A DNA stretch of 64,000 nucleotides from positions 1 through 64,000 of the forward strand of contig JABFSH010000008.1 in assembly GCA_013140705.1 (NCBI GenBank), in the 5' to 3' direction. The notes beneath the pieces are model-generated. The model was not told the DNA's origin. It worked only from the letters and a program-made list of their open reading frames with translations, and searched no databases. The position numbers and the translations under genes were made by a program. Below are positions 1-64,000 of this stretch, in pieces. This DNA is from Methylococcaceae bacterium (GTDB taxonomy: Bacteria > Pseudomonadota > Gammaproteobacteria > Methylococcales > Methylomonadaceae). Position 1 is the first letter of the stretch. The number at the start of each line of letters is the position of its first letter.

Positions 1-58
1 CCAGTGCAACCTTGGCTTTTTGCGCTCCCGTGAACATCTTCCGTTTGCTTTCACTCAT
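1..58 (-). CDS. IS3-family transposase OrfA, N-terminal fragment
   Basis: The reverse strand from 58 translates as MSESKRKMFTGAQKAKVAL and then leaves the window. This is the typical opening of IS3-family OrfA proteins, helix-turn-helix DNA-binding subunits that join OrfB by programmed frameshifting to make the active transposase. Only 19 codons are visible, so whether the element is intact cannot be judged. Confidence 0.6.
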   Translation of the reverse strand, partial: MSESKRKMFTGAQKAKVAL

Positions 59-125
59 TTTCCTGCCCCCTCATGTCACAACAGGGTATAGCTTAAACTA
101 CTGTCCGGATTTCGGGGTCCACTTT
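1..125 (-). mobile_element. End of an IS3-family insertion sequence (partial)
   Basis: The reverse strand carries the start of an IS3-type OrfA (1-58). It is followed outward by a short leader, and a probable terminal inverted repeat lies near 103-121, reading TGGACCCCGAAATCCGGAC on the minus strand. The rest of the element is outside the window to the left. The exact outer boundary is not fixed, because the other end and any target duplication are not visible. The element lies directly against a truncated hsdM gene, so its insertion, or a rearrangement it caused, probably removed the hsdM start. Confidence 0.65.
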
Positions 126-249
126 AGGTCGCAGCAAAAACCTTCCGCTGGCAATAGACTGACTCAGCAAACTCCTCCCCCTGGCAAGGGGCGACTGCAT
201 GGATGCAGGAGGGAGAACAACGCCTGGAGCAGTTGTCGAGAGGTCGGGA

Positions 250-1667
250 GGTGGTATATTTCGCCACTATCGCTATGGTATGCCGCAAATGCCGGCGATG
301 TGGCGGAATTTGAAAAACAAATGCGCCGCAAAGTCCATTACGTGATTGAGCCTCAGCATCTGTGGAGCAGCATTGCCGAACTGGCCAGAACCCAAAATGG
401 AGAATTGCTGCACACCCTGGAAAAGGGTTTTAAGTACATTGAAAACCAAAGTTTTGATAGCACCTTTCAGGGGCTGTTTTCGGAGATTAACCTCAACTCT
501 GAAAAGCTGGGCAAAAGTTACACGGACCGTAATGCCAAGCTGTGCACCATTATCAGTAAAATCGCCGCGGGCATTGCTCAATTTTCCACCGATAGCGATA
601 TTTTGGGCGATGCCTATGAATACCTGATCGGCCAGTTTGCCGCCGGTTCAGGAAAAAAAGCCGGTGAGTTTTATACGCCGCAACAGATTTCCGACATTCT
701 GTCCGCTATCGTCGCCCTGGATAGCCAGGAACCTGCTACAGGCAAAAAGAAGAAGCTGGATAAGGTGCTGGATTTTGCCTGTGGCTCCGGCTCGTTGTTA
801 CTCAATGTTCGCAAGCAACTGGGCCAGCATGGTATCGGCAAGATTTACGGCCAGGAATCCAATATCACGACCTACAACCTGGCACGCATGAATATGCTGT
901 TGCACGGCGTGAAGGATTCGGAATTTGAAATTCATCACGGCGATACCTTGTTGAACGATTGGGCTATTTTGAAGGAAATGAACCCAGCCAAAAAACTGTT
1001 GTTTGATGCTGTGGTGGCGAATGCACCGTTTAGTCTGCGCTGGGAACCCAACGACACATTAGCCGAAGACTTTCGCTTCAAAAGCTATGGACTCGCTCCG
1101 AAATCTGCCGCCGACTTTGCCTTTTTACTGCACGGTTTTCACTTTCTCAGCGACCAAGGCACGATGGCGATTATCTTACCGCATGGGGTGCTGTTCCGTG
1201 GCGGCGCCGAAGAGCGTATCCGCACCAAGCTGTTGAAAGACGGCCATATCGATACCGTGATTGGTCTGCCCGCTAATTTGTTTTTCTCGACCGGTATTCC
1301 GGTGTGCATACTGGTATTGAAGAAGTGCAAGAAGCCGGACGATGTCCTGTTCATCAACGCAAGTGAACACTTCGAAAAAGGCAAACGCCAGAACCGCTTG
1401 CTGCCTGAGCATATTGACAAGATTGTCGATACTTACCAATACCGCAAAGAAGAGGAGCGTTATTCTCGCCGGGTTGTGATGGCCGAGATCGAGCAAAATG
1501 ATTTTAACCTGAATATTTCGCGCTATATCAGTACTGCGAAAGCGGAAGAGCAAATTGACTTGCAGGCAGTCAACGCCGAGTTGGTGAATTTAGAGGAAAG
1601 CATTGTCACAAGCACTGACAGGCATAACCAGTTTCTCATGGAGCTGGGGTTGCCGCCTTTGCCTTGA
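250..1667 (+). pseudogene. hsdM: Type I restriction-modification methyltransferase HsdM, N-terminus missing
   Basis: From about 255 the frame matches type I N6-adenine methyltransferase subunits: the linker EFEKQMRRKVHYVIEP, the SAM motif DFACGSGSLLL, and a typical C-terminus ending GLPPLP. An open frame continues upstream to position 12, but that part runs through IS3 sequence and unrelated DNA, so it is not HsdM. About 60-100 residues of the normal N-terminal helical domain (the AMNADDF-type region) are absent. The catalytic motif IV reads NAPF where the family normally has NPPF. No hsdS or hsdR follows. Internal translation from the ATG at 321 is possible. It is probably an inactive remnant left after IS insertion. 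HsdM identity is secure; loss of function is inferred. Confidence 0.8.
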
Positions 1668-1773
1668 GCCGGCTCTATTTTCTCCGTCAGTAAAATGGCG
1701 CTGTATAACGAGGCGCTGCACCGGACGGTAATTTCACAGCGCTCAATTACTGCCGGTGAGCTGTTGCGTTGAA

Positions 1774-1799
1774 CGATGGATTCGCTTCGCTCCCCATCG
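1774..1799. repeat. Short inverted repeat in the hsdM-baeS spacer
   Basis: CGATGG and CCATCG arms enclose a 14-base loop rich in TTCGCTTCGC. The 331-base spacer 1668-1998 has no convincing gene. This palindrome resembles the small dispersed repeats found between genes in many proteobacteria, but I cannot show other copies here. Confidence 0.3.
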
Positions 1800-1898
1800 A
1801 CGAAATGCACGAAAGAAAGGTGATTTAATTAAATTGTTGGGCGACCTCCTGGGCTTAATGTAATCTCTTGTTGCTTTTATTTTGTACGATCACACCTG

Positions 1899-1923
1899 AA
1901 ATACCCGGCAGGCCGGTATTTTT
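1899..1923 (+). terminator. Probable intrinsic terminator upstream of baeS
   Basis: The arms AAATACCCGG and CCGGTATTT pair with one bulged C around the loop CAGG and are followed by T residues. It lies about 75 bases before the baeS start and could end transcripts coming from the hsdM side. No experimental support. Confidence 0.4.
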
Positions 1924-1998
1924 GCGATAGCGCTTCTATCTTCATAATTCTTGCACATTTTCTGATAACAATAGATCATCCGTTGCCGGAGTAGATCC

Positions 1999-3441
1999 AT
2001 GCATAAAACTATACGCGTCAAGTTATTTTTAACTTTTCTGGCGACAACACTTCTCGTTGTTTCAGGGATGTATGCCTTTATGCGTTGGTCTTTGGATAAA
2101 GGGTTTTCTGAATTTGTAGAGACTCGGCAGCAGGAACACGTGACCAACCTGATGGATGGGCTGACCGACTACTATGCAAACCACCAGAACTGGCGCACTC
2201 TGGCCGGTGATAAGCAAAAATGGATTGATTTATTGTGGCAGTCTAACCCCCATCGTCATCATCGACCACCCCCATGGTTAGAACAAGCTCGCAGGGAGTC
2301 CACGTTGCTTTGGCCACCGGCATTATCGAATCTACCTACCAATAAACGATTCATCCCGCTTGAAATGCGTGCGATGCTATTGAATGCTGACAAGTCGATT
2401 ATTTTCGGCCGACAAGAGGCCATGCAGCAGTTAACCTTGCAGCCTATTCATTATCAGGAAAAAATTGTCGGTTTTCTTGGACTCTTGCCCGGCAAAACAG
2501 TCAAGCGAGGCAGTGAAATACGGTTTATGGAACAGCAGACTGAAGCCTTTATCTGGATTGCCTTGCTTATGATTTTTATGTCTGCGGTCCTTGCCTGGTT
2601 ATTGGCTTATACTTTGGGACGACCGCTTAAGCGGATTACCTCAGCGGCAAAGGCACTGGCAGTGGGCCGTTATTCGATTCGTTTGCCTGTCGAATCTACG
2701 GATGAACTGGGTCAGTTGGCCCGTGATTTTAATGAAATGGCCGCCGCTCTGGAGCAGTCGGAACAAGCAAGGCGGCGCTGGATGGCGGATATTTCCCACG
2801 AACTGCGCACGCCTTTAGCCATATTGCGGGGTGAACTGGAAGCCTTGCAGGACGGCATTCGGCCCCTGACCACCGAGGCTATTGATTCATTGTTTGGTGA
2901 CGTCATGCGACTTAACCGTTTAACGGAAGATCTGTACCAGTTATCGCTGTCCGATCAAGGTGCGTTAAGTTATCGCAAAGACCACGTTGATCCGGTAGAG
3001 ATATTAAAAGAAGACCTGGCCGCACTAACACCGGAATTTCAAAACAAACAAATTACGATTAAATGGATTAATAATCTGCCTGACCCTATCCGTATTTATG
3101 GTGATCCAGATCGTTTGTCTCAGCTTTACCGAAACCTGCTTAACAATAGCGCCAACTATACCAACAGCATGGGTCAGTTAGCCATTACTCTATCTCGCGA
3201 GGCCGATAAACTGGTGCTCGACTTTTCCGATAGTGAACCGGGTGTACCCGAACACGAATTGCCTAAATTATTTGACCGCTTTTATCGGGTAGAAGGCTCA
3301 CGTAGTCGCCATCATGGCGGTGCCGGCCTCGGTTTGGCCCTATGCAGTAACATTGTCGAAGCGCATAATGCCACGATACAAGCACATGCCTCGCCACTAA
3401 AAGGGCTGACTATCCGCATAGAATTTCCGATTAGCGTATGA
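1999..3441 (+). CDS. baeS: BaeS-like envelope stress sensor histidine kinase
   Basis: This is an inner-membrane sensor kinase of 480 residues. It has an N-terminal membrane helix (about 8-28), a periplasmic domain, a second helix (about 180-203), a HAMP linker, a HisKA domain with phospho-acceptor His267 in DISHELRTPLA, and a C-terminal HATPase with the GAGLGLAL box. The stretch after the phospho-His (LRGELEALQDG, then DQGALSYRK) is very close to E. coli BaeS. In E. coli, BaeS senses envelope damage and phosphorylates BaeR to induce spy and efflux genes. The start is supported by GGAG 7 bases upstream. It overlaps the regulator gene by 4 bases, so the two are co-translated. Its own signal is unknown; the neighbouring copper enzyme operon makes metal or membrane stress a reasonable guess. 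Confidence 0.88.
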   Translation: MHKTIRVKLFLTFLATTLLVVSGMYAFMRWSLDKGFSEFVETRQQEHVTNLMDGLTDYYANHQNWRTLAGDKQKWIDLLWQSNPHRHHRPPPWLEQARRESTLLWPPALSNLPTNKRFIPLEMRAMLLNADKSIIFGRQEAMQQLTLQPIHYQEKIVGFLGLLPGKTVKRGSEIRFMEQQTEAFIWIALLMIFMSAVLAWLLAYTLGRPLKRITSAAKALAVGRYSIRLPVESTDELGQLARDFNEMAAALEQSEQARRRWMADISHELRTPLAILRGELEALQDGIRPLTTEAIDSLFGDVMRLNRLTEDLYQLSLSDQGALSYRKDHVDPVEILKEDLAALTPEFQNKQITIKWINNLPDPIRIYGDPDRLSQLYRNLLNNSANYTNSMGQLAITLSREADKLVLDFSDSEPGVPEHELPKLFDRFYRVEGSRSRHHGGAGLGLALCSNIVEAHNATIQAHASPLKGLTIRIEFPISV

Positions 3442-4124
3442 GCCATATCCTGATTGTAGAAGATGAGGTAAAACTGGCCCGCCTGCAAGTGGACTATCTA
3501 CAAAATGCCGGCTTTGACACACAGTGCTTAAATAATGGTTTGGAGGTGATTCCCTGGTTTAAAGCCAACCCTACGGATTTAATCGTACTCGATTTAATGT
3601 TGCCCGGTCGTGATGGCCTGGCTATTTGCCGTGAAATTCGCAGTTTCAGCACAGTTCCTATTATCATGGTAACGGCGCGTATCGAAGAAATTGATCGTTT
3701 GCTGGGCCTGGAACTGGGCGCCGACGATTATATCTGTAAACCTTTCAGTCTACGGGAAATGGTTGCTCGCGTTAAAGCCGTGCTACGCCGACAGCACGTA
3801 CCAACCACAGAGGTTTTCACCACATCTATAAAACTCGACCCTCACGGTTTTCGGGTGCTGGCTGAGGGACAGACGGTAGAATTAACCACTGTCGAATTTC
3901 AGCTGTTTCAGACTTTATTCCAGCAGCCTGGGCGTATTTTTTCCCGTTCAAAATTAATGGACCTGATTTATCAGGATCAACGAATTGTCTCTGACCGTAC
4001 CATTGACAGTCATATTAAAAAACTGAGAAAAAAATTGGCCGATGTAGTGCCCGATCAGGAGCTGATTCACTCGGTTTATGGAGCAGGCTATCGTTATGAC
4101 CCACAGGAAAAGCTTGTAGATTAA
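3438..4124 (+). CDS. baeR: BaeR-like OmpR-family response regulator
   Basis: This is a response regulator of 228 residues. The receiver domain has the acidic pair at Glu8-Asp9, the phospho-acceptor Asp52 in LIVLDLMLPG and the conserved Lys in CKPFS. A C-terminal winged helix ends in HSVYGAGYRYDP. The block IEEIDRLLGLELGADDYICKP matches E. coli BaeR. OmpR-family regulators bind pairs or trios of direct repeats spaced by one helical turn, and such repeats occur just downstream (4131-4163) ahead of a Spy-like gene. This suggests baeSR controls that gene, as in E. coli. Translationally coupled to baeS. Confidence 0.88.
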   Translation: MSHILIVEDEVKLARLQVDYLQNAGFDTQCLNNGLEVIPWFKANPTDLIVLDLMLPGRDGLAICREIRSFSTVPIIMVTARIEEIDRLLGLELGADDYICKPFSLREMVARVKAVLRRQHVPTTEVFTTSIKLDPHGFRVLAEGQTVELTTVEFQLFQTLFQQPGRIFSRSKLMDLIYQDQRIVSDRTIDSHIKKLRKKLADVVPDQELIHSVYGAGYRYDPQEKLVD

Positions 4125-4130
4125 AGTTCC

Positions 4131-4163
4131 ACATTGTTTGCACATTGTCTTCAAATTGTTTGC
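4131..4163 (+). promoter_or_regulatory. Three tandem 11-bp direct repeats, candidate BaeR-type operator
   Basis: The three consecutive units are ACATTGTTTGC, ACATTGTCTTC and AAATTGTTTGC, exactly 11 bases each with no gap. They lie in the 111-base spacer between the regulator gene and the Spy-like gene. Units spaced by about one helical turn are how OmpR-family regulators bind. That the neighbouring regulator is the binder is inference. Confidence 0.5.
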
Positions 4164-4188
4164 GCTATTCATCGTTAAAGTAAGCATC

Positions 4189-4211
4189 AAGAACCGGATT
4201 TTCCGGCTCTT
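4189..4211 (+). terminator. Hairpin between baeR and the spy-like gene
   Basis: AAGAACCGG and CCGGCTCTT pair with one mismatch around a 5-base T-rich loop and are followed by TAAT. It could be a weak terminator after baeR or a stem in the 5' leader of the downstream gene. The U-tract is poor, so the terminator call is tentative. Confidence 0.3.
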
Positions 4212-4235
4212 TAATCCAAATCAACGAGGTATCAA

Positions 4236-4583
4236 ATGAACAAGAAAATCATTACGTTTGCACTGGCTTTGGCGCTTCCCTTAACCGTCGCCGCCTTTCC
4301 AGGCGACAGAGGCGATTTCGAGGGGCATCATGCCCACAGAATAGAACATCTGACCAAAAGCCTGAATTTGAATCCAGAACAAAAAACTAAAGTGGAAGCG
4401 ATATTCAAGGAGCAAGGAGAAAAACTTAAAGTCATTCACGAAGCAACCCGAGCACGGCTACAGGAAGTTCTAACCAAGGAACAAATGACAAAAATGGATG
4501 ACATGAAAAAACAACGCCATGAAAAATGGCAAAAAAAGCATGAGGCATTAAAAGATCAAAAAGTGCCTGAACCAACGAAATAG
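4236..4583 (+). CDS. Spy/CpxP-family periplasmic protein
   Basis: This small exported protein of 115 residues has a signal peptide at about 1-20 (hydrophobic ITFALALALPLTVAA). Its mature part is highly charged and helical, with two LTxxQ-like motifs (LNLNPEQ near 43-49 and LTKEQM near 84-89) followed by a Lys/Glu-rich tail. Spy and CpxP are cradle-shaped periplasmic chaperones induced by envelope stress and, in E. coli, by copper. It lies directly downstream of baeSR on the same strand, which is the expected regulatory pairing. An ACGAGGT site precedes the ATG. The family call is good; a chaperone function is inferred. Confidence 0.75.
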   Translation: MNKKIITFALALALPLTVAAFPGDRGDFEGHHAHRIEHLTKSLNLNPEQKTKVEAIFKEQGEKLKVIHEATRARLQEVLTKEQMTKMDDMKKQRHEKWQKKHEALKDQKVPEPTK

Positions 4584-4730
4584 TTGCAACGCTTTTCATC
4601 TGGCCAGGGACGGCTCAGGCAGGTTAAGCATGAAAAACAATAATACTTACGGGTAATTTCCTGAGTAAAGGGCCTTGGACGAATCCGTCAATATGACTTT
4701 TGGGACAATGGTCCAACCTGTTAGATCCAT

Positions 4731-4753
4731 TAAAAATCTCGAAATTCATCGAG
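4731..4753 (-). terminator. Probable terminator of the pxmABC operon
   Basis: Read on the minus strand, CTCGA and TCGAG arms enclose a 6-base loop and are followed by ATTTTTA. It lies about 70 bases beyond the pxmC stop codon. The short stem keeps confidence moderate. The rest of 4584-4820 shows no gene. Confidence 0.45.
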
Positions 4754-4820
4754 TGGGTTTTGCTGTAACCATTCAAGTTCGGGGAAGATCCCGTTCACCG
4801 TTCTATGCATGCATCGCGCT

Positions 4821-5594
4821 TTAGATGTTATCTTCCAACTGATCCAGTAATTCAATCAGCCGGGTTACCCCCTGCAGCAAGATGCCACCGACACCTAACG
4901 CAAACCAGACACCGATGACGAACCCCCAATGGATGGGCGCGGCAAAAAACTCTTCTCTAAACCAGAAGGTATGACCCCACTCATTAAATCCGACACTGAC
5001 CAGAATCATGAAAGGTCCTACCACCGCCAGTGTCAACGGTAATGAAATACCCTTGGCATATAAGGGCAGTCTGGTTCTGGCATATAACCAGGCACAGCCC
5101 CCTAAAATGACATAAAGCGGAAAATTAAAATAAAATTCAATGATATGATTGGCGGTAAACGGTGTGTCACGGATAGCTACCTGATGCCAGGAGTTATCCT
5201 GTTCGGCGAAATAACTACCGGCCCAATAGACGGCAAAAGTGTAGATACTGATCCACATGGTGAGCGTAAAATAACGGCGAATTTCTTCCTTCGGCGCCAG
5301 ATTGTCCAGATTACGATCCCGGGTAAACCACAAATACCCCCACATACCGCTAGCGAATGCGGCAATAACCCATAATTCAATGTAAAACAGCCGCATCCAG
5401 TACTGTTCAAACGCGGGTGTCGTCGAATCCAGACCTGTTGACACAGCAAATGCCCCTTGATACAACCGTAGGCCCATATAAACAATCGTTAACAGCGCAA
5501 AGCCCTTGAGGTAACGGTATAAATCCTTTAAATACCAGGGTAGTTTGCTGTCCGATTCACCCTGTTCTATTAAATGTTCTGTTGTTGTAGCCAT
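4821..5594 (-). CDS. pxmC: Copper membrane monooxygenase subunit C (PxmC)
   Basis: This 257-residue membrane subunit of the particulate methane/ammonia monooxygenase superfamily has about six membrane segments. Known metal ligands are preserved. Asp133-x3-His137-x12-His150 matches the CuC site, and Asn204-x3-His208-x13-His222 matches the CuD ligands described for Methylococcus PmoC. All catalytic-site residues in this subunit are therefore present, which argues for an active enzyme. It is the last gene of the operon, where canonical pmo has C first; the A-B-C order identifies the Pxm type. AGAGGAAA precedes the start, 17 bases after pxmB ends. The substrate of Pxm is not settled; methane or a related small substrate is likely. 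Confidence 0.93.
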   Translation of the reverse strand: MATTTEHLIEQGESDSKLPWYLKDLYRYLKGFALLTIVYMGLRLYQGAFAVSTGLDSTTPAFEQYWMRLFYIELWVIAAFASGMWGYLWFTRDRNLDNLAPKEEIRRYFTLTMWISIYTFAVYWAGSYFAEQDNSWHQVAIRDTPFTANHIIEFYFNFPLYVILGGCAWLYARTRLPLYAKGISLPLTLAVVGPFMILVSVGFNEWGHTFWFREEFFAAPIHWGFVIGVWFALGVGGILLQGVTRLIELLDQLEDNI

Positions 5595-5611
5595 AGTGGT
5601 TTCCTCTGTTT

Positions 5612-6847
5612 TTAATTAAATTTTGGAATAATGGCAGCGCTTATACTGGAAATATAACGCTTGCCGGTATCGTCGGCCAGAAATAGCAGACCGCCCACCC
5701 GACTATCGGCGTCCCGAGTCAAGCCATCCAGTTTTTCGGTTTCCCAAAAGGCATCCTCAGCGGTTATCGTCATTGTCTTTTCTTCACCCGGTTTGATCGC
5801 TTCAATCGTCGACAAGCTTAAGCCTTCGACAGCCAGCACCGGTTCGGAATTTCCTGAATCAGGAAGTGGAAGGGCCTTGTTATAAAAGCCAACATTGGCG
5901 GTGGAAAATTCGACGATGTGAACGGGTTTTTCGCTGTTGTTGTTGATTTTTACCGTCAACGATAAGGCGCGCTTCGGTACGCTGTATTCAGCCTTTAACG
6001 TCTCAACATTGACTACGCCGGCATTGACTTCGGCTGGCAATGGCAAAATTTGATCCATTGAGGCTTGCAGAGGAATCGTATTGGGATATTGCCGGGTTGT
6101 CATTACATAACTGGCATACACCAACAGCGGCACACCGACCATCAGGGCTTTGGCAATTAAACGATCCTTGTGTGTGATGAGCTCATCATCCAGACCGGCT
6201 TGCAGCATTCGGTAGCGAGCAATAAACAAGGGACGTCGTACCCACCACAATAACCAGGCGGTTGCCAGTAGCCCCCAGAAGACATGCCAGAAAATGCCAT
6301 TGCTTAGGCCATAGGTTTCCATGTTGATGGTTTCGCCGTTAATGATTTTGACATCATTGGTAAAGTCGGCCGCATCGCCTTCGATATCCAGCCATATGCC
6401 CGGCCCCATGACCTGACCGGCATCTTTAAGATTGAAAAACGGATGAATGTGATAATGACCCGGCAATCGCCCCTTCAATACCACTTTAAAATCGTAATCG
6501 CCTCCCGGTTGCAAGGCGACCGAGTTCATGAAGGGTTTGCCATTCAAGTAACGTTCTGTGCGGATTAAAACCGGTCCCGGCGTTGATATATTCAAAAAAC
6601 TGGCTTCCGGTTTCGGGACACTGATGGGCCAGTCTTCTGCGACATGAAATTTACCGGTGACGCTGATCTCTTCATTGACATTAAATTTTTGCTTCGACCA
6701 CTGCACGTCATACCATTGAATCGTGCGCATTCTGATAAAGGGTTCCAAAGCCTTTTCGCCGTGTGCCATGACGGTTTGGCTATTCAGCGTGAGTAGTGAA
6801 AGCATTAAGCCCAAGGCGAGCAAGTACTTGTTGATTCGTGATTTCAT
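5612..6847 (-). CDS. pxmB: Copper membrane monooxygenase subunit B (PxmB)
   Basis: This is the periplasmic cupredoxin-type subunit, 411 residues. A signal peptide ends at VMA before His29, so the mature N-terminus would be His. His29, His133 and His135 (in GHYHIHP) match the CuB ligands His33, His137 and His139 of Methylococcus PmoB. His68 is kept but the partner His48 is Gln44, so the bis-His site of Methylococcus is not conserved, as in many other methanotrophs. Two membrane helices (about 180-200 and 230-250) separate two cupredoxin domains. I chose the ATG at 6847 because AGGTGG lies just upstream and the signal peptide begins there; an open frame extends further upstream into pxmA but is not needed. 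Confidence 0.93.
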   Translation of the reverse strand: MKSRINKYLLALGLMLSLLTLNSQTVMAHGEKALEPFIRMRTIQWYDVQWSKQKFNVNEEISVTGKFHVAEDWPISVPKPEASFLNISTPGPVLIRTERYLNGKPFMNSVALQPGGDYDFKVVLKGRLPGHYHIHPFFNLKDAGQVMGPGIWLDIEGDAADFTNDVKIINGETINMETYGLSNGIFWHVFWGLLATAWLLWWVRRPLFIARYRMLQAGLDDELITHKDRLIAKALMVGVPLLVYASYVMTTRQYPNTIPLQASMDQILPLPAEVNAGVVNVETLKAEYSVPKRALSLTVKINNNSEKPVHIVEFSTANVGFYNKALPLPDSGNSEPVLAVEGLSLSTIEAIKPGEEKTMTITAEDAFWETEKLDGLTRDADSRVGGLLFLADDTGKRYISSISAAIIPKFN

Positions 6848-6861
6848 AATCAGATCCACCT

Positions 6862-7614
6862 TCAGATTTTGGTCAAATAACGCACCGTTGCAAACCATTT
6901 GCCGATATACCACCACAAGGTGTACATCAAGGTACATAACAGCGCTGAGCAAAAGGCGGACAGCGGCGTCGCATATTGGCCATAGGTGCGCAAGGTACCG
7001 CGCTCAATTATGCGGAGATACTCCGGCATGCCGGTTCGTATGTACTCAAAACCCAACAAATCGGCGACGGTCATCTGGCCATTGCCATATTCAATCGGCA
7101 CATGAAACATACCGAAGATCGGCCAGTTGGCGGGATAAAATAACAACGCGAAAAGCGAGCCACCGAAAATGGCGGTGACCGTCAAACTGTTGCTTAACAT
7201 AAGAATGGCATCCAGAACCAGTGCACTGGGCAGCATCGTCGATGGCAACACCATGTTGATCGGAAAATAATTCCAGTAGTGATAAGCGAAAATTCGGGCA
7301 ATCCAGGTGCCTATCGATAAACAGGCAATACAAAGCGTTGCACCCAGCGGTAAACGAAATTTTTCCCACATCACCGCCTGGACGGCGGCCGGAAAGGTGA
7401 TACCCATCAGTGGCGTAATTAATGGCCACCACTGCCTGTCTTTCCAATCCACCCAAAAATCCCAGTCACCCACAGTTAACGCAAAATGAAGATGGAATGA
7501 TCCAATAAACAAAAAAAGCGCCAGTACCAGAATGAGATAATCGTAAGCTCTGGTAATTCGTGCCTTTTCTCCTGTGTACGGCCGAAAAGACCGACTAGAA
7601 AGATCGACTGACAT
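6862..7614 (-). CDS. pxmA: Copper membrane monooxygenase subunit A (PxmA)
   Basis: This is the first gene of the operon, 250 residues. It is an integral membrane subunit with about seven helices and PmoA-family blocks such as DWDFWVDWKDRQWWP, GVTF-like MGITFPAAVQAVMWEKFRLP and TLRTYGQ. The order A-B-C with A first, and sequence blocks that differ from canonical PmoA, point to the pxmABC lineage known from gammaproteobacterial methanotrophs. In Methylomonas denitrificans this operon has been reported to be induced under oxygen-limited, denitrifying growth. A divergent LysR regulator starts 259 bases upstream. Confidence 0.93.
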   Translation of the reverse strand: MSVDLSSRSFRPYTGEKARITRAYDYLILVLALFLFIGSFHLHFALTVGDWDFWVDWKDRQWWPLITPLMGITFPAAVQAVMWEKFRLPLGATLCIACLSIGTWIARIFAYHYWNYFPINMVLPSTMLPSALVLDAILMLSNSLTVTAIFGGSLFALLFYPANWPIFGMFHVPIEYGNGQMTVADLLGFEYIRTGMPEYLRIIERGTLRTYGQYATPLSAFCSALLCTLMYTLWWYIGKWFATVRYLTKI

Positions 7615-7777
7615 ACAAATAACTCCTAGAAAACATGGAATGACGTGAAGATATTCATCCCGGCAATAATCAGCGTGTCATTGAACTGATCGGTATTAAT
7701 GAGGGATGGGATATCTGCGAAATAACACGCTTGGTCATACAATAAGTGGAAAAGACGGCTTTGTTAAATGTATAAAA

Positions 7778-7806
7778 TTCATGTCACCATTGACACGATT
7801 CATGAA
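7778..7806. promoter_or_regulatory. Nested palindromes between pxmA and lysR, candidate operator
   Basis: In the 259-base divergent spacer (7615-7873), TGTCA-CCAT-TGACA (7782-7795) sits inside TTCATG-N17-CATGAA (7778-7806). LysR regulators usually bind imperfect dyads in the spacer shared with a divergent target gene. A TTGACA (7790-7795) inside the dyad could be a -35 element for lysR, which would give autoregulation, but I see no good -10. Function is inferred. Confidence 0.4.
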
Positions 7807-7873
7807 CACCTGAAACCTCTGCAAGGGGGCCTCATCATGTTAAGATGCTCCCCTATCAAGAAAATAATCGAAC

Positions 7874-8797
7874 ATGTCAAACTTACGCACTTTTGATCTG
7901 AATTTATTAGTGGCCTTTGATGTGCTGATGCGTGAGTTGAATGTCACACGGGCCGCTGAACACATGTTTCTTACGCAATCGGCGATGAGCCATATTTTGC
8001 ACAGGCTTCGTCAGCAACTGGATGATCCGTTGCTGGTTAAAACGCCGACCGGCATGCTGCCTACGGCAAGAGCGCTGGGATTGATTGGACCCGTCAGAAG
8101 CATTCTGGCGGACATGGAACAATTGATTCAGCCGCCCCAGGCCTTTGATGCCGTCAGCAGTCAACGGCGCTTTGTTCTCGCCGCCACCGATTATATGGAA
8201 TTTCTGCTTATCCCTACCCTATCCGGATTGATCGAGTCCATTGCTCCGGGTATTGATATTCATGTCAAACGCACCGAATCGGCATTTCCGTTGATGCAAC
8301 TGGAAAATGGCAGTCTGGACATCGTGCTGGGATTTCGATCGGTATTAAACCCTCCCGCCCATTTGCACTGTCATTTACTCTTTAGCGACCGAATGGCCTG
8401 TGTGGTGAGGCAGGATCATCCGTTTATCCAAGGGGATCCATCGCTGCAAGCATATCTGAAAGCCCCGCATATGCTAATTTCTCGAACCGGCAGCAATCTA
8501 GGCATTGTTGACGAAAAGCTGACCGAATTGGGTCTGGAACGGCGTATCAAGCTCATCGTCCCGCATTTTCTGTCAGCGCCGCTGATTGTGGCTAACACCG
8601 ACATGATATTGTCCCTGCCCTATCGGATAGCCGAGCAATTTAAACAATTTACCCCGCTTTCGATATTTCCGGTGCCTTTGGATCTTCCCGCCTATGATCT
8701 GTGCATGATCTGGCATCCCTTGCGCGATAAGGATCCTGGACATCTATGGTTACGTGACAAAATCATAGCGACCGGGCAGACGCTGGAGACGGCCTGA
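7874..8797 (+). CDS. LysR-family transcriptional regulator next to pxmABC
   Basis: This is a LysR-type regulator of 307 residues. It has an N-terminal winged helix-turn-helix at about 6-65 (FDLNLLVAFDVLMRELNVTRAA, then LTQSAMSHILHRLR) and a C-terminal periplasmic-binding-like effector domain. It is transcribed away from pxmA across a short shared spacer, the usual arrangement of a LysR gene and its target, so it is the best candidate regulator of pxmABC. The effector is unknown. It ends 8 bases from the convergent Yellow-like gene. Confidence 0.85.
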   Translation: MSNLRTFDLNLLVAFDVLMRELNVTRAAEHMFLTQSAMSHILHRLRQQLDDPLLVKTPTGMLPTARALGLIGPVRSILADMEQLIQPPQAFDAVSSQRRFVLAATDYMEFLLIPTLSGLIESIAPGIDIHVKRTESAFPLMQLENGSLDIVLGFRSVLNPPAHLHCHLLFSDRMACVVRQDHPFIQGDPSLQAYLKAPHMLISRTGSNLGIVDEKLTELGLERRIKLIVPHFLSAPLIVANTDMILSLPYRIAEQFKQFTPLSIFPVPLDLPAYDLCMIWHPLRDKDPGHLWLRDKIIATGQTLETA

Positions 8798-8805
8798 TCG
8801 TGGTT

Positions 8806-9900
8806 TTAACGGCCCGGCAAACCGGGTGCAAGGGCTTTTATTTGCAAAAGATAATACGGCGGTTTTGACTTTGAATTCCCGCCATTCAATGTGGCGGATT
8901 GGTGCAGTCGATTGACCACTGCCACTAATTGCCCATCGGGGCCAAAACTGAACGAATCCACCCACGATAAGAGCGGACTCTGAGCAAGTCGCCGATATTT
9001 TCGGTCTTCCGAAATGACACCGATCGCATTGACGGCCAATTCACCCAGATAAATATTGTTTTGTTTATCGATGCTTATGCCATCTGAAATCGGTTTATCG
9101 CTGTAACGCTGCACTTTGTTCGCCAACACTCTGGCATCCATCGACTCATCCGCCAGATCATTCGCTTTAATCCGATATAAACTGTGTGCATGCATGGGTC
9201 CAAAATAAACCCATTCATTATTCAAGTCTTCGGTAATCGCGTTCACACCGATATGCGGCCGAATTCGCTTTCCCGATTGATCTGTCACTTGAATGGGTAC
9301 TTCGTCAATGATCAGATCGATAAGTTCAGGAATGACGCTACGATGTCCTTCAAGCACCCGTCGTGCTGTGCCTGTTTTTAAGTTGATAACAATTATGGCG
9401 GCATTGATGCCCCCGGCCGGATCGCTGATGAAAACAAGATCGCGTTGAGTGTCGATGGCAAAGTCGTTTACAAATTGATCTTCAGGTGCAATCGGAGGCG
9501 GCAAATAAATGACCTGATGCAGCTGGTTTCTTCTAGTGTCCCAAGCCACCAGCTTGGGTGTCATCCCGCTGCGCATGCCATTATCCAGCATCCACACGTT
9601 ACCGACGGCATCCGAGCGGATGCCCAGCACCGAATCGAGTCTTAAAGGGGACGTTGACGATGAATCGGAAAACTCGCGATTGGGAAACGGCAGCAATTTA
9701 TTATGTTTATACTCAACCACCGTGTATTTAGGTTGATAAAACTGATGAAGGCTCATGATGATGCGGCCATCCGACATAACTGTGACATTGCCAGGACCGT
9801 TATCGAGTTCGGCTAAAATGGAAAAATCTGATTCGCCGGCGTGGGTGATATCCACTATCAACAGCAATACAAATGCGGTGAATTTGGCTATTGAAGTCAT
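8806..9900 (-). CDS. Secreted Yellow/major royal jelly-family protein
   Basis: This 364-residue protein has a signal peptide (about 1-21, cleaved after THA) and a beta-propeller of the MRJP/Yellow type. Recognisable blocks are LDNGPGNVTVMSDGRIIMSLH, VWMLDNGM, FVNDFAIDTQRDLVFISDP and VDSFSFGPDGQLVAVVNRLH. Bacterial members are mostly uncharacterised, and some resemble gluconolactonase or strictosidine-synthase propellers that bind small ligands. AGGAG precedes the start. It converges on lysR, so no operon link to pxm is shown, and its role is unknown. Confidence 0.75.
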   Translation of the reverse strand: MTSIAKFTAFVLLLIVDITHAGESDFSILAELDNGPGNVTVMSDGRIIMSLHQFYQPKYTVVEYKHNKLLPFPNREFSDSSSTSPLRLDSVLGIRSDAVGNVWMLDNGMRSGMTPKLVAWDTRRNQLHQVIYLPPPIAPEDQFVNDFAIDTQRDLVFISDPAGGINAAIIVINLKTGTARRVLEGHRSVIPELIDLIIDEVPIQVTDQSGKRIRPHIGVNAITEDLNNEWVYFGPMHAHSLYRIKANDLADESMDARVLANKVQRYSDKPISDGISIDKQNNIYLGELAVNAIGVISEDRKYRRLAQSPLLSWVDSFSFGPDGQLVAVVNRLHQSATLNGGNSKSKPPYYLLQIKALAPGLPGR

Positions 9901-10063
9901 AAACTGCTCCTGACAAAAGTCACTTCAACCATACGCCATCAAACACGGGTTGTTAAATGATCTTTTTTCATGGCGGTATTGATAAATTTTATGGCTAACA
10001 ATACCTTTTGAAGCTGTTTAATTTACGGGGGTCTCCTTGCTGAACGTTGTCTACATTCAGGAA

Positions 10064-10567
10064 TCAATAGGATGGCGGAAGAAGTGGTTCTATTCCCTCA
10101 AAGGTGGCTTCCGGATGATGCTTTGTTATCAATTGGCTGATGGCATCAATTCGGTCTTTGGGTAAATCCAGTAAAATTAACAAATTACCCTGTTCGATAG
10201 CCCATTCGAATTTTTTTAACCTTGAGTTAGCTGCATTCATGCCGAGCAGTCCTCCGACAAGAGAGCCAATCGTTGCCCCGGCCATGATGATGCCTAAAAT
10301 TGGACCACCCGCAATAGCAAAACCGGCAAATCGTAAACCAGCAAGTCCAGCCAGCAACCCGGTAGTGCCCCCTAAAGCGACTCCACGTTCAAGCGCAGGA
10401 ATAAAATCAGTTTTTAGAGTAACGCCCGCTTCCGGAATATCTTCAAGAGGCGTATCTCTTTTTGCCAGGATATGAATATAGCAATCATCGATTCCCTCGG
10501 ATCGAAGCTCATTGACAATTTTATGAGTCAGCGCGATATTCGGAACTAAAAAATAAATTCGTCTCAT
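10064..10567 (-). CDS. DUF1269-like membrane protein with a glycine-rich core
   Basis: This is a protein of 167 residues. A small N-terminal alpha/beta part (MRRIYFLVPNIALTHKIVNEL) resembles the DUF1269/general-stress fold. A Gly/Ala-rich hydrophobic middle (about 65-110, with repeated GxxxG) could form a membrane hairpin, and a C-terminal segment is rich in acidic residues. I chose ATG at 10567 because GGAG sits 8 bases upstream. It may be a stress-related membrane protein; the precise function is unknown. The neighbouring membrane gene and Crp-type regulator are on the same strand. Confidence 0.55.
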   Translation of the reverse strand: MRRIYFLVPNIALTHKIVNELRSEGIDDCYIHILAKRDTPLEDIPEAGVTLKTDFIPALERGVALGGTTGLLAGLAGLRFAGFAIAGGPILGIIMAGATIGSLVGGLLGMNAANSRLKKFEWAIEQGNLLILLDLPKDRIDAISQLITKHHPEATFEGIEPLLPPSY

Positions 10568-10667
10568 GACACTTTCTCCTTTTCCTGATAATAAAACCAT
10601 TCCATCAGGATGAATGTCTCAGTAAGAACAGCCTCGGCACATCCTGAATTTTCCTCAATATTGTTAA

Positions 10668-11042
10668 CTATCGGTGCGATTCTTCCAGTATCTGCATTTT
10701 TTCTTCATAGTCTGTTAAAACGCCAACGATAATGATGACAAGACCAATGACAACATAAAAATTGCGCGCAGCGAGTTCGTTTGAAAACCCCAGAACAAAG
10801 GGTAGAACAACAAGCAGGGGCCCTACCAAGCGCTCAATCCAGCCATGAAATGTAAACGTGATTATTTTGATAACGCCTAAAGGAAAATCAGTAACGAATG
10901 TTACGGCAAAATGCACGATTGCAAGCCCGAAACAAAGCCATGCAGAAAGGCCGGTGAAGCCTAATTGCAGTGGTGCAAACAGAAAGATCACGACCAGCGC
11001 GTAATCAAGATAACCATGCATTCTGGAAGAAATAATTTTCAT
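10668..11042 (-). CDS. Small four-helix membrane protein (SPW-like)
   Basis: This is a 124-residue protein with four predicted membrane helices, starting RMHGYLDYALVVIFLFAP. The middle is FGLAIVHFAVTFVTDFPLG and the C-terminus is charged. The HGYLDY opening and the helix-pair arrangement resemble small SPW-type membrane proteins of unknown role. AAAGGAG precedes the start. Separated from the next gene by 100 bases. Function unknown. Confidence 0.6.
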   Translation of the reverse strand: MKIISSRMHGYLDYALVVIFLFAPLQLGFTGLSAWLCFGLAIVHFAVTFVTDFPLGVIKIITFTFHGWIERLVGPLLVVLPFVLGFSNELAARNFYVVIGLVIIIVGVLTDYEEKMQILEESHR

Positions 11043-11157
11043 ACACTCCGCTCCTTTGATATTAAAGCCATAGTAACGTGACCTGTGCGGAGATCATAAT
11101 CGAAAATAATCAATATTGTCTGTTATCTAAAAAACAGATTCCGCTTAAGTCTTGTGC

Positions 11158-11832
11158 CTAACACTTCTGGACCACATTGAAAAATAAACCATCGTTAATG
11201 CAAATAAGCTCTCTCGTATATTCAAGTAATTGGCGATGCCGAAGGTCATTCATTACGGTGCTCACCACGGATCGACTTGCGCCTATTAAATCCGCCAACT
11301 CCTGCTGAGTCAGATGAATTTCCAGTGCAAATCCATGCGCACACCGTTTGCCGAATAATTCAGCAAGTTCTTTTAACATCTCTATAATCCTGTTCTCTAC
11401 GGACTGAGTCAGCATATTGAGCAATTTGCGTTCCGCCTGCTGTCTTCTCAAACATTGTGCCTCAAAAACCTGCCAAAGTAATACGGGGTGTTGCGTTACG
11501 ATCTCCTTGAATTCATGATGCTCCATTCGGATGACCGATACATTACCTATGGCTTGTGCCGATTCAGTCATGGCCACGCGTGCCGAATTAGCGATTAATA
11601 AACCAATCACATCACCCCGACTCTGAAGAGCAACCGTCCATTCATCGCCCTGCTCCGTTAAATATGAAAGTTTGACGACTCCTTTGATAATCAAATAGAC
11701 GTGATGGCAAAAATAGCCCTGACGATACAGCAGGCTTTTGTCGGATAGCTTGACCTGTTGGAAAGATGAAAAATTCTTACGCCAATCATCACTCTTGTCT
11801 TCCGAAAACAAATTTAATAAAGCAGAAGTCAT
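11158..11832 (-). CDS. Crp/Fnr-family transcriptional regulator
   Basis: The protein has about 224 residues from the ATG at 11832; 11847 is an alternative start and neither has a clear ribosome site. It contains a cyclic-nucleotide-type sensor beta-barrel (about 20-120), a long dimer helix, and a C-terminal HTH with LTQQELADLIGASRSVVSTV. The N-terminal cysteine cluster of FNR is absent, so it is not an obvious oxygen-sensing Fe-S protein. It starts 18-32 bases after gcvP on the same strand, so it may be co-transcribed with the glycine-cleavage genes. Confidence 0.75.
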   Translation of the reverse strand: MTSALLNLFSEDKSDDWRKNFSSFQQVKLSDKSLLYRQGYFCHHVYLIIKGVVKLSYLTEQGDEWTVALQSRGDVIGLLIANSARVAMTESAQAIGNVSVIRMEHHEFKEIVTQHPVLLWQVFEAQCLRRQQAERKLLNMLTQSVENRIIEMLKELAELFGKRCAHGFALEIHLTQQELADLIGASRSVVSTVMNDLRHRQLLEYTRELICINDGLFFNVVQKC

Positions 11833-11864
11833 ATCACATGTTTTCATTGAAGATACTGGGTAAG

Positions 11865-14789
11865 TTACCAACCATCTGGCGTGAGTTGATTGTTCATCAG
11901 ATAAGCCTCCATGGGTGGACAGGAACAAACCAAATGACGATCGCCGTACACGTTATCGATACGACCCACTGGCGGCCAGTATTTATCCTCGTGTTCTTTA
12001 CTATCAGGAAAAAAGGCCTGCTGCCGGGAGTAAGGTAATCGCCATTCGTCCAACAACAGATGATGGGTATGCGGTGCATTATGCAATAAGTTATTGACTG
12101 CATCGGCGTGACCATTCTCAATCAATTGAATTTCTTGACGGATTGCAATTAAGGCATCGCAGAAACGATCAATTTCAAGTTGATTTTCGCTTTCGGTGGG
12201 TTCAATCATCAGGGTATCGGGCACCGGAAAAGCTACCGTTGGCGCATGAAATCCGAAATCAATCAGGCGCTTTGCAATGTCCTCAACGGTGATGTTACAA
12301 GACTTTTTAAAGGCGCGGCAATCGATAATGCATTCATGAGCCACCCAGCCGTTTTTACCGGCATAAAGAATCGGATAATGAGGCCCCAGGCGCTTGGCGA
12401 TATAATTGGCATTCAGAATTGCCGTCAGCGTGGCGCGTTTTATACCTGAAGCACCCATCATCGCAATATAGGCCCAGGAAATGGTATAGATGCTCGCTGA
12501 ACCCCAGGGCGCTGCGGAGACGGTGCCAATCGTGCCATGTTCACTTCTGGCCGGATTAACGCCCTCCACTACGGGATGTTCCGGTAAAAACGGTGCCAGA
12601 TGGGCACAAACACCAATAGGGCCGACACCAGGCCCACCGCCGCCGTGCGGAATGCAAAATGTTTTGTGAAGATTAAGATGCGCGACATCCACGCCAATTT
12701 TACCCGGACGACATAAACCGACCAAGGCATTGAAATTGGCGCCATCCAGATAAATCTGGCCGCCGTGCTCATGAACAAGATTGCAGATATTCCGAAACGC
12801 TGGTTCGTAGACACCATGCGTGGAAGGGTAGGTAATCATTAATGCGGCCAAGGTCTGGCCATATTTCGTCACTTTAGCCTGTAAATCATCCAGGCTGATG
12901 TTACCGTTTTCATCGCAATCAACCACAACCACGATAAGACCTGCCATCACTGCACTGGCAGGATTGGTGCCATGCGCAGAGGCTGGTATCAGGCAAATGT
13001 TCCGCTGCGCTTGACCATGGACTTCATGAAATTTGCGGATCACCAAAAGACCGGTGTATTCTCCTTGAGATCCGGCATTGGGCTGCAATGAAAACGCATC
13101 GAAGCCGGTGAGATCACACAGCATATCCTCCAGCTCGGAAAACAACTGCTGATAACCCAGCGCCTGGTTTAGCGGAGCAAACGGGTGCAAGCCGTTAAAC
13201 TGATGATAAGAAATGGATTGCATTTCTGTCGCTGCGTTCAGTTTCATGGTACAGGATCCCAAGGGGATCATTGATCGATCCAGTGCTATATCACGCCGGG
13301 CCAGACGCCGCATATAGCGCATCATTTCTGTTTCGGATCGGTAACGCTCAAAAACCGGGTGCTGCAGGATGCTATCATGTCGCAACAGTGCGTCGGGGAT
13401 ACATTCACCGAGTGTGTTATGTAAACGGTTGATATCCGGAAATCCTGCTCGTGCTTTTGAAAACACGCGCCAGAGTTCTCGCAAATTTTTTCGCGATGTT
13501 GTTTCATCCAGCGATATCCCAACGTGATCCGCATCGATAAAACGCAGGTTGATATCCGCATCGGCCGCCTCAGCCAGAATACGATGCGAGCTGTTAGGAA
13601 TACGAACGACAAGGGTATCAAAATACCGCCGACTGATAACTTCGCCACCTGATTGTGAAATACCCTCTGCGAGAATCTGGGTATAACGGTGCACCCTGCT
13701 GGCTATCAACCGGAGGCCCTCTGCGCCATGATATATCGCATAGAAACCGGCGATGACTGCCAGAAGAACCTGCGCCGTACAAATATTGCTGGTAGCCTTG
13801 TCTCTACGAATGTGTTGCTCGCGAGTTTGCAATGCCATACGGAAGGCAATTTGGCCATGACAGTCCTTCGACACTCCAATGATGCGCCCAGGCATAGCAC
13901 GTTTGTATTCATTTCGGGTCGCAAAAAAGGCGGCGTGCGGACCGCCATAGCCCATCGGCACGCCAAAGCGCTGAGCGCTCCCCACTGCAATATCAGCACC
14001 AAACGCCCCGGGCGGTTTCAGCAAAATCAGACTGAGCAGGTCGGTGGCGACAGTTACTAAAGCCGATTTTGAATGGGCTATGTCGGTTAACTGGCTCAAA
14101 TCTCTGATTTCACCTTTAGAGCCGGGATACTGCACTAAAACGGCAAAAAATTCGTATTGCTCCAAACCTGTATAAGGATCAGTGACAATAACTTCGTAGC
14201 CCATGGATGAAGCGCGTGTTTTTACCACCGCAATGGTTTGAGGATGGCAATCGGCATCCACCACAATAGCATTCGACGCATTGCTTGATAAGCGCCGGGA
14301 CATGGCCATCGCTTCAGCGGCTGCTGTGGCCTCATCGAGCAAGGAGGCATTGGCGAGCTCCATGCCGGTGATATCGATTACCATCTGTTGAAAATTTAGC
14401 AAGGCTTCCAATCGGCCCTGACTGACTTCCGCCTGATATGGCGTATAGGCCGTATACCAGCCCGGATTTTCCAATACATTACGTTTGATTACGCTGGGCA
14501 TGATGGTGTCGTAATAACCCATGCCGATCATCGACGTAAACACTTTATTTCTGTCACGCATTTTGCGCATATGCTTGGTTACCGCAGATTCGCTGATGGC
14601 CTTGGTTAGTTTCAGAGGCTCGTGACTGAGAATGTCTTCCGGCAAGGCCTGCTCAATAATGTCATCCAGTTTTTTTAAGCCAAGAACTGCCAGCATTAAA
14701 CGTGTTTGCTGTTCATCCGGTCCGATGTGACGTTGACTAAAATAGCCGCGCATTTCCAACTGATTCAAGCTTTTGCGTGAGCTAGACAT
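11865..14789 (-). CDS. gcvP: Glycine dehydrogenase (decarboxylating), P protein
   Basis: This is the full-length single-chain P protein of the glycine cleavage system, 974 residues. It decarboxylates glycine with pyridoxal phosphate and passes the aminomethyl group to the lipoyl H protein. The PLP lysine is Lys709 in [15 protein letters not shown]. Both the N-terminal half ([10 protein letters not shown], and [13 protein letters not shown]) and the C-terminal half ([11 protein letters not shown]) are intact, so this is not the split archaeal form. It lies 5 bases after gcvT. No gcvH or lpd is nearby, so those must be elsewhere in the genome. Confidence 0.95.
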
Positions 14790-14794
14790 TTGAG

Positions 14795-15874
14795 TTACCT
14801 GTGATAGCGAAGTGGAATGAATGGCAATCGGGTAACGCTGACGGCCACCGGCCTCTCACGTACCTTTGTGTATAAATCGGTTCCAATGGCGGAATATTTG
14901 ACGTCCAATTGGGCCATTGCAATCGGCTTACCGAGACTGGGTGAAAAACTGCCGCTAGTGACATGGCCTACTGCATGATGCGTATCGTTATAGATAATAC
15001 TGCCATCGCGCACCAATTGTTTACCATGAATGGAAAGACCTACCCGCAGGGTTTCTGGACCGTCCTGTAACTGAGAAATAATTCTGTCAGCACCTGGAAA
15101 ATGAGGGTGACGTGTTTTAATCAGCCAAGCCAGTCCTGCTTCCACGGGGGTTATTGTTTCATTAAGTTCATGGCCGTAAAGACATAAGCCGGCTTCGAGG
15201 CGCAAGCTATCGCGAGCACCCAGGCCAATGGCCATTACGTCCGGTTCAGCGAGCAGACGGCGAGCCAACGCTTCCGCATCCTTATTCGAAACAGATATTT
15301 CAAATCCATCCTCGCCCGTATAGCCACTACGACTAATAGTGCATGAAATGCCCGCCAATTCCGTATTGCAGGCCGTCATAAATGCCAAGTCGGCCGAGAA
15401 AGCCAGTCTACCCATGACATGCGCGGCCGCAGGCCCCTGTAATGCGAATAAAGCCTGATTGCTTAGTTCAACAACTTCACAGCGATCCGATAATTGACTT
15501 TGCAGATACTCTAAATCCTTAGTTTTACAAGCGGCATTAACGATGATGTTCAAACCGTTGGCTGTACGGGTAAGAATGATGTCATCAATCACACCACCTT
15601 GATCATTCGTGAGGACGGTATATTTCTGTTGACCGATGCTTAGACCGGAAATATCACTGGGCGTGAGGGGCTCAAAGGCATTGAAGGCTTCATCGCCTAC
15701 TATCAAAAGTTGCCCCATGTGCGAAATGTCAAAAAATCCGGCATGGCGTCTGCAATGCAGATGTTCGTGAATAATGCCAGGCAGATAGTGGACGGGTAAT
15801 AAATAACCGGCAAACTCTGTTATCTTTCCACAGAGCTCCAGATGTAGCTGATAAAGGGGTGTTTTTCTTAACAT
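14795..15874 (-). CDS. gcvT: Aminomethyltransferase, T protein
   Basis: The T protein of glycine cleavage, 359 residues, transfers the C1 unit from the aminomethyl-lipoyl H protein to tetrahydrofolate and releases ammonia. Typical blocks are the start [53 protein letters not shown], and [20 protein letters not shown]. It sits 51 bases after the threonine dehydrogenase gene and directly before gcvP, which suggests one operon producing 5,10-methylene-tetrahydrofolate. Confidence 0.93.
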
Positions 15875-15925
15875 GGTGTTACAGCAACAGAGATCGGCGA
15901 TCGTGTGGTGTACAGAGATTTTACA

Positions 15926-16906
15926 TTAACCTGCCGCATAACAGCCCCTGTTGAGTCCATTCTCTCTGGTGGCGATTTGTATCAGCATATCCTTAACCAT
16001 CGCGGCCAAGTCATACTGAGGCAACCAGCCCCACTCGTTGCGGGCGGCACTGTCATTCATGTGCCGCGGCCAGGAGTCGGCAATGGCCTGGCGGAGGGGG
16101 TCGACCGTGTATGTCATCGTAAAATCAGGGAGATGATTTTGAATTTCATCGGCCAGCTGCTCGGGTGTGATACTCATGGCGGTCACATTGAAGGCATTGC
16201 GATGCCTTAAACTTGCCCGATCGGCCGCCATCAGTTTGATGGCGGCCGCAATGGCATCTGGCATGTACATCATGTCCAGTTGTGTATCGGCCCGAAGAAA
16301 ACAGTCATAATGCCGATTTTTCACGGCTGCATAAAAAATATCAACGGCATAATCAGTCGTGCCACCGCCCGGCAGGGCCTTGTTGGAAATCAGGCCGGGA
16401 TAACGCAAACCTCGGGTATCGACACCGAAACGATGGTAATAATAATCGCACAGCAGTTCACCCGATACCTTGGTGATGCCGTACAGGGTTTTGGGCCTTT
16501 GCAGGCTGTCCTGCGGGGTATCAAAGCTCGGCGCCTCCGGTCCAAAAGCGCCAACCGAGCTGGGGAAAAACACGGAACATCGATGAGTTCTAGCAACTTC
16601 CAGGACGTTCAACAGCCCATTAATATTGATATCCCAGGCTTCGAGCGGTTTTGTTTCGGCTACGGCAGAAAGTAAGGACGCCAGATGAAAAATCGTGTCG
16701 CATTGATAATTTTCAACGATTTCATTCAGGGTTGTTGCATCTCTGACATCCAGGCGAAAAAAATGAGAAGTTTGCGGCCAGCCATTGTGTGGCTGATTAT
16801 TATAATCGGTGGCGATAACCTTATCCCCGCCATATCGTTCAAGCAAGGCCTGCGTCAATTCCACACCGATCTGACCGGTGGCGCCGGTCACTAAAATCGT
16901 TTTCAT
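15926..16906 (-). CDS. SDR-type L-threonine 3-dehydrogenase
   Basis: This NAD-dependent epimerase-fold protein has 326 residues. It has the Rossmann motif TGATGQIG, the catalytic Ser/Tyr/Lys set (FPSSVGAFGP, then YGITK), and blocks typical of the GalE-like threonine dehydrogenases (RYPGLIS, GGGTTDYAVDIFYA, MMYMPDAI, IADSWPRHMND). It would oxidise L-threonine to 2-amino-3-oxobutyrate, which breaks down to glycine. Co-location with gcvT and gcvP supports a threonine to glycine to C1 route. The ligase Kbl is not in the window. A sugar-nucleotide epimerase is the less likely alternative. Confidence 0.82.
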   Translation of the reverse strand: MKTILVTGATGQIGVELTQALLERYGGDKVIATDYNNQPHNGWPQTSHFFRLDVRDATTLNEIVENYQCDTIFHLASLLSAVAETKPLEAWDININGLLNVLEVARTHRCSVFFPSSVGAFGPEAPSFDTPQDSLQRPKTLYGITKVSGELLCDYYYHRFGVDTRGLRYPGLISNKALPGGGTTDYAVDIFYAAVKNRHYDCFLRADTQLDMMYMPDAIAAAIKLMAADRASLRHRNAFNVTAMSITPEQLADEIQNHLPDFTMTYTVDPLRQAIADSWPRHMNDSAARNEWGWLPQYDLAAMVKDMLIQIATRENGLNRGCYAAG

Positions 16907-17231
16907 CTCAACACTCGCCGCTTCCTGTTTTCTATTATTGGTAGGCTACTTTATCTCGCTTCTTGATAATGATGAGCAAGATCGGACATATCCTGATTAT
17001 ACTCAGGTTTGACTGACGGATTGTAAACAGTATGACCAACAATAAAGGGAATCGTTGCGCTGTTCAAAATATTATTCAAAATCCGTTTGACAACATCAGC
17101 TGACATAGCGTGTGATCAGGTAATTTTTTTAGCTTGTTTCTGATTCATTATTGTTTTTTTCGGTCAAAGTCATATCGAAAAAATTCTGACAGCTTGCAGA
17201 AATGCGTTGCCATCCACGAACCAATAACATT
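16907..17231. other. Divergent spacer between threonine dehydrogenase and arginase
   Basis: This is 325 AT-rich bases with no convincing gene. It must hold promoters for the two divergent genes, but I see no clear -35/-10 pair or operator. Confidence 0.4.
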
Positions 17232-18098
17232 ATGGCGAACATACAAACATTGGGGATTGCATCATGCCTGGGAGGCCCCATACCTTCCTGTGGCTATGCC
17301 GCAGAAATGTTGCGTGATGAATTTGCCAGACAAGGTCCCCGGCAGACGTGTTTAGCGCTCCAGTGGCATATGCTTTATCCTGAACATCAACGGTCAAAGG
17401 AAGAAAATATAGCCAAACTCGATAGATCGATTAGCCTCTATACGGCATGCTGGACAAAAGAGAGGCTTCCATTTTTGATCATTGGTGGCGATCATTCGTG
17501 TGCCATGGGAACCTGGGGCGGTGTCATCAATGGATTACCACAATCGGCTAATTTTGGCCTGATCTGGCTGGATGCACATATGGATGCACACACCTTCGCC
17601 ACTTCTCCATCCGGTAATGTTCATGGCATGCCTGTGGCTGCTTTGCTTGGAAAGGCGGACGACAGACTCGCTCCCCTGTATCCGGGTTGCAAATTTATCA
17701 AACCCGAAAATCTTATCCTGATCGGAGTAAGAGATTTTGAAAATAAAGAATGTGATCTGCTAAAGCAGGCATCGGTGCCAATAGTGTATGCCGACCAAAT
17801 TGATGATTTAGCTCGGGTCCTGGTAGCCGCCATCGATAATATCGGCCGTTTCTGCGACTTTATGGGTATCAGCATTGATTTGGACATCATTGATCCCGAA
17901 GATGCACCGGGTGTAGAAACACCTGTTCCCGGTGGCATTAGGGCTAGCCAACTGATACGGGCTTTATCCCTGATTCATCGACATCCGCAAGTTTGCGGAC
18001 TGGAAATAACCGAATTTAATCCTGAACAGGACAAAGACAATAAAACTTTGCGCTTGATGAAAGACATTGTTGAGGCATTTTATGGCGACTGCGAATAA
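17232..18098 (+). CDS. Arginase-family ureohydrolase
   Basis: This binuclear manganese hydrolase has 288 residues. The metal-binding motifs are GGDHS, DAHMDAH and SIDLDIIDP, giving the usual His and Asp ligands. Sequence blocks such as HGMPVAALLG and ITEFNP, and an opening GIASCLGGP, resemble arginases more than agmatinases. It would convert arginine to ornithine and urea. It faces an ornithine cyclodeaminase gene across 9 bases, which supports an arginine-ornithine-proline route. Start set at the ATG 17232 just before the conserved beta strand; 17202 is possible. Confidence 0.82.
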   Translation: MANIQTLGIASCLGGPIPSCGYAAEMLRDEFARQGPRQTCLALQWHMLYPEHQRSKEENIAKLDRSISLYTACWTKERLPFLIIGGDHSCAMGTWGGVINGLPQSANFGLIWLDAHMDAHTFATSPSGNVHGMPVAALLGKADDRLAPLYPGCKFIKPENLILIGVRDFENKECDLLKQASVPIVYADQIDDLARVLVAAIDNIGRFCDFMGISIDLDIIDPEDAPGVETPVPGGIRASQLIRALSLIHRHPQVCGLEITEFNPEQDKDNKTLRLMKDIVEAFYGDCE

Positions 18099-18107
18099 AA
18101 TCATGTG

Positions 18108-19118
18108 TCAAGAGGCCAACAAGCCAAATAAGTTTTTTGGGTCCTTCAATTCGGGTATCAAGGGCAGCTCCGTACCAAGATTATAGCCCTTCGCCAATTC
18201 GTAAACCGTACGAAGAATGGAATAATCTTCCAGGGCAAAACCGACGGAGTCAAATAGCGTAATTTCCTGATTGTTTTGTCGCCCTGGCTTGATTTTACAG
18301 ACCAGTTCCCAGAGTTCGGCATAAACTCGATCGGCCTCGCATTGTTGCACTTCGCCTTCAGCCAGGGTTTGTGGCAAGTATTCGACAACCAGTTTCACTT
18401 GATTCAGAAAATGAATTGATAATTCGGTTTTTCCCGGACAGTCTCCGCCCATCGCATGGATAAAGGCTCCGTCTACAATATCCTCAAATTCAAACAGTGC
18501 CTGCCGTTTTTTGGCAGCTGTTGCGGTTACCACCAGATCTGCATGATACACGGCTTCGATGGCACTTTGACAAGGCAATAATCTAAACATTTGATCCGAC
18601 AGATTACGTGAGAATTTGCGCATGGCGCCCGGATCCGTATCGAAATAGCGGACCGTGTCCAGTTTGAAATAGCCGGCAAAGGCCATGACTTGAAATTCTG
18701 CCTGCGCCCCGGTTCCAATAATCGCTAATGTGCCGGCATCCGGTCTGGCAAGATATTTGGCAGCCAATACGCCGGTTGCGGCTGTTCTAAAGGCCGTTAA
18801 CAAGGTCATTTCAGTCAGTATCAAGGGATAACCACTGGTAACATCGCTTAACAGACCTAACGCGACCACATTGAGTTTGCCGTTTAGCGGATTGCCGGGA
18901 TGGCCGTTCACATATTTAAATGCATAAAACTGCTGGTCGGAACAAGGCATCAACTCAATGACGCCGTGCGGGTAAAGCGTCCGATGTCGAGGCGATAACG
19001 TGTATTCATTCCAGCGTCCGAAATCAGTTTCCAATCCGTTAACAACGTGCTTTAAAAAAACCTCCAAACCCATGGCTTGCACGAGTTTCCGAATGTCTGT
19101 AATGGTAAGAACTTTCAT
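18108..19118 (-). CDS. Ornithine cyclodeaminase
   Basis: This protein of the ornithine cyclodeaminase/mu-crystallin family has 336 residues. It has a substrate domain with LMPCSDQQFYAFKYVNGHP and LTAFRTAATGVLAAKYLA, then a Rossmann domain with AIIGTGAQAEFQ. HAMGGDCPGKTEL is the conserved catalytic region containing Asp. It converts L-ornithine to L-proline and ammonia with tightly bound NAD. It is convergent with arginase, which would supply ornithine. The fit to true ornithine cyclodeaminases rather than other family members is good. Confidence 0.85.
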   Translation of the reverse strand: MKVLTITDIRKLVQAMGLEVFLKHVVNGLETDFGRWNEYTLSPRHRTLYPHGVIELMPCSDQQFYAFKYVNGHPGNPLNGKLNVVALGLLSDVTSGYPLILTEMTLLTAFRTAATGVLAAKYLARPDAGTLAIIGTGAQAEFQVMAFAGYFKLDTVRYFDTDPGAMRKFSRNLSDQMFRLLPCQSAIEAVYHADLVVTATAAKKRQALFEFEDIVDGAFIHAMGGDCPGKTELSIHFLNQVKLVVEYLPQTLAEGEVQQCEADRVYAELWELVCKIKPGRQNNQEITLFDSVGFALEDYSILRTVYELAKGYNLGTELPLIPELKDPKNLFGLLAS

Positions 19119-19195
19119 TATCCATCCTTTTTATTACTTATCGAAATAGGTTTTAAGGAGAATGACGTCCTCTACATGCCTTGTGTAACCATTGA

Positions 19196-20878
19196 TCAAG
19201 AATTGCGACCGCTATTCCAGATAGATAGCAGCAACCAGATTCCGCCCAAGGAAGCCAGGGTATAGCCTATAAATCCGAAAGCCGGCAGACCGAACAACTC
19301 CGGCCCCCCTTCGACCGTCATGATGATGGAAGATCCGATTATTAGCGCAGAGGTTACCATGCCCATCGTCAAACGGCTGATGGCGTTGTCCATGATATTG
19401 ACATAGCGATCGAGGTGTCTTACGGTAATGTCAACTTGAAATGCGCCTTTTCGCGTTGCTCGCAAGAGCTTTCGCAAATCCCCCGGCAAGCTTGACAGAA
19501 GTTCGCCAACACTGACCAAATTTCGCCAGCCGCGCCTGGCAAAAGCCTCGGGTCGGTAGCGTTCCGTCATGATGTCCCGAATGTAGGGAGCGGCAAATAC
19601 CAGAGTATTAAAATCCGGATTAAGGTATCTGCCCAGGCCATCCAATGTGATGTAAGCCTTGATTAACAAGGCGAGATCGGCGGGCAGCATGAGTTTATGA
19701 TCTCTTAACAAAGCCATTAAATCACTTAACATGGCGGTGAGACTTAAATCTTTCAGCGCCAAAGAACTGTATTGATCAACGAATGCTTCTATCTCGATAG
19801 TTAACGCACACTCATCGGTATAGATATTATCTGACCAGTCTTCCAGTATTTCAGCCACTTTTAAAGGCAAATGATTGATCATGCCGTACAGCAAACTGAC
19901 AACTTGATCCCTGCGCTCTTCGGTGAGCCGTCCAACCATGCCAAAATCAATAAAGGCCAGTTTATTGCCTGGCAGATAAAAGACATTACCCGGATGAGGA
20001 TCGGCATGAAAAAAACCATCTTCCATGATCATTTTAATAATGGCGCGCGTACCGCGATCAGCCAGCACATTTCTGTCCAAGCCATTTTTTTCCATTGCTT
20101 CAATATCCCGGCCATGAATACCCTGAATATACTCCTGTACATTCATTCTTTCTCCGGTCCATTGCCAATAGACCCTGGGAATGATGATGTTGGCATCATT
20201 CGCCAGGTTGACTGCTATCCGCTCGGCATTTCTACATTCGCCGGCAAGATCGAGTTCTCTGCGCAAGGACTGAGTAAACTGACGCAGGATTTCTCTTGGA
20301 TGAAATCGACGAATGTCGGGAACTTCGGATTCGATAATTTCAACAAAGCGGTGTAACAACCGTAAATCTGCTTCAATAGTTTTACGCAGTCCCGGCCGCC
20401 GTATTTTTAAAATTACCGGTTTTCCATTTAGGAGCATGGCTTTATGAACCTGAGCAATGGAAGCCGCTGCCAAAGGTTGTCTATCAACGTCTAAAAAAAA
20501 CTCTTCAAGCTTTCCCCCCATGTCCTCTTCAACCTGCGGCAGCAAGTCTTCAAACGGTAGTGGTAACGCCTGATCCTGAAGTTTTTCAAACTCGGTAATA
20601 TATTGCGGGGAAAACAAATCGACACGCGTGGCAAGTATTTGGCCCAACTTGATAAAAGTGGGGCCCAATTCCTCCAATGCGCGGCGTATGCGTTGCGGAG
20701 TATCAAGTTTGACAAATTCTTCGGCATGCTGCCAATGCAGGATTCTGCCTGCACGTTCCAGGGCGCTGCCAACGCCGAGTCCACGGACAAAACTACCAAA
20801 GCCGTAGCGTATTAATACGGCTGCGATTTCCTGAACTCTACCCAAATCTCTGGCGGCATTTAACATTTCCCATATCAT
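19196..20878 (-). CDS. ABC1/UbiB-family atypical kinase
   Basis: This ABC1 protein has 560 residues. The family's KxGQ motif is KLGQ at 77-80, the Ala-rich loop is AAAS at 137-140, the nucleotide-site motifs are FFHADPHPGN and FIDFGMVG, and two C-terminal membrane helices follow (about 505-555). UbiB-type proteins support ubiquinone synthesis or lipid/isoprenoid trafficking at membranes. It is not in a ubiE-ubiJ-ubiB context, so it may be a second paralogue. It follows a helical partner gene by 13 bases, downstream of the homogentisate operon. Confidence 0.8.
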   Translation of the reverse strand: MIWEMLNAARDLGRVQEIAAVLIRYGFGSFVRGLGVGSALERAGRILHWQHAEEFVKLDTPQRIRRALEELGPTFIKLGQILATRVDLFSPQYITEFEKLQDQALPLPFEDLLPQVEEDMGGKLEEFFLDVDRQPLAAASIAQVHKAMLLNGKPVILKIRRPGLRKTIEADLRLLHRFVEIIESEVPDIRRFHPREILRQFTQSLRRELDLAGECRNAERIAVNLANDANIIIPRVYWQWTGERMNVQEYIQGIHGRDIEAMEKNGLDRNVLADRGTRAIIKMIMEDGFFHADPHPGNVFYLPGNKLAFIDFGMVGRLTEERRDQVVSLLYGMINHLPLKVAEILEDWSDNIYTDECALTIEIEAFVDQYSSLALKDLSLTAMLSDLMALLRDHKLMLPADLALLIKAYITLDGLGRYLNPDFNTLVFAAPYIRDIMTERYRPEAFARRGWRNLVSVGELLSSLPGDLRKLLRATRKGAFQVDITVRHLDRYVNIMDNAISRLTMGMVTSALIIGSSIIMTVEGGPELFGLPAFGFIGYTLASLGGIWLLLSIWNSGRNS

Positions 20879-20891
20879 GGCGGTAGTAAAA

Positions 20892-21527
20892 CTATTTTTT
20901 TAAATGCGGGATGTAAAGACTTTCAGCTATCCCCAATAAAATTCCGCTACCTATTTCTGCCACGCTGATTACAGCAGCTCTTGTGCTTTCAACAACAGTG
21001 TCCCTACCCCAGTTCGGCAACTGTTTCAACATATCCAGAGCAGCAATTGCCTGTTTGCCGACCGATGTACCGGTATGTCGGGCATGCCAGACAAAATCGC
21101 CTACCATATCAACAAGAACTCGATTACTTCCTTTAACCGCTTTTTCCAGATTATCCAGAAACAAGTTTTCGATGCCTTGCATATCCTTTGCAGCTCGATC
21201 CAGATCCTGTTTTGAATACTCACTCACTCGAGAAACCGCTTCTTCAATGGCCAGTTTCGATGCTTCGGTTGCAATGGCCAATGCGTCATCGAGAGCGGAA
21301 GCTGCCTGTGTGAATACGGCCTGGGTATGGTCTGCATGCGTTGTCATGCCATCATAAATGCCATGGCTCACCTTTTCAATTACGGTTCTTATACTCTCCA
21401 GATCGAGTTCTCGCGAAACAATCGCTTTCAGGGTAATAGCCTTGATTTTTTGGTGGACTTCGAAACCCGATTGCACTGCTTCACGGATTTCTTCTTTAAG
21501 ATCTTGGTGATGGTCAATTTCCGTCAT
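20892..21527 (-). CDS. Helical protein paired with the ABC1 kinase (DUF6781-like)
   Basis: This is a 211-residue, mostly helical protein. It is Ala/Glu/Asp rich, with stretches such as HADHTQAVFTQAASALDDALAIA and a weakly hydrophobic C-terminus (ISVAEIGSGILLGIAE). It looks like a phasin-like or membrane-surface coiled coil. GGAGG precedes the start. The short spacing to the ABC1 gene suggests the two proteins act together at a membrane or lipid surface. Family name given from memory; function unknown. Confidence 0.6.
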   Translation of the reverse strand: MTEIDHHQDLKEEIREAVQSGFEVHQKIKAITLKAIVSRELDLESIRTVIEKVSHGIYDGMTTHADHTQAVFTQAASALDDALAIATEASKLAIEEAVSRVSEYSKQDLDRAAKDMQGIENLFLDNLEKAVKGSNRVLVDMVGDFVWHARHTGTSVGKQAIAALDMLKQLPNWGRDTVVESTRAAVISVAEIGSGILLGIAESLYIPHLKK

Positions 21528-21573
21528 AGCCTGTCCTCCTTTGATTCGTGAAGTTTCAGTTTCAGATCATTGA

Positions 21574-21957
21574 TCAGTCATATTTGATGTATTTGAAACG
21601 TGGATCATCCGGGGTCCCTTCCAATGCGCCACCCTCTTTAGCCGGTTGCCACATGATGACTTCCTCGATTTTTTGCGCCAGTTCAAAGTCCTTGTTGGTA
21701 ACACCTTTGGCGGCATGATTCATCAATTTGACGATGACAAAAGCATAGGAAACTGTTAAGTCTGGGTGATGGAAGGCTGCTTCGGCGAGGTGACCCACCG
21801 TATTGACCACCATCAAGGTTCCTTTCCAGCCGCTGGTCTTGAATTTACGGCGAATCCAGCCGTTTTCCAGATACCAGTGCGGCAATTCTTCCTTGAGTCT
21901 TGTTTCGATGTCGGCGTCGGAATAGGTTTCTTCCTGCTTACGTTCTCTCCAATTCAT
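21574..21957 (-). CDS. phhB: Pterin-4a-carbinolamine dehydratase
   Basis: This is a 127-residue protein with the complete family signature: Glu-x3-His-His-Pro, then Tyr 6 residues on, His 10 further and Asp 9 further (EAAFHHPD through NKDF). The enzyme dehydrates 4a-hydroxytetrahydrobiopterin made by phenylalanine hydroxylase. It sits at the end of the tyrosine-degradation genes, but no phenylalanine hydroxylase gene is in the window. The ATG at 21957 is preferred because GGGGAA precedes it; 21984 is the longer option. Confidence 0.82.
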   Translation of the reverse strand: MNWRERKQEETYSDADIETRLKEELPHWYLENGWIRRKFKTSGWKGTLMVVNTVGHLAEAAFHHPDLTVSYAFVIVKLMNHAAKGVTNKDFELAQKIEEVIMWQPAKEGGALEGTPDDPRFKYIKYD

Positions 21958-21995
21958 GGTATTTTCCCCTACAGGTAGATTCATAGTTAAACTGG

Positions 21996-22643
21996 TTATA
22001 GTTCAGTATCCGGCTGATTTTCCGGTGCTGCATTAGTAAATGGAGTCTCCTGCATACAGTGTTCATAAATGGCGCTGATCAATGGATAATGTGCCAAGTC
22101 ACATTTATAACGCAAGGCATTGTAGACTTGAGGTATCAAAAATGCATCGGCCATACCGGGTGTATCACCAAAGCAAAACCGGCCCCGGTACTCACTGTTT
22201 TGCAACTGTTGCTCCAAAGCAGTAAAGCCTTCCTGTATCCAATGGCTGTACCAGCCGCGTTGAAACTCATCATTAACGGCATCATGCAGGTAATTCAATA
22301 CGCGCAAATTATTCAATGGATGAATATCACAGGCAATCTGCTGGGCAATGGAACGGACATAAGCACGAGCAAGCGGCTTGTCAGGTAGCAAGGGAGAATA
22401 AGGGTAGATTTCTTCCAGAAACTCGATAATGGCGGAGGACTGCGTCAGCACTGTATTTTGCTCCACCAACACAGGCACTCGCGCCTGCGGATTCAAGGTC
22501 ATGTATTCGGTATTGAATTGCTCGCCACCATTTTTCAGCAGGTGAACCGGGCGTATGACATAGTCTATATTTTTAAGGTTCAATACAATACGCACCCGAT
22601 ACGCGGCAGAACTTCTAAAATAACTGTAAAGGATTATCGACAT
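21996..22643 (-). CDS. maiA: Maleylacetoacetate isomerase (zeta-class GST)
   Basis: This glutathione-S-transferase-fold protein has 215 residues. The zeta-class signature SSAAYRVRIVLN lies at about 11-22, followed by LNPQARVPVLVE and SSAIIEFLEE. It isomerises maleylacetoacetate to fumarylacetoacetate with glutathione. Its start overlaps the end of the fumarylacetoacetase gene by 10 bases, so the two are translated from one operon. Placement between upstream homogentisate genes and phhB fits the pathway. Confidence 0.88.
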   Translation of the reverse strand: MSIILYSYFRSSAAYRVRIVLNLKNIDYVIRPVHLLKNGGEQFNTEYMTLNPQARVPVLVEQNTVLTQSSAIIEFLEEIYPYSPLLPDKPLARAYVRSIAQQIACDIHPLNNLRVLNYLHDAVNDEFQRGWYSHWIQEGFTALEQQLQNSEYRGRFCFGDTPGMADAFLIPQVYNALRYKCDLAHYPLISAIYEHCMQETPFTNAAPENQPDTEL

Positions 22644-23614
22644 GGTTTGACTTCCTGTTGAATCGCACCAAAGACAGAATGCCCCTGCTCATCCAGCATT
22701 TCAATCCGTACATTATCGCCAAAACGCATAAACTCGGTAACAGCGGCACCGGTTTCAATAATTTCAACGACTCTTTGTTCAACGATACAGGAATAGCCCT
22801 TGCTTAAATCATAGTTGCTGACCGTCCCGGAACCGATGATGGTTCCAGCTGAAAGTTTTCGTGATTTGGCTGCATGAGCGATCAGTTGGGCAAAATTGAA
22901 CTGCATATCGCTGCCGGCATCAGCATGGCCGAATAATCGTCCATTCCAGTGTACGGTCAAAGGCAAATGCAATTTAAAGTCATGCCAGGCCATACCAAGT
23001 TCATCGGGCGTCACGGCTACCGGTGAAAAGGCACTGGCAGGTTTGCCATTCACAAAACCAAAGCCTTTCGCCAGTTCATCCGGAATCAGGTTTCGCAATG
23101 AAATATCGTTAATCAATACAATAAGTTTGATATGAAATGCCGCTTCATGAATGGACACGCCATAGTGGACATCATCGGTGATAACGCCTACTTCGGCTTC
23201 AAAATCAATTCCCCACGATTCGTTGGCAACTTCGATAGGATCACAGGCACCCAGCAAGGCATCGGATGCACCTTGATACATGAGGGGGTCATACCGCAAA
23301 TTATCGGTTAAATCAGCCCCTCGGGCTTTTCGAACGCGTTCTACATGGCTTAAATAGGCACTACCGTCCAGCCATTGATAGGCCCTGGGCAATGGCGCGG
23401 CTGCCTGGCAGGGATTAAAGGTTATATAATCGCCATCATTTTCATTAAGCGCTAGATAAACCCGCTGTAGTTTGGGCTCGATCCGGGCCCAGTCATCCAG
23501 TGCGTTTTGCAGGGTGTCAGCGATATCAGGCACGGGTTTGGCCTTGGTCAGTTCACGGTTAACGACAACCAAACGACCATCCCTATCAGTCGTATTGAGT
23601 GTGGCGAGTTTCAT
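22634..23614 (-). CDS. fahA: Fumarylacetoacetase
   Basis: This fumarylacetoacetate hydrolase has 326 residues, the shorter bacterial form. Its blocks include PLMYQGASDALLGACDPI, the metal-binding region WGIDFEAEVGVITDDV, FVNGKPASAFSPVAVTPDELG and GTIIGSGTVSNYD. It cleaves fumarylacetoacetate to fumarate and acetoacetate, the last step of tyrosine degradation. It overlaps hmgA by 4 bases and maiA by 10. Confidence 0.88.
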   Translation of the reverse strand: MKLATLNTTDRDGRLVVVNRELTKAKPVPDIADTLQNALDDWARIEPKLQRVYLALNENDGDYITFNPCQAAAPLPRAYQWLDGSAYLSHVERVRKARGADLTDNLRYDPLMYQGASDALLGACDPIEVANESWGIDFEAEVGVITDDVHYGVSIHEAAFHIKLIVLINDISLRNLIPDELAKGFGFVNGKPASAFSPVAVTPDELGMAWHDFKLHLPLTVHWNGRLFGHADAGSDMQFNFAQLIAHAAKSRKLSAGTIIGSGTVSNYDLSKGYSCIVEQRVVEIIETGAAVTEFMRFGDNVRIEMLDEQGHSVFGAIQQEVKPCR

Positions 23615-24726
23615 TTCCAGGAATCCACATAGTCAAGCCACTCGATAGCTTGCGCCTGTTCTGAGATTTCCAGCGAATCTCGGGTATCAATCATTACCGC
23701 CACCTCATCCGCCATACTCCCACGTTTTTTATCGGCATTCTGCAAGGCTTTGGGGTGCGGGCCATGAGGTATCCCGCTGGGATGCAATGTCATCATGCCA
23801 GGATGGATATGATCGCGGGAAAAAAACAGGCCAGCGTGGTAAAAAATCAGTTCGTCATAATCATCATTACTGTGAAAAAAAGGCACGTTCAATACATTGG
23901 CATCCGTCTCAAAAGGGCGCGGCACAAAGGTGCAGACAACAAATCGGCTGGTGATAAATGTCGTATGCGCTGAAGGCGGCACATGGTAACGGTGACTCAT
24001 CAACGGCCGGATATCACGCCAATTCAGGCGAACGGGCATCAGGGTGCCATGCCAGCCAACTGCATCCAGTGGATTAAACGGATAGGTGATAGTAGTCAAC
24101 CGGTTGTGCTTTTTTACGACCACGCGCCATTCGGCTTCAGATTGTTGCTCGATGAACGCTGCATCAATGCGTGGCACATCTAAAATGGCCGGATCGAAAA
24201 TCGCTTGCTGACTGACCAGACCTTTCTCCGGCAGCTGGTAACTGGCCTGGGTGGCCTCAATCACTAAGGCTTTTACAGCTTGAGTCACCTCCATACGCCA
24301 CAGGGTGCCGCGTGGCAAGAGAATATAATCGCCTTCGCTGAAATACAGATGGCCGTAATCGCAAAATAATTCACCTGCACCTTCATGCACGAAGATTAAT
24401 TCATCGCCGTCGGCATTTCGAACCAAATGATCCAAACTGTTTTCCAGAACCATAAAGCGGATTTGTATATCCGGATTACTGAATAGCACGAGAGATTGCC
24501 AGGAATTACATGCTGAAGCCCCAATTTTCTGGATGTCAAAAGCGTGTGGCCGTAGCGGTCCATCGACTGTCATCCATCCGGTCGGCGGATGTCGATGATA
24601 CATTTGTGAGGCCGGACCATAAAAGCCTTCCTTACCTAATTCTCGTTCATAGGTCTTCGCTGGCAGGTCAGCATGCGCCTGCCGTGATGCGTTACCTTCC
24701 ACTTTAGGCGGGGTAATCCATGGCAT
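23611..24726 (-). CDS. hmgA: Homogentisate 1,2-dioxygenase
   Basis: This ring-opening non-haem iron dioxygenase has 371 residues, the shorter bacterial variant compared with about 440 in animals. The C-terminal cupin holds the likely iron ligands in PFFHSNDDYDELIFY and HPSGIPHGPHP. The N-terminal half includes DGDELIFVHEGAGELFCDYG. It converts homogentisate to maleylacetoacetate. The start overlaps the hpd stop as TGATG, so translation is coupled. Confidence 0.88.
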   Translation of the reverse strand: MPWITPPKVEGNASRQAHADLPAKTYERELGKEGFYGPASQMYHRHPPTGWMTVDGPLRPHAFDIQKIGASACNSWQSLVLFSNPDIQIRFMVLENSLDHLVRNADGDELIFVHEGAGELFCDYGHLYFSEGDYILLPRGTLWRMEVTQAVKALVIEATQASYQLPEKGLVSQQAIFDPAILDVPRIDAAFIEQQSEAEWRVVVKKHNRLTTITYPFNPLDAVGWHGTLMPVRLNWRDIRPLMSHRYHVPPSAHTTFITSRFVVCTFVPRPFETDANVLNVPFFHSNDDYDELIFYHAGLFFSRDHIHPGMMTLHPSGIPHGPHPKALQNADKKRGSMADEVAVMIDTRDSLEISEQAQAIEWLDYVDSWK

Positions 24727-25781
24727 CAGATGGCTCCTCTTTTGATTTGATCACGTTCGATCGCCTCAAAAAGCGCCTGAAAGTTACCTTCGCCAAAGCC
24801 TTCATTGCCTTTGCGCTGGATGATTTCGAAGAAAATGGGGCCAATCACGGTGTTGGTAAAAATTTGCAGCAACAGACCGGCCCCTCTTGCCGGGGCTCCA
24901 TCAATCAATATTCTGTTCTTGCGTAAGCGCTTCAACGCCTCATGATGTCCGATAACTCTTTCATCAATGGCATCATAGTAGGTATCGGGGATATCCATAA
25001 ATTGAATGCCGTTTCTGCGTAACTGTGCAACCGAGGCGTAAATATCATCGGTCGCCAAAGCGATATGCTGTATGCCTTCTCCGTGGTAAGCTTCCAGATA
25101 TTCCTGTATTTGCGATTTGCGATCGGACGGTTCGTTGATCGGAATGCGAATCTTGCCGCAAGGACTGGTCATGGCACGGGATTTCAGTCCGGTTACTTTA
25201 CCGTGGATATCAAAATAGCGGATTTCACGAAAATTGAACAAACGCTGGTAAAACGCAGCCCATTTATCCATGCCCCCGGCGTGTACGTTATGCGTCAAGT
25301 GGTCGAAGGCTGTAAGCCCGATGCCTTCAGGTTTCAATGGCGCTCCTTCCAGCGGGATAAAATCGACATCATAAATGGAATGATCGTCACCATAACGATC
25401 CACCAGATAGATCAGGCTGTGGCCAATGCCACGGATAGCAGGAATATTGAGCTCCATAGGACCGACAGGGCCATGATAGGGCTTGGCGCCCAATTTGATG
25501 ACACGCTTGAAGCACTCAGCCGCGTTTTTAACTCTGATCGCAAACGCACAAATGGAGGGGCCATGCACTTTTGCAAAAGCCTGAGCGAAACTATCCGCCT
25601 CGTGGTTGATGATAAAATTAATTTGACCTTGCCTGTAAAGCACCACTTCCTTCGAACGGTGCTTTGCGATGGCAACAAAACCCAGTTGAGCAAACAACCT
25701 TTCCAACTCGCGCGTATCTGGCGCGGTATATTCAACAAATTCGAAACCGTCGGTCCCTACCGGATTTGATGCATGATTCAT
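24726..25781 (-). CDS. hpd: 4-Hydroxyphenylpyruvate dioxygenase
   Basis: This is a two-domain vicinal-oxygen-chelate enzyme of 351 residues. The iron ligands are His in FDHLTHNV, His in EGIQHIA and Glu in PIFFEIIQR, and the C-terminal helix GFGEGNFQALFEAIERDQ is diagnostic. It converts 4-hydroxyphenylpyruvate to homogentisate. It is the first gene of the operon hpd-hmgA-fahA-maiA-phhB. ACGGAGG precedes the start. A divergent gene for a putative diiron protein begins 169 bases upstream. Confidence 0.93.
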   Translation of the reverse strand: MNHASNPVGTDGFEFVEYTAPDTRELERLFAQLGFVAIAKHRSKEVVLYRQGQINFIINHEADSFAQAFAKVHGPSICAFAIRVKNAAECFKRVIKLGAKPYHGPVGPMELNIPAIRGIGHSLIYLVDRYGDDHSIYDVDFIPLEGAPLKPEGIGLTAFDHLTHNVHAGGMDKWAAFYQRLFNFREIRYFDIHGKVTGLKSRAMTSPCGKIRIPINEPSDRKSQIQEYLEAYHGEGIQHIALATDDIYASVAQLRRNGIQFMDIPDTYYDAIDERVIGHHEALKRLRKNRILIDGAPARGAGLLLQIFTNTVIGPIFFEIIQRKGNEGFGEGNFQALFEAIERDQIKRGAI

Positions 25782-25950
25782 GACATAGCCTCCGTTTCTT
25801 TGTATAAGCCATCAGACTCAGGCGGCTCCATTAAGTTTCATCGTACCTGTCGAAAAGCAGATTAACACTCGCCCAGTGAACAACTCAGAAACTTATCGTG
25901 CTCAGACCGGGTCATAGTGTTACGTTCGCTACTCTTTTTTGGAGGCTATC

Positions 25951-26856
25951 ATGCAAGGCAAGTCTTTAACCTGTTTTGCCCATCAGCATCATATTGACAG
26001 CCTGACTACACCGTCATTGACGGCACTCAGTGCCGGTCAGAAAGGCTATTCCATTGCCAAAGCCAAACGTTTCCTGCAATTTCAAGAGCGGATCAATCAT
26101 GATCTGCTAAAACATCGCGTGATCACCGATAATGCTTATACCGCCTGGTTCGAACAGGGCGATCAGAATTTGTCACAAATAAAGGCCTTTATTATTCAAT
26201 TCTCAGTGTTTTCCAATCAATTTCTGATTGCTCAGCTCAATAAAATGATTCATGCCGATTCGCTGAAAAGCATGCGCGCATCCAAAGAAATTCTGGCCAA
26301 TGAAATCGGTGTTCACTTCAAACCACCGACTTCTTCAGCTACCGGAAACAAGGCCCTCGGAACAACCGAAGGCAGCATTGAGGGAGGTGTTTTTCATTTT
26401 ACCGCCGGGCATTTTGAATGGTTGTACAACATAGCCAAAAAACTGGATCTCAGATTTTCGGAAATAGGCCAACCCAAACACGGAACCGAATCCACGTTGT
26501 TTTTCTGTGATGAATTAATCCGCCTGTATGGCGGAGATGACTATCAAATCTCTCAGGCCGCCAGTTATGCCGTTGAAAACTGGGCCGCCGCCGGATTCTG
26601 GAAGCAATTGATCAAGGGTTTCAAACAATTTAACGAAAAAAATGGCTTTGATCTGCCTTTGGGCTTTTTTATCTGGCATGATCAGCTGGAATCACAACAT
26701 GCAGCCCATACCCAGGAAGAACTGGAGGGACTTTATTTCACGCTGGAACTGGATGAAGAAGGATTTATTCGTTTCGGAAATAAAATGCTGGACGGTGTTG
26801 CTGCATTTTGGGATGGCCTTGACAAACAACGGCGCGAATTGATGGCCGTTCATTAA
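25951..26856 (+). CDS. Putative haem-oxygenase-like diiron protein
   Basis: This all-helical protein has 301 residues. Its C-terminal half has the pattern expected of haem-oxygenase-like diiron oxidases (CADD/UndA/PqqC fold): Glu209 in AVENWAAAGFWKQL, then His243-x3-Glu247-x2-His250 in IWHDQLESQHAAH. The His-x3-acid-x2-His spacing equals that in CADD. Glu118 and His154 could complete the six-ligand set. TTGGAGG lies 6 bases before the ATG at 25951. It is divergent from hpd, so shared regulation with tyrosine catabolism is possible. CADD-type enzymes act on tyrosine-derived groups or small amino and fatty acids, but no substrate can be assigned here. Fold call is moderate; function unknown. 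Confidence 0.55.
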   Translation: MQGKSLTCFAHQHHIDSLTTPSLTALSAGQKGYSIAKAKRFLQFQERINHDLLKHRVITDNAYTAWFEQGDQNLSQIKAFIIQFSVFSNQFLIAQLNKMIHADSLKSMRASKEILANEIGVHFKPPTSSATGNKALGTTEGSIEGGVFHFTAGHFEWLYNIAKKLDLRFSEIGQPKHGTESTLFFCDELIRLYGGDDYQISQAASYAVENWAAAGFWKQLIKGFKQFNEKNGFDLPLGFFIWHDQLESQHAAHTQEELEGLYFTLELDEEGFIRFGNKMLDGVAAFWDGLDKQRRELMAVH

Positions 26857-26881
26857 GACACCTGTCATACAAGGGAACTTA

Positions 26882-26906
26882 CTCGGGTCGACAAGGATTT
26901 CCCGAG
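26882..26906 (+). terminator. Stem-loop downstream of the diiron-protein gene
   Basis: CTCGGG and CCCGAG arms are separated by about 12 bases in the spacer 26857-26975. There is no U-tract directly after it, so it may be a transcript-end stem or a chance repeat. Confidence 0.25.
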
Positions 26907-26975
26907 CAGCGCCGAAGGACTTCATCGGAGTTTTAAGAGAGTCCGAAAACCAGTGGCTTATCTGGCAGTCCGCTA

Positions 26976-27692
26976 TCAATACTCGGCGTCATGATAAATA
27001 TTCTGGACATCATCCAGATCATTCAGCATGTCTAAAAATTTTTCGAACAAATCAATGTCATCACCGTTAATAGATGTGACACTCCTGGGTAGAAACTGAA
27101 TGGCATCCATATCAAAATCAATCTCGCCAAACGCATCAATTAAGGCTTGTTTTGCTTTAAAATAGTCGGCTTGCGCTGTAAAGACAGTGATTTTTCCTTC
27201 ATCACTTTCAACATCAGCCACATCGACATCGGCTGACAATAACGCTTCAAGGACCGCGTCCTCGTTATCATTTTTAAACGCCAAGATAGCGACATGATCA
27301 AACATGTGACTAACCGTGCCTTGAGTACCAATTTTACATTTGGTTTTGGTAAAACACAGTCGCACATCGCCAAATGTCCGGTTAGGGTTGTCTGTAAGGC
27401 AATCGACGATAACCATGCATCCACCGGGACCAAAACCTTCATATCGCGCAGGGGCGAAATCCTCACCGCCACCGCCCTTCGCTTTTTCGATTCCTTTTTC
27501 AATAACATGGCTAGGTACTTGATCTTTTTTGGCTCGATCAATCAGCCCCCGTAATGCAAGGTTTCCGTCCGGATCGACGCCACCTGATTTTGCGCAGACG
27601 TAAATTTCACGACCATATTTACTGTAAAGCTTTGCCTTGGCATCAGATGTTTTGGCCATTGATACTTTACGATTTTGATAGGCTCTACCCAC
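26976..27692 (-). CDS. YebC/YeeN-family (TACO1-like) protein
   Basis: This 238-residue protein of the YebC/PmpR/TACO1 family is closest to the YeeN branch, as the opening MGRAYQNRK and the AKSGG region suggest. Blocks include [41 protein letters not shown] and [14 protein letters not shown]. Members are described as DNA-binding regulators and, more recently, as ribosome-associated factors that help translate difficult motifs. The GTG start at 27692 is favoured by GGAG about 10 bases upstream and the conserved MGR opening. Confidence 0.85.
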
Positions 27693-27954
27693 TTGAATGT
27701 TGCTCCATTGACAAAAATAAAACCGGAGATTTTACAGATAAGTTTTTACAGAGGGAAACTTTTAGTCAATTCTTATTTCAGTGATTCTAATCCCAAAATC
27801 TCTGAATATTTTAAACTATTAAAAATCATGGGGATGCATAAAACACCAGATATTCCACTGAAACCCGCCCACATACGTCTTACAAGAGATTCAATGCCCC
27901 GGCAATATTCTGTAAAACAAAAGAAAGCACTTTGGGTGTAATGGGGCGACCAAT

Positions 27955-27991
27955 AAAAAAGGCCCAACGACTAAATCGATGAGCCTTTTTT
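27955..27991 (-). terminator. Intrinsic terminator of rpoH
   Basis: AAAAAAGGC and GCCTTTTTT form a symmetric stem around a 19-base loop, 23 bases after the rpoH stop. The flanking A and T runs would let it work in both directions. The remainder of the 321-base spacer 27693-28013 holds no convincing gene. Confidence 0.6.
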
Positions 27992-28013
27992 AAGTCGGCA
28001 AAGTTGAAAAAAC

Positions 28014-28871
28014 TCAGGCCTCAAAAACAACAGCAGCTTTCAATTTTTTCATCGCATTTTGTTCCAGCTGTCTGATTCGTTCCGCTGAAACATTGTAGCG
28101 TTCGGCCAGTTCATGAAGCGTGGCCTTTTTATCAGACAGCCAGCGGCTGGAAAGAATATCCAGGCTCCGTTCATCCAGTTCTGACAGGGCTTCCGTCAAT
28201 AAATCCTGTCCATGCCCCTCCCAGTCGGCATTTTCTAGCAATAACGCCGGATCGGCACCATGTTGCTGCAGATAATTGACCGGCGCAACAAAGCTGTCGT
28301 CAAGCGATTCATCGGCCGGCATATCGAATGACATGTCCTGATTGCCCAAGCGTTTTTCCATCTCATAAACATCGCTCAGCTCAACATTCAGATCCTTAGC
28401 GATGGCCATCGCTTCATCATTGGTTAACCAGCCTATGTCCTGTTTGGATTTTCGCAGATTAAAAAACAGCTTTCTTTGGGCTTTTGTAGTGGCGACTTTT
28501 ACGATGCCCCAGTTCTTGATGACGTACTCATGGATCTCCGCTTTGATCCAGTGGACGGCAAATGAGACCAGTCGAACGCCAACATCCGGATCGAAACGTT
28601 TGACGGCTTTCATCAAGCCGACATTACCTTCCTGAATGATATCCGGCATTGACAAGCCATAACCGCTGTAGCCTCTGGCAACATGTACGACAAAACGCAG
28701 ATTCGTCATGACCAATTCTCTAGCTGCTTCCAAGTCACCATGATCTCTGAGTCTTAACGCCAAATCGCGTTCCTGGTCAGATGTCAACTTAGGCATTTGC
28801 CTAACAACATTCAAATACGCATCAAATGTTCCAACTGATAAATTAATGGGTAAAGCTAAAGCACTACTCAC
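28014..28871 (-). CDS. rpoH: RNA polymerase heat-shock sigma factor (sigma-32)
   Basis: This sigma-70-family factor has 285 residues. Region 2 includes [39 protein letters not shown] and the RpoH-box-type sequence [10 protein letters not shown]. Region 4 is [20 protein letters not shown]. It directs transcription of heat-shock genes. I chose the GTG at 28871, because AGGAGG lies 6 bases upstream and the protein then begins like other RpoH proteins ([11 protein letters not shown]). An exact CIRCE operator lies 33 bases before the start, so HrcA probably controls it. A terminator follows the gene. Confidence 0.92.
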
Positions 28872-28903
28872 GATAGTCCTCCTGTTAAAACGATGGAGCA
28901 ATT

Positions 28904-28930
28904 TTAGCACTCTCTTCCAAAGAGTGCTAA
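28904..28930. promoter_or_regulatory. CIRCE element (HrcA operator) upstream of rpoH
   Basis: A perfect TTAGCACTC-N9-GAGTGCTAA inverted repeat matches the CIRCE consensus in every arm position and in spacer length. HrcA binds CIRCE and represses chaperone genes at normal temperature. Here it is in the 96-base spacer between galE and rpoH, where TTAGCA-N18-TAAAAT on the minus strand could be the -35 and -10. Repression of rpoH by HrcA would follow. HrcA itself is not in the window. Confidence 0.85.
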
Positions 28931-28967
28931 TATTTTCTCTGACAATTTTTTCGCTGAGTGAGAGCCA

Positions 28968-30017
28968 TCAAACATAACCTTCCGGATTCTTCTTTTGCCA
29001 ATTCCAGGCATCTGACACCATATCATCGAGATTTTTTTCGACTTTCCAGTCCAATTCCATTATCGCACGCTCCGGATTTGCAAAACATTCGGCCAGATCA
29101 CCGACCCGCCTGGGCGCAATCTTGTAATTGACTTTTTTACCCGTCACTCTTTCAAAGGTTTCTATGATTTCGAGCACGCTGCAGCCTCTGCCGGCACCCA
29201 GATTATAAGCTCGGCAAGCGCCTGCGTTAAAACGTTCACCCTGAAGTGCAGCGATAGCTTTGATATGCCCCTTAACCAGATCTACTACATGAATGTAATC
29301 CCTGATACCTGTGCCATCACGCGTAGGATAATCATCACCAAACACCGATAATTGCGCGAGTTTGCCAATGGCCACCTGCGAAACATAAGGCATGAGATTA
29401 TTGGGAATACCGTTCGGATCTTCGCCAATCAGACCACTTTCATGAGCTCCAATCGGATTAAAATAGCGCAGCAAGGCGATTTTCCAGGGATTCTGGACTT
29501 TCGAGATGGTATCAGCCGCTGACAAATCCCGTAAAATGTCTTCTATCATGGCTTTTGAGCGGCCATAGGGGTTAATGGGGCCCAATGGAAAATCTTCGGT
29601 ATACTGCACATGAACGGACTCACCATAGACGGTCGCCGATGAACTGAAAACCAGTTGCTTGACATCGGCATCACGCATAGCCTCAACGAGAACCAGTGTT
29701 CCGTAGACATTGTTATGATAGTAATTTAATGGTTGCTCACAGGATTCGCCGACGGCTTTTAAACCAGCAAAATGCATGACTGTCGAGATGGCCTCACGAC
29801 TAAAAATATCCGTCAAAGCCTGTTTGTCACGAATATCTGCCTGATAAAACTGCACTGGCTTACCGGTAATCTGCTCTACCCGGGATAACGATTCCGCTTT
29901 GCTATTACTTAAATTGTCAACGACGACAACCCGGTAATTGGCCTGCAATAATTCAGTGCAGGCATGACTGCCAATGTAGCCAGCTCCACCTGTCACCAAC
30001 ACATTTCTAACAATCAT
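28968..30017 (-). CDS. galE: UDP-glucose 4-epimerase
   Basis: This extended SDR enzyme has 349 residues. It has the NAD motif TGGAGYIG, the active-site Ser in SSSATVYGE and YxxxK in YGRSK, then RYFNPIGAHESGLIGEDP typical of GalE. It interconverts UDP-glucose and UDP-galactose for envelope polysaccharides. The ATG at 30017 has GAGG upstream. It sits 15 bases after ybeX, in the place where lnt (apolipoprotein N-acyltransferase) usually follows in gammaproteobacteria. Confidence 0.93.
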   Translation of the reverse strand: MIVRNVLVTGGAGYIGSHACTELLQANYRVVVVDNLSNSKAESLSRVEQITGKPVQFYQADIRDKQALTDIFSREAISTVMHFAGLKAVGESCEQPLNYYHNNVYGTLVLVEAMRDADVKQLVFSSSATVYGESVHVQYTEDFPLGPINPYGRSKAMIEDILRDLSAADTISKVQNPWKIALLRYFNPIGAHESGLIGEDPNGIPNNLMPYVSQVAIGKLAQLSVFGDDYPTRDGTGIRDYIHVVDLVKGHIKAIAALQGERFNAGACRAYNLGAGRGCSVLEIIETFERVTGKKVNYKIAPRRVGDLAECFANPERAIMELDWKVEKNLDDMVSDAWNWQKKNPEGYV

Positions 30018-30032
30018 AGACAACGTCCTCGG

Positions 30033-30884
30033 TTAGTCGATTTTTTTGAGTTTGATCAAATGAACGCGGCGGGCATCGGCTCTTACTACTTCAAATCGAT
30101 AATGGCCGATAATCAGACATTCACCTTTTTTGGGCATATGTTGAAGTTCATGCACAATAAAGCCGCCAACCGTATCATATTCATCCGTTGTAAACCGAGT
30201 GGAAAAATAGTCGTCAAACTCTTCGATGGGCGTTAGCGCCTTGATCATGTATTCATGCTCATTGCGCTGAGAAATATAGCCTTCGTCGTCCTGATCGTCA
30301 TGTTCGTCTTCAATTTCACCGACAATCTGCTCCAAGACATCTTCGATGGTCACAAGACCTGCCGATTGACCGTATTCATCAACAACAATCGCCATGTGAT
30401 TGCCGTTGGTGCGAAATTCCTTTAGCAAGACATTCAAACGCTTGCTTTCAGGAACGACGCTCGCTGGGCGCATAATCTTAGAGACTGTCAGTGACCTGTT
30501 TTGTAGAGCATGAGTCAACAAATCCTTGGCCAGCAGAATGCCAACTACTTTTGTTCGATCATCCTCAATCACCGGATATCGGGAGTGATTGAATTCGGTG
30601 ACCAGTGGAAAAATGGTTTCCAGTTCAGCATCGTGCGGGACTACAACCATTTGAGCGCGGGGAATCATGATATCCCTGACACGCATTTGCGAAACTTGTA
30701 ATGCGCCTTCCATCATGGACAAGGCATCAGTATCCAGTAAATGATTTTCTCGGGCTTCCCTCAATATTTCAAGAAGATCATCAAGATCCTGCGGCTCCCC
30801 GGTCAGTAGCTGGCTGATTCGGCCTATCCAGCTTTTCTGCGGGGAGTGTCTACTAGGGGGGTGCTCGTCACTCATGTGAGTCAT
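30033..30884 (-). CDS. ybeX: CBS-domain transporter-associated protein YbeX/CorC
   Basis: This cytoplasmic protein has 283 residues. Two CBS domains (about 65-185, with MIPRAQMVVVPHDAEL and KIMRPASVVPESK) are followed by a CorC/HlyC domain (FDDYFSTRFTTDEYDTVGG). It is linked to magnesium/cobalt efflux and to ribosome maintenance in E. coli. Its ATG overlaps the ybeY stop as ATGA; a second ATG at 30875 is an alternative start. Part of miaB-ybeZ-ybeY-ybeX. Confidence 0.9.
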   Translation of the reverse strand: MTHMSDEHPPSRHSPQKSWIGRISQLLTGEPQDLDDLLEILREARENHLLDTDALSMMEGALQVSQMRVRDIMIPRAQMVVVPHDAELETIFPLVTEFNHSRYPVIEDDRTKVVGILLAKDLLTHALQNRSLTVSKIMRPASVVPESKRLNVLLKEFRTNGNHMAIVVDEYGQSAGLVTIEDVLEQIVGEIEDEHDDQDDEGYISQRNEHEYMIKALTPIEEFDDYFSTRFTTDEYDTVGGFIVHELQHMPKKGECLIIGHYRFEVVRADARRVHLIKLKKID

Positions 30885-31345
30885 GCCTCATGTTGATAGG
30901 GATTATTAATATGCAGTTGTTTCAAAATGGTAATTTCCTTACTCTCCATCAGTTCCGCCTCATTGTCATCGATATGGTCATAACCGAGCAGATGCAAGAC
31001 GCCATGGATGATTATGTGCGCCCAATGATGTTCCAGAGACTTGCGCTGTTCGAGCGCTTCCTTTTCAACGACGGGCGCGCAAATAACCAGATCACCCAAA
31101 AGATTCAGCGCCATCTCTGGCACGCCTTCGGGCGCTTCAAACGGAAAACTTAAAATATTGGTGGGTCCCCATTTATGCCGATAGTGTTCATTGAGCCCTG
31201 CGCTCTCGGTCTCGTCCACGATTCTGACAACAATTTCCTTGTCTTGATGAAGCCCTTCGAGAGCCGCATCAACCCAGGCCCTTATTTGCTGAGGATTGGG
31301 CTGGCCGATTGAGTCTACGACAGCCTGTATTTCAATGTGAGCCAT
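30881..31345 (-). CDS. ybeY: Endoribonuclease YbeY (16S rRNA 3'-end maturation)
   Basis: This single-metal hydrolase has 154 residues. The zinc motif is HGVLHLLGYDH near the C-terminus, preceded by NILSFPFEAP. It takes part in 16S rRNA 3' processing and ribosome quality control. Overlaps the start of ybeX by 4 bases and the end of ybeZ by 1, so the three are co-translated. Confidence 0.93.
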   Translation of the reverse strand: MAHIEIQAVVDSIGQPNPQQIRAWVDAALEGLHQDKEIVVRIVDETESAGLNEHYRHKWGPTNILSFPFEAPEGVPEMALNLLGDLVICAPVVEKEALEQRKSLEHHWAHIIIHGVLHLLGYDHIDDNEAELMESKEITILKQLHINNPYQHEA

Positions 31346-32334
31346 CAGTCCGTCTTGTGCTTTTTATCATACGCTTCATACGCCGTCACAATGCGTTGAA
31401 CCAATGGATGTCTTACGACGTCCCGCGCACTAAAAAAGGTAAAGCTTATACCCTCGATATCCTTCAAAACTTCAAGAACATGGCGTAATCCGGACATTTT
31501 TTCTGAAGGCAAGTCAATTTGGGTCACATCACCGGTCACAACGGCTGTCGACCCAAAACCAACGCGGGTCAGAAACATTTTGATCTGTTCAACAGTGGTG
31601 TTTTGCGCCTCATCCAGAATGATAAAGGCATCATTCAATGTTCTACCCCGCATAAATGCCAGGGGTGCAACTTCAATAACGCCACGATCAATCATTTTTT
31701 CAACTCGTTCAAAGCCCAGCATTTCATAGAGAGCATCGTACAAGGGCCGTAAATAGGGGTCGACTTTCTGCGCCATATCACCCGGCAGAAAGCCCAGTTT
31801 TTCACCGGCTTCTACCGCAGGACGAACCAGAATAATTTTACTGACCTTTTCATTTTGCAAGGCTTCGATAGCGCAAGCAACGGCCAGATAGGTTTTACCT
31901 GTACCCGCAGGACCCACGCCAAAATTGATGTCGTGCATGGTAATTTTTTTAAGATAATCCTGCTGGTTACGCCCCCTGCCTTTGATTAATCCGCGTTTGG
32001 TTTTAATGCTGACTAACTGAGGATCATTTTTCTCAGCATCAGGCAATTCCTGTAGTTTGTCAATTGAAGATTCTTGCATGGCGAGATGAATCAGTTCGGA
32101 AGTCAAAAATTCGTTTTCAGTGCTGGCAAACAAATATTTCATCAGAGCGCAGGCAGCTTTAACGGAAGTATCGTCACCTGTCACCTTGAATTGATTGCCC
32201 CGATTTGCTATCTGCACCTTCAGTCTAGTTTCAATTTGCCGCAGATGCGCATCGTAATGCCCGCAAAAATTGGATAATCTGCCATTATCAGCCGGCAATA
32301 AAACAATGTCTTCAGAGGTTACAAGTGATGTCAT
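31345..32334 (-). CDS. ybeZ: PhoH-like ATPase YbeZ
   Basis: This 329-residue protein has an N-terminal KH-like region and a PhoH ATPase domain. Walker A is GPAGTGKTYLA and Walker B is FIILDEAQN. It acts with YbeY on RNA or ribosomes. It follows miaB by 12 bases. Confidence 0.9.
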   Translation of the reverse strand: MTSLVTSEDIVLLPADNGRLSNFCGHYDAHLRQIETRLKVQIANRGNQFKVTGDDTSVKAACALMKYLFASTENEFLTSELIHLAMQESSIDKLQELPDAEKNDPQLVSIKTKRGLIKGRGRNQQDYLKKITMHDINFGVGPAGTGKTYLAVACAIEALQNEKVSKIILVRPAVEAGEKLGFLPGDMAQKVDPYLRPLYDALYEMLGFERVEKMIDRGVIEVAPLAFMRGRTLNDAFIILDEAQNTTVEQIKMFLTRVGFGSTAVVTGDVTQIDLPSEKMSGLRHVLEVLKDIEGISFTFFSARDVVRHPLVQRIVTAYEAYDKKHKTD

Positions 32335-32346
32335 AGGCGCAAAATA

Positions 32347-33702
32347 TCAACTGTTAACAACAATTTTATCAACGGATGTATTCAACATTCGACCTCGCAA
32401 TGAATTAGGTAACGCCTCTGTAATCAAAACATCAACAAACTGGCCCGTTAATCTTGGGTGACCGATAAAGTTGACCACGCGGTTATTTTCAGTCCGTCCC
32501 TGCATTTGTAAAGGATTTTTTCGGGACGGACCTTCAACGAGCACTGTTTGTACAGTATTGATCATGTTTTTTGATATAGTTGCGGCCATCTCGTTAATTC
32601 GGTTCTGGAAGCGATCAAGACGCTGTTTTTTGACTTCCTGAGGCACATCATCAGGCAATTCAGCAGCCGGTGTGCCTGGGCGCGGACTATAGATAAAGCT
32701 GAAAGATAAATCGAAACCGATTTCCTCAATAAACGCCATGGTTTCTTCAAATTCCTGATCAGTCTCACCGGGAAAACCAATGATAAAATCCGAGGACAAA
32801 CAGATATTGGGGCGCACGGCGCGAAGTTTACGAATGGTTTCGATGTAGTCGGCTCGAACATGTCCACGCTTCATCATTTTCAAAATACGGTCACTACCGC
32901 TTTGCACCGGCAAATGTAAATGATCAACCAATTGCGGGAGTTCGGCAAACGCTTCAATCAAACTATCGGTAAATTCAACGGGATGCGAGGTTGTAAAACG
33001 AAGCCGATCAATGCCTTCCACACCGGCAACGTAATGCAGCAATAATGAAAAGTCTGCGATATCGCCGTCGTCCATCACGCCACGATAAGCATTGACATTC
33101 TGCCCCAACAAATTGATTTCTCTGACACCCTGTTTAGCCAGGGCCGAGATTTCAGCAATCACATCGTCCAAAGGCCGGCTGATTTCCTCTCCGCGTGTAT
33201 ACGGTACAACACAAAAAGTACAATACTTACTACAGCCTTCCATCACGGACACAAAAGCTTTCGGTCCTTCTGCCCTGGGCGCAGGCAGGGCATCAAACTT
33301 TTCAATTTCGGGGAATGAAATATCAACGACAGGTTGTTGGTTGGATCGCGCTTGGTCCAATAACTGCGGCAAGCGATGCAGGGTTTGCGGTCCAAAAACA
33401 ATATCCACATAAGGAGCCCGCTTCTGTATGGCGGCACCCTCCTGACTGGCCACACAACCGCCGACCCCAATAATAACATCGGGACGTTTATCTTTAATTT
33501 TTCGCCAAACGCCCAAGGCCGAAAAAACCTTTTCCTGGGCTTTTTCCCGAATGGAGCAGGTGTTGAGCAGTAATACATCGGCCAGTTTAGGGTCATTAAT
33601 CAATTCAAAACCATGCGATGCCTGAAGAACATCCCGCATTTTATCGGAATCATATTCATTCATTTGACAGCCATTGGTTTGAATATAAAGCTTTTGTGTC
33701 AT
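32347..33702 (-). CDS. miaB: tRNA-2-methylthio-N6-dimethylallyladenosine synthase
   Basis: This radical-SAM methylthiotransferase has 451 residues. The N-terminal UPF0004 domain has cluster cysteines in [23 protein letters not shown] and GGCVA. The radical-SAM motif is CSKYCTFC, and a C-terminal TRAM domain follows. It adds a methylthio group to A37 of tRNAs. First gene of the miaB-ybeZ-ybeY-ybeX-galE run. Confidence 0.95.
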
Positions 33703-33788
33703 ATTTGTATTGTTAACTCCTCAAATAATGCATTATAACCTGAACATCAAATAAACAGACAATACAAGACCGGCTCCAATAACCATCG

Positions 33789-36614
33789 CTAAGGTTTCTC
33801 TTCAAAGAATCGTTTTAAAAAAAATCCCGTATGTGACGCCGGATTCGATGACACTTGCTTCGGTGTACCTTCTGCGACCAATGTACCTCCGCCATCACCG
33901 CCTTCCGGCCCCATATCAATCAGCCAATCCGCGGTTTTAATCACATCCAGATTATGTTCGATCACGATGACCGTATTGCCATGATCTCGCAGCGTGTGCA
34001 GCACGGTCAGAAGTTGTTTGATGTCGTGAAAATGTAAGCCCGTGGTCGGTTCGTCGAGTATATACAAGGTTTTGCCGGTATCGCGCTTGGAGAGTTCCTT
34101 GGCGAGCTTGACTCGTTGCGCCTCGCCACCGGACAGTGTGGTCGCATTTTGTCCCAGCGTGATATAGCTCAAACCCACTTGAGTCAGTGTCTGCAGCTTC
34201 CGTGACAAGGACGGCACCGCACTGAAAAAATCAGCGGCATCTTCCACTGTCATGTCCAGCACTTCATTGATAGTCTTGCCTTTATAACGAATTTCCAGTG
34301 TTTCACGATTATAGCGCTTTCCGTGGCAAGCATCGCAATGCACAAAGATATCCGGCAGAAAATGCATTTCGACCTTGATGACGCCGTCGCCCGTGCAAGC
34401 TTCACAGCGTCCACCCTTGACGTTAAAGCTAAAGCGACCGGGCGTATAGCCTCGGGAACGCGCTTCAGGCGTCGCCGAAAACAATTCCCGTATCGGTGTA
34501 AACAGGCCGGTATAAGTGGCCGGATTGGATCGCGGCGTACGACCAATCGGACTTTGGTCGATATCAACCACTTTATCGAAATGCTCCAGGCCTTCAATCA
34601 CATCGCAGGGAGCAGGCACAACACCGGCTCGATTAATCATCCGTGCCGCATGACAGTACAAGGTATCATTGACCAATGTTGATTTGCCGGAACCGGAGAC
34701 GCCCGTTACACAGGTCAACAAGCCGATAGGAAAAGCAATATCAACATTTTTCAGATTATTGCCGCACGCATTCCGAATGGTAATTTGCTTTTCCGGATCT
34801 GGCGGGGTCAATGCCTCGGGCATGCAGATGGATTTTTTCCCGGATAAATACTGACCGGTTAATGACGTTCCATTATTAAGGATGTCATTCAGCGATCCTT
34901 GCGCAATCACACGCCCACCATGCACGCCAGCGCCTGGCCCGATATCGACAATATGTTGTGCAGAGCGAATGGCATCTTCGTCATGCTCAACCACGATTAC
35001 TGTATTACCCAGATCGCGCAGACGAAATAATGTATTTAACAGGCGCTGGTTATCGCGTTGATGCAAACCTATCGAAGGTTCGTCCAGCACATACATCACA
35101 CCCACCAGGCCGGCGCCGATCTGACTGGCCAGGCGAATACGCTGTGCTTCACCGCCGGAAAGCGTCTCCGCACTGCGATCCAGGGTTAAATAGTCCAGCC
35201 CGACATTCACCAAAAACTCCAGGCGTTCCTGGATTTCCTTGATGATTTTTGCCGATATTTCACCGCGTTTACCGGGCAGATTCAGCTTACGAAAAAAATT
35301 TAATGCCGTGCGTATCGGAAAACGGGTGATTTGATGGATCGGCCTATCATCAATAAATACATTCCTGGCCGATACATTCAGCCTGGCGCCATCACAGGCC
35401 GAACAAACCTTCTGTGACAAATACTTTGCCAGCTCTTCCCGCACCATCGGCGAATCGGTTTCCCGGTAACGCCGTTCCATATTGGCGATTACACCTTCAA
35501 ACGCATGACGTTTTTTAGCCGCCAGACCTGCTCCATTCAGATAGCTAAACTCAATCTGTTCAGTACCACTGCCATAAAGGACGATGTCCTGTATTTTTTT
35601 TGGCAATGCTGAAAAAGAACGCTCGGGATCGAAACCGTAATGCCCGGCCAACGCGCAAATCAACTGATAGTAATGGGCGTTACGACGATCCCAACCTCGG
35701 ACCGCTCCACCCGCAAGGCTGATGTCAGGATTGTGAACAATGAGGTCTGGATCAAAATGCTGTCTAACTCCCAAACCATCGCAACTGCTGCATGCACCTC
35801 TGGGATTGTTGAATGAAAAAATACGCGGCTCCAGCTCGGTCAGGCTATAGCCGCAGTGTCGGCAGGAGTAGCGCTCTGAAAACAGCAGTTCGGTCGAATC
35901 ATCCATACTCGCAGCAATAGCAATGCCATCGGCAATTCGCAATGCAGTTTCGAAAGACTCCGACAGCCGCAAGGCAATATCGTCACGAATTTTGAAGCGG
36001 TCAACAATCACCTCAATCGTATGTTTCTTCTTTAAATCCAGAACAGGTGCCTCATCCAGATCACAGACAACACCGTCTATACGCGCTCTGATAAAGCCTT
36101 GAGCCCGCAAATCATCCAGTAATTGAACATGCTCGCCTTTTCGACCGCTCACCACCGGTGCCAGCAACATCCAGCGCTGGTCCTGGGCTTGCGCCATCAC
36201 TTGATCTACCATTTGGCTGATGGTTTGCGCCTCCAGGGAAATTTGATGCTCAGGACAGCGCGGCGTTCCAGCTCGTGCAAATAACAATCTCAGATAATCA
36301 TAGATTTCGGTAATCGTACCGACAGTTGAGCGCGGATTATGGGAGGTGGATTTTTGTTCGATAGAGATGGCGGGCGATAAACCTTCGATATGGTCAACGT
36401 CTGGTTTTTCCATCATCGATAAAAACTGACGCGCGTAAGCAGAGAGGGATTCGACGTAGCGACGTTGGCCTTCCGCGTAAATCGTATCAAAGGCCAGTGA
36501 TGATTTTCCTGATCCGGAAAGTCCGGTGATGACAATTAACTGATCCCTGGGTAAATCAATATCAATATTTTTGAGGTTATGCGTTCGTGCGCCACGGATG
36601 CTAATTGTATCCAT
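33789..36614 (-). CDS. uvrA: Excinuclease ABC subunit A
   Basis: This DNA damage recognition ATPase of nucleotide excision repair has 941 residues, the normal length. It has two ABC modules with Walker A motifs [11 protein letters not shown] and [11 protein letters not shown] and signature LSGGEAQR in both. Zinc-binding CxxC pairs occur in [16 protein letters not shown] and [15 protein letters not shown]. No convincing LexA box was seen upstream. Confidence 0.97.
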
Positions 36615-36788
36615 CGACTAATTCCGGAAACTAATACAGCCGATACTATACGATTAATGCAGCACCAATACAAACCAGCAGATACATTCAGGCACTGCGT
36701 CCGGTGTGTACTATCGGTTGCATTGAATCAAACGCTCAGCGTTAATAATCATCCGACTTGAAATCCATAACCAGTCATCCTATAGTTT

Positions 36789-36929
36789 TCAAACAGCTTC
36801 CCAATCCTGAAAGGACTGTTGGTTGGTTGCTGCTTTTTCAGTCACCAGGGACATCCATTCAATATGGTCAAACCAAGGCAGGTCATCCAGGTTTTCATAA
36901 TCAATATCATCTAAGTTTTGTTCTAACAT
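36789..36929 (-). CDS. 46-residue acidic small protein, unknown
   Basis: This short frame begins with ATG at 36929, with GGGGAG 7 bases upstream. It encodes an acidic protein opening MLEQNLDDIDYENLDDLPWF, with the repeated LDD motif and an HIEWM segment, ending QDWEAV. It has no cysteines, signal peptide or membrane segment. It stands alone in the 768-base gap before uvrA. The good ribosome site and the composition, unlike translated noise, support a real gene. No family recognised. Confidence 0.5.
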   Translation of the reverse strand: MLEQNLDDIDYENLDDLPWFDHIEWMSLVTEKAATNQQSFQDWEAV

Positions 36930-37382
36930 AACACGACTCCCCATTATCAATCTGCTTATTCAAAGTTACTTCAGTCAAAATAACTAAAGCAGTATTCATG
37001 CCTAAAATGATGAAAACAGTTAAATCAGGAGAAATATCGTTCACTCTAACGACCATGAGGTTGATTCATCACTTCGAAACATGAATGACCCATAAGTTCT
37101 GTTCCTTCACAGCAAGAAACTTATGCACCATCATGACCATTTAGTGACAGTTTTGTCAGTTGTCATGACAGAAATGGATCAATAAACAACATCCACTGTT
37201 GAAAATTATCAACCTTCCCAGTCAGCCTGGACTTGAACTATAAGGCCTTTCTTTACTGAATCCGGCATTTACAGTAGTATTGTTGCCATTAATGGATAAA
37301 TGCTGACCAGTTCAGCGTCATTTATTTACCGCCCGTTCTATTGAAGCCCGATTCAATCATTCGATAAGCCACTACAAACATC
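36930..37382. other. Spacer between the small protein and glnS
   Basis: No convincing gene in 453 bases. It contains a perfect 10-base palindrome TGTCATGACA at 37161-37170, preceded by TTTTGTCAGT, which could be a regulator site. It must also hold the divergent promoters. Confidence 0.3.
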
Positions 37383-39071
37383 ATGTCAATTACCGAAAAT
37401 CAAGAATCCCTTAGCCCTAACGAAGCCGTAGGCGCCAATTTCATTCGGCATATCATCGCCAACGACCTCAAGGAAAACAAACACAACGGCAGAGTTGCCA
37501 CTCGTTTCCCCCCTGAACCCAATGGTTATTTACATATTGGTCACGCAAAATCGATTTGTTTGAATTTTGGCATGGCCGCCGAGAATAATGGCACGTGTAA
37601 TCTTCGCTTTGACGACACCAACCCTGAAAAGGAAAGTGTTGAATTTATGGAATCCATTGAAAGGGATGTCCAGTGGCTGGGCTTTAAATGGACAGAATTA
37701 CACCATGCTTCAGACTATTTTGAACAACTCTATGGTTATGCGGTGGAATTGATCAAGCAAGGCAAAGCGTATGTGGACAGCTTATCGGCTGATCAGATGC
37801 GAGCCTATCGAGGCACCTTGACTGAACCCGGCAAGGAAAGTCCTGATCGTAACCGCCCGATTGCCGAAAGTCTGGATTTATTCCATCGCATGCGTGCCGG
37901 TGAATTTGCCGATGGCCAGTGCGTTTTGCGCGCCAAAATTGACATGGCCTCGCCTAACATCAATATGCGAGATCCTGTTATTTACCGTATTCGCCGGGCC
38001 CATCATCACCGCACCGGTAACGATTGGTGCTTATACCCCATGTATGATTATACGCACTGTATTTCTGATGCACTGGAAGGCATCACCCATTCACTGTGTA
38101 CGCTGGAGTTCGAAGATCATCGCCCGCTGTACGACTGGGTGCTGGATCAATTACAAACCACTTACCATCCGCAGCAAATTGAATTCGCCCGACTACAGTT
38201 AGAATATACGATCGTCAGCAAGCGCAAACTCAACCAGCTGGTCACTGAAAAACATGTCAACGGTTGGGACGATCCCAGAATGCCGACGATTGCCGGGTTG
38301 CGTCGGGCCGGTTATACACCCAAAGCAATTCGCGATTTTTGCGAACGCATCGGCATCACCAAAAAGGACTCCTGGATAGAAATGTCGGTGCTGGAATACT
38401 GTATCCGCACTGATCTCAACGAAAATTCACCACGAGTCATGGCGGTGTTGCAGCCCCTACGCATCGTAATTGAAAATTACCCAGCCGATCAGACTGAGTT
38501 GCTGGAAATCGGCAATCATCCGCAACGTCCTGAACTGGGCAAACGCAATGTCCCATTTTCAAAGGTCGTACTCATCGAGCAGGATGATTTCGCTGAAAAT
38601 CCACCACCCAAATACAAGCGCCTGATATCGGGCGGCGAGGTGCGCCTGCGTGGCGCCTATGTCATAAAATGTCACGAAGTCATCAAAGACGCTGATGGCC
38701 GCATTACTGAGTTGCGATGTACCTACGACACTGACACGCTGGGCAAAAATCCGGAAGGCCGCAAAGTCAAAGGCGTTATTCACTGGGTTTCAGAAGAACA
38801 TTCTCTGCCCGCCGAGGCTCGCTTGTATGGCCGATTGTTCAAACTGCCAAATCCTGACAACGAAGAAAACTTTCTGGATGCCTTGAATCCGGATTCACTT
38901 GAGATCTTGTCGAATTGTCGAGTAGAAGCGAGTCTCGCCAACGCACAACCGGAAAGTCGGTATCAGTTCGAACGAACCGGTTATTTTTGTCTGGATTCTG
39001 TCGACGATATTGATGGTAAATTGGTGTTTAACCGAACAGTCACGTTAAGGGACAATTGGGAAAAAGATTAG
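37383..39071 (+). CDS. glnS: Glutaminyl-tRNA synthetase
   Basis: This class I aminoacyl-tRNA synthetase has 562 residues. It has [14 protein letters not shown] with the HIGH motif, VSKRKL as the KMSKS equivalent, and the C-terminal anticodon-binding beta-barrels with [18 protein letters not shown]. It charges tRNA-Gln. The gene is monocistronic by position, followed by a GC-rich inverted repeat. Confidence 0.96.
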
Positions 39072-39096
39072 GGATATGACCCACTAACCTCCCGTT

Positions 39097-39162
39097 GGAG
39101 CCGGCGCCCCTCGCCGCAATTGAGCGCCAACGATTCCATGTTCGCGGCGAGGGCGCCGCTCC
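39097..39162. repeat. GC-rich inverted repeat (REP-like)
   Basis: Left arm 39097-39117 (GGAGCCGGCGCCCCTCGCCGC) and right arm 39143-39162 pair almost perfectly around a 26-base loop. The arms are far more GC-rich than the surroundings. It lies 26 bases after glnS, so it could end or stabilise that transcript. Its form resembles dispersed REP/BIME units. Confidence 0.5.
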
Positions 39163-39265
39163 TGCAAAGAATTCAGGATACCGAGCAATTCCGAAAAATT
39201 TATTACCACATTCCAAACGCTTTTTTGTTACCCACATTTCACCGCGATTCGAAGATGACCAAGAC

Positions 39266-39763
39266 ATGACTCTCATTAAGTTCAACGCCATTATCGTACT
39301 TTTATTGATCCTGTTGACCATTGAGGCAAAGGCTCAAACCCGAATCGCCGTTCTCGATTTTGAATTAAAGGACCTGACCCTAAAACCCGGCATTCCAGCG
39401 GAAATCAGTCGTACTGCTTCCGTGAAACCGATGCTGGAGAATGAGTTGGCAAAGTCGGGTTATCAAATCATTGCTATCTCCGCCGATGCGCAACAACTGG
39501 TAACGGCCGGAACGGGTTATCTTTTTGATCATCATGATGTCGCTGCGCTTCTAGGAAAAAAATATGGCGCCGATTATATAATTGTCGGCAGACTGCATAA
39601 ACCCAGCTTTCTGTTTATTTATCTGATGGCACATCTTATCGACGTGAACAATGGCACTTTGGCCGCCGATCTTCTAACTGAAGTCAAAGGCGGGGAGAAA
39701 AAGCTGACGCTGAAAGGTGTAGAAGACCTCGCGGTTAAAATTAATAAAACAATCAAACCCTAA
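39266..39763 (+). CDS. Exported DUF2380/DUF3280-type protein
   Basis: This 165-residue protein has a signal peptide at about 1-23 (hydrophobic NAIIVLLLILLTI, then EAKA). The mature part starts QTRIAVLDFELKDLTL and contains TGYLFDHHDVAALLGKKYGADYIIVGRLHKPSFLF. These blocks recur in small periplasmic proteins of unknown function in methylotrophs and related bacteria, sometimes near alcohol dehydrogenase genes. The longer upstream frame crosses the GC-rich repeat and is not coding. No function can be assigned. Confidence 0.65.
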   Translation: MTLIKFNAIIVLLLILLTIEAKAQTRIAVLDFELKDLTLKPGIPAEISRTASVKPMLENELAKSGYQIIAISADAQQLVTAGTGYLFDHHDVAALLGKKYGADYIIVGRLHKPSFLFIYLMAHLIDVNNGTLAADLLTEVKGGEKKLTLKGVEDLAVKINKTIKP

Positions 39764-39898
39764 AGACGCTTAACCTGGGAGATTTCACTTACTTTTTCCC
39801 ACTATGAACAAGTTCAACTGTTCAAACCATCCCTTTGTGTAACAAATTGGCAGTAACGCTGATAGGTTAAACTGGTTTCCCCGTCGAAAATTTAAACT

Positions 39899-40402
39899 AT
39901 GTTCATTTATTCTCTCCCTCTGTTTTTTTCTTCAATGCATTTAGCCAGTCCTCTCGAACTGCTGATTATTACTACTGCGCTGTTTCTTATTTTGTTTTTA
40001 ACCCATCCCCTGCATGAAAATCTAACAACCACTGATTTTAGGACTCATTACCTGTTTTCGGCATGGAATGGCAATGCTCCCCTGTCTTGGGCATTTTGGC
40101 CATTTTTTCTGCTATTGAATAGCAGCCTTTTCATCGCTGATTTCCTGGCAAAAACCGGTGTTATAACTGTTTCCAGTTGGGATGATATTCATTTTGTCTT
40201 ACTTTTTCCTCTCTGTTGGTGGACACTTGCGGTCTGGCGTTGCTCAAAAAATGCTAAAACAGCAGCCTGGCAAGCATTTTCACGACTGGTAACACTATCG
40301 GTATTCTTTGAATATGCAGTCAAACTATCCATTCGCATCGATTATCCACGCATCTTTTTTGCGTGCGAGGATTTACTACTCGATTACGGCAGTTGCTTTT
40401 AA
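39899..40402 (+). CDS. Hypothetical integral membrane protein
   Basis: This 167-residue protein has an N-terminal hydrophobic segment (ELLIITTALFLILFL) and at least two further hydrophobic stretches (SWAFWPFFLLLNSSLFI and IHFVLLFPLCWWTLAVW). It is rich in aromatics. No family recognised. It sits 135 bases after the DUF3280-like gene and 140 before trkA. Confidence 0.5.
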   Translation: MFIYSLPLFFSSMHLASPLELLIITTALFLILFLTHPLHENLTTTDFRTHYLFSAWNGNAPLSWAFWPFFLLLNSSLFIADFLAKTGVITVSSWDDIHFVLLFPLCWWTLAVWRCSKNAKTAAWQAFSRLVTLSVFFEYAVKLSIRIDYPRIFFACEDLLLDYGSCF

Positions 40403-40542
40403 AACTCGCATCGACTCAACGTTGTATTGGATTTTTCGGACACTATCAAACTTTGAAAAATCGTAAGTTCGGGTAGAATGTTCAATTGAGTGTCCTTTCA
40501 GCGTGACACGCTTATCTTTAATTAATTTTGACAATTTGGGTT

Positions 40543-41907
40543 ATGAAAATACTTATTCTTGGCGCAGGTGTAATGGGATCTTCGGTTGCCGATGCCCTGG
40601 CAAGCGAGGAGAACGATATTGTTGTCGTCGATTTGAAACCCCAGCTACTGGATGCTTTAAAGGAACGTTTTGATATTGGCACGGTCTCCGGTAATGCCGC
40701 TCACCCGAGCATTCTTGAACAGGCTGGCGTCAAACAGGCCGATATAGTAATTGCCGTCACTGACAGCGATGAAACCAACATGCTGGCCTGCCTGATTATC
40801 AATGCGCTTTATAACCGTCCCAAAACGATAGCCCGTGTTCGGGCAATCGACTATCTGCAACATCCTCATATGTTTAGTTCCACCGGCATCCCGGTCGATC
40901 ATGTGATCAGTCCAGAGCAGATAGTCATGGAATCTATTCGTAACTTGATTGAATACCCGGGAGTCTTGCATATTTCCGATTTTGCTGGCGGAATAGTCCG
41001 TTTATTTTCACTTAAAGTGTTATCCGATGGCTTCTTGACCGGCAAAAAGATCAAGGATATCAAAGAACGTTTAGCCGATGGCAAAATCCGTATTGTCGCG
41101 ATTTTTCGACAAGGTGCCCCCTTGCAGGTGAATGGGAATGCTAGCGTTGAATCAGGCGATGAGGTGTTTATTGTGGCGCCTCGCGAAGAAGTAAGGCGTG
41201 TTTTGAAAGCCCTCAACAAACTTGAAGCTCCGCTTAAACGAGTTATCATAGCCGGTGGAGGCCATATCGGAAAACGTTTGGCGATGGCGCTGGAAAATAA
41301 CCATCAGGTCAAGATTATCGAGAAAGACATTAGACGAGCCAAAAAAATCTCTGCTGAATTATCAAAAACGGTCGTTTTAAAGGGTGATTGTGCTGATGAG
41401 TCCCTGCTTCTTGACGAATCGGTTGATAGTGCTGATTTGTTTTGTGCAATTACCGATAACGACGGCGTTAATCTTATTTCAGCTTCTTTGGCAAAAAGCC
41501 TGGGCGCACGCAAAACCATCTGCCTGCTCAATCATATTTCCTACAGTAAATTGTTATCGGCTACCAGCATTGATGTTGCAGTCTTTCCCAATCAGGAAAC
41601 ATTAGGCAGTATTCTAAAATATGTGCGGCGCGGCGATGTGGCGCAAGTCAGTTCGCTGTGTGGCGGTACTGCAGAAGCCATCGAAGCCGTTGCCCATCAA
41701 AATAACGGCATTGATTCCGTCGTTGGCAAAAAAGTTGAAACCATTCAATTTCCTCCCGGCATTGTCATGGGAGCTCTCATTCGTAAGGGCGAAGTGATCT
41801 CGATTCATCATGACAGTGTCTTCGAAGAAAACGATCATGTCGTCATGTTTGCGATGGATAAAAAACTCATCAGTAATATCGAAAAAATATTTCAGCCGCT
41901 CACTTAA
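40543..41907 (+). CDS. trkA: Trk potassium uptake regulatory subunit TrkA
   Basis: This peripheral membrane protein has 454 residues and two RCK modules. Each has a nucleotide-binding Rossmann motif (GAGVMGSSVADAL and GGGHIGKRLA) and a TrkA-C domain. It gates the TrkH channel in response to nucleotides. ATG at 40543 chosen because it matches the conserved MKILILGAG start. trkH follows by 88 bases. Confidence 0.93.
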   Translation: MKILILGAGVMGSSVADALASEENDIVVVDLKPQLLDALKERFDIGTVSGNAAHPSILEQAGVKQADIVIAVTDSDETNMLACLIINALYNRPKTIARVRAIDYLQHPHMFSSTGIPVDHVISPEQIVMESIRNLIEYPGVLHISDFAGGIVRLFSLKVLSDGFLTGKKIKDIKERLADGKIRIVAIFRQGAPLQVNGNASVESGDEVFIVAPREEVRRVLKALNKLEAPLKRVIIAGGGHIGKRLAMALENNHQVKIIEKDIRRAKKISAELSKTVVLKGDCADESLLLDESVDSADLFCAITDNDGVNLISASLAKSLGARKTICLLNHISYSKLLSATSIDVAVFPNQETLGSILKYVRRGDVAQVSSLCGGTAEAIEAVAHQNNGIDSVVGKKVETIQFPPGIVMGALIRKGEVISIHHDSVFEENDHVVMFAMDKKLISNIEKIFQPLT

Positions 41908-41995
41908 ATGAAATAAAGCATAAATCCAGAACTGCGGTAAATTTCTACCCAATGACTTGCATTTATTTCACTATGCATCGACTTAACATACTTCC

Positions 41996-43453
41996 ATGAA
42001 TGTATATTTCACCATCTTACACATCTTCGGCGTCGTTATTATGGGCTTCGGTGGCTTAATGACCACCTGTCTTGTTACTTCAAAATTAGCTGATGATGGC
42101 GCTACGACAGCCTTTCTGCAAGGAACCTTGATTACTTTCTTATCAGGCGCCCTATTGTTTGTACTTACTCGACGATCACCCAAAAAAGTTTCCCGAAAAG
42201 CCGGATTTTTATTGGTAACCATATGCTGGTCTCTGGCCTCGGTGTTTTGCACGTTGCCGTTGTTGCTTCAGTTTCCTGGATTGAGTTTTTATGATGCCTA
42301 TTTCGAGGTCATCTCGGGGTTGACCACAACCGGCGCTACAGTGTTTAGCGGACTCGATCATCTGCCCATGTCAATAAACCTGTGGCGGCATGAATTAACC
42401 TGGTTTGGCGGCATCGGCATTATTGTTTTTGCAGTCGCCATCCTGCCGATTTTAGGCATTGGCGGTATGCAATTATTAAAATCCGAATCGCCAGGCTCTG
42501 TTAAAGAGTCCGAATTGCCCCCTCGCATAGCACAAACGGCTAAAGCATTATGGCTGGCATATGTACTCATTACATTGGTTTGCATTATTTCTTTACATGT
42601 CGCCGGCATGAATTGGCTTGATGCAGTTTGTCATGCCTTTGCAGCGATGAGTCTGGGCGGATTTTCTACACACGATGCCAGTATCGGTTATTTCAACTCA
42701 TTACCTATTGAAATAGTACTGACAGTTTTTCAATTGCTGGCTGCGATGAATTTTGCCACCCATTTCCTTGCGCTCCATAAACGCTCATTCAAGCCCTATG
42801 TCAAGGACATGGAGGTTCGAGGCATGCTGATCGCGGTTCTCGGCAGTTGTGTTTTGGCGGCGTTTGTACTGTGGTATTACGGTACTTATCCCGATTTTTT
42901 TACTGCCTTGCGTCATGCCACATTTAATTTAGTGACAATTGCGACCACCTCTGGTTTCATGACACAGGATTTCAATTTATGGCCCATTTTTGTCCCTATG
43001 TGGATGCTATTCCTGAGTTGCATTTCTGTCTCGTCCGGATCCACCGGCGGCGGCATCCGGATGATCCGGACCATTATTTTAATGAAACAGGCCCGCCTTG
43101 AGATGTTTAAATTCATTCATCCTTATGCCATCAAACCGATGAAAATCTGCGGTCAAGTCGTGGGTAATGATGTTGCAAACTCAGTGATGGGCTTCATTTT
43201 TCTGTACTTCATCTGCGTAGTTATCCTTGTGTTTACCTTGCTTTTGAGCGGTCTGGATTTTATTACAGCATTCTCGGCAATCATTGCTTGTTTTAACAAT
43301 GCCGGCCCTGGATTAAATCAGGTGGGTCCAGCTTCAAATTATGCTGTGCTGACTGATTTTCAAACCAATGTCTGCACGTTTGCGATGCTATTGGGGCGAG
43401 TACAAATATTTTCCATCGTGATTCTGTTCATGCCGGAGTTTTGGAGAAAATAA
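41996..43453 (+). CDS. trkH: Trk potassium uptake channel TrkH
   Basis: This membrane protein has 485 residues and about ten helices in four M-P-M repeats. Filter-type glycines occur in SGLTTTGATVF, AMSLGGFSTHD, TTSGFMTQDF and NNAGPGLNQVG. It forms the K+ channel with TrkA. K+ uptake supports turgor and osmotic adaptation. Confidence 0.93.
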   Translation: MNVYFTILHIFGVVIMGFGGLMTTCLVTSKLADDGATTAFLQGTLITFLSGALLFVLTRRSPKKVSRKAGFLLVTICWSLASVFCTLPLLLQFPGLSFYDAYFEVISGLTTTGATVFSGLDHLPMSINLWRHELTWFGGIGIIVFAVAILPILGIGGMQLLKSESPGSVKESELPPRIAQTAKALWLAYVLITLVCIISLHVAGMNWLDAVCHAFAAMSLGGFSTHDASIGYFNSLPIEIVLTVFQLLAAMNFATHFLALHKRSFKPYVKDMEVRGMLIAVLGSCVLAAFVLWYYGTYPDFFTALRHATFNLVTIATTSGFMTQDFNLWPIFVPMWMLFLSCISVSSGSTGGGIRMIRTIILMKQARLEMFKFIHPYAIKPMKICGQVVGNDVANSVMGFIFLYFICVVILVFTLLLSGLDFITAFSAIIACFNNAGPGLNQVGPASNYAVLTDFQTNVCTFAMLLGRVQIFSIVILFMPEFWRK

Positions 43454-43457
43454 GCCA

Positions 43458-44027
43458 TTGGACTCGTACACTGTTGCGTTGAATTTCAAGCAAAAGTCGG
43501 AATCGTCCAGATTATTTCTAGCATTGTGGCCCGACGATGTTACGCGAGCAAGACTGAGCGATTTAAGTCTGTCACTCCGACTCAAAACCAGCCAATTAGT
43601 GTCACCGCACAATTTCCATGTCACCCTGGTGTTTATTGGCCGCGTCAATAAAGCCTCCGAATTACTCATCAAACAGCGTGTCACCGATATTTCTTCCCGA
43701 TCCTTTACGCTAATTTTCAATCGAATCAGTTACTGGCATAAACCCAAAGTCATCTGCCTGACGACTCTAATGGCAGATCCTCATCTAATGGCCCTGGCAG
43801 AAAAGTTGAATAACACGGTTATTGAATGTGGTGTGCAAACCGATACCCGGCCTTTTAACCCCCACATTACCCTGGCCAGACATGTATCCACGTTCGACGA
43901 ACATGACTGCGAACCCCTCGTATGGAAAGCCGAATCATTTTGTCTTGTCGAATCCTGCTCGGAAATCAATGGGGTGAACTATAAAGTCAGAGATCGCTGG
44001 TCTTTTGAAAATCGTAACTTCTTGTAA
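43458..44027 (+). CDS. thpR: RNA 2',3'-cyclic phosphodiesterase
   Basis: This 2H-phosphoesterase has about 189 residues and two HxT motifs, HVTL and HITLAR. It acts on RNA 2',3'-cyclic ends. Start uncertain: TTG at 43458 has GGAG about 11 bases upstream within the trkH end, and other starts nearby are possible. It lies 4 bases after trkH. Confidence 0.8.
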   Translation: MDSYTVALNFKQKSESSRLFLALWPDDVTRARLSDLSLSLRLKTSQLVSPHNFHVTLVFIGRVNKASELLIKQRVTDISSRSFTLIFNRISYWHKPKVICLTTLMADPHLMALAEKLNNTVIECGVQTDTRPFNPHITLARHVSTFDEHDCEPLVWKAESFCLVESCSEINGVNYKVRDRWSFENRNFL

Positions 44028-44065
44028 ATAAAACGAATGTAACTCACGCCGATACCCTGAGTGTT

Positions 44066-44590
44066 TTACCTTGGTGGCGCAGGAGGCGGTGAACCGGGCG
44101 GTGGCGGTGGAATTTGAAAGCTCGGCGATAATTCATTTCCGCGAGAAGTCTCGCCTGAGAATTGTCCGGACACAGGCACCTGATGGCCTTTGGCATACAT
44201 GCACTGAATGTAGGCGACATCATAGTGTTGTTGCACACCATACATCGTGTTACTGGCAGCACCCGCACCGATCAAACTGCCGGCTACCAGCCCCGTACCT
44301 GCACCTACTGCCGCCCCATGCCCCCCATCGATTGCCGCACCTGCTGCTGCTCCCACCGCCGTTCCGATGGCAGCGGTCGCAACGCCACTATTGACGCCTG
44401 CCTGGTTGGGCGTTGTACCACCCACCTGGCGCGAAGCAAATTGCTGACAATTGAAATCATCATTCTGGAACTGGTCAAAAGACATACCGGTTCCAGGCAG
44501 CACCATCACACTGGGCCCATTTGGTAAAGAAACACAACCGCTAACGCCCCATAAAACCGTCATCATTAACACAGTGGAAAAACGTAACAT
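44066..44590 (-). CDS. Glycine-zipper lipoprotein with a proline-rich tail
   Basis: This 174-residue protein has a lipobox (LWGVSGC, Cys about 19) and a central Gly/Ala-rich glycine-zipper region (AAIGTAVGAAAGAAIDGGHG, then GAGTGLVAGSLIG). The C-terminal tail is proline-rich (PPPPPGSPPPAPPR). Such proteins are envelope lipoproteins of unknown role. ATG at 44590 has AGGAG upstream. It may be co-transcribed with the next proline-rich gene, 81 bases upstream. Confidence 0.7.
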   Translation of the reverse strand: MLRFSTVLMMTVLWGVSGCVSLPNGPSVMVLPGTGMSFDQFQNDDFNCQQFASRQVGGTTPNQAGVNSGVATAAIGTAVGAAAGAAIDGGHGAAVGAGTGLVAGSLIGAGAASNTMYGVQQHYDVAYIQCMYAKGHQVPVSGQFSGETSRGNELSPSFQIPPPPPGSPPPAPPR

Positions 44591-44671
44591 ACAGTTAAAC
44601 TCCTGACTAGCGGAGGCAATACATAAATTAAGCCGTTTGTGGTGAGCAGGTCGAGCCAAGGATGGCACTGG

Positions 44672-45055
44672 CTAGCGAGGCGCAGGTGGCGCCGGATTTA
44701 CTTGCTGCCAGCCACCGGGACATTCCTTGATGTAGGGATAATAGCCTTCGGGGCTAAAACAGTAATACCAGTAGCCTGATGCATTGGGTTGCGCCATAGG
44801 CGGTGTTTGTTGAATATAGACCGGTGGCGAAGCTGGCACAGTAACTATTGCGGGTGGATAAGCATAAACCGGGGGATAATTATAAAAAGGAGGCCAACCA
44901 TAAAAACCTAAGCCAAATCCACCATAATAACCACCACGCCAGCCATGCCCGTGTCTCCAGCCACCACCATGATGACCACCGCTGGCACTGACAGCGGTGC
45001 TGGTTATTAAGCTGATAAAAAGTACACTTAACCCTATCATTGTGGTCTGTTTCAT
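44672..45055 (-). CDS. Exported Gly/His and Pro/Tyr-rich small protein
   Basis: This 127-residue protein has a signal peptide at about 1-24. A His/Gly-rich segment (GGHHGGGWRHGHGWRGG) is followed by a Pro/Tyr-rich middle and a conserved-looking end (GYWYYCFSPEGYYPYIKECPGGW). The tail ends PAPPAPR, like the adjacent lipoprotein. It may bind metal through the His stretch; this is inference. GAGAG precedes the start. Confidence 0.65.
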   Translation of the reverse strand: MKQTTMIGLSVLFISLITSTAVSASGGHHGGGWRHGHGWRGGYYGGFGLGFYGWPPFYNYPPVYAYPPAIVTVPASPPVYIQQTPPMAQPNASGYWYYCFSPEGYYPYIKECPGGWQQVNPAPPAPR

Positions 45056-45226
45056 TGATCTCTCCAGCCCGAACTAACGGGACTTTTGAAAAAAAATTTA
45101 GATACTCAGCCATTCAGAGCTCACATACGAGCCTAAAGTTCATTCCAAATTGATGTAAACAATCAACTGACCTGAGTTTCTGATAAATCAACCGGACCGC
45201 ATTCAGCGCCCTGCATAATTATTCTG

Positions 45227-47128
45227 TTACAACTCAACCCGGATGCCCAGCTCAATGACTCGGTCTACCGGAATTTTGAAAAACTCGATGGCGCTGGATG
45301 AACTATGGAACAGGAATCGTGATAAAGCTCTGCGCCACATCGGCATTGAACTGCGGTAGCGATAGGAAATAAATTCTCTACCCACAAAAAACGATACTTT
45401 CTTTAAATCAATATTCAGTTGATGCTGTTCACTTAATTCTTGCGCACACAATTCCAGAGCTCTTCGCACATCCTGCAACTGCTGAAAGCCAAAGTAGAAT
45501 TTGACCCGATAAAAATTGCGATTGATGCCATACGAACGAATTTTTACCCGGTGCGCTTCATCAACGTATGGCTCTTCTTTGGTAACAATGGTCAGTACAA
45601 GAATCTGTTCGTGCAGAACATGATTATGTTCAAAGTTATGCAAAAACACTTGCGGCACACCGTGCAGGCTTCGCGTCAGATAAATTGCAGTTCCGGGTAC
45701 GGTCGCAGGCGGATTTTTTTGTATGGCCATGTCGAGGTCCTCAAACAGAACCCGCTTGGCATCATGGTGTGCAGTTAACAACTTGCGACCTTTAATCCAG
45801 GTTGTCATTATCAAAAATATTATCGCGCCAACAATCAATGGCAACCAACCGCCAGATGGAATTTTGGGTATGTTGGCAAAAAGAAATACAACATCCAAGG
45901 TCAAGAAGACCGACAAAAAAACTACGCTGGTATATTTAGTCCATTGCCAAAGCGCTTGAATGACAACGAAAGCTAGGATTGTTGTAGTCATCATTGTTCC
46001 GGTCACTGCAATTCCGTAAGCAGAAGCAAGTGAAGCTGAAGATTGAAAACTGAGCACTAATAAAAATACCGAGACCATCAATATCCAATTAATTGCAGGA
46101 ACATAGACCTGGCCCATTTCATTACCGGAGGTATGAAAAATATCCATGCGCGGGCAATAACCCAGTTGTATCGCTTGTCTTGATAATGAAAAAGCTCCTG
46201 AAATTACCGCTTGCGATGCAATGACAGTAGCCAATGTTGAGAGAAACAACAATGGATAAAGTGCCCAGTTAGGCGCCAGTAAATAGAAAGGATTTTGTAT
46301 CGCATCCGGATCAGTAAGTAATAATGCTCCCTGGCCAAAATAATTAAGTAGCAACGCCGGAAACACGAAACAAAACCAGGCATACCGGATGGGTTGCAAA
46401 CCAAAATGCCCCATGTCGGCATATAGTGCTTCTGCGCCTGTTATGGCTAACACAACTGCACCCATGATCAAAAATCCTTGCCAACCCAACTCCCACAACA
46501 ACTTTACTCCATAATAGGGATTAACAGCCATCAAAACATCCGGCTGTTCGATTATATTGATGACACCCATGACAGCCAGTGAAACAAACCAGGTACACAT
46601 CACTGGCGAGAAAATTTTCCCAACCGCACCCGTGCCCTTAGCTTGTATGAGAAAAAGCCCACTTAATACAACAATAGTAATCAGAAGTATGTAACGGTCC
46701 AGCTCGGGGGCAATAATTTGCAAGCCTTCCACGGCGCTGAGCACGGAAATGGCTGGCGTAATGATACTATCGCCATAAAACAGGGCGGCGCCGAGCAAGC
46801 CAATCGTCAAAATAAAACGCATTCTTGCAGGATTATCACGTGACCCGTGCAAGGCCAACGCCATCAAAGCCATAATGCCGCCCTCCCCCTTATTATCAGC
46901 ACGCATAATAAAGATGGCGTATTTTGTCGTGACCACCAGAGTTAACGACCAAAAAATCAGCGATAGTACACCAAGTACATGAAGCTTATCGATTGGTAAC
47001 CCGTCGTGGAAACACTCTTTAAAAGCGTACAAAGGGCTTGTACCGATATCGCCGAAGACTACACCAATCGCGCCTAACGCTAATCCTGTCAACTGTTCTC
47101 TGGAATGATTTTGATGATTTGAAGGCAT
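45227..47128 (-). CDS. kup: KUP potassium uptake transporter
   Basis: This K+/H+ symporter has 633 residues. It has the opening GAIGVVFGDIGTSPLYAFKE, about 12 membrane helices, and a cytoplasmic C-terminal domain. It imports K+ at low pH or low K+. Together with trkA and trkH it makes three potassium-uptake genes within 7 kb. Confidence 0.94.
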   Translation of the reverse strand: MPSNHQNHSREQLTGLALGAIGVVFGDIGTSPLYAFKECFHDGLPIDKLHVLGVLSLIFWSLTLVVTTKYAIFIMRADNKGEGGIMALMALALHGSRDNPARMRFILTIGLLGAALFYGDSIITPAISVLSAVEGLQIIAPELDRYILLITIVVLSGLFLIQAKGTGAVGKIFSPVMCTWFVSLAVMGVINIIEQPDVLMAVNPYYGVKLLWELGWQGFLIMGAVVLAITGAEALYADMGHFGLQPIRYAWFCFVFPALLLNYFGQGALLLTDPDAIQNPFYLLAPNWALYPLLFLSTLATVIASQAVISGAFSLSRQAIQLGYCPRMDIFHTSGNEMGQVYVPAINWILMVSVFLLVLSFQSSASLASAYGIAVTGTMMTTTILAFVVIQALWQWTKYTSVVFLSVFLTLDVVFLFANIPKIPSGGWLPLIVGAIIFLIMTTWIKGRKLLTAHHDAKRVLFEDLDMAIQKNPPATVPGTAIYLTRSLHGVPQVFLHNFEHNHVLHEQILVLTIVTKEEPYVDEAHRVKIRSYGINRNFYRVKFYFGFQQLQDVRRALELCAQELSEQHQLNIDLKKVSFFVGREFISYRYRSSMPMWRRALSRFLFHSSSSAIEFFKIPVDRVIELGIRVEL

Positions 47129-47317
47129 TGAAATAGTTACAAAAAATGAATGGATCGTGTTAAAAATCGGAGTCCGAATAACCGAATGGAGGCCTCATGC
47201 ATTCCACAGCGGGCATGACGATGTATTCAGGGATAAAGCGGCATACCCGTTGTATGTTTCAGAACTGTCTTGGGTAATTGCATGGTGCACAGACAGTGAT
47301 GGAATGCCTGGCATTGA

Positions 47318-47965
47318 TTATCGTGATTTGCTCAGAATAGTACGCCAGAATTGATAGGCCAAAGGCATTAATGAAACGACCACGATACTGAGAATGACCA
47401 GTTCAAAGTTGCGTTTGACGATGTCGAGATTACCAAATTGATAACCCAGCGTAATCAATCCTCCCACCCATAAAATGGCGCCGCTTATACAAAACATCAG
47501 GTAACGCGAATACAACATGTTACCTGCGCCCGCGACAAACGGCGCGATAGTTCTGATAATGGGTACAAAACGGGCAATGATCACGGTTCGACCGCCGAAT
47601 TTGTCGTAGTAGGCTTCTGTTTGCGTGATGTATTCGCGCTTGAAAAATCCAATTTTTTCGTGTGATTTAACTTTAGTGCCAAACAATTTGCCTACAACAT
47701 AATTGACATTGTCGCCGGCTAATGCGGCTGTGATTAGCAGTGCGATCAACAGATAGACATTCAGCTGTCCTGTACTGGCTCCCAGTGCTCCGACAGCGAA
47801 TAATAAGGAATCGCCAGGCAACAGCGGCATGACAACCAAACCGGTCTCGCAAAAAATGATCAGGAATAAAATGGCGTAAGTCAAGGTACCGTAGTGCGCC
47901 AAAATGTCAGCCAGATGTGTATTAAGATGAAGGAAAAAATCAATGAATTGTGCAAATAAGTCCAT
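47318..47965 (-). CDS. DedA-family membrane protein
   Basis: This 215-residue protein has FCETGLVVMPLLPGDSLLFAVGALGA, FVPIIRTIAPFVAGAG and several helices, typical of the DedA/VTT family. DedA proteins act in lipid carrier or phospholipid translocation and membrane homeostasis. Start ATG at 47965 preferred because it begins the conserved DLFAQFIDFFLH region; no strong ribosome site was seen. Confidence 0.85.
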   Translation of the reverse strand: MDLFAQFIDFFLHLNTHLADILAHYGTLTYAILFLIIFCETGLVVMPLLPGDSLLFAVGALGASTGQLNVYLLIALLITAALAGDNVNYVVGKLFGTKVKSHEKIGFFKREYITQTEAYYDKFGGRTVIIARFVPIIRTIAPFVAGAGNMLYSRYLMFCISGAILWVGGLITLGYQFGNLDIVKRNFELVILSIVVVSLMPLAYQFWRTILSKSR

Positions 47966-48144
47966 ATGTCTCGTTGTATAAGCTATAAGCATTGCGCATA
48001 TTGTATAGTGGAATTCTATAATTGTCGGAAAACATGCAGACTAAATTTGTCTGGTGATTTGATACCTTTATTAATTGATGACTCATGGCTCTCTGAACGC
48101 TGATTAATCGGCCATTTTTAGAACGTTCCAAAGAGCAAATAAGC

Positions 48145-48342
48145 TTACTCTTGTACAACCGGCAAAGTGGAGCCGCTCAATAGGTTTTGCCAAAATTGAG
48201 GTTCATATTTCCACCATGCATGTCCAGCCATGGGAAGCTTTCCGCCATTCACTGCAAAATAATAAGAAGGCTTTAGTTCAAGGGAAAATCGGGATGCTGT
48301 AATTTCATTTGGAATAACAAAATCTGCGGAAAGTGCACCCAT
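48145..48342 (-). CDS. Small hypothetical protein, weak support
   Basis: A 65-residue frame (MGALSADFVIPNEITASRF, ending LSGSTLPVVQE) lies in the 470-base gap 47966-48435. Its composition is protein-like, with repeated aromatic residues near HAWWKYEPQFW. No ribosome site is clear and no family is recognised. It could be a fragment of a lost gene. The remainder of the gap shows nothing convincing. Confidence 0.3.
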   Translation of the reverse strand: MGALSADFVIPNEITASRFSLELKPSYYFAVNGGKLPMAGHAWWKYEPQFWQNLLSGSTLPVVQE

Positions 48343-48435
48343 GACTGAAAAAAACAAATAAAAATTACATATCCTATTGATTTATTTTACAGATAAATGT
48401 GGAGCGGATATTTACAACCATTGAATGCTCATACA

Positions 48436-49806
48436 TTATTCTGAATCTATGGTTATTATTTCACTCGTAAATCGACCTTGCGCAATTCGAGTTTCGACGA
48501 TATTGCCGATAGCCAGTTGTTGTGTACAGCGAATAATGTCACCTGTAGGCTGAAGAAACGTCAAGGCATAACCTCTATTCAAGGTTGCCAAAGGACTGAC
48601 AGCGTGCAACGTTTGAACGGAATTTGATAACCGGTGATGACATTGTTCCAATTTATGTTGTGTGGTGGTGACCAAACGTTTACTCAGGTACTGTTGACGC
48701 TGCTTCAGACTATTGATGGCATTAGAGGGATTGAATTGCCATAGTCTGGCAGCTTTGGCTTCAATAATGCTGCTATTCTTCCGGATTTTTGTTTGCGTTG
48801 CCTGTATGAGCCTAATTTCGAGTTCGTCAATTCGTTGTATTTTTCTGCTCAGCTGCTGCGCAGGATTTTGTAGTTGCAAGCGCTTTGATAGCCATTCCAG
48901 TGATCGTTGTAACTGATTGATTTGTCGCTGCAGAAGCTGTTTTAAACGCTCGTCCTGTTGGTTAAAATATGATAACCATTGTTGCCGATCTGGACTTGCA
49001 TGTTCTGCAGCCGCTGTCGGCGTTGCTGCACGAAAATCGGCAACAAAATCCGCAATGGTCATATCTGTTTCATGACCAACGCCTGAAATAATTGGAATCC
49101 TGCTGTCAAAAATGGCTCTAGCGACTATCTCTTCATTAAATGCCCAAAGGTCTTCCAATGAGCCGCCGCCGCGCGCAAGTATTAGCACATCGCAATGGCC
49201 GAGGCTATTGGCTTTCTCAATGGCGCTAGCTATTTCATGTTTGGCATTCACACCCTGTACAGCCACTGGATAAATAACAACAGGTGTAGCAGGAAAACGT
49301 CTTTTTAAAACAGCCAATATATCTCTTACTGCTGCACCTGACGGAGAAGTAATGACTCCGATCGAATTAGGTATAACAGGTAAATTTTGTTTGAAGGCAG
49401 CATCAAAAAGCCCTTCTGCCAGTAGCTTTCGCTTTAGCGCCTCAAAGGCTTTTTGAAGACCTCCGTCACCAGCGGCTTCAATATGTTCAACAATCAGTTG
49501 AAAATCACCCCGCGGTTCATAGAGACTCACTTGCGCATTGACAACCACCTGTTTACCGTTTTCCACTGCAACTGACGATCTGCGCTGTTGATTTCGAAAC
49601 ATTGCACAGCGGACTTGCGAGTTAACATCTTTCAGCGAAAAATAGAGATGACCGGATGAAGGTGTACTTAAATTGGATATTTCTCCAGCTACAAGAATTG
49701 ATAAGAAATGCTCGCCCAGTAACTGACTGGTTTCACGATTAAGTTCTGAAACCGTCATAATCTTCTGACTATTTAGCTTTTGTGGCTTGGACGGGAGTAT
49801 CTCCAT
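48436..49806 (-). CDS. xseA: Exodeoxyribonuclease VII large subunit
   Basis: This 456-residue protein has an N-terminal OB-fold (VSELNRETSQLLGEHF, then GEISNLSTPSSGHLYFSLKD), the nuclease core (IGVITSPSGAAVRDIL, ARGGGSLEDLWAFNEE, GVGHETDMTIADFVAD), and a long coiled-coil C-terminus. With XseB it degrades single-stranded DNA. XseB is not in the window. Confidence 0.95.
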   Translation of the reverse strand: MEILPSKPQKLNSQKIMTVSELNRETSQLLGEHFLSILVAGEISNLSTPSSGHLYFSLKDVNSQVRCAMFRNQQRRSSVAVENGKQVVVNAQVSLYEPRGDFQLIVEHIEAAGDGGLQKAFEALKRKLLAEGLFDAAFKQNLPVIPNSIGVITSPSGAAVRDILAVLKRRFPATPVVIYPVAVQGVNAKHEIASAIEKANSLGHCDVLILARGGGSLEDLWAFNEEIVARAIFDSRIPIISGVGHETDMTIADFVADFRAATPTAAAEHASPDRQQWLSYFNQQDERLKQLLQRQINQLQRSLEWLSKRLQLQNPAQQLSRKIQRIDELEIRLIQATQTKIRKNSSIIEAKAARLWQFNPSNAINSLKQRQQYLSKRLVTTTQHKLEQCHHRLSNSVQTLHAVSPLATLNRGYALTFLQPTGDIIRCTQQLAIGNIVETRIAQGRFTSEIITIDSE

Positions 49807-49869
49807 CAACGGGTAATACCGTTTTTATCGGCAGGTCTTTGGTAAAGATATTCGAGCATTATCAGAATA

Positions 49870-51357
49870 CTATTGAATATTCAAACAATCGGCTTCTATG
49901 TTTAATTGCTGCATTTTTTTATGCGCATACGCGTCTAATGCATTGAGCATATCCAGCTTTGGGTGGTTTTGTTGTTTCAATTCAGTTATTCGCGCAAGAT
50001 AATGGCCAAGCGTAATTGCGGCACCTGGATTCAGCCCCATCAATTTGCTCCGACAAAAATCATACCATCGTGAAAGTTCTTCCGTTGTTAAGGTCTCCGG
50101 AAAATTGCGGGCCCGGTATCTGAATATCATTTCAGGCAATCTTGAATCGTTAAATTCGTATTTTTTGGATGATAATTCGATCGGAGTCGCTGCTCTAACA
50201 AGCGCCATTTTATGTTTGTCCGCATCTGCAAAAAAGCCGCCACTGTAAAGTGCAAGATCGGGATCCAATGCTTGTTGTTCGCTAGCTTGCTGAATAAATA
50301 CTTCAGATAGCTTATCAGCAAGCCCGGCTGCATTTTTAATTCTGTCTATATTCAGGCAATAATCTGCCAAATCGATTTCAAGGCGCAACTCATCATCCCT
50401 CCGGATCACGGAAATCGGGGCCAACACCGGACATTTATTGATATGCACCGTTTTCAACGGTATTCTGGCAACACCTTCAGGCAAACTTTCCGTTGCCGTA
50501 AAAATTCGTTGTTTTATTTCAGTGGCTGTTAACAATAACAATGGCTCGGGATCAACCGACAGATCATAAACAATAATTCCGTTCGGATTGCTGGGATGCT
50601 TGCAAATAGGCAGCACAATTGCCAGACAATTTCTCTCGGCGGGGTATCTACCTGAAACATGAACGACCGGGACAAAGCTGCCTAATTGCAACAGGTCAAG
50701 TACAGACGTCTTGCTACGATGTTGCCAAAGAAATGAATACAGTTTTGGCTGGGCGTACCTGATCAGTTTGGCAAGCCCAATGGTGGCATAAACATCAGAT
50801 AATGCGTCATGAGCTGCTGTATGGCTAATACCGTTAGCCTTGCATAGTTCTTCGAGTTTAAAGTCGGGTCTACCCTCATTATTCCGGGGCCAGACTATGC
50901 CATCCGGCCTTAAAGCTCGAGTTGCTCTCGCAACGTCAATGATATCCCACCGTGAATTGCCATTCTGCCATTCTCTGGCATATGGGTCGTAAAAATTACG
51001 ATATAGACAGTTCCTTGTAACTTCATCGTCAAAGCGAAGACTGTTATAGCCCAGCGTACAGGTACCCGGTCTTGCCAGTTGTTCATGAATATGACGGATA
51101 AATTCCGCTTCGCATAAACCATTTTCTTCAGCCATGCCCGGAGTAATGCCTGTAATTAGACAAGCATCGGGATGAGGAAGGGAATCAAGTACAGGTTTGC
51201 AGTATAAAACTATCGGATCTTCCAGGGGGTTAAAATCATAATCCGTCCGAAGTCCTGCAAATTGAACAGGAGCATCTTTCTGCGGGTTTATTCCGGATGT
51301 TTCATAGTCATGCCAGAATAAAGTGGGGGATTTCTGTATACCTCCGACTAGAGTCAT
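49870..51357 (-). CDS. sbcB: Exodeoxyribonuclease I
   Basis: This DEDDh 3'-5' exonuclease has 495 residues. It has FWHDYETSGI (first Asp and Glu), LGYNSLRFDDEVTRN and HTAAHDALSDV, with a C-terminal exonuclease I domain. It trims single-stranded DNA in recombination and mismatch repair. Confidence 0.95.
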   Translation of the reverse strand: MTLVGGIQKSPTLFWHDYETSGINPQKDAPVQFAGLRTDYDFNPLEDPIVLYCKPVLDSLPHPDACLITGITPGMAEENGLCEAEFIRHIHEQLARPGTCTLGYNSLRFDDEVTRNCLYRNFYDPYAREWQNGNSRWDIIDVARATRALRPDGIVWPRNNEGRPDFKLEELCKANGISHTAAHDALSDVYATIGLAKLIRYAQPKLYSFLWQHRSKTSVLDLLQLGSFVPVVHVSGRYPAERNCLAIVLPICKHPSNPNGIIVYDLSVDPEPLLLLTATEIKQRIFTATESLPEGVARIPLKTVHINKCPVLAPISVIRRDDELRLEIDLADYCLNIDRIKNAAGLADKLSEVFIQQASEQQALDPDLALYSGGFFADADKHKMALVRAATPIELSSKKYEFNDSRLPEMIFRYRARNFPETLTTEELSRWYDFCRSKLMGLNPGAAITLGHYLARITELKQQNHPKLDMLNALDAYAHKKMQQLNIEADCLNIQ

Positions 51358-51384
51358 CTTCTGAGCAACTGTTGCCGGCTACTT

Positions 51385-51780
51385 CTATTTTACCGAGACA
51401 AGAGCTTTTAAAACATCCGTACGACTAATAACTCCAACTAAATCGGAATTATTAAATACCGGAAAACTTCTGACCGATGACGTCTGAAACTTTTCCGCTA
51501 AATCCACAATACTGGACTCAGAATCGACTTTTATAATTTCCGATGTCATGAAATCGCCTACTTTTCCACTCATTCCTTGATTGTAAACACTGTCTAAAAA
51601 AACACTCATACCATCTTTTTCAGAGAACAATCCAATCAGATGTCCATGATGATCAATAACCGGAGCACAGGTTATTTTATAATCGAGCATTTTTTTTATA
51701 GCATCAATGACATCAGTTTCCTTAGTAAGTGTTACTAGCTTTTTAGACATATATTCTGCAACAGAAATATTCTTCAACAT
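51385..51780 (-). CDS. Two-CBS-domain protein
   Basis: This 131-residue protein is made of two CBS domains: the first at about 5-60 (VAEYMSKKLVTLTKETDVIDA, then CAPVIDHHGHLIGLFSEKDG), the second at about 73-130 (FMTSEIIKVDSESSI, then FPVFNNSDLVGVISRTDVLKAL). It may bind adenine nucleotides and regulate a partner. It lies 27 bases after sbcB on the same strand. Confidence 0.85.
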   Translation of the reverse strand: MLKNISVAEYMSKKLVTLTKETDVIDAIKKMLDYKITCAPVIDHHGHLIGLFSEKDGMSVFLDSVYNQGMSGKVGDFMTSEIIKVDSESSIVDLAEKFQTSSVRSFPVFNNSDLVGVISRTDVLKALVSVK

Positions 51781-51857
51781 AAGTTACTCCAGGTTTTTTT
51801 ATGGTGGACTGTAATCACTAAGTCGGCCGATATTAGGCAACCACGTCCACAGAAAGC

Positions 51858-52034
51858 TTAAATATTCCCTTCTGCTTCAAGTTTTTTTCTTTTATCGCAC
51901 TTTATTGCACAAGAGCAATTACTATTAATGCCTCCGCATGATCCTTTGATTGCACGCCTCCCAAATATTACACCAATAGCCATTATGCCAATAACAACCA
52001 GCATAAAAACAAAAGTCACTAAAAAATATGTCAT
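51858..52034 (-). CDS. nqrM: Na+-NQR maturation protein NqrM
   Basis: This 58-residue protein has one N-terminal membrane helix (MTYFLVTFVFMLVVIGIMA) and a Cys-rich tail (GSCGGINSNCSCAIKC) of four cysteines. NqrM supplies iron for the membrane Fe-S site of NqrD/E. CAGAGGT lies just before the ATG at 52034. It sits downstream of the nqr operon, separated by the DUF2845 gene, and in the same direction. Confidence 0.9.
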   Translation of the reverse strand: MTYFLVTFVFMLVVIGIMAIGVIFGRRAIKGSCGGINSNCSCAIKCDKRKKLEAEGNI

Positions 52035-52472
52035 GATGTTACCTCTGCATTCCGATAAATCGAGTGAACATTCTTTTACTTGGGTAAGAGTAAGTTCGAT
52101 TAAATTAAATATGGCAGCGCCACCAGTCGAAATTGCAAGTTCTGCAGCGTACCAAGCGAGACTGTACATCCAGATTTAATTTAATCTACTTGTTAGAAAA
52201 CTGTCTTTCAATTAGTTCCATGATTTCGCTTGTTATAGTTGCAGATACATAATACAAGGTTACGAATTAACGAAATTTATAACTCAATAAACTCCTGTTA
52301 CCGATTAACTTTTTTACATGACACAACTTTTAAGCAGACATTATACAAACAGATTACCGAGGTCCAGAACAAATGGAGTAACAAACAAGGAAAAATCTTG
52401 AACTTACATCCGTAAAAGCTGGACCTTGGCAAAATCCCTGGCAAGAGTGACCCTTAAGCAGCAAAAAATGAT
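52035..52472. other. Spacer between nqrM and the DUF2845-like gene
   Basis: This 438-base AT-rich stretch has no convincing gene, repeat or clear operator. A promoter for nqrM could lie in it. Confidence 0.3.
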
Positions 52473-52802
52473 TCAATGCCCCCGTCCCAACGTTTTTATT
52501 TCTTTTAACTCGCCATTCTCAAAACGAAGATATTGCCTCAACCGGGAAGGACCAAAATTATATATCCACTCTTCTACTTGAATCTCGTTAAATTCTTGAA
52601 TATCGATGGTTCTATGTGGGAAATGAAAGGTACTTCCCACTAATTTAGACCGAGTTTCAACTGATTCGGGATCTCCGCAACGACGGAGTACGTCCACTTT
52701 GGAGTAGCCCAACTCGACAAGATCACGACCACAACGCATCGCCAATGCAACATTAGATAAACAAAAACTCAATATAAGGATCCATGTCGTCCTGTACTTC
52801 AT
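52473..52802 (-). CDS. Exported DUF2845-like protein
   Basis: This 109-residue protein has a signal peptide at about 1-21. The mature form opens MRCGRDLVELGYSKVDVLRRCGDPE and ends with a short strand-rich part (EEWIYNFGPSRLRQYLRFENGELKEI). The paired cysteines and GDP motif match the DUF2845 family; role unknown. It sits between nqrF and nqrM, where many gammaproteobacteria have apbE. Confidence 0.75.
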   Translation of the reverse strand: MKYRTTWILILSFCLSNVALAMRCGRDLVELGYSKVDVLRRCGDPESVETRSKLVGSTFHFPHRTIDIQEFNEIQVEEWIYNFGPSRLRQYLRFENGELKEIKTLGRGH

Positions 52803-52972
52803 CACATGAACCTTGAAGTGAATGAAAAGTCATTCAGGCAATCATTCACCCACATGACTTCCAGCCTATTGCCGGATTTGGATAATTCTTCCTTGACCCA
52901 ATTATCCAGGGCTTGTCGTGACTCCTCCGCTAAAAATCGCATATTAATTCTTTACGGAGGATTTTAGAGTGA

Positions 52973-54193
52973 TTAGCCACCAAAATCGTCGAGCATGATA
53001 TTCTCGGGTTCAACGCCATTATCGAGTAACATTTTAATAACTGATGAGTTCATCATTGGCGGTCCGCACAAATAATACTCACAATCCTCCGGGGCCGGAT
53101 GTTTCTTCAAATAGTTTTCATAGAGAACATTATGAATAAAGCCCGTATAACCAGTCCAATTATCTTCAGGTAATGCATCAGATAGCCCGACATGCCAAAC
53201 GAAATTTTCATTTTCCTTGGCTAACATATCAAAATCTTCAACGTAGAACATTTCGCGCTTGCTACGAGCACCATACCAGAATGACATTTTACGCTTAGAT
53301 TTCAATCTACGTAGTTGATCGAATATGTGTGACCTCATTGGCGCCATACCCGCTCCACCACCAACGAAAATCATTTCTGCATCGGTGTCTTTGGCAAAAA
53401 ACTCGCCATAGGGACCGGAAACAGTACACTTATCACCTGGTTTTAAATTAAAAATATACGATGACATTATACCGGGAGGCACACTTTCATCAGCCCGTGG
53501 TGGTGGTGTTGCTATCCGGACGTTCAACATGATTTCCTTTTCTTCCGGATAACTTGCCATCGAATATGCACGTAAGGCCGGTTCTTTTACATTTGACACA
53601 TAGCGCCACAAATTATATTTGTCCCACTCATCGCGAAACCGCTCTTCAACAATAAAATCGCTGAATTTTGCAACATGTGATGGGCATTCAATCTGGATAA
53701 ATCCACCCGCCCGATAATTAATCGCTTCCCCTTTAGGTAGCTCAAGAACAAGCTCTTTAATGAAGGTGGCAACATTCTTATTCGATTTAACGGTACATTC
53801 CCATTTTTTAATACCGAAGACTTCGTCCTCGACTTCAATGTTCATGTTATGTTTGACCGACACCTGACAAGAAAGTCGCTCACCATGTGCCGCTTCACGT
53901 TTGGTAATGTGGCTCAACTCCGTGGGTAAAATTTCACCGCCCCCCGAGTTAACTTTAACTTTGCACTGTCCACAAGTTCCACCGCCACCACAGGCAGATG
54001 AAACAAACAAGCCATTATCAGCCAATGCATTTAATAGTTTTGATCCCACAGGCACATGAATTTTCTTTTCATCATTGATCAGAATTTCAACATCCCCTTC
54101 AGCAACCAGCTTACTTTTTGCACCAATAATAAAAAATACCAGTGCAATCACGAAAGCCGTGAAAATTATAATCCCTAATATGATTTCCAGCAT
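52973..54193 (-). CDS. nqrF: Na+-translocating NADH:quinone reductase subunit F
   Basis: This 406-residue protein has one membrane helix, a ferredoxin domain with the 2Fe-2S cysteines ([14 protein letters not shown], and Cys in LSCQVSV), and a flavoprotein reductase domain ([36 protein letters not shown]). It takes electrons from NADH and passes them via FAD and 2Fe-2S into the complex. Last gene of nqrABCDEF. Confidence 0.97.
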
Positions 54194-54205
54194 TACACTA
54201 CCTTC

Positions 54206-54813
54206 TTAAAGTTGGATTCCAGAGAAAGCCATGAAGCCAAGAGACATCAGACCCGCAGTAATAAAAGTAATACCCAGACCCTGTAAACCAGCGGGTATAT
54301 CACTGTACTTAAGTTTTTCGCGCACACCGGCCATTACTGTAATTGCCAATGCCCAACCAAGACCACTGCCAATTCCGTAGGTAACGCTTTCACCGAAGTT
54401 ATAATCACGCTCAATCATAAATAAACTGCCGCCTAAAATGGCGCAGTTCACCGTGATTAATGGCAAGAAAATGCCAAGCGCAAAATATAAGGCTGGGAAA
54501 AACTTATCCAAAATCATTTCTAAAATTTGAACCAAGGCTGCGATCATACCGATGCAGCTTAGCAATGCCAGAAAGCTCAAATCAACCCCGCTAATGCCTA
54601 GCCAGGATAACGCATCCTCCTTTAAGAGAGAGTGATAGACAAAGTTGTTGGCTGGAACTGTGATAGCCTGAACGACCATCACTGCAACACCCAATCCCAT
54701 TGCCGTTGATATTTTTTTAGACACGGCAATGAAAGTACACATACCCAGGAAGAAGGAAAGTGCTAAGTTTTCAATGAAGACAGATTTAACAAACAGACTG
54801 ATATAAGCTTCCA

Positions 54814-54814
<1 letters not shown>
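54206..54814 (-). CDS. nqrE: Na+-translocating NADH:quinone reductase subunit E
   Basis: This integral membrane subunit has 202 residues and about six helices ([21 protein letters not shown]-type [12 protein letters not shown]). With NqrD it holds the membrane Fe-S site between them. It abuts nqrD, overlapping by 1 base. Confidence 0.95.
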
Positions 54815-55517
<703 letters not shown>

Positions 55518-55521
<4 letters not shown>

Positions 55522-56453
55522 GATTTTGCCCCCTTAACCGTTCTTACTTTACTTAAATACCGTGCAAAACCTTCTTTGCTTGTCCAGTATCTGACCAAAT
55601 TAGTCACACCGGTACTCGTCAACGTAGCGCCAGCTAAACCATCAACTTGATATTGACTGCCAGGTTTATCATTGTCAACAACACCTTTGATTAAAGCTAA
55701 AGCAGGTTCACCAATATCAGCCTCCTCAATGGTCCCTTTGTCGAAGGAGGGCTGATCCGTTTCGGCATAAATTTTCTTGCCTTTCCATAAGGCGCGCCAT
55801 TTTGGATTAACCACCTCTCCTCCGAGGCCAGGTGTTTCTGCCTGATCATAAAAGTTGATGCTCTGCACTGTTTGACCATCAGGATCAATCGACAAAAAAC
55901 CATATAATGTCGACCAAAGACCGTATCCATTAACTGGAAGAATGATTGATTTTATGGCATTACCCTCTTTTACCAAAAAGACCTTAGCCAATTTAGCCTT
56001 AACTCTGATATGGGCGATGTCCTTTTCTTTTGGAATGACAACACTCTGAGCAGGATCTTTAGCCGCTTTGCGTTGGTCGTATTCCTCCGCATTGATGCCA
56101 TCCACATATTCGCCTGTTTCCAAATTGACAATTTTTGCTTCAATTTTCTCTGCGAATGCTGCATCAATGTCCTTACCATCCTCAAGCAAACCCGCCACAT
56201 CAAGGATATTTTGTTTCATATCCAGGGCTTTGTTATAAGCCTGCAGGGGTTTCAGCGCGACAGCTCCAAATGAAACAAGCACCGCACAAACCAGGCAGAG
56301 TGATACCGCTATGGCAATGGTTTTTTCCAGACTGTCATTACCTAAAGCAAGAACTTTATCGCGGTATTTAATAAATTTTTGGTAATTTTCTGATTTTTCA
56401 AGAGCAGCACAAAGTTTCACGCAATGCTCAGATTTCTTTAAAACGTTAAGCAT
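55518..56453 (-). CDS. nqrC: Na+-translocating NADH:quinone reductase subunit C
   Basis: This 311-residue subunit has one N-terminal membrane helix and a periplasmic domain. The FMN attachment motif is AGATLTSTG, in which Thr carries covalent FMN. Attachment needs the flavin transferase ApbE, not found in this window. The N-terminus here is longer by some 30 residues than usual and the start may lie further in. Confidence 0.93.
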
Positions 56454-57647
56454 GGCGTTTCATCCTTCTTCTGATATTGGCCTGGATAACAAAATAATCG
56501 ATTGTTGGCGCAAACATATTCGAAAACAAAATGGCTAGCATAATACCTTCCGGAAATGCCGGATTAACAACGCGGATTAAAACCGTCATTAAACCGACCA
56601 AACCACCGAAGATCCAGCGACCGGTATCAGTCATTGCAGCACTTACAGGATCGGTTGCCATGTAGACCATACCGAAGGCAAAGCCACCCATCGTTAAATG
56701 CCAGTACCAAGGCAAAGCAAACATCGGATTGGTATCGCTACCAATAATATTGAACAACAATGAGGTTAACAGCATGCCGATAAACACACCGCCCATGATG
56801 CGATACGAGGCGATACGGGTGTACAACAGGAAAGCAGCGCCTAACAAAATCGCCAGAGTCGACGTTTCGCCCAGACAGCCTGGTTCAAAACCGATGAATG
56901 ATTGTAGCCAGCTAAAGTTCGCCGCGTAAACGGCATCAAGACCACCATTTGCTGCCAGACCCAAAGGCGTTGCAGCGGTATAACCATCAACGGCAACCCA
57001 GATGGAATCACCCGTCATTGATGCCGGATAAGCGAAGTATAAAAACGCTCTACCCGTAAGCGCTGGATTCAGGAAGTTTTTACCTGTTCCTCCAAAAACT
57101 TCTTTCCCGATAACAATACCGAATGATATGCCGAGCGCAACCTGCCATAAAGGCATGCTGGGAGGCAGTATCAACGCATACAGCATGGATGATACCAGGA
57201 AACCTTCGTTGACTTCATGGCCACGAACGGTAGCAAACAAGACTTCCCAGACCCCACCGACAGCGAGCGTGACGATATAAATAGGAAAAAAATACAACGC
57301 ACCATGCATCAAATTGGACAACGGGTTCATCGTGCTGTAACCAAACAGCGCCATCGGCAGACTGCGCCAGTTGTCAATTTTTTCCAAGCCCATTGCGGCC
57401 ATGGCATGATTGGCCTGATAGCCTGTATTGTATAAAGCCATCAAGACACAGAAAAAGGTTGCAATGACCACAAAAGTCATCGTCCGTTTCAGGTCATTGC
57501 CATCACGGACATGTGTTGTGCCGCGTGTTACATCAGCGGGCGTATAAATAAAGGTATCCACCATCTCATAGAGACCGTAGTACTTTTCCAGCCGTCCACC
57601 TTTTGTAAAATGCGGCTCAAATTTATCTAAAAAATCTCTAGCCGACA

Positions 57648-57648
<1 letters not shown>
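56446..57648 (-). CDS. nqrB: Na+-translocating NADH:quinone reductase subunit B
   Basis: This membrane subunit has 400 residues and about ten helices. The covalent FMN site is DGYTAATPL, and GKEVFGGTGKNFLNPALTGR is a conserved block. It forms part of the Na+ path and binds riboflavin and quinone-site inhibitors in Vibrio. Overlaps nqrC by 8 bases and nqrA by 1. Confidence 0.96.
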
Positions 57649-59523
<1,875 letters not shown>

Positions 59524-62082
59524 ATGAATATAAAACCATCGATCGCCGCAGTCGTGCTTACGAGTGCAGGATTTTTGGGGCTTTCCAGCTACAGCAGCCC
59601 AAGTTTGGCCCTACTGAAAGAAAAACCCTGTGATAAAAGAAGCGTAGGAAAAATACTAGATGAAGCCAAGTGTGCCGGGCGCACAGCGGAAAGTCTTCCG
59701 GGCGCTGATGAAGACTATTTTCAGGACATGGATAACGGTGTTACCAAAAACCCTCCCGCAGTAGCCGCCGCTCTTGCTCCCTATGCGCCCGGCATATCAC
59801 CAGCAGATGCCGTCAAAGCAGCCGCAATCGGTCGCAATAACTGGATCGTATGGACAGCCGGAAATGATTATCTATGGAACCGACTGGGTTATGAGAGTAG
59901 AGGCAATCTCGATTTTTTAAAAACAATCTCCAATCATCCCAGCTTAAAGTTTAGCCGTAGTAACCGTTGGAATTATCTCGGACTCGTGAACGAACCCTGC
60001 TTTCAGAAGCCGAGCAAACCGCGTGAAGACCGCTTCGGACTCTGGCTTGATGAACGCTCCAAAGACTGCCCTGTGGACCCCTTTGAAAACGAAACAAAAT
60101 ATCCTGGCGTAAAGATAGGCGCTCGAGGTAAAAACATGCCAACCGGTTCCTATTATGGTTATGCCACCGGTATCGTCGGTGTCCGCTTGTTTCCAAATCC
60201 CGATTTCGACGAAAAGGCACAAAAGCGCTGGGATCCCGTTCGATACTATAGCGATGAAAAATACTATAACGACAAAAAACTGGTACGCCCTTATCGTGTC
60301 GGCATGTCGTGCGGATTCTGTCACGTTGGCCCTAACCCCACCAACCCACCAGCCGATCCTGAAAACCCAAAATGGGAAAATCTCAATTCCAATCCAGGCG
60401 CACAATATTTCTGGATAGACCGCATCTTTACCTGGGATGGCGACACCAGCAATTTCCCTTATCAGCTTTTCCACACCTCCCGCCCGGGTGCCCTCGATAC
60501 TTCCCTGGTATCGTCCGACTACATCAATAATCCGCGTACGATGAATGCTGTCTACAATTTGGCCGCACGTCTGGAGAATGCAAAAAAATTCGGTTCCGAA
60601 AAATTGACAGGCGGTCAAAAAGACAATAAACAACTCAACAATTATGTAGCTGCCGATAGTCCTTTGGCAGGATTTTATAAAGCGCCGGACACCGTCTGGA
60701 CCCCCCATGTTCTCAAAGATGGTTCTGATTCCGTCGGTGCACTCGGTGCCTTGAACCGCGTTTATGTCAATATCGGCTTATTTAGCGAAGAATGGCTAAA
60801 TCATTTCAATCCGCTCATAGGCGGCCAGGAAATTACCCCGATTCCTATCAAGGTAGGTCGTCAAAATTCAGTTATGTGGCAGGCAAATGAAGCACAAACA
60901 CCCAATTTGGCTTTATTCTTCCTGGCCAGCGCCCAACCGGATTATCTGAAGAATGCTCCCGGTGGCGACTCTCACCTTGAGAAAAATCCCGACATCCTGA
61001 CCAAAGGCAAAACGGCCTTTGCTGAACGTTGCGCCCGCTGCCACTCCAGTAAATTGCCGGAGAAGGCGTATAGCTTCTTCCCTGAAGGTACCGGTGGCAA
61101 AAACTATCTAAAACAATGGAACGCCTACTGGGAGTGGACTCAAAGTGATGAGTTCAAAGGCGAAATGAAGCAAATTGCCTTAAAGGAAGATTTCCTGAAA
61201 GATAATTTCCTGTCTACCGATTTGCGGGTACCGGTCACGTTACTTGAAACCAACGCCTGCAGTACGTTGGCCAGCAATGCTATCAGTGGCAATATTTGGG
61301 ACAACTATTCATCACAATCCTATAAAGATCTACCATCAGTAGGCAAATATACTGTCCATCATCCAATCACCGGCAAACCCTGGGAATTTAAAATGCCCGG
61401 AGGCGGTCGTGGTTTTACACGTCCAGCTTCATTGATCAGCCTCTGGTCAACGGCACCCTTCCTGCTCAACAACTCGGTCGGGCAATTTAACCCCAGTCCT
61501 TCCGTGGAAGCTCGCCTGGCATCCTTCGACAACTCAATCGAACAAATGCTCTGGCCTGAAAAGCGTAAAGGCAACATACAGTATCAAACCGTATCCGGTA
61601 AAATGCTGCCTGGCTGGGTGGACAAAACCCTGGAAAGCAGTTACCTGCGCATACCATCCGGTTATGTTCCAAGTTTTCTGGAAGACGTGCTGAGTGTCAT
61701 CAGTCAAGGCAAGTTTGTCGGTGAACAAGGGATCGAACTTGGGCCGATACCCAAAGGCACACCGGTTAACCTGCTGACCAATATTGATCTGGACAGAAGA
61801 GAAAACCTGATCGAAAGAATCAAACACCGCCTTGGCCTCGTCCATCTCTTTAAGAAGATCAAGAAAGATCTGAAAACGATTCCTAAGAATGCGACTGACG
61901 AACAAGCCGGTAAAATCTTTGGCGACCTCGTCGATCCATTGGTCAAAGCCAGCAAATGTCCTGACTACATCGTCAATAAAGGTCATTTCTTTGGTACCGA
62001 CTACTTTCAGGACACCAAAAAAGAGCCCGGTTTGAGTGACGAGGACAAAAAGGCCCTGATTGCCTTCCTGAAAACCTTGTAA
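59524..62082 (+). CDS. Large exported dihaem c-type cytochrome, unknown substrate
   Basis: This 852-residue protein has a signal peptide at about 1-29. It has two haem-attachment motifs, CGFCH (Cys263, Cys266, His267) and CARCH (Cys503, Cys506, His507). The haem regions are embedded in blocks such as GPNPTNPPADPENPKWENL, NSVMWQANEAQTPNLALF and MPGGGRGFTRPASLI. The layout, with a long N-terminal part and two haems about 240 residues apart, is like the dihaem peroxidase/RoxA superfamily, but I see no specific rubber-oxygenase signature. It is followed on the same strand by a GMC oxidoreductase gene after 129 bases, so the two probably form an electron-transfer pair. Function unknown. Confidence 0.7.
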   Translation: MNIKPSIAAVVLTSAGFLGLSSYSSPSLALLKEKPCDKRSVGKILDEAKCAGRTAESLPGADEDYFQDMDNGVTKNPPAVAAALAPYAPGISPADAVKAAAIGRNNWIVWTAGNDYLWNRLGYESRGNLDFLKTISNHPSLKFSRSNRWNYLGLVNEPCFQKPSKPREDRFGLWLDERSKDCPVDPFENETKYPGVKIGARGKNMPTGSYYGYATGIVGVRLFPNPDFDEKAQKRWDPVRYYSDEKYYNDKKLVRPYRVGMSCGFCHVGPNPTNPPADPENPKWENLNSNPGAQYFWIDRIFTWDGDTSNFPYQLFHTSRPGALDTSLVSSDYINNPRTMNAVYNLAARLENAKKFGSEKLTGGQKDNKQLNNYVAADSPLAGFYKAPDTVWTPHVLKDGSDSVGALGALNRVYVNIGLFSEEWLNHFNPLIGGQEITPIPIKVGRQNSVMWQANEAQTPNLALFFLASAQPDYLKNAPGGDSHLEKNPDILTKGKTAFAERCARCHSSKLPEKAYSFFPEGTGGKNYLKQWNAYWEWTQSDEFKGEMKQIALKEDFLKDNFLSTDLRVPVTLLETNACSTLASNAISGNIWDNYSSQSYKDLPSVGKYTVHHPITGKPWEFKMPGGGRGFTRPASLISLWSTAPFLLNNSVGQFNPSPSVEARLASFDNSIEQMLWPEKRKGNIQYQTVSGKMLPGWVDKTLESSYLRIPSGYVPSFLEDVLSVISQGKFVGEQGIELGPIPKGTPVNLLTNIDLDRRENLIERIKHRLGLVHLFKKIKKDLKTIPKNATDEQAGKIFGDLVDPLVKASKCPDYIVNKGHFFGTDYFQDTKKEPGLSDEDKKALIAFLKTL

Positions 62083-62211
62083 TCCGTCCATCGGTTGTGC
62101 AGGTCGATAACTCAGTGAGTGGTCGCCCTGCACAACATTTCATGAAAACAGATAAAGTTTACCGCTTGTTGCAACACGACAAACAGCAACTTATTCATCA
62201 AGGAGACCCTT

Positions 62212-64000
62212 ATGACTGACACGAAAAGCGCAGATTATGAATACATTGTGGTGGGATCGGGAGCAGGAGGCGGTACTGTCGCCGCGCGTCTAGCTGAACG
62301 TGGCAAGAAAGTGCTGGTACTTGAAGCGGGCGGCGATCCAAAAGCCCTGCAAGGCAGCAACCTCGCCTTTCCCGATGCTAATCGACTCCCCGAAGATTAT
62401 GACGTCCCGGTATTTCACACGTTTTCAACCGAAAATGAGGCCATGAAATGGGATTTCTTTGTTCGCCATTTTGGCAATGAAGAGACCCAGAAAAAAGACC
62501 CTAAATACACGCCGGAAGAACAGGGTGTGCTGTATCCACGCGCGGGATGTCTCGGGGGCTGTACCGCCCACAATGCCATGATTACCGTGTATCCGCATAA
62601 TGCCGACTGGGACGATATTGCCAATCTGACTGGCGACAACTCCTGGCGTGCCGACAATATGCGCAAATATTTTGAACGCATGGAAAACTGCAAGTATCGA
62701 TCTATCAATCGGCTGAAGGCAAAACTGGGCATTAATCCTTCACGCCATGGCTGGAGTGGCTGGTTTCAGACCGAAGCAGCCCTTCCGCTGGAAGCGCTGT
62801 CGAAAGATAAAAAACTGGTGCTGGCCATTATTAAGTCCGCCGAAGAAGCAGTCGAAAAATTACCCCATCTATTCGAGCGTATCAAATGGTTTGTACAGGG
62901 CCTGGCCGATCCGAACGACTGGCGACTGGTTAAAGAAAACGCTACCGGACTGCGCTATCCACCTCTGGCAACACAAAACGGTGTTCGCCATAGTACCCGT
63001 GAACGCCTGCTGGATGTACAGAAGAAATTTCCGGACCGACTCACCATTGAATTGGATGCGCTGGTAACAAAAGTCATCCTGGATCAGGATAAACGCGCGA
63101 TCGGCGTTGAATACTTAAAAGGTGCCAAACTCTATAAAGCCCATCAGCATCCGAGCAAGGAACATGGCAAACCGCTCAGCGCCCACGCCTCCAAAGAGGT
63201 GATACTGTCTGGCGGCGCTTACAATACACCGCAACTGTTGATGCTATCAGGCATCGGTCCTAAAGAAGAATTGGTCAAACACAGTATTCCGCTCAAGCTT
63301 GATTTGCCTGGCGTCGGCACCAACCTGCAGGATCGTTACGAAGTCGGCGTGGTTAATCGCATGAATAACGACTGGGAAGTATTGAAAGGCGCAAAATATT
63401 CAAAAGGCGATCCACAGTATGCTGACTGGCAACAAGGTAAAGGCGTTTACACCACCAATGGCGCCGTTCTGGCCGTCATTAAACGCTCATTTGGCGAACA
63501 ACCCTTACCTGATTTGTTTTGTTTCGCCTTACTGGGGAAATTCAGAGGTTATTTTCCTGGCTATTCAAAATTGATCCGGGAGAACCTGAATTACCTGACG
63601 TGGGCCGTATTGAAAGCGCACACGCTGAACCGGGCTGGCGAAGTGCGACTGACTTCCTCTAACCCGCGAGACCGACCCTATATCAATTTCCGCTACTTTG
63701 AAGAAGGCAACGACACGGAAGGCAAGGATCTGGATGCTGTCGTCGCCGGTGTTAAATTTGTCCGCAGCCTGGTAGCCCCCCTCATCGAACAAGGTATCAT
63801 CGCCGAAGAGGAAGCGCCAGGAAAAGACGTGCAAACGGACGAACAACTGCGCGACTTCGTCAGGTATAACGCCTGGGGACATCACGCTTCCTGTACCTGC
63901 CCCATCGGCAGCGACCAGGATCCCATGGCGGTTCTGGATAGCCAATTCAGAGTGCGCGGCTTAAAGGGTCTGCGTGTCGTTGATGCCTCGGTATTCCCAC
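62212..64000 (+). CDS. GMC-family oxidoreductase, C-terminus cut by the window end
   Basis: This is an FAD enzyme of the glucose-methanol-choline family with 596 codons visible. The FAD motif is VVGSGAGGGTVAARLAERG near the N-terminus, and the ring-binding region is GCLGGCTAHNAM. GMC signature 2 is SGGAYNTPQLLMLSGIGP. The active-site His region is WGHHASCTCPIG, and the sequence stops in VVDASVFP, some 30 residues short of the usual end. No signal peptide is seen, so it is probably cytoplasmic or moved by an unusual route, while the neighbouring cytochrome is exported. AAGGAGA lies 7 bases before the start. Substrate unknown; an alcohol or lipid alcohol is plausible. Confidence 0.85.
   Translation, partial: MTDTKSADYEYIVVGSGAGGGTVAARLAERGKKVLVLEAGGDPKALQGSNLAFPDANRLPEDYDVPVFHTFSTENEAMKWDFFVRHFGNEETQKKDPKYTPEEQGVLYPRAGCLGGCTAHNAMITVYPHNADWDDIANLTGDNSWRADNMRKYFERMENCKYRSINRLKAKLGINPSRHGWSGWFQTEAALPLEALSKDKKLVLAIIKSAEEAVEKLPHLFERIKWFVQGLADPNDWRLVKENATGLRYPPLATQNGVRHSTRERLLDVQKKFPDRLTIELDALVTKVILDQDKRAIGVEYLKGAKLYKAHQHPSKEHGKPLSAHASKEVILSGGAYNTPQLLMLSGIGPKEELVKHSIPLKLDLPGVGTNLQDRYEVGVVNRMNNDWEVLKGAKYSKGDPQYADWQQGKGVYTTNGAVLAVIKRSFGEQPLPDLFCFALLGKFRGYFPGYSKLIRENLNYLTWAVLKAHTLNRAGEVRLTSSNPRDRPYINFRYFEEGNDTEGKDLDAVVAGVKFVRSLVAPLIEQGIIAEEEAPGKDVQTDEQLRDFVRYNAWGHHASCTCPIGSDQDPMAVLDSQFRVRGLKGLRVVDASVFP

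What the first reader, a model, noticed from the sequence alone, without database searches (positions are those of the whole stretch)
28904..28930. Exact CIRCE operator upstream of rpoH
A perfect TTAGCACTC-N9-GAGTGCTAA sits 33 bases before the rpoH start. CIRCE is usually found ahead of groESL or hrcA-grpE-dnaKJ. Placing the heat-shock sigma factor under HrcA would make one heat-shock system control the other, unlike E. coli, where RpoH is controlled mainly by RNA thermosensing and proteolysis. I cannot tell whether this has already been reported for related genomes.
Basis: partly seen in the sequence, partly recalled or inferred. Interest (0 to 1): 0.7.

Follow-up and report, generated by a model that had tools for sequence, protein, structure and literature searches.

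The report
HrcA operator inside rpoH promoter
In this methane-oxidising bacterium the gene for the main heat-shock switch, rpoH, carries a repressor-binding site built into its own promoter, and the same arrangement recurs across most of the related families checked, so two heat-shock systems usually treated as alternatives look wired together.

Summary
In detail: an exact CIRCE operator lies at 28904-28930, 32 bases upstream of the rpoH start codon (GTG, 28871-28869, minus strand). The genome encodes HrcA and has three CIRCE sites: rpoH (exact), groESL and hrcA.

It is not a local oddity. 80 of 80 Methylococcales rpoH loci carry CIRCE there, as do 105 of 114 rpoH loci from CIRCE-bearing genomes of other families of the class. 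Most lineages without HrcA have lost or decayed the site.

The geometry is special. hrcA sites lie downstream of a TTGACA-type promoter; the rpoH CIRCE is interlocked with the core promoter. Its right arm plus AAT forms an extended -10 (TGCTAAAAT). In about two thirds of the class sample its left arm also fits the -10 of a sigmaE promoter (GGAACTT-N16-TCNNA), as in E. coli rpoH P3. The window itself lacks that -35.

Best reading: HrcA represses rpoH by occluding RNA polymerase. Binding and regulation were not tested. CIRCE upstream of rpoH was predicted for Geobacter sulfurreducens in 2004; I found no report of the class-wide or sigmaE-interlocked form, but a key 2003 paper could not be read.

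The parts
28904..28930 (-). CIRCE operator (exact 9-9-9 inverted repeat), predicted HrcA site
   Evidence: conserved in 80 of 80 relatives
28901..28909 (-). Predicted extended -10 element TGCTAAAAT, formed by the right CIRCE arm plus the AAT that follows (hexamer 28906-28901)
   Evidence: Bases +2 and +3 after CIRCE are A and T in all 81 distinct family sequences; class-wide T at +3 in 95 of 105, against 8 of 27 at hrcA CIRCE sites
28931..28937 (-). A-rich element directly upstream of CIRCE (family consensus AAAATTA, here GAAAATA), possible UP-element proximal subsite
   Evidence: function inferred
28894..28894 (-). Predicted transcription start (A), giving a 5' UTR of about 23 nt
   Evidence: Inferred from -10 spacing; A in 91% of 81 sequences
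28878..28883 (-). Shine-Dalgarno AGGAGG
   Evidence: sequence
28014..28871 (-). rpoH (sigma-32), GTG start, 285 codons plus stop
28968..30023 (-). galE, upstream neighbour on the same strand (most relatives have ftsX here)

Best explanation
The site is a working HrcA operator that represses rpoH transcription. Shown: an exact CIRCE, a full-length hrcA in the same genome, conservation at rpoH across the class, co-loss with hrcA, and conserved bases that make the right CIRCE arm part of an extended -10. Inferred: at normal temperature HrcA, helped by GroE, binds CIRCE from about -36 to -10 and excludes RNA polymerase. On heat or misfolding HrcA loses activity (thermal inactivation or titration of GroE) and rpoH is derepressed together with the other two CIRCE targets, groESL and the hrcA operon. 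RpoH then drives the rest of the response, and rising GroE restores HrcA. In many other families of the class the left arm also fits the -10 of a sigmaE promoter, so HrcA would there gate the relay from envelope stress (sigmaE) to RpoH. In the window's family this sigmaE -35 is mostly gone and an A-rich element stands at the upstream edge.
For: Exact site; HrcA present. 80 of 80 Methylococcales loci with at most 3 mismatches (27 exact), none of 1600 shuffles; 29 of 30 further loci from 21 genera of other families of the order with at most 2; 105 of 114 class loci with at most 3, 57 exact. In the order, 22 of 23 CIRCE-less genomes also lack HrcA (p=2e-22); in the class, HrcA is in 3 of 65 CIRCE-less genomes tested (of 88) and 15 of 15 CIRCE-bearing ones tested. 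In HrcA-less genus g22 CIRCE is gone in 12 of 12 loci while TGNTARAAT stays in 11 of 12. TTGACA lies within 45 bases upstream of CIRCE in 24 of 27 hrcA loci of the order but 0 of 80 rpoH loci; T at +3 after CIRCE: rpoH 95 of 105, hrcA 8 of 27, p=5e-10. GGAACTT at the expected place in 67 of 105 class loci, background 3.3%; where present, A at CIRCE position 12 in 61 of 69, else 13 of 36, p=5e-8. HrcA heat-sensing and GroE stimulation in Campylobacter: PMC8533110, passages.
Against: No binding, transcription start or expression data for this organism. Seven HrcA-less genomes of the order keep an rpoH CIRCE with 0-2 mismatches, perhaps from assembly gaps; four more HrcA-less, CIRCE-bearing genomes were not read. 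Three CIRCE-less class genomes have HrcA, and four genomes that have HrcA lack CIRCE at their only rpoH hit (G322, G276, G287, G263). Nine of 114 class loci lack the site. In Xylella under nitrogen starvation both hrcA (4-fold) and rpoH (2-fold) rose (PMC3224663, passage), not what simple repression predicts, if that rpoH has the site (not checked). For the sigmaE part, CIRCE position 10 shows no dependence on the -35 (46 of 69 against 25 of 36).
Confidence: 0.82

Rival explanations
1. HrcA binds but matters little: rpoH is mainly controlled by other promoters, read-through from galE, translation and proteolysis as in E. coli.
For: galE ends only 37 bases upstream of CIRCE on the same strand; E. 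coli regulates RpoH mostly after transcription (general knowledge).
Against: The site is kept across very distant families and is mostly lost with HrcA, so it is under selection. The start region of the window's rpoH mRNA is not more paired than shuffles (0.58 against 0.64 +- 0.13; 20 relatives 0.55 against 0.60; mononucleotide shuffles), so there is no sign of an RNA thermometer, though this test is weak.
Confidence: 0.12
2. CIRCE acts in the transcript as a hairpin that affects rpoH mRNA stability or translation.
For: It is a perfect inverted repeat close to the start codon; transcripts starting further upstream would contain it. In the window's family the loop ends are often T and A (0.84 and 0.81), which would lengthen the stem by a pair.
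Against: The conserved extended -10 overlaps the right arm, so the main predicted transcript starts after CIRCE. Class-wide the loop varies freely except at positions 10-12, beside the proposed sigmaE -10.
Confidence: 0.04
3. HrcA at this site works mainly as a roadblock to transcription coming from ftsX or galE.
For: The upstream gene is on the same strand in 73 of 75 relatives read.
Against: The site is interlocked with promoter elements rather than lying downstream of one, and the promoter bases are conserved with it.
Confidence: 0.05
4. Chance or relic palindrome without function.
For: None found.
Against: Expected 0.01 matches with up to 3 mismatches in the window; conservation in 80 of 80 relatives at similar spacing.
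Confidence: 0.01

Closest known systems
HrcA/CIRCE regulon (groESL, hrcA operon)
   Same: Same operator consensus and cognate repressor; the genome also has the two classical targets.
   Different: The target is rpoH, and the operator sits in the core promoter instead of downstream of a TTGACA-type promoter.
CIRCE upstream of rpoH in Geobacter sulfurreducens (Rodionov et al. 2004, PMC545781; passages and table rows seen)
   Same: Exact CIRCE upstream of rpoH, listed at -51 relative to the start of translation; a prediction.
   Different: One delta-proteobacterium, no promoter overlap described in the passages seen; here a feature spread over many families of another class.
Escherichia coli rpoH P3, a sigmaE-dependent promoter (reporter use seen in passages of PMC2215328)
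   Same: GAACTT-N16-TCTGA upstream of rpoH with ftsX before it; many HrcA-bearing families have GGAACTT-N16-TCNNA at the same spacing.
   Different: E. coli is not among the control genomes in which HrcA rings and has no CIRCE there (best 8 mismatches). The window's own promoter lacks the sigmaE -35 (0-1 of 7 at the expected place).

Membership tests
CIRCE operator / HrcA regulon | TTAGCACTC-N9-GAGTGCTAA inverted repeat | tested here: met
   exact
CIRCE operator / HrcA regulon | Lies in the promoter or leader region of a heat-shock gene | tested here: met
   32 bases before rpoH
CIRCE operator / HrcA regulon | HrcA encoded in the same genome | tested here: met
   PF01628 E=2.6e-65; TIGR00331 327 bits, cut-off 197
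CIRCE operator / HrcA regulon | CIRCE presence follows HrcA presence in relatives | tested here: met
   strong association, not absolute; exceptions listed in the report
CIRCE operator / HrcA regulon | HrcA binds and represses, heat relieves | not testable with these tools
   needs EMSA/footprint and an hrcA mutant
sigmaE-dependent rpoH promoter (P3 type) | GGAACTT 16 bases upstream of a TCNNA -10 (consensus recalled) | tested here: not met
   window scores 0-1 of 7 at the expected place; 12 of 81 in its family, 67 of 105 in the class reach 5 of 7
Extended -10 sigma-70 promoter | TGN-TATAAT-like with the A and T positions conserved | tested here: met
   TGCTAAAAT; A and T invariant in 81 family sequences; activity not tested

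The most novel reading that the evidence does not exclude
An ancestral control device of the class (Gammaproteobacteria, judging from the names): one 27-base HrcA operator whose left arm is the -10 of a sigmaE promoter and whose right arm is the extended -10 of a housekeeping promoter of rpoH. HrcA would thereby gate both the housekeeping supply and the envelope-stress input to RpoH. Lineages such as E. coli kept the sigmaE promoter after losing HrcA and the operator; the window's family kept operator and extended -10 but mostly gave up the sigmaE input.
Probability: 0.5. Interest if true: 0.75.

Novelty: new variant of a known kind. Interest (0 to 1): 0.62.

Why it matters
HrcA repression and RpoH activation are usually presented as two separate ways to run a heat-shock response, with E. 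coli as the RpoH model. If HrcA controls rpoH itself in most HrcA-bearing families of the class, the two form one cascade, and the E. coli scheme is what remains after HrcA was lost. It also makes a testable claim about how cytoplasmic and envelope stress are combined at one promoter, and gives a natural series of HrcA losses in which to watch a regulatory site decay.

Tried and rejected
RNA thermometer in the window's rpoH leader: the start region is no more paired than simple shuffles, so it was dropped; the test is weak. A -10 at ordinary spacing behind TTGTCA (just upstream of CIRCE) was looked for by eye and not found. The idea that the site is a Methylococcales speciality was rejected by the class sample. 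Control of an upstream gene was rejected because galE ends upstream of the site and reads the same way. Permina and Gelfand 2003 was not held. The loci L113 and L114 were left out of the rpoH count because their hits (166 and 156 bits) fell far below the family cut-off (323); the partial hits of G168 and G283, also below it, were kept.

Full report
OBSERVATION. The window has one CIRCE match with up to three mismatches, exact, at 28904-28930; shuffles expect 0.01. It lies between galE (28968-30023, minus; TIGR01179) and rpoH (minus; TIGR02392 394.9 bits). The rpoH start is GTG at 28871-28869 behind AGGAGG, so 32 bases separate operator and start codon. The own genome (4.28 Mb, 82 contigs, 99.97% complete) has three CIRCE sites with up to three mismatches: rpoH (0), groESL (1) and hrcA (2), and one HrcA. 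GroES and HrcA were confirmed by family; GroEL and GrpE beside them were recognised by eye, and dnaKJ was not looked for.

CONSERVATION IN THE ORDER. The best 80 of 375 relatives of RpoH, all with Methylococcales titles, all have CIRCE upstream of rpoH with at most three mismatches: 27 exact, 46 one, 6 two, 1 three. CIRCE ends 27-36 bases before the aligned start of the protein in 79 and 130 in one (L066). None of 1600 mononucleotide shuffles of these regions reached three. Of 30 further rpoH loci from 21 genera in the other families of the order, 29 have at most two mismatches and one (G026) four.

LINK TO HrcA. In 251 genomes of the order, 228 have CIRCE with at most two mismatches and 218 have HrcA (20 of the 33 without it are listed there, the other 13 I identified by elimination). 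Of the 23 without CIRCE, 22 also lack HrcA (the exception, G014, has a split HrcA hit); 11 HrcA-less genomes keep a CIRCE (p=2e-22; relatedness not corrected for). I read rpoH upstream regions in 28 of 30 genomes lacking CIRCE and/or HrcA; two (G065, G014) gave no true rpoH hit. Twenty of the 28 have four or more mismatches. All 12 of genus g22 have lost CIRCE, yet 11 of 12 keep TGNTARAAT near the same place (not G146). Of six HrcA-less f7 genomes, four show remnants with 4-6 mismatches at the usual position, G013 has seven and G056 none by ungapped scoring. G020 and G069 have six. Eight of 28 still have at most three mismatches: G183, which falls in the CIRCE-less group with three, and seven HrcA-less genomes (G206, G213, G118, G137, G196, G160, G123) with 0-2. 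Some of these seven may be assembly gaps. Four more HrcA-less, CIRCE-bearing genomes (G219, G229, G046, G111) were not read.

CLASS AND BEYOND. In the class sample 281 of 369 genomes have CIRCE. I took the first-listed genome of each other family of the class where it had CIRCE (121 genomes) and obtained 114 rpoH loci from 113; 8 gave no hit at E <= 1e-60. 105 of 114 carry CIRCE with at most three mismatches (57 exact, 35 one, 9 two, 4 three); none of 740 shuffles of the first 74 did. Misses: G322, G276, G287 and G363 (right arm only), G263, the second copy in G282, G400, G397, G371. Selecting genomes with any CIRCE makes this rate conditional. Of 65 CIRCE-less class genomes tested (of 88) 3 have HrcA (G346, G384, G508); of 15 CIRCE-bearing ones tested, 15 have it, five of them chosen because an rpoH copy lacks CIRCE. 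Twelve rpoH loci of class genomes drawn at phylum level have no CIRCE; seven of the 12 genomes are CIRCE-less, five were not tested for it. Other classes of the phylum: all 80 listed rpoH loci were read; 9 have at most three mismatches, all in one family, f193 (9 of its 20 loci); G616 has four.

PROMOTER ANATOMY. In 81 distinct family sequences the bases +2 and +3 after CIRCE are invariably A and T, making TGCTARAAT, an extended -10 formed with the right arm. Class-wide T at +3 is 95 of 105 and A at +2 is 81 of 105. At hrcA CIRCE sites of the order (27 of 30 loci have one with at most three mismatches) T at +3 is 8 of 27 (p=5e-10), and TTGACA stands within 45 bases upstream in 24 of 27, against 0 of 80 rpoH loci. 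The own groESL site shows the hrcA-type layout by eye. With this -10, CIRCE spans about -36 to -10 and the predicted start is A at 28894, about 23 nt before the start codon. Directly upstream the family has AAAATTA (59 of 81 exact; window GAAAATA), which would fall at the proximal UP-element position (inference).

SIGMA-E INTERLOCK. The class logo shows GGAACTT at -15 to -9 before CIRCE, 16 bases from CIRCE positions 8-12 (TCNNA). At least 5 of 7 matches at the expected place (+-1): 67 of 105 class loci, 22 of 29 in other families of the order, 12 of 81 in the window's family; mean background at other offsets 3.3, 3.7 and 4.6%, the highest single offset in the window's family 13.6%, so there only the 10 of 81 with 6 or more matches (background 0.2%) stand out. 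CIRCE position 12, free in the operator, is A in 61 of 69 sites with the -35 (offsets +-3) and 13 of 36 without (p=5e-8). Position 10 shows no such dependence (46 of 69 against 25 of 36, p=0.83) and position 11 was not tested. E. coli MG1655 has TGAACTT-N16-TCTGA upstream of rpoH and no CIRCE (best 8 mismatches); that its P3 is sigmaE-dependent is seen in passages of PMC2215328. The sigmaE consensus itself is recalled.

NEIGHBOURHOOD. In 72 of 75 relatives with a readable upstream gene that gene is ftsX-like, as in E. coli. In the window it is galE, and no ftsX was found in the 64 kb, yet the operator-promoter is intact: rpoH and its control region behave as one unit.

MECHANISM. HrcA as heat sensor with DNA binding enhanced by GroE is taken from passages of PMC8533110 on Campylobacter. 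The step from operator to repression is inferred.

LITERATURE. CIRCE upstream of rpoH in Geobacter sulfurreducens is in the text and Table 8 of PMC545781 (passages). Full-text searches for CIRCE+HrcA+rpoH (10 papers), HrcA+rpoH (46, 40 listed), HrcA+rpoH+RpoE+promoter (8), two of CIRCE/sigma32/gamma-proteobacteria (83, 25 listed), HrcA+sigma 32 (18), HrcA+rpoH+Geobacter (2), HrcA+RegPrecise (27, 20 listed), Permina+Gelfand+HrcA (2) and two of HrcA/Methylococcus/methanotroph (655, 15 listed) showed no title on a CIRCE-rpoH link in Gammaproteobacteria; I opened passages of only some of these papers. Permina and Gelfand 2003 on beta-, gamma- and epsilon-proteobacteria is cited but not held and may contain part of this. 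The RegPrecise database itself was not consulted.

Noticed in passing
window 28968-30023: galE stands where most relatives have ftsX upstream of rpoH; ftsX-like in 72 of 75 relatives read.
   Followed up: partly
window 28931-28937 and loci L005-L084: Methylococcaceae show a conserved AAAATTA directly before the rpoH CIRCE, and mostly lack the sigmaE -35 of other families.
   Followed up: partly
L087-L092, L094, L095, L097, L102, L103, L112: One genus-level lineage (g22) has no detectable HrcA and no CIRCE but keeps the extended -10 at rpoH in 11 of 12 loci.
   Followed up: yes
L276, L278, L358, L360, L362, L364, L367, L368, L372: A family of another class (f193, unnamed) also carries CIRCE at rpoH in 9 of its 20 loci read, without GGAACTT in the 20-25 bases printed.
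   Followed up: partly
L003:1692-2327 (+): A LexA-like gene (recognised by eye, not tested) is divergent from hrcA across the hrcA CIRCE.
   Followed up: no
L181 and L183 (G282): A genome with two rpoH copies, only one of them with CIRCE.
   Followed up: no
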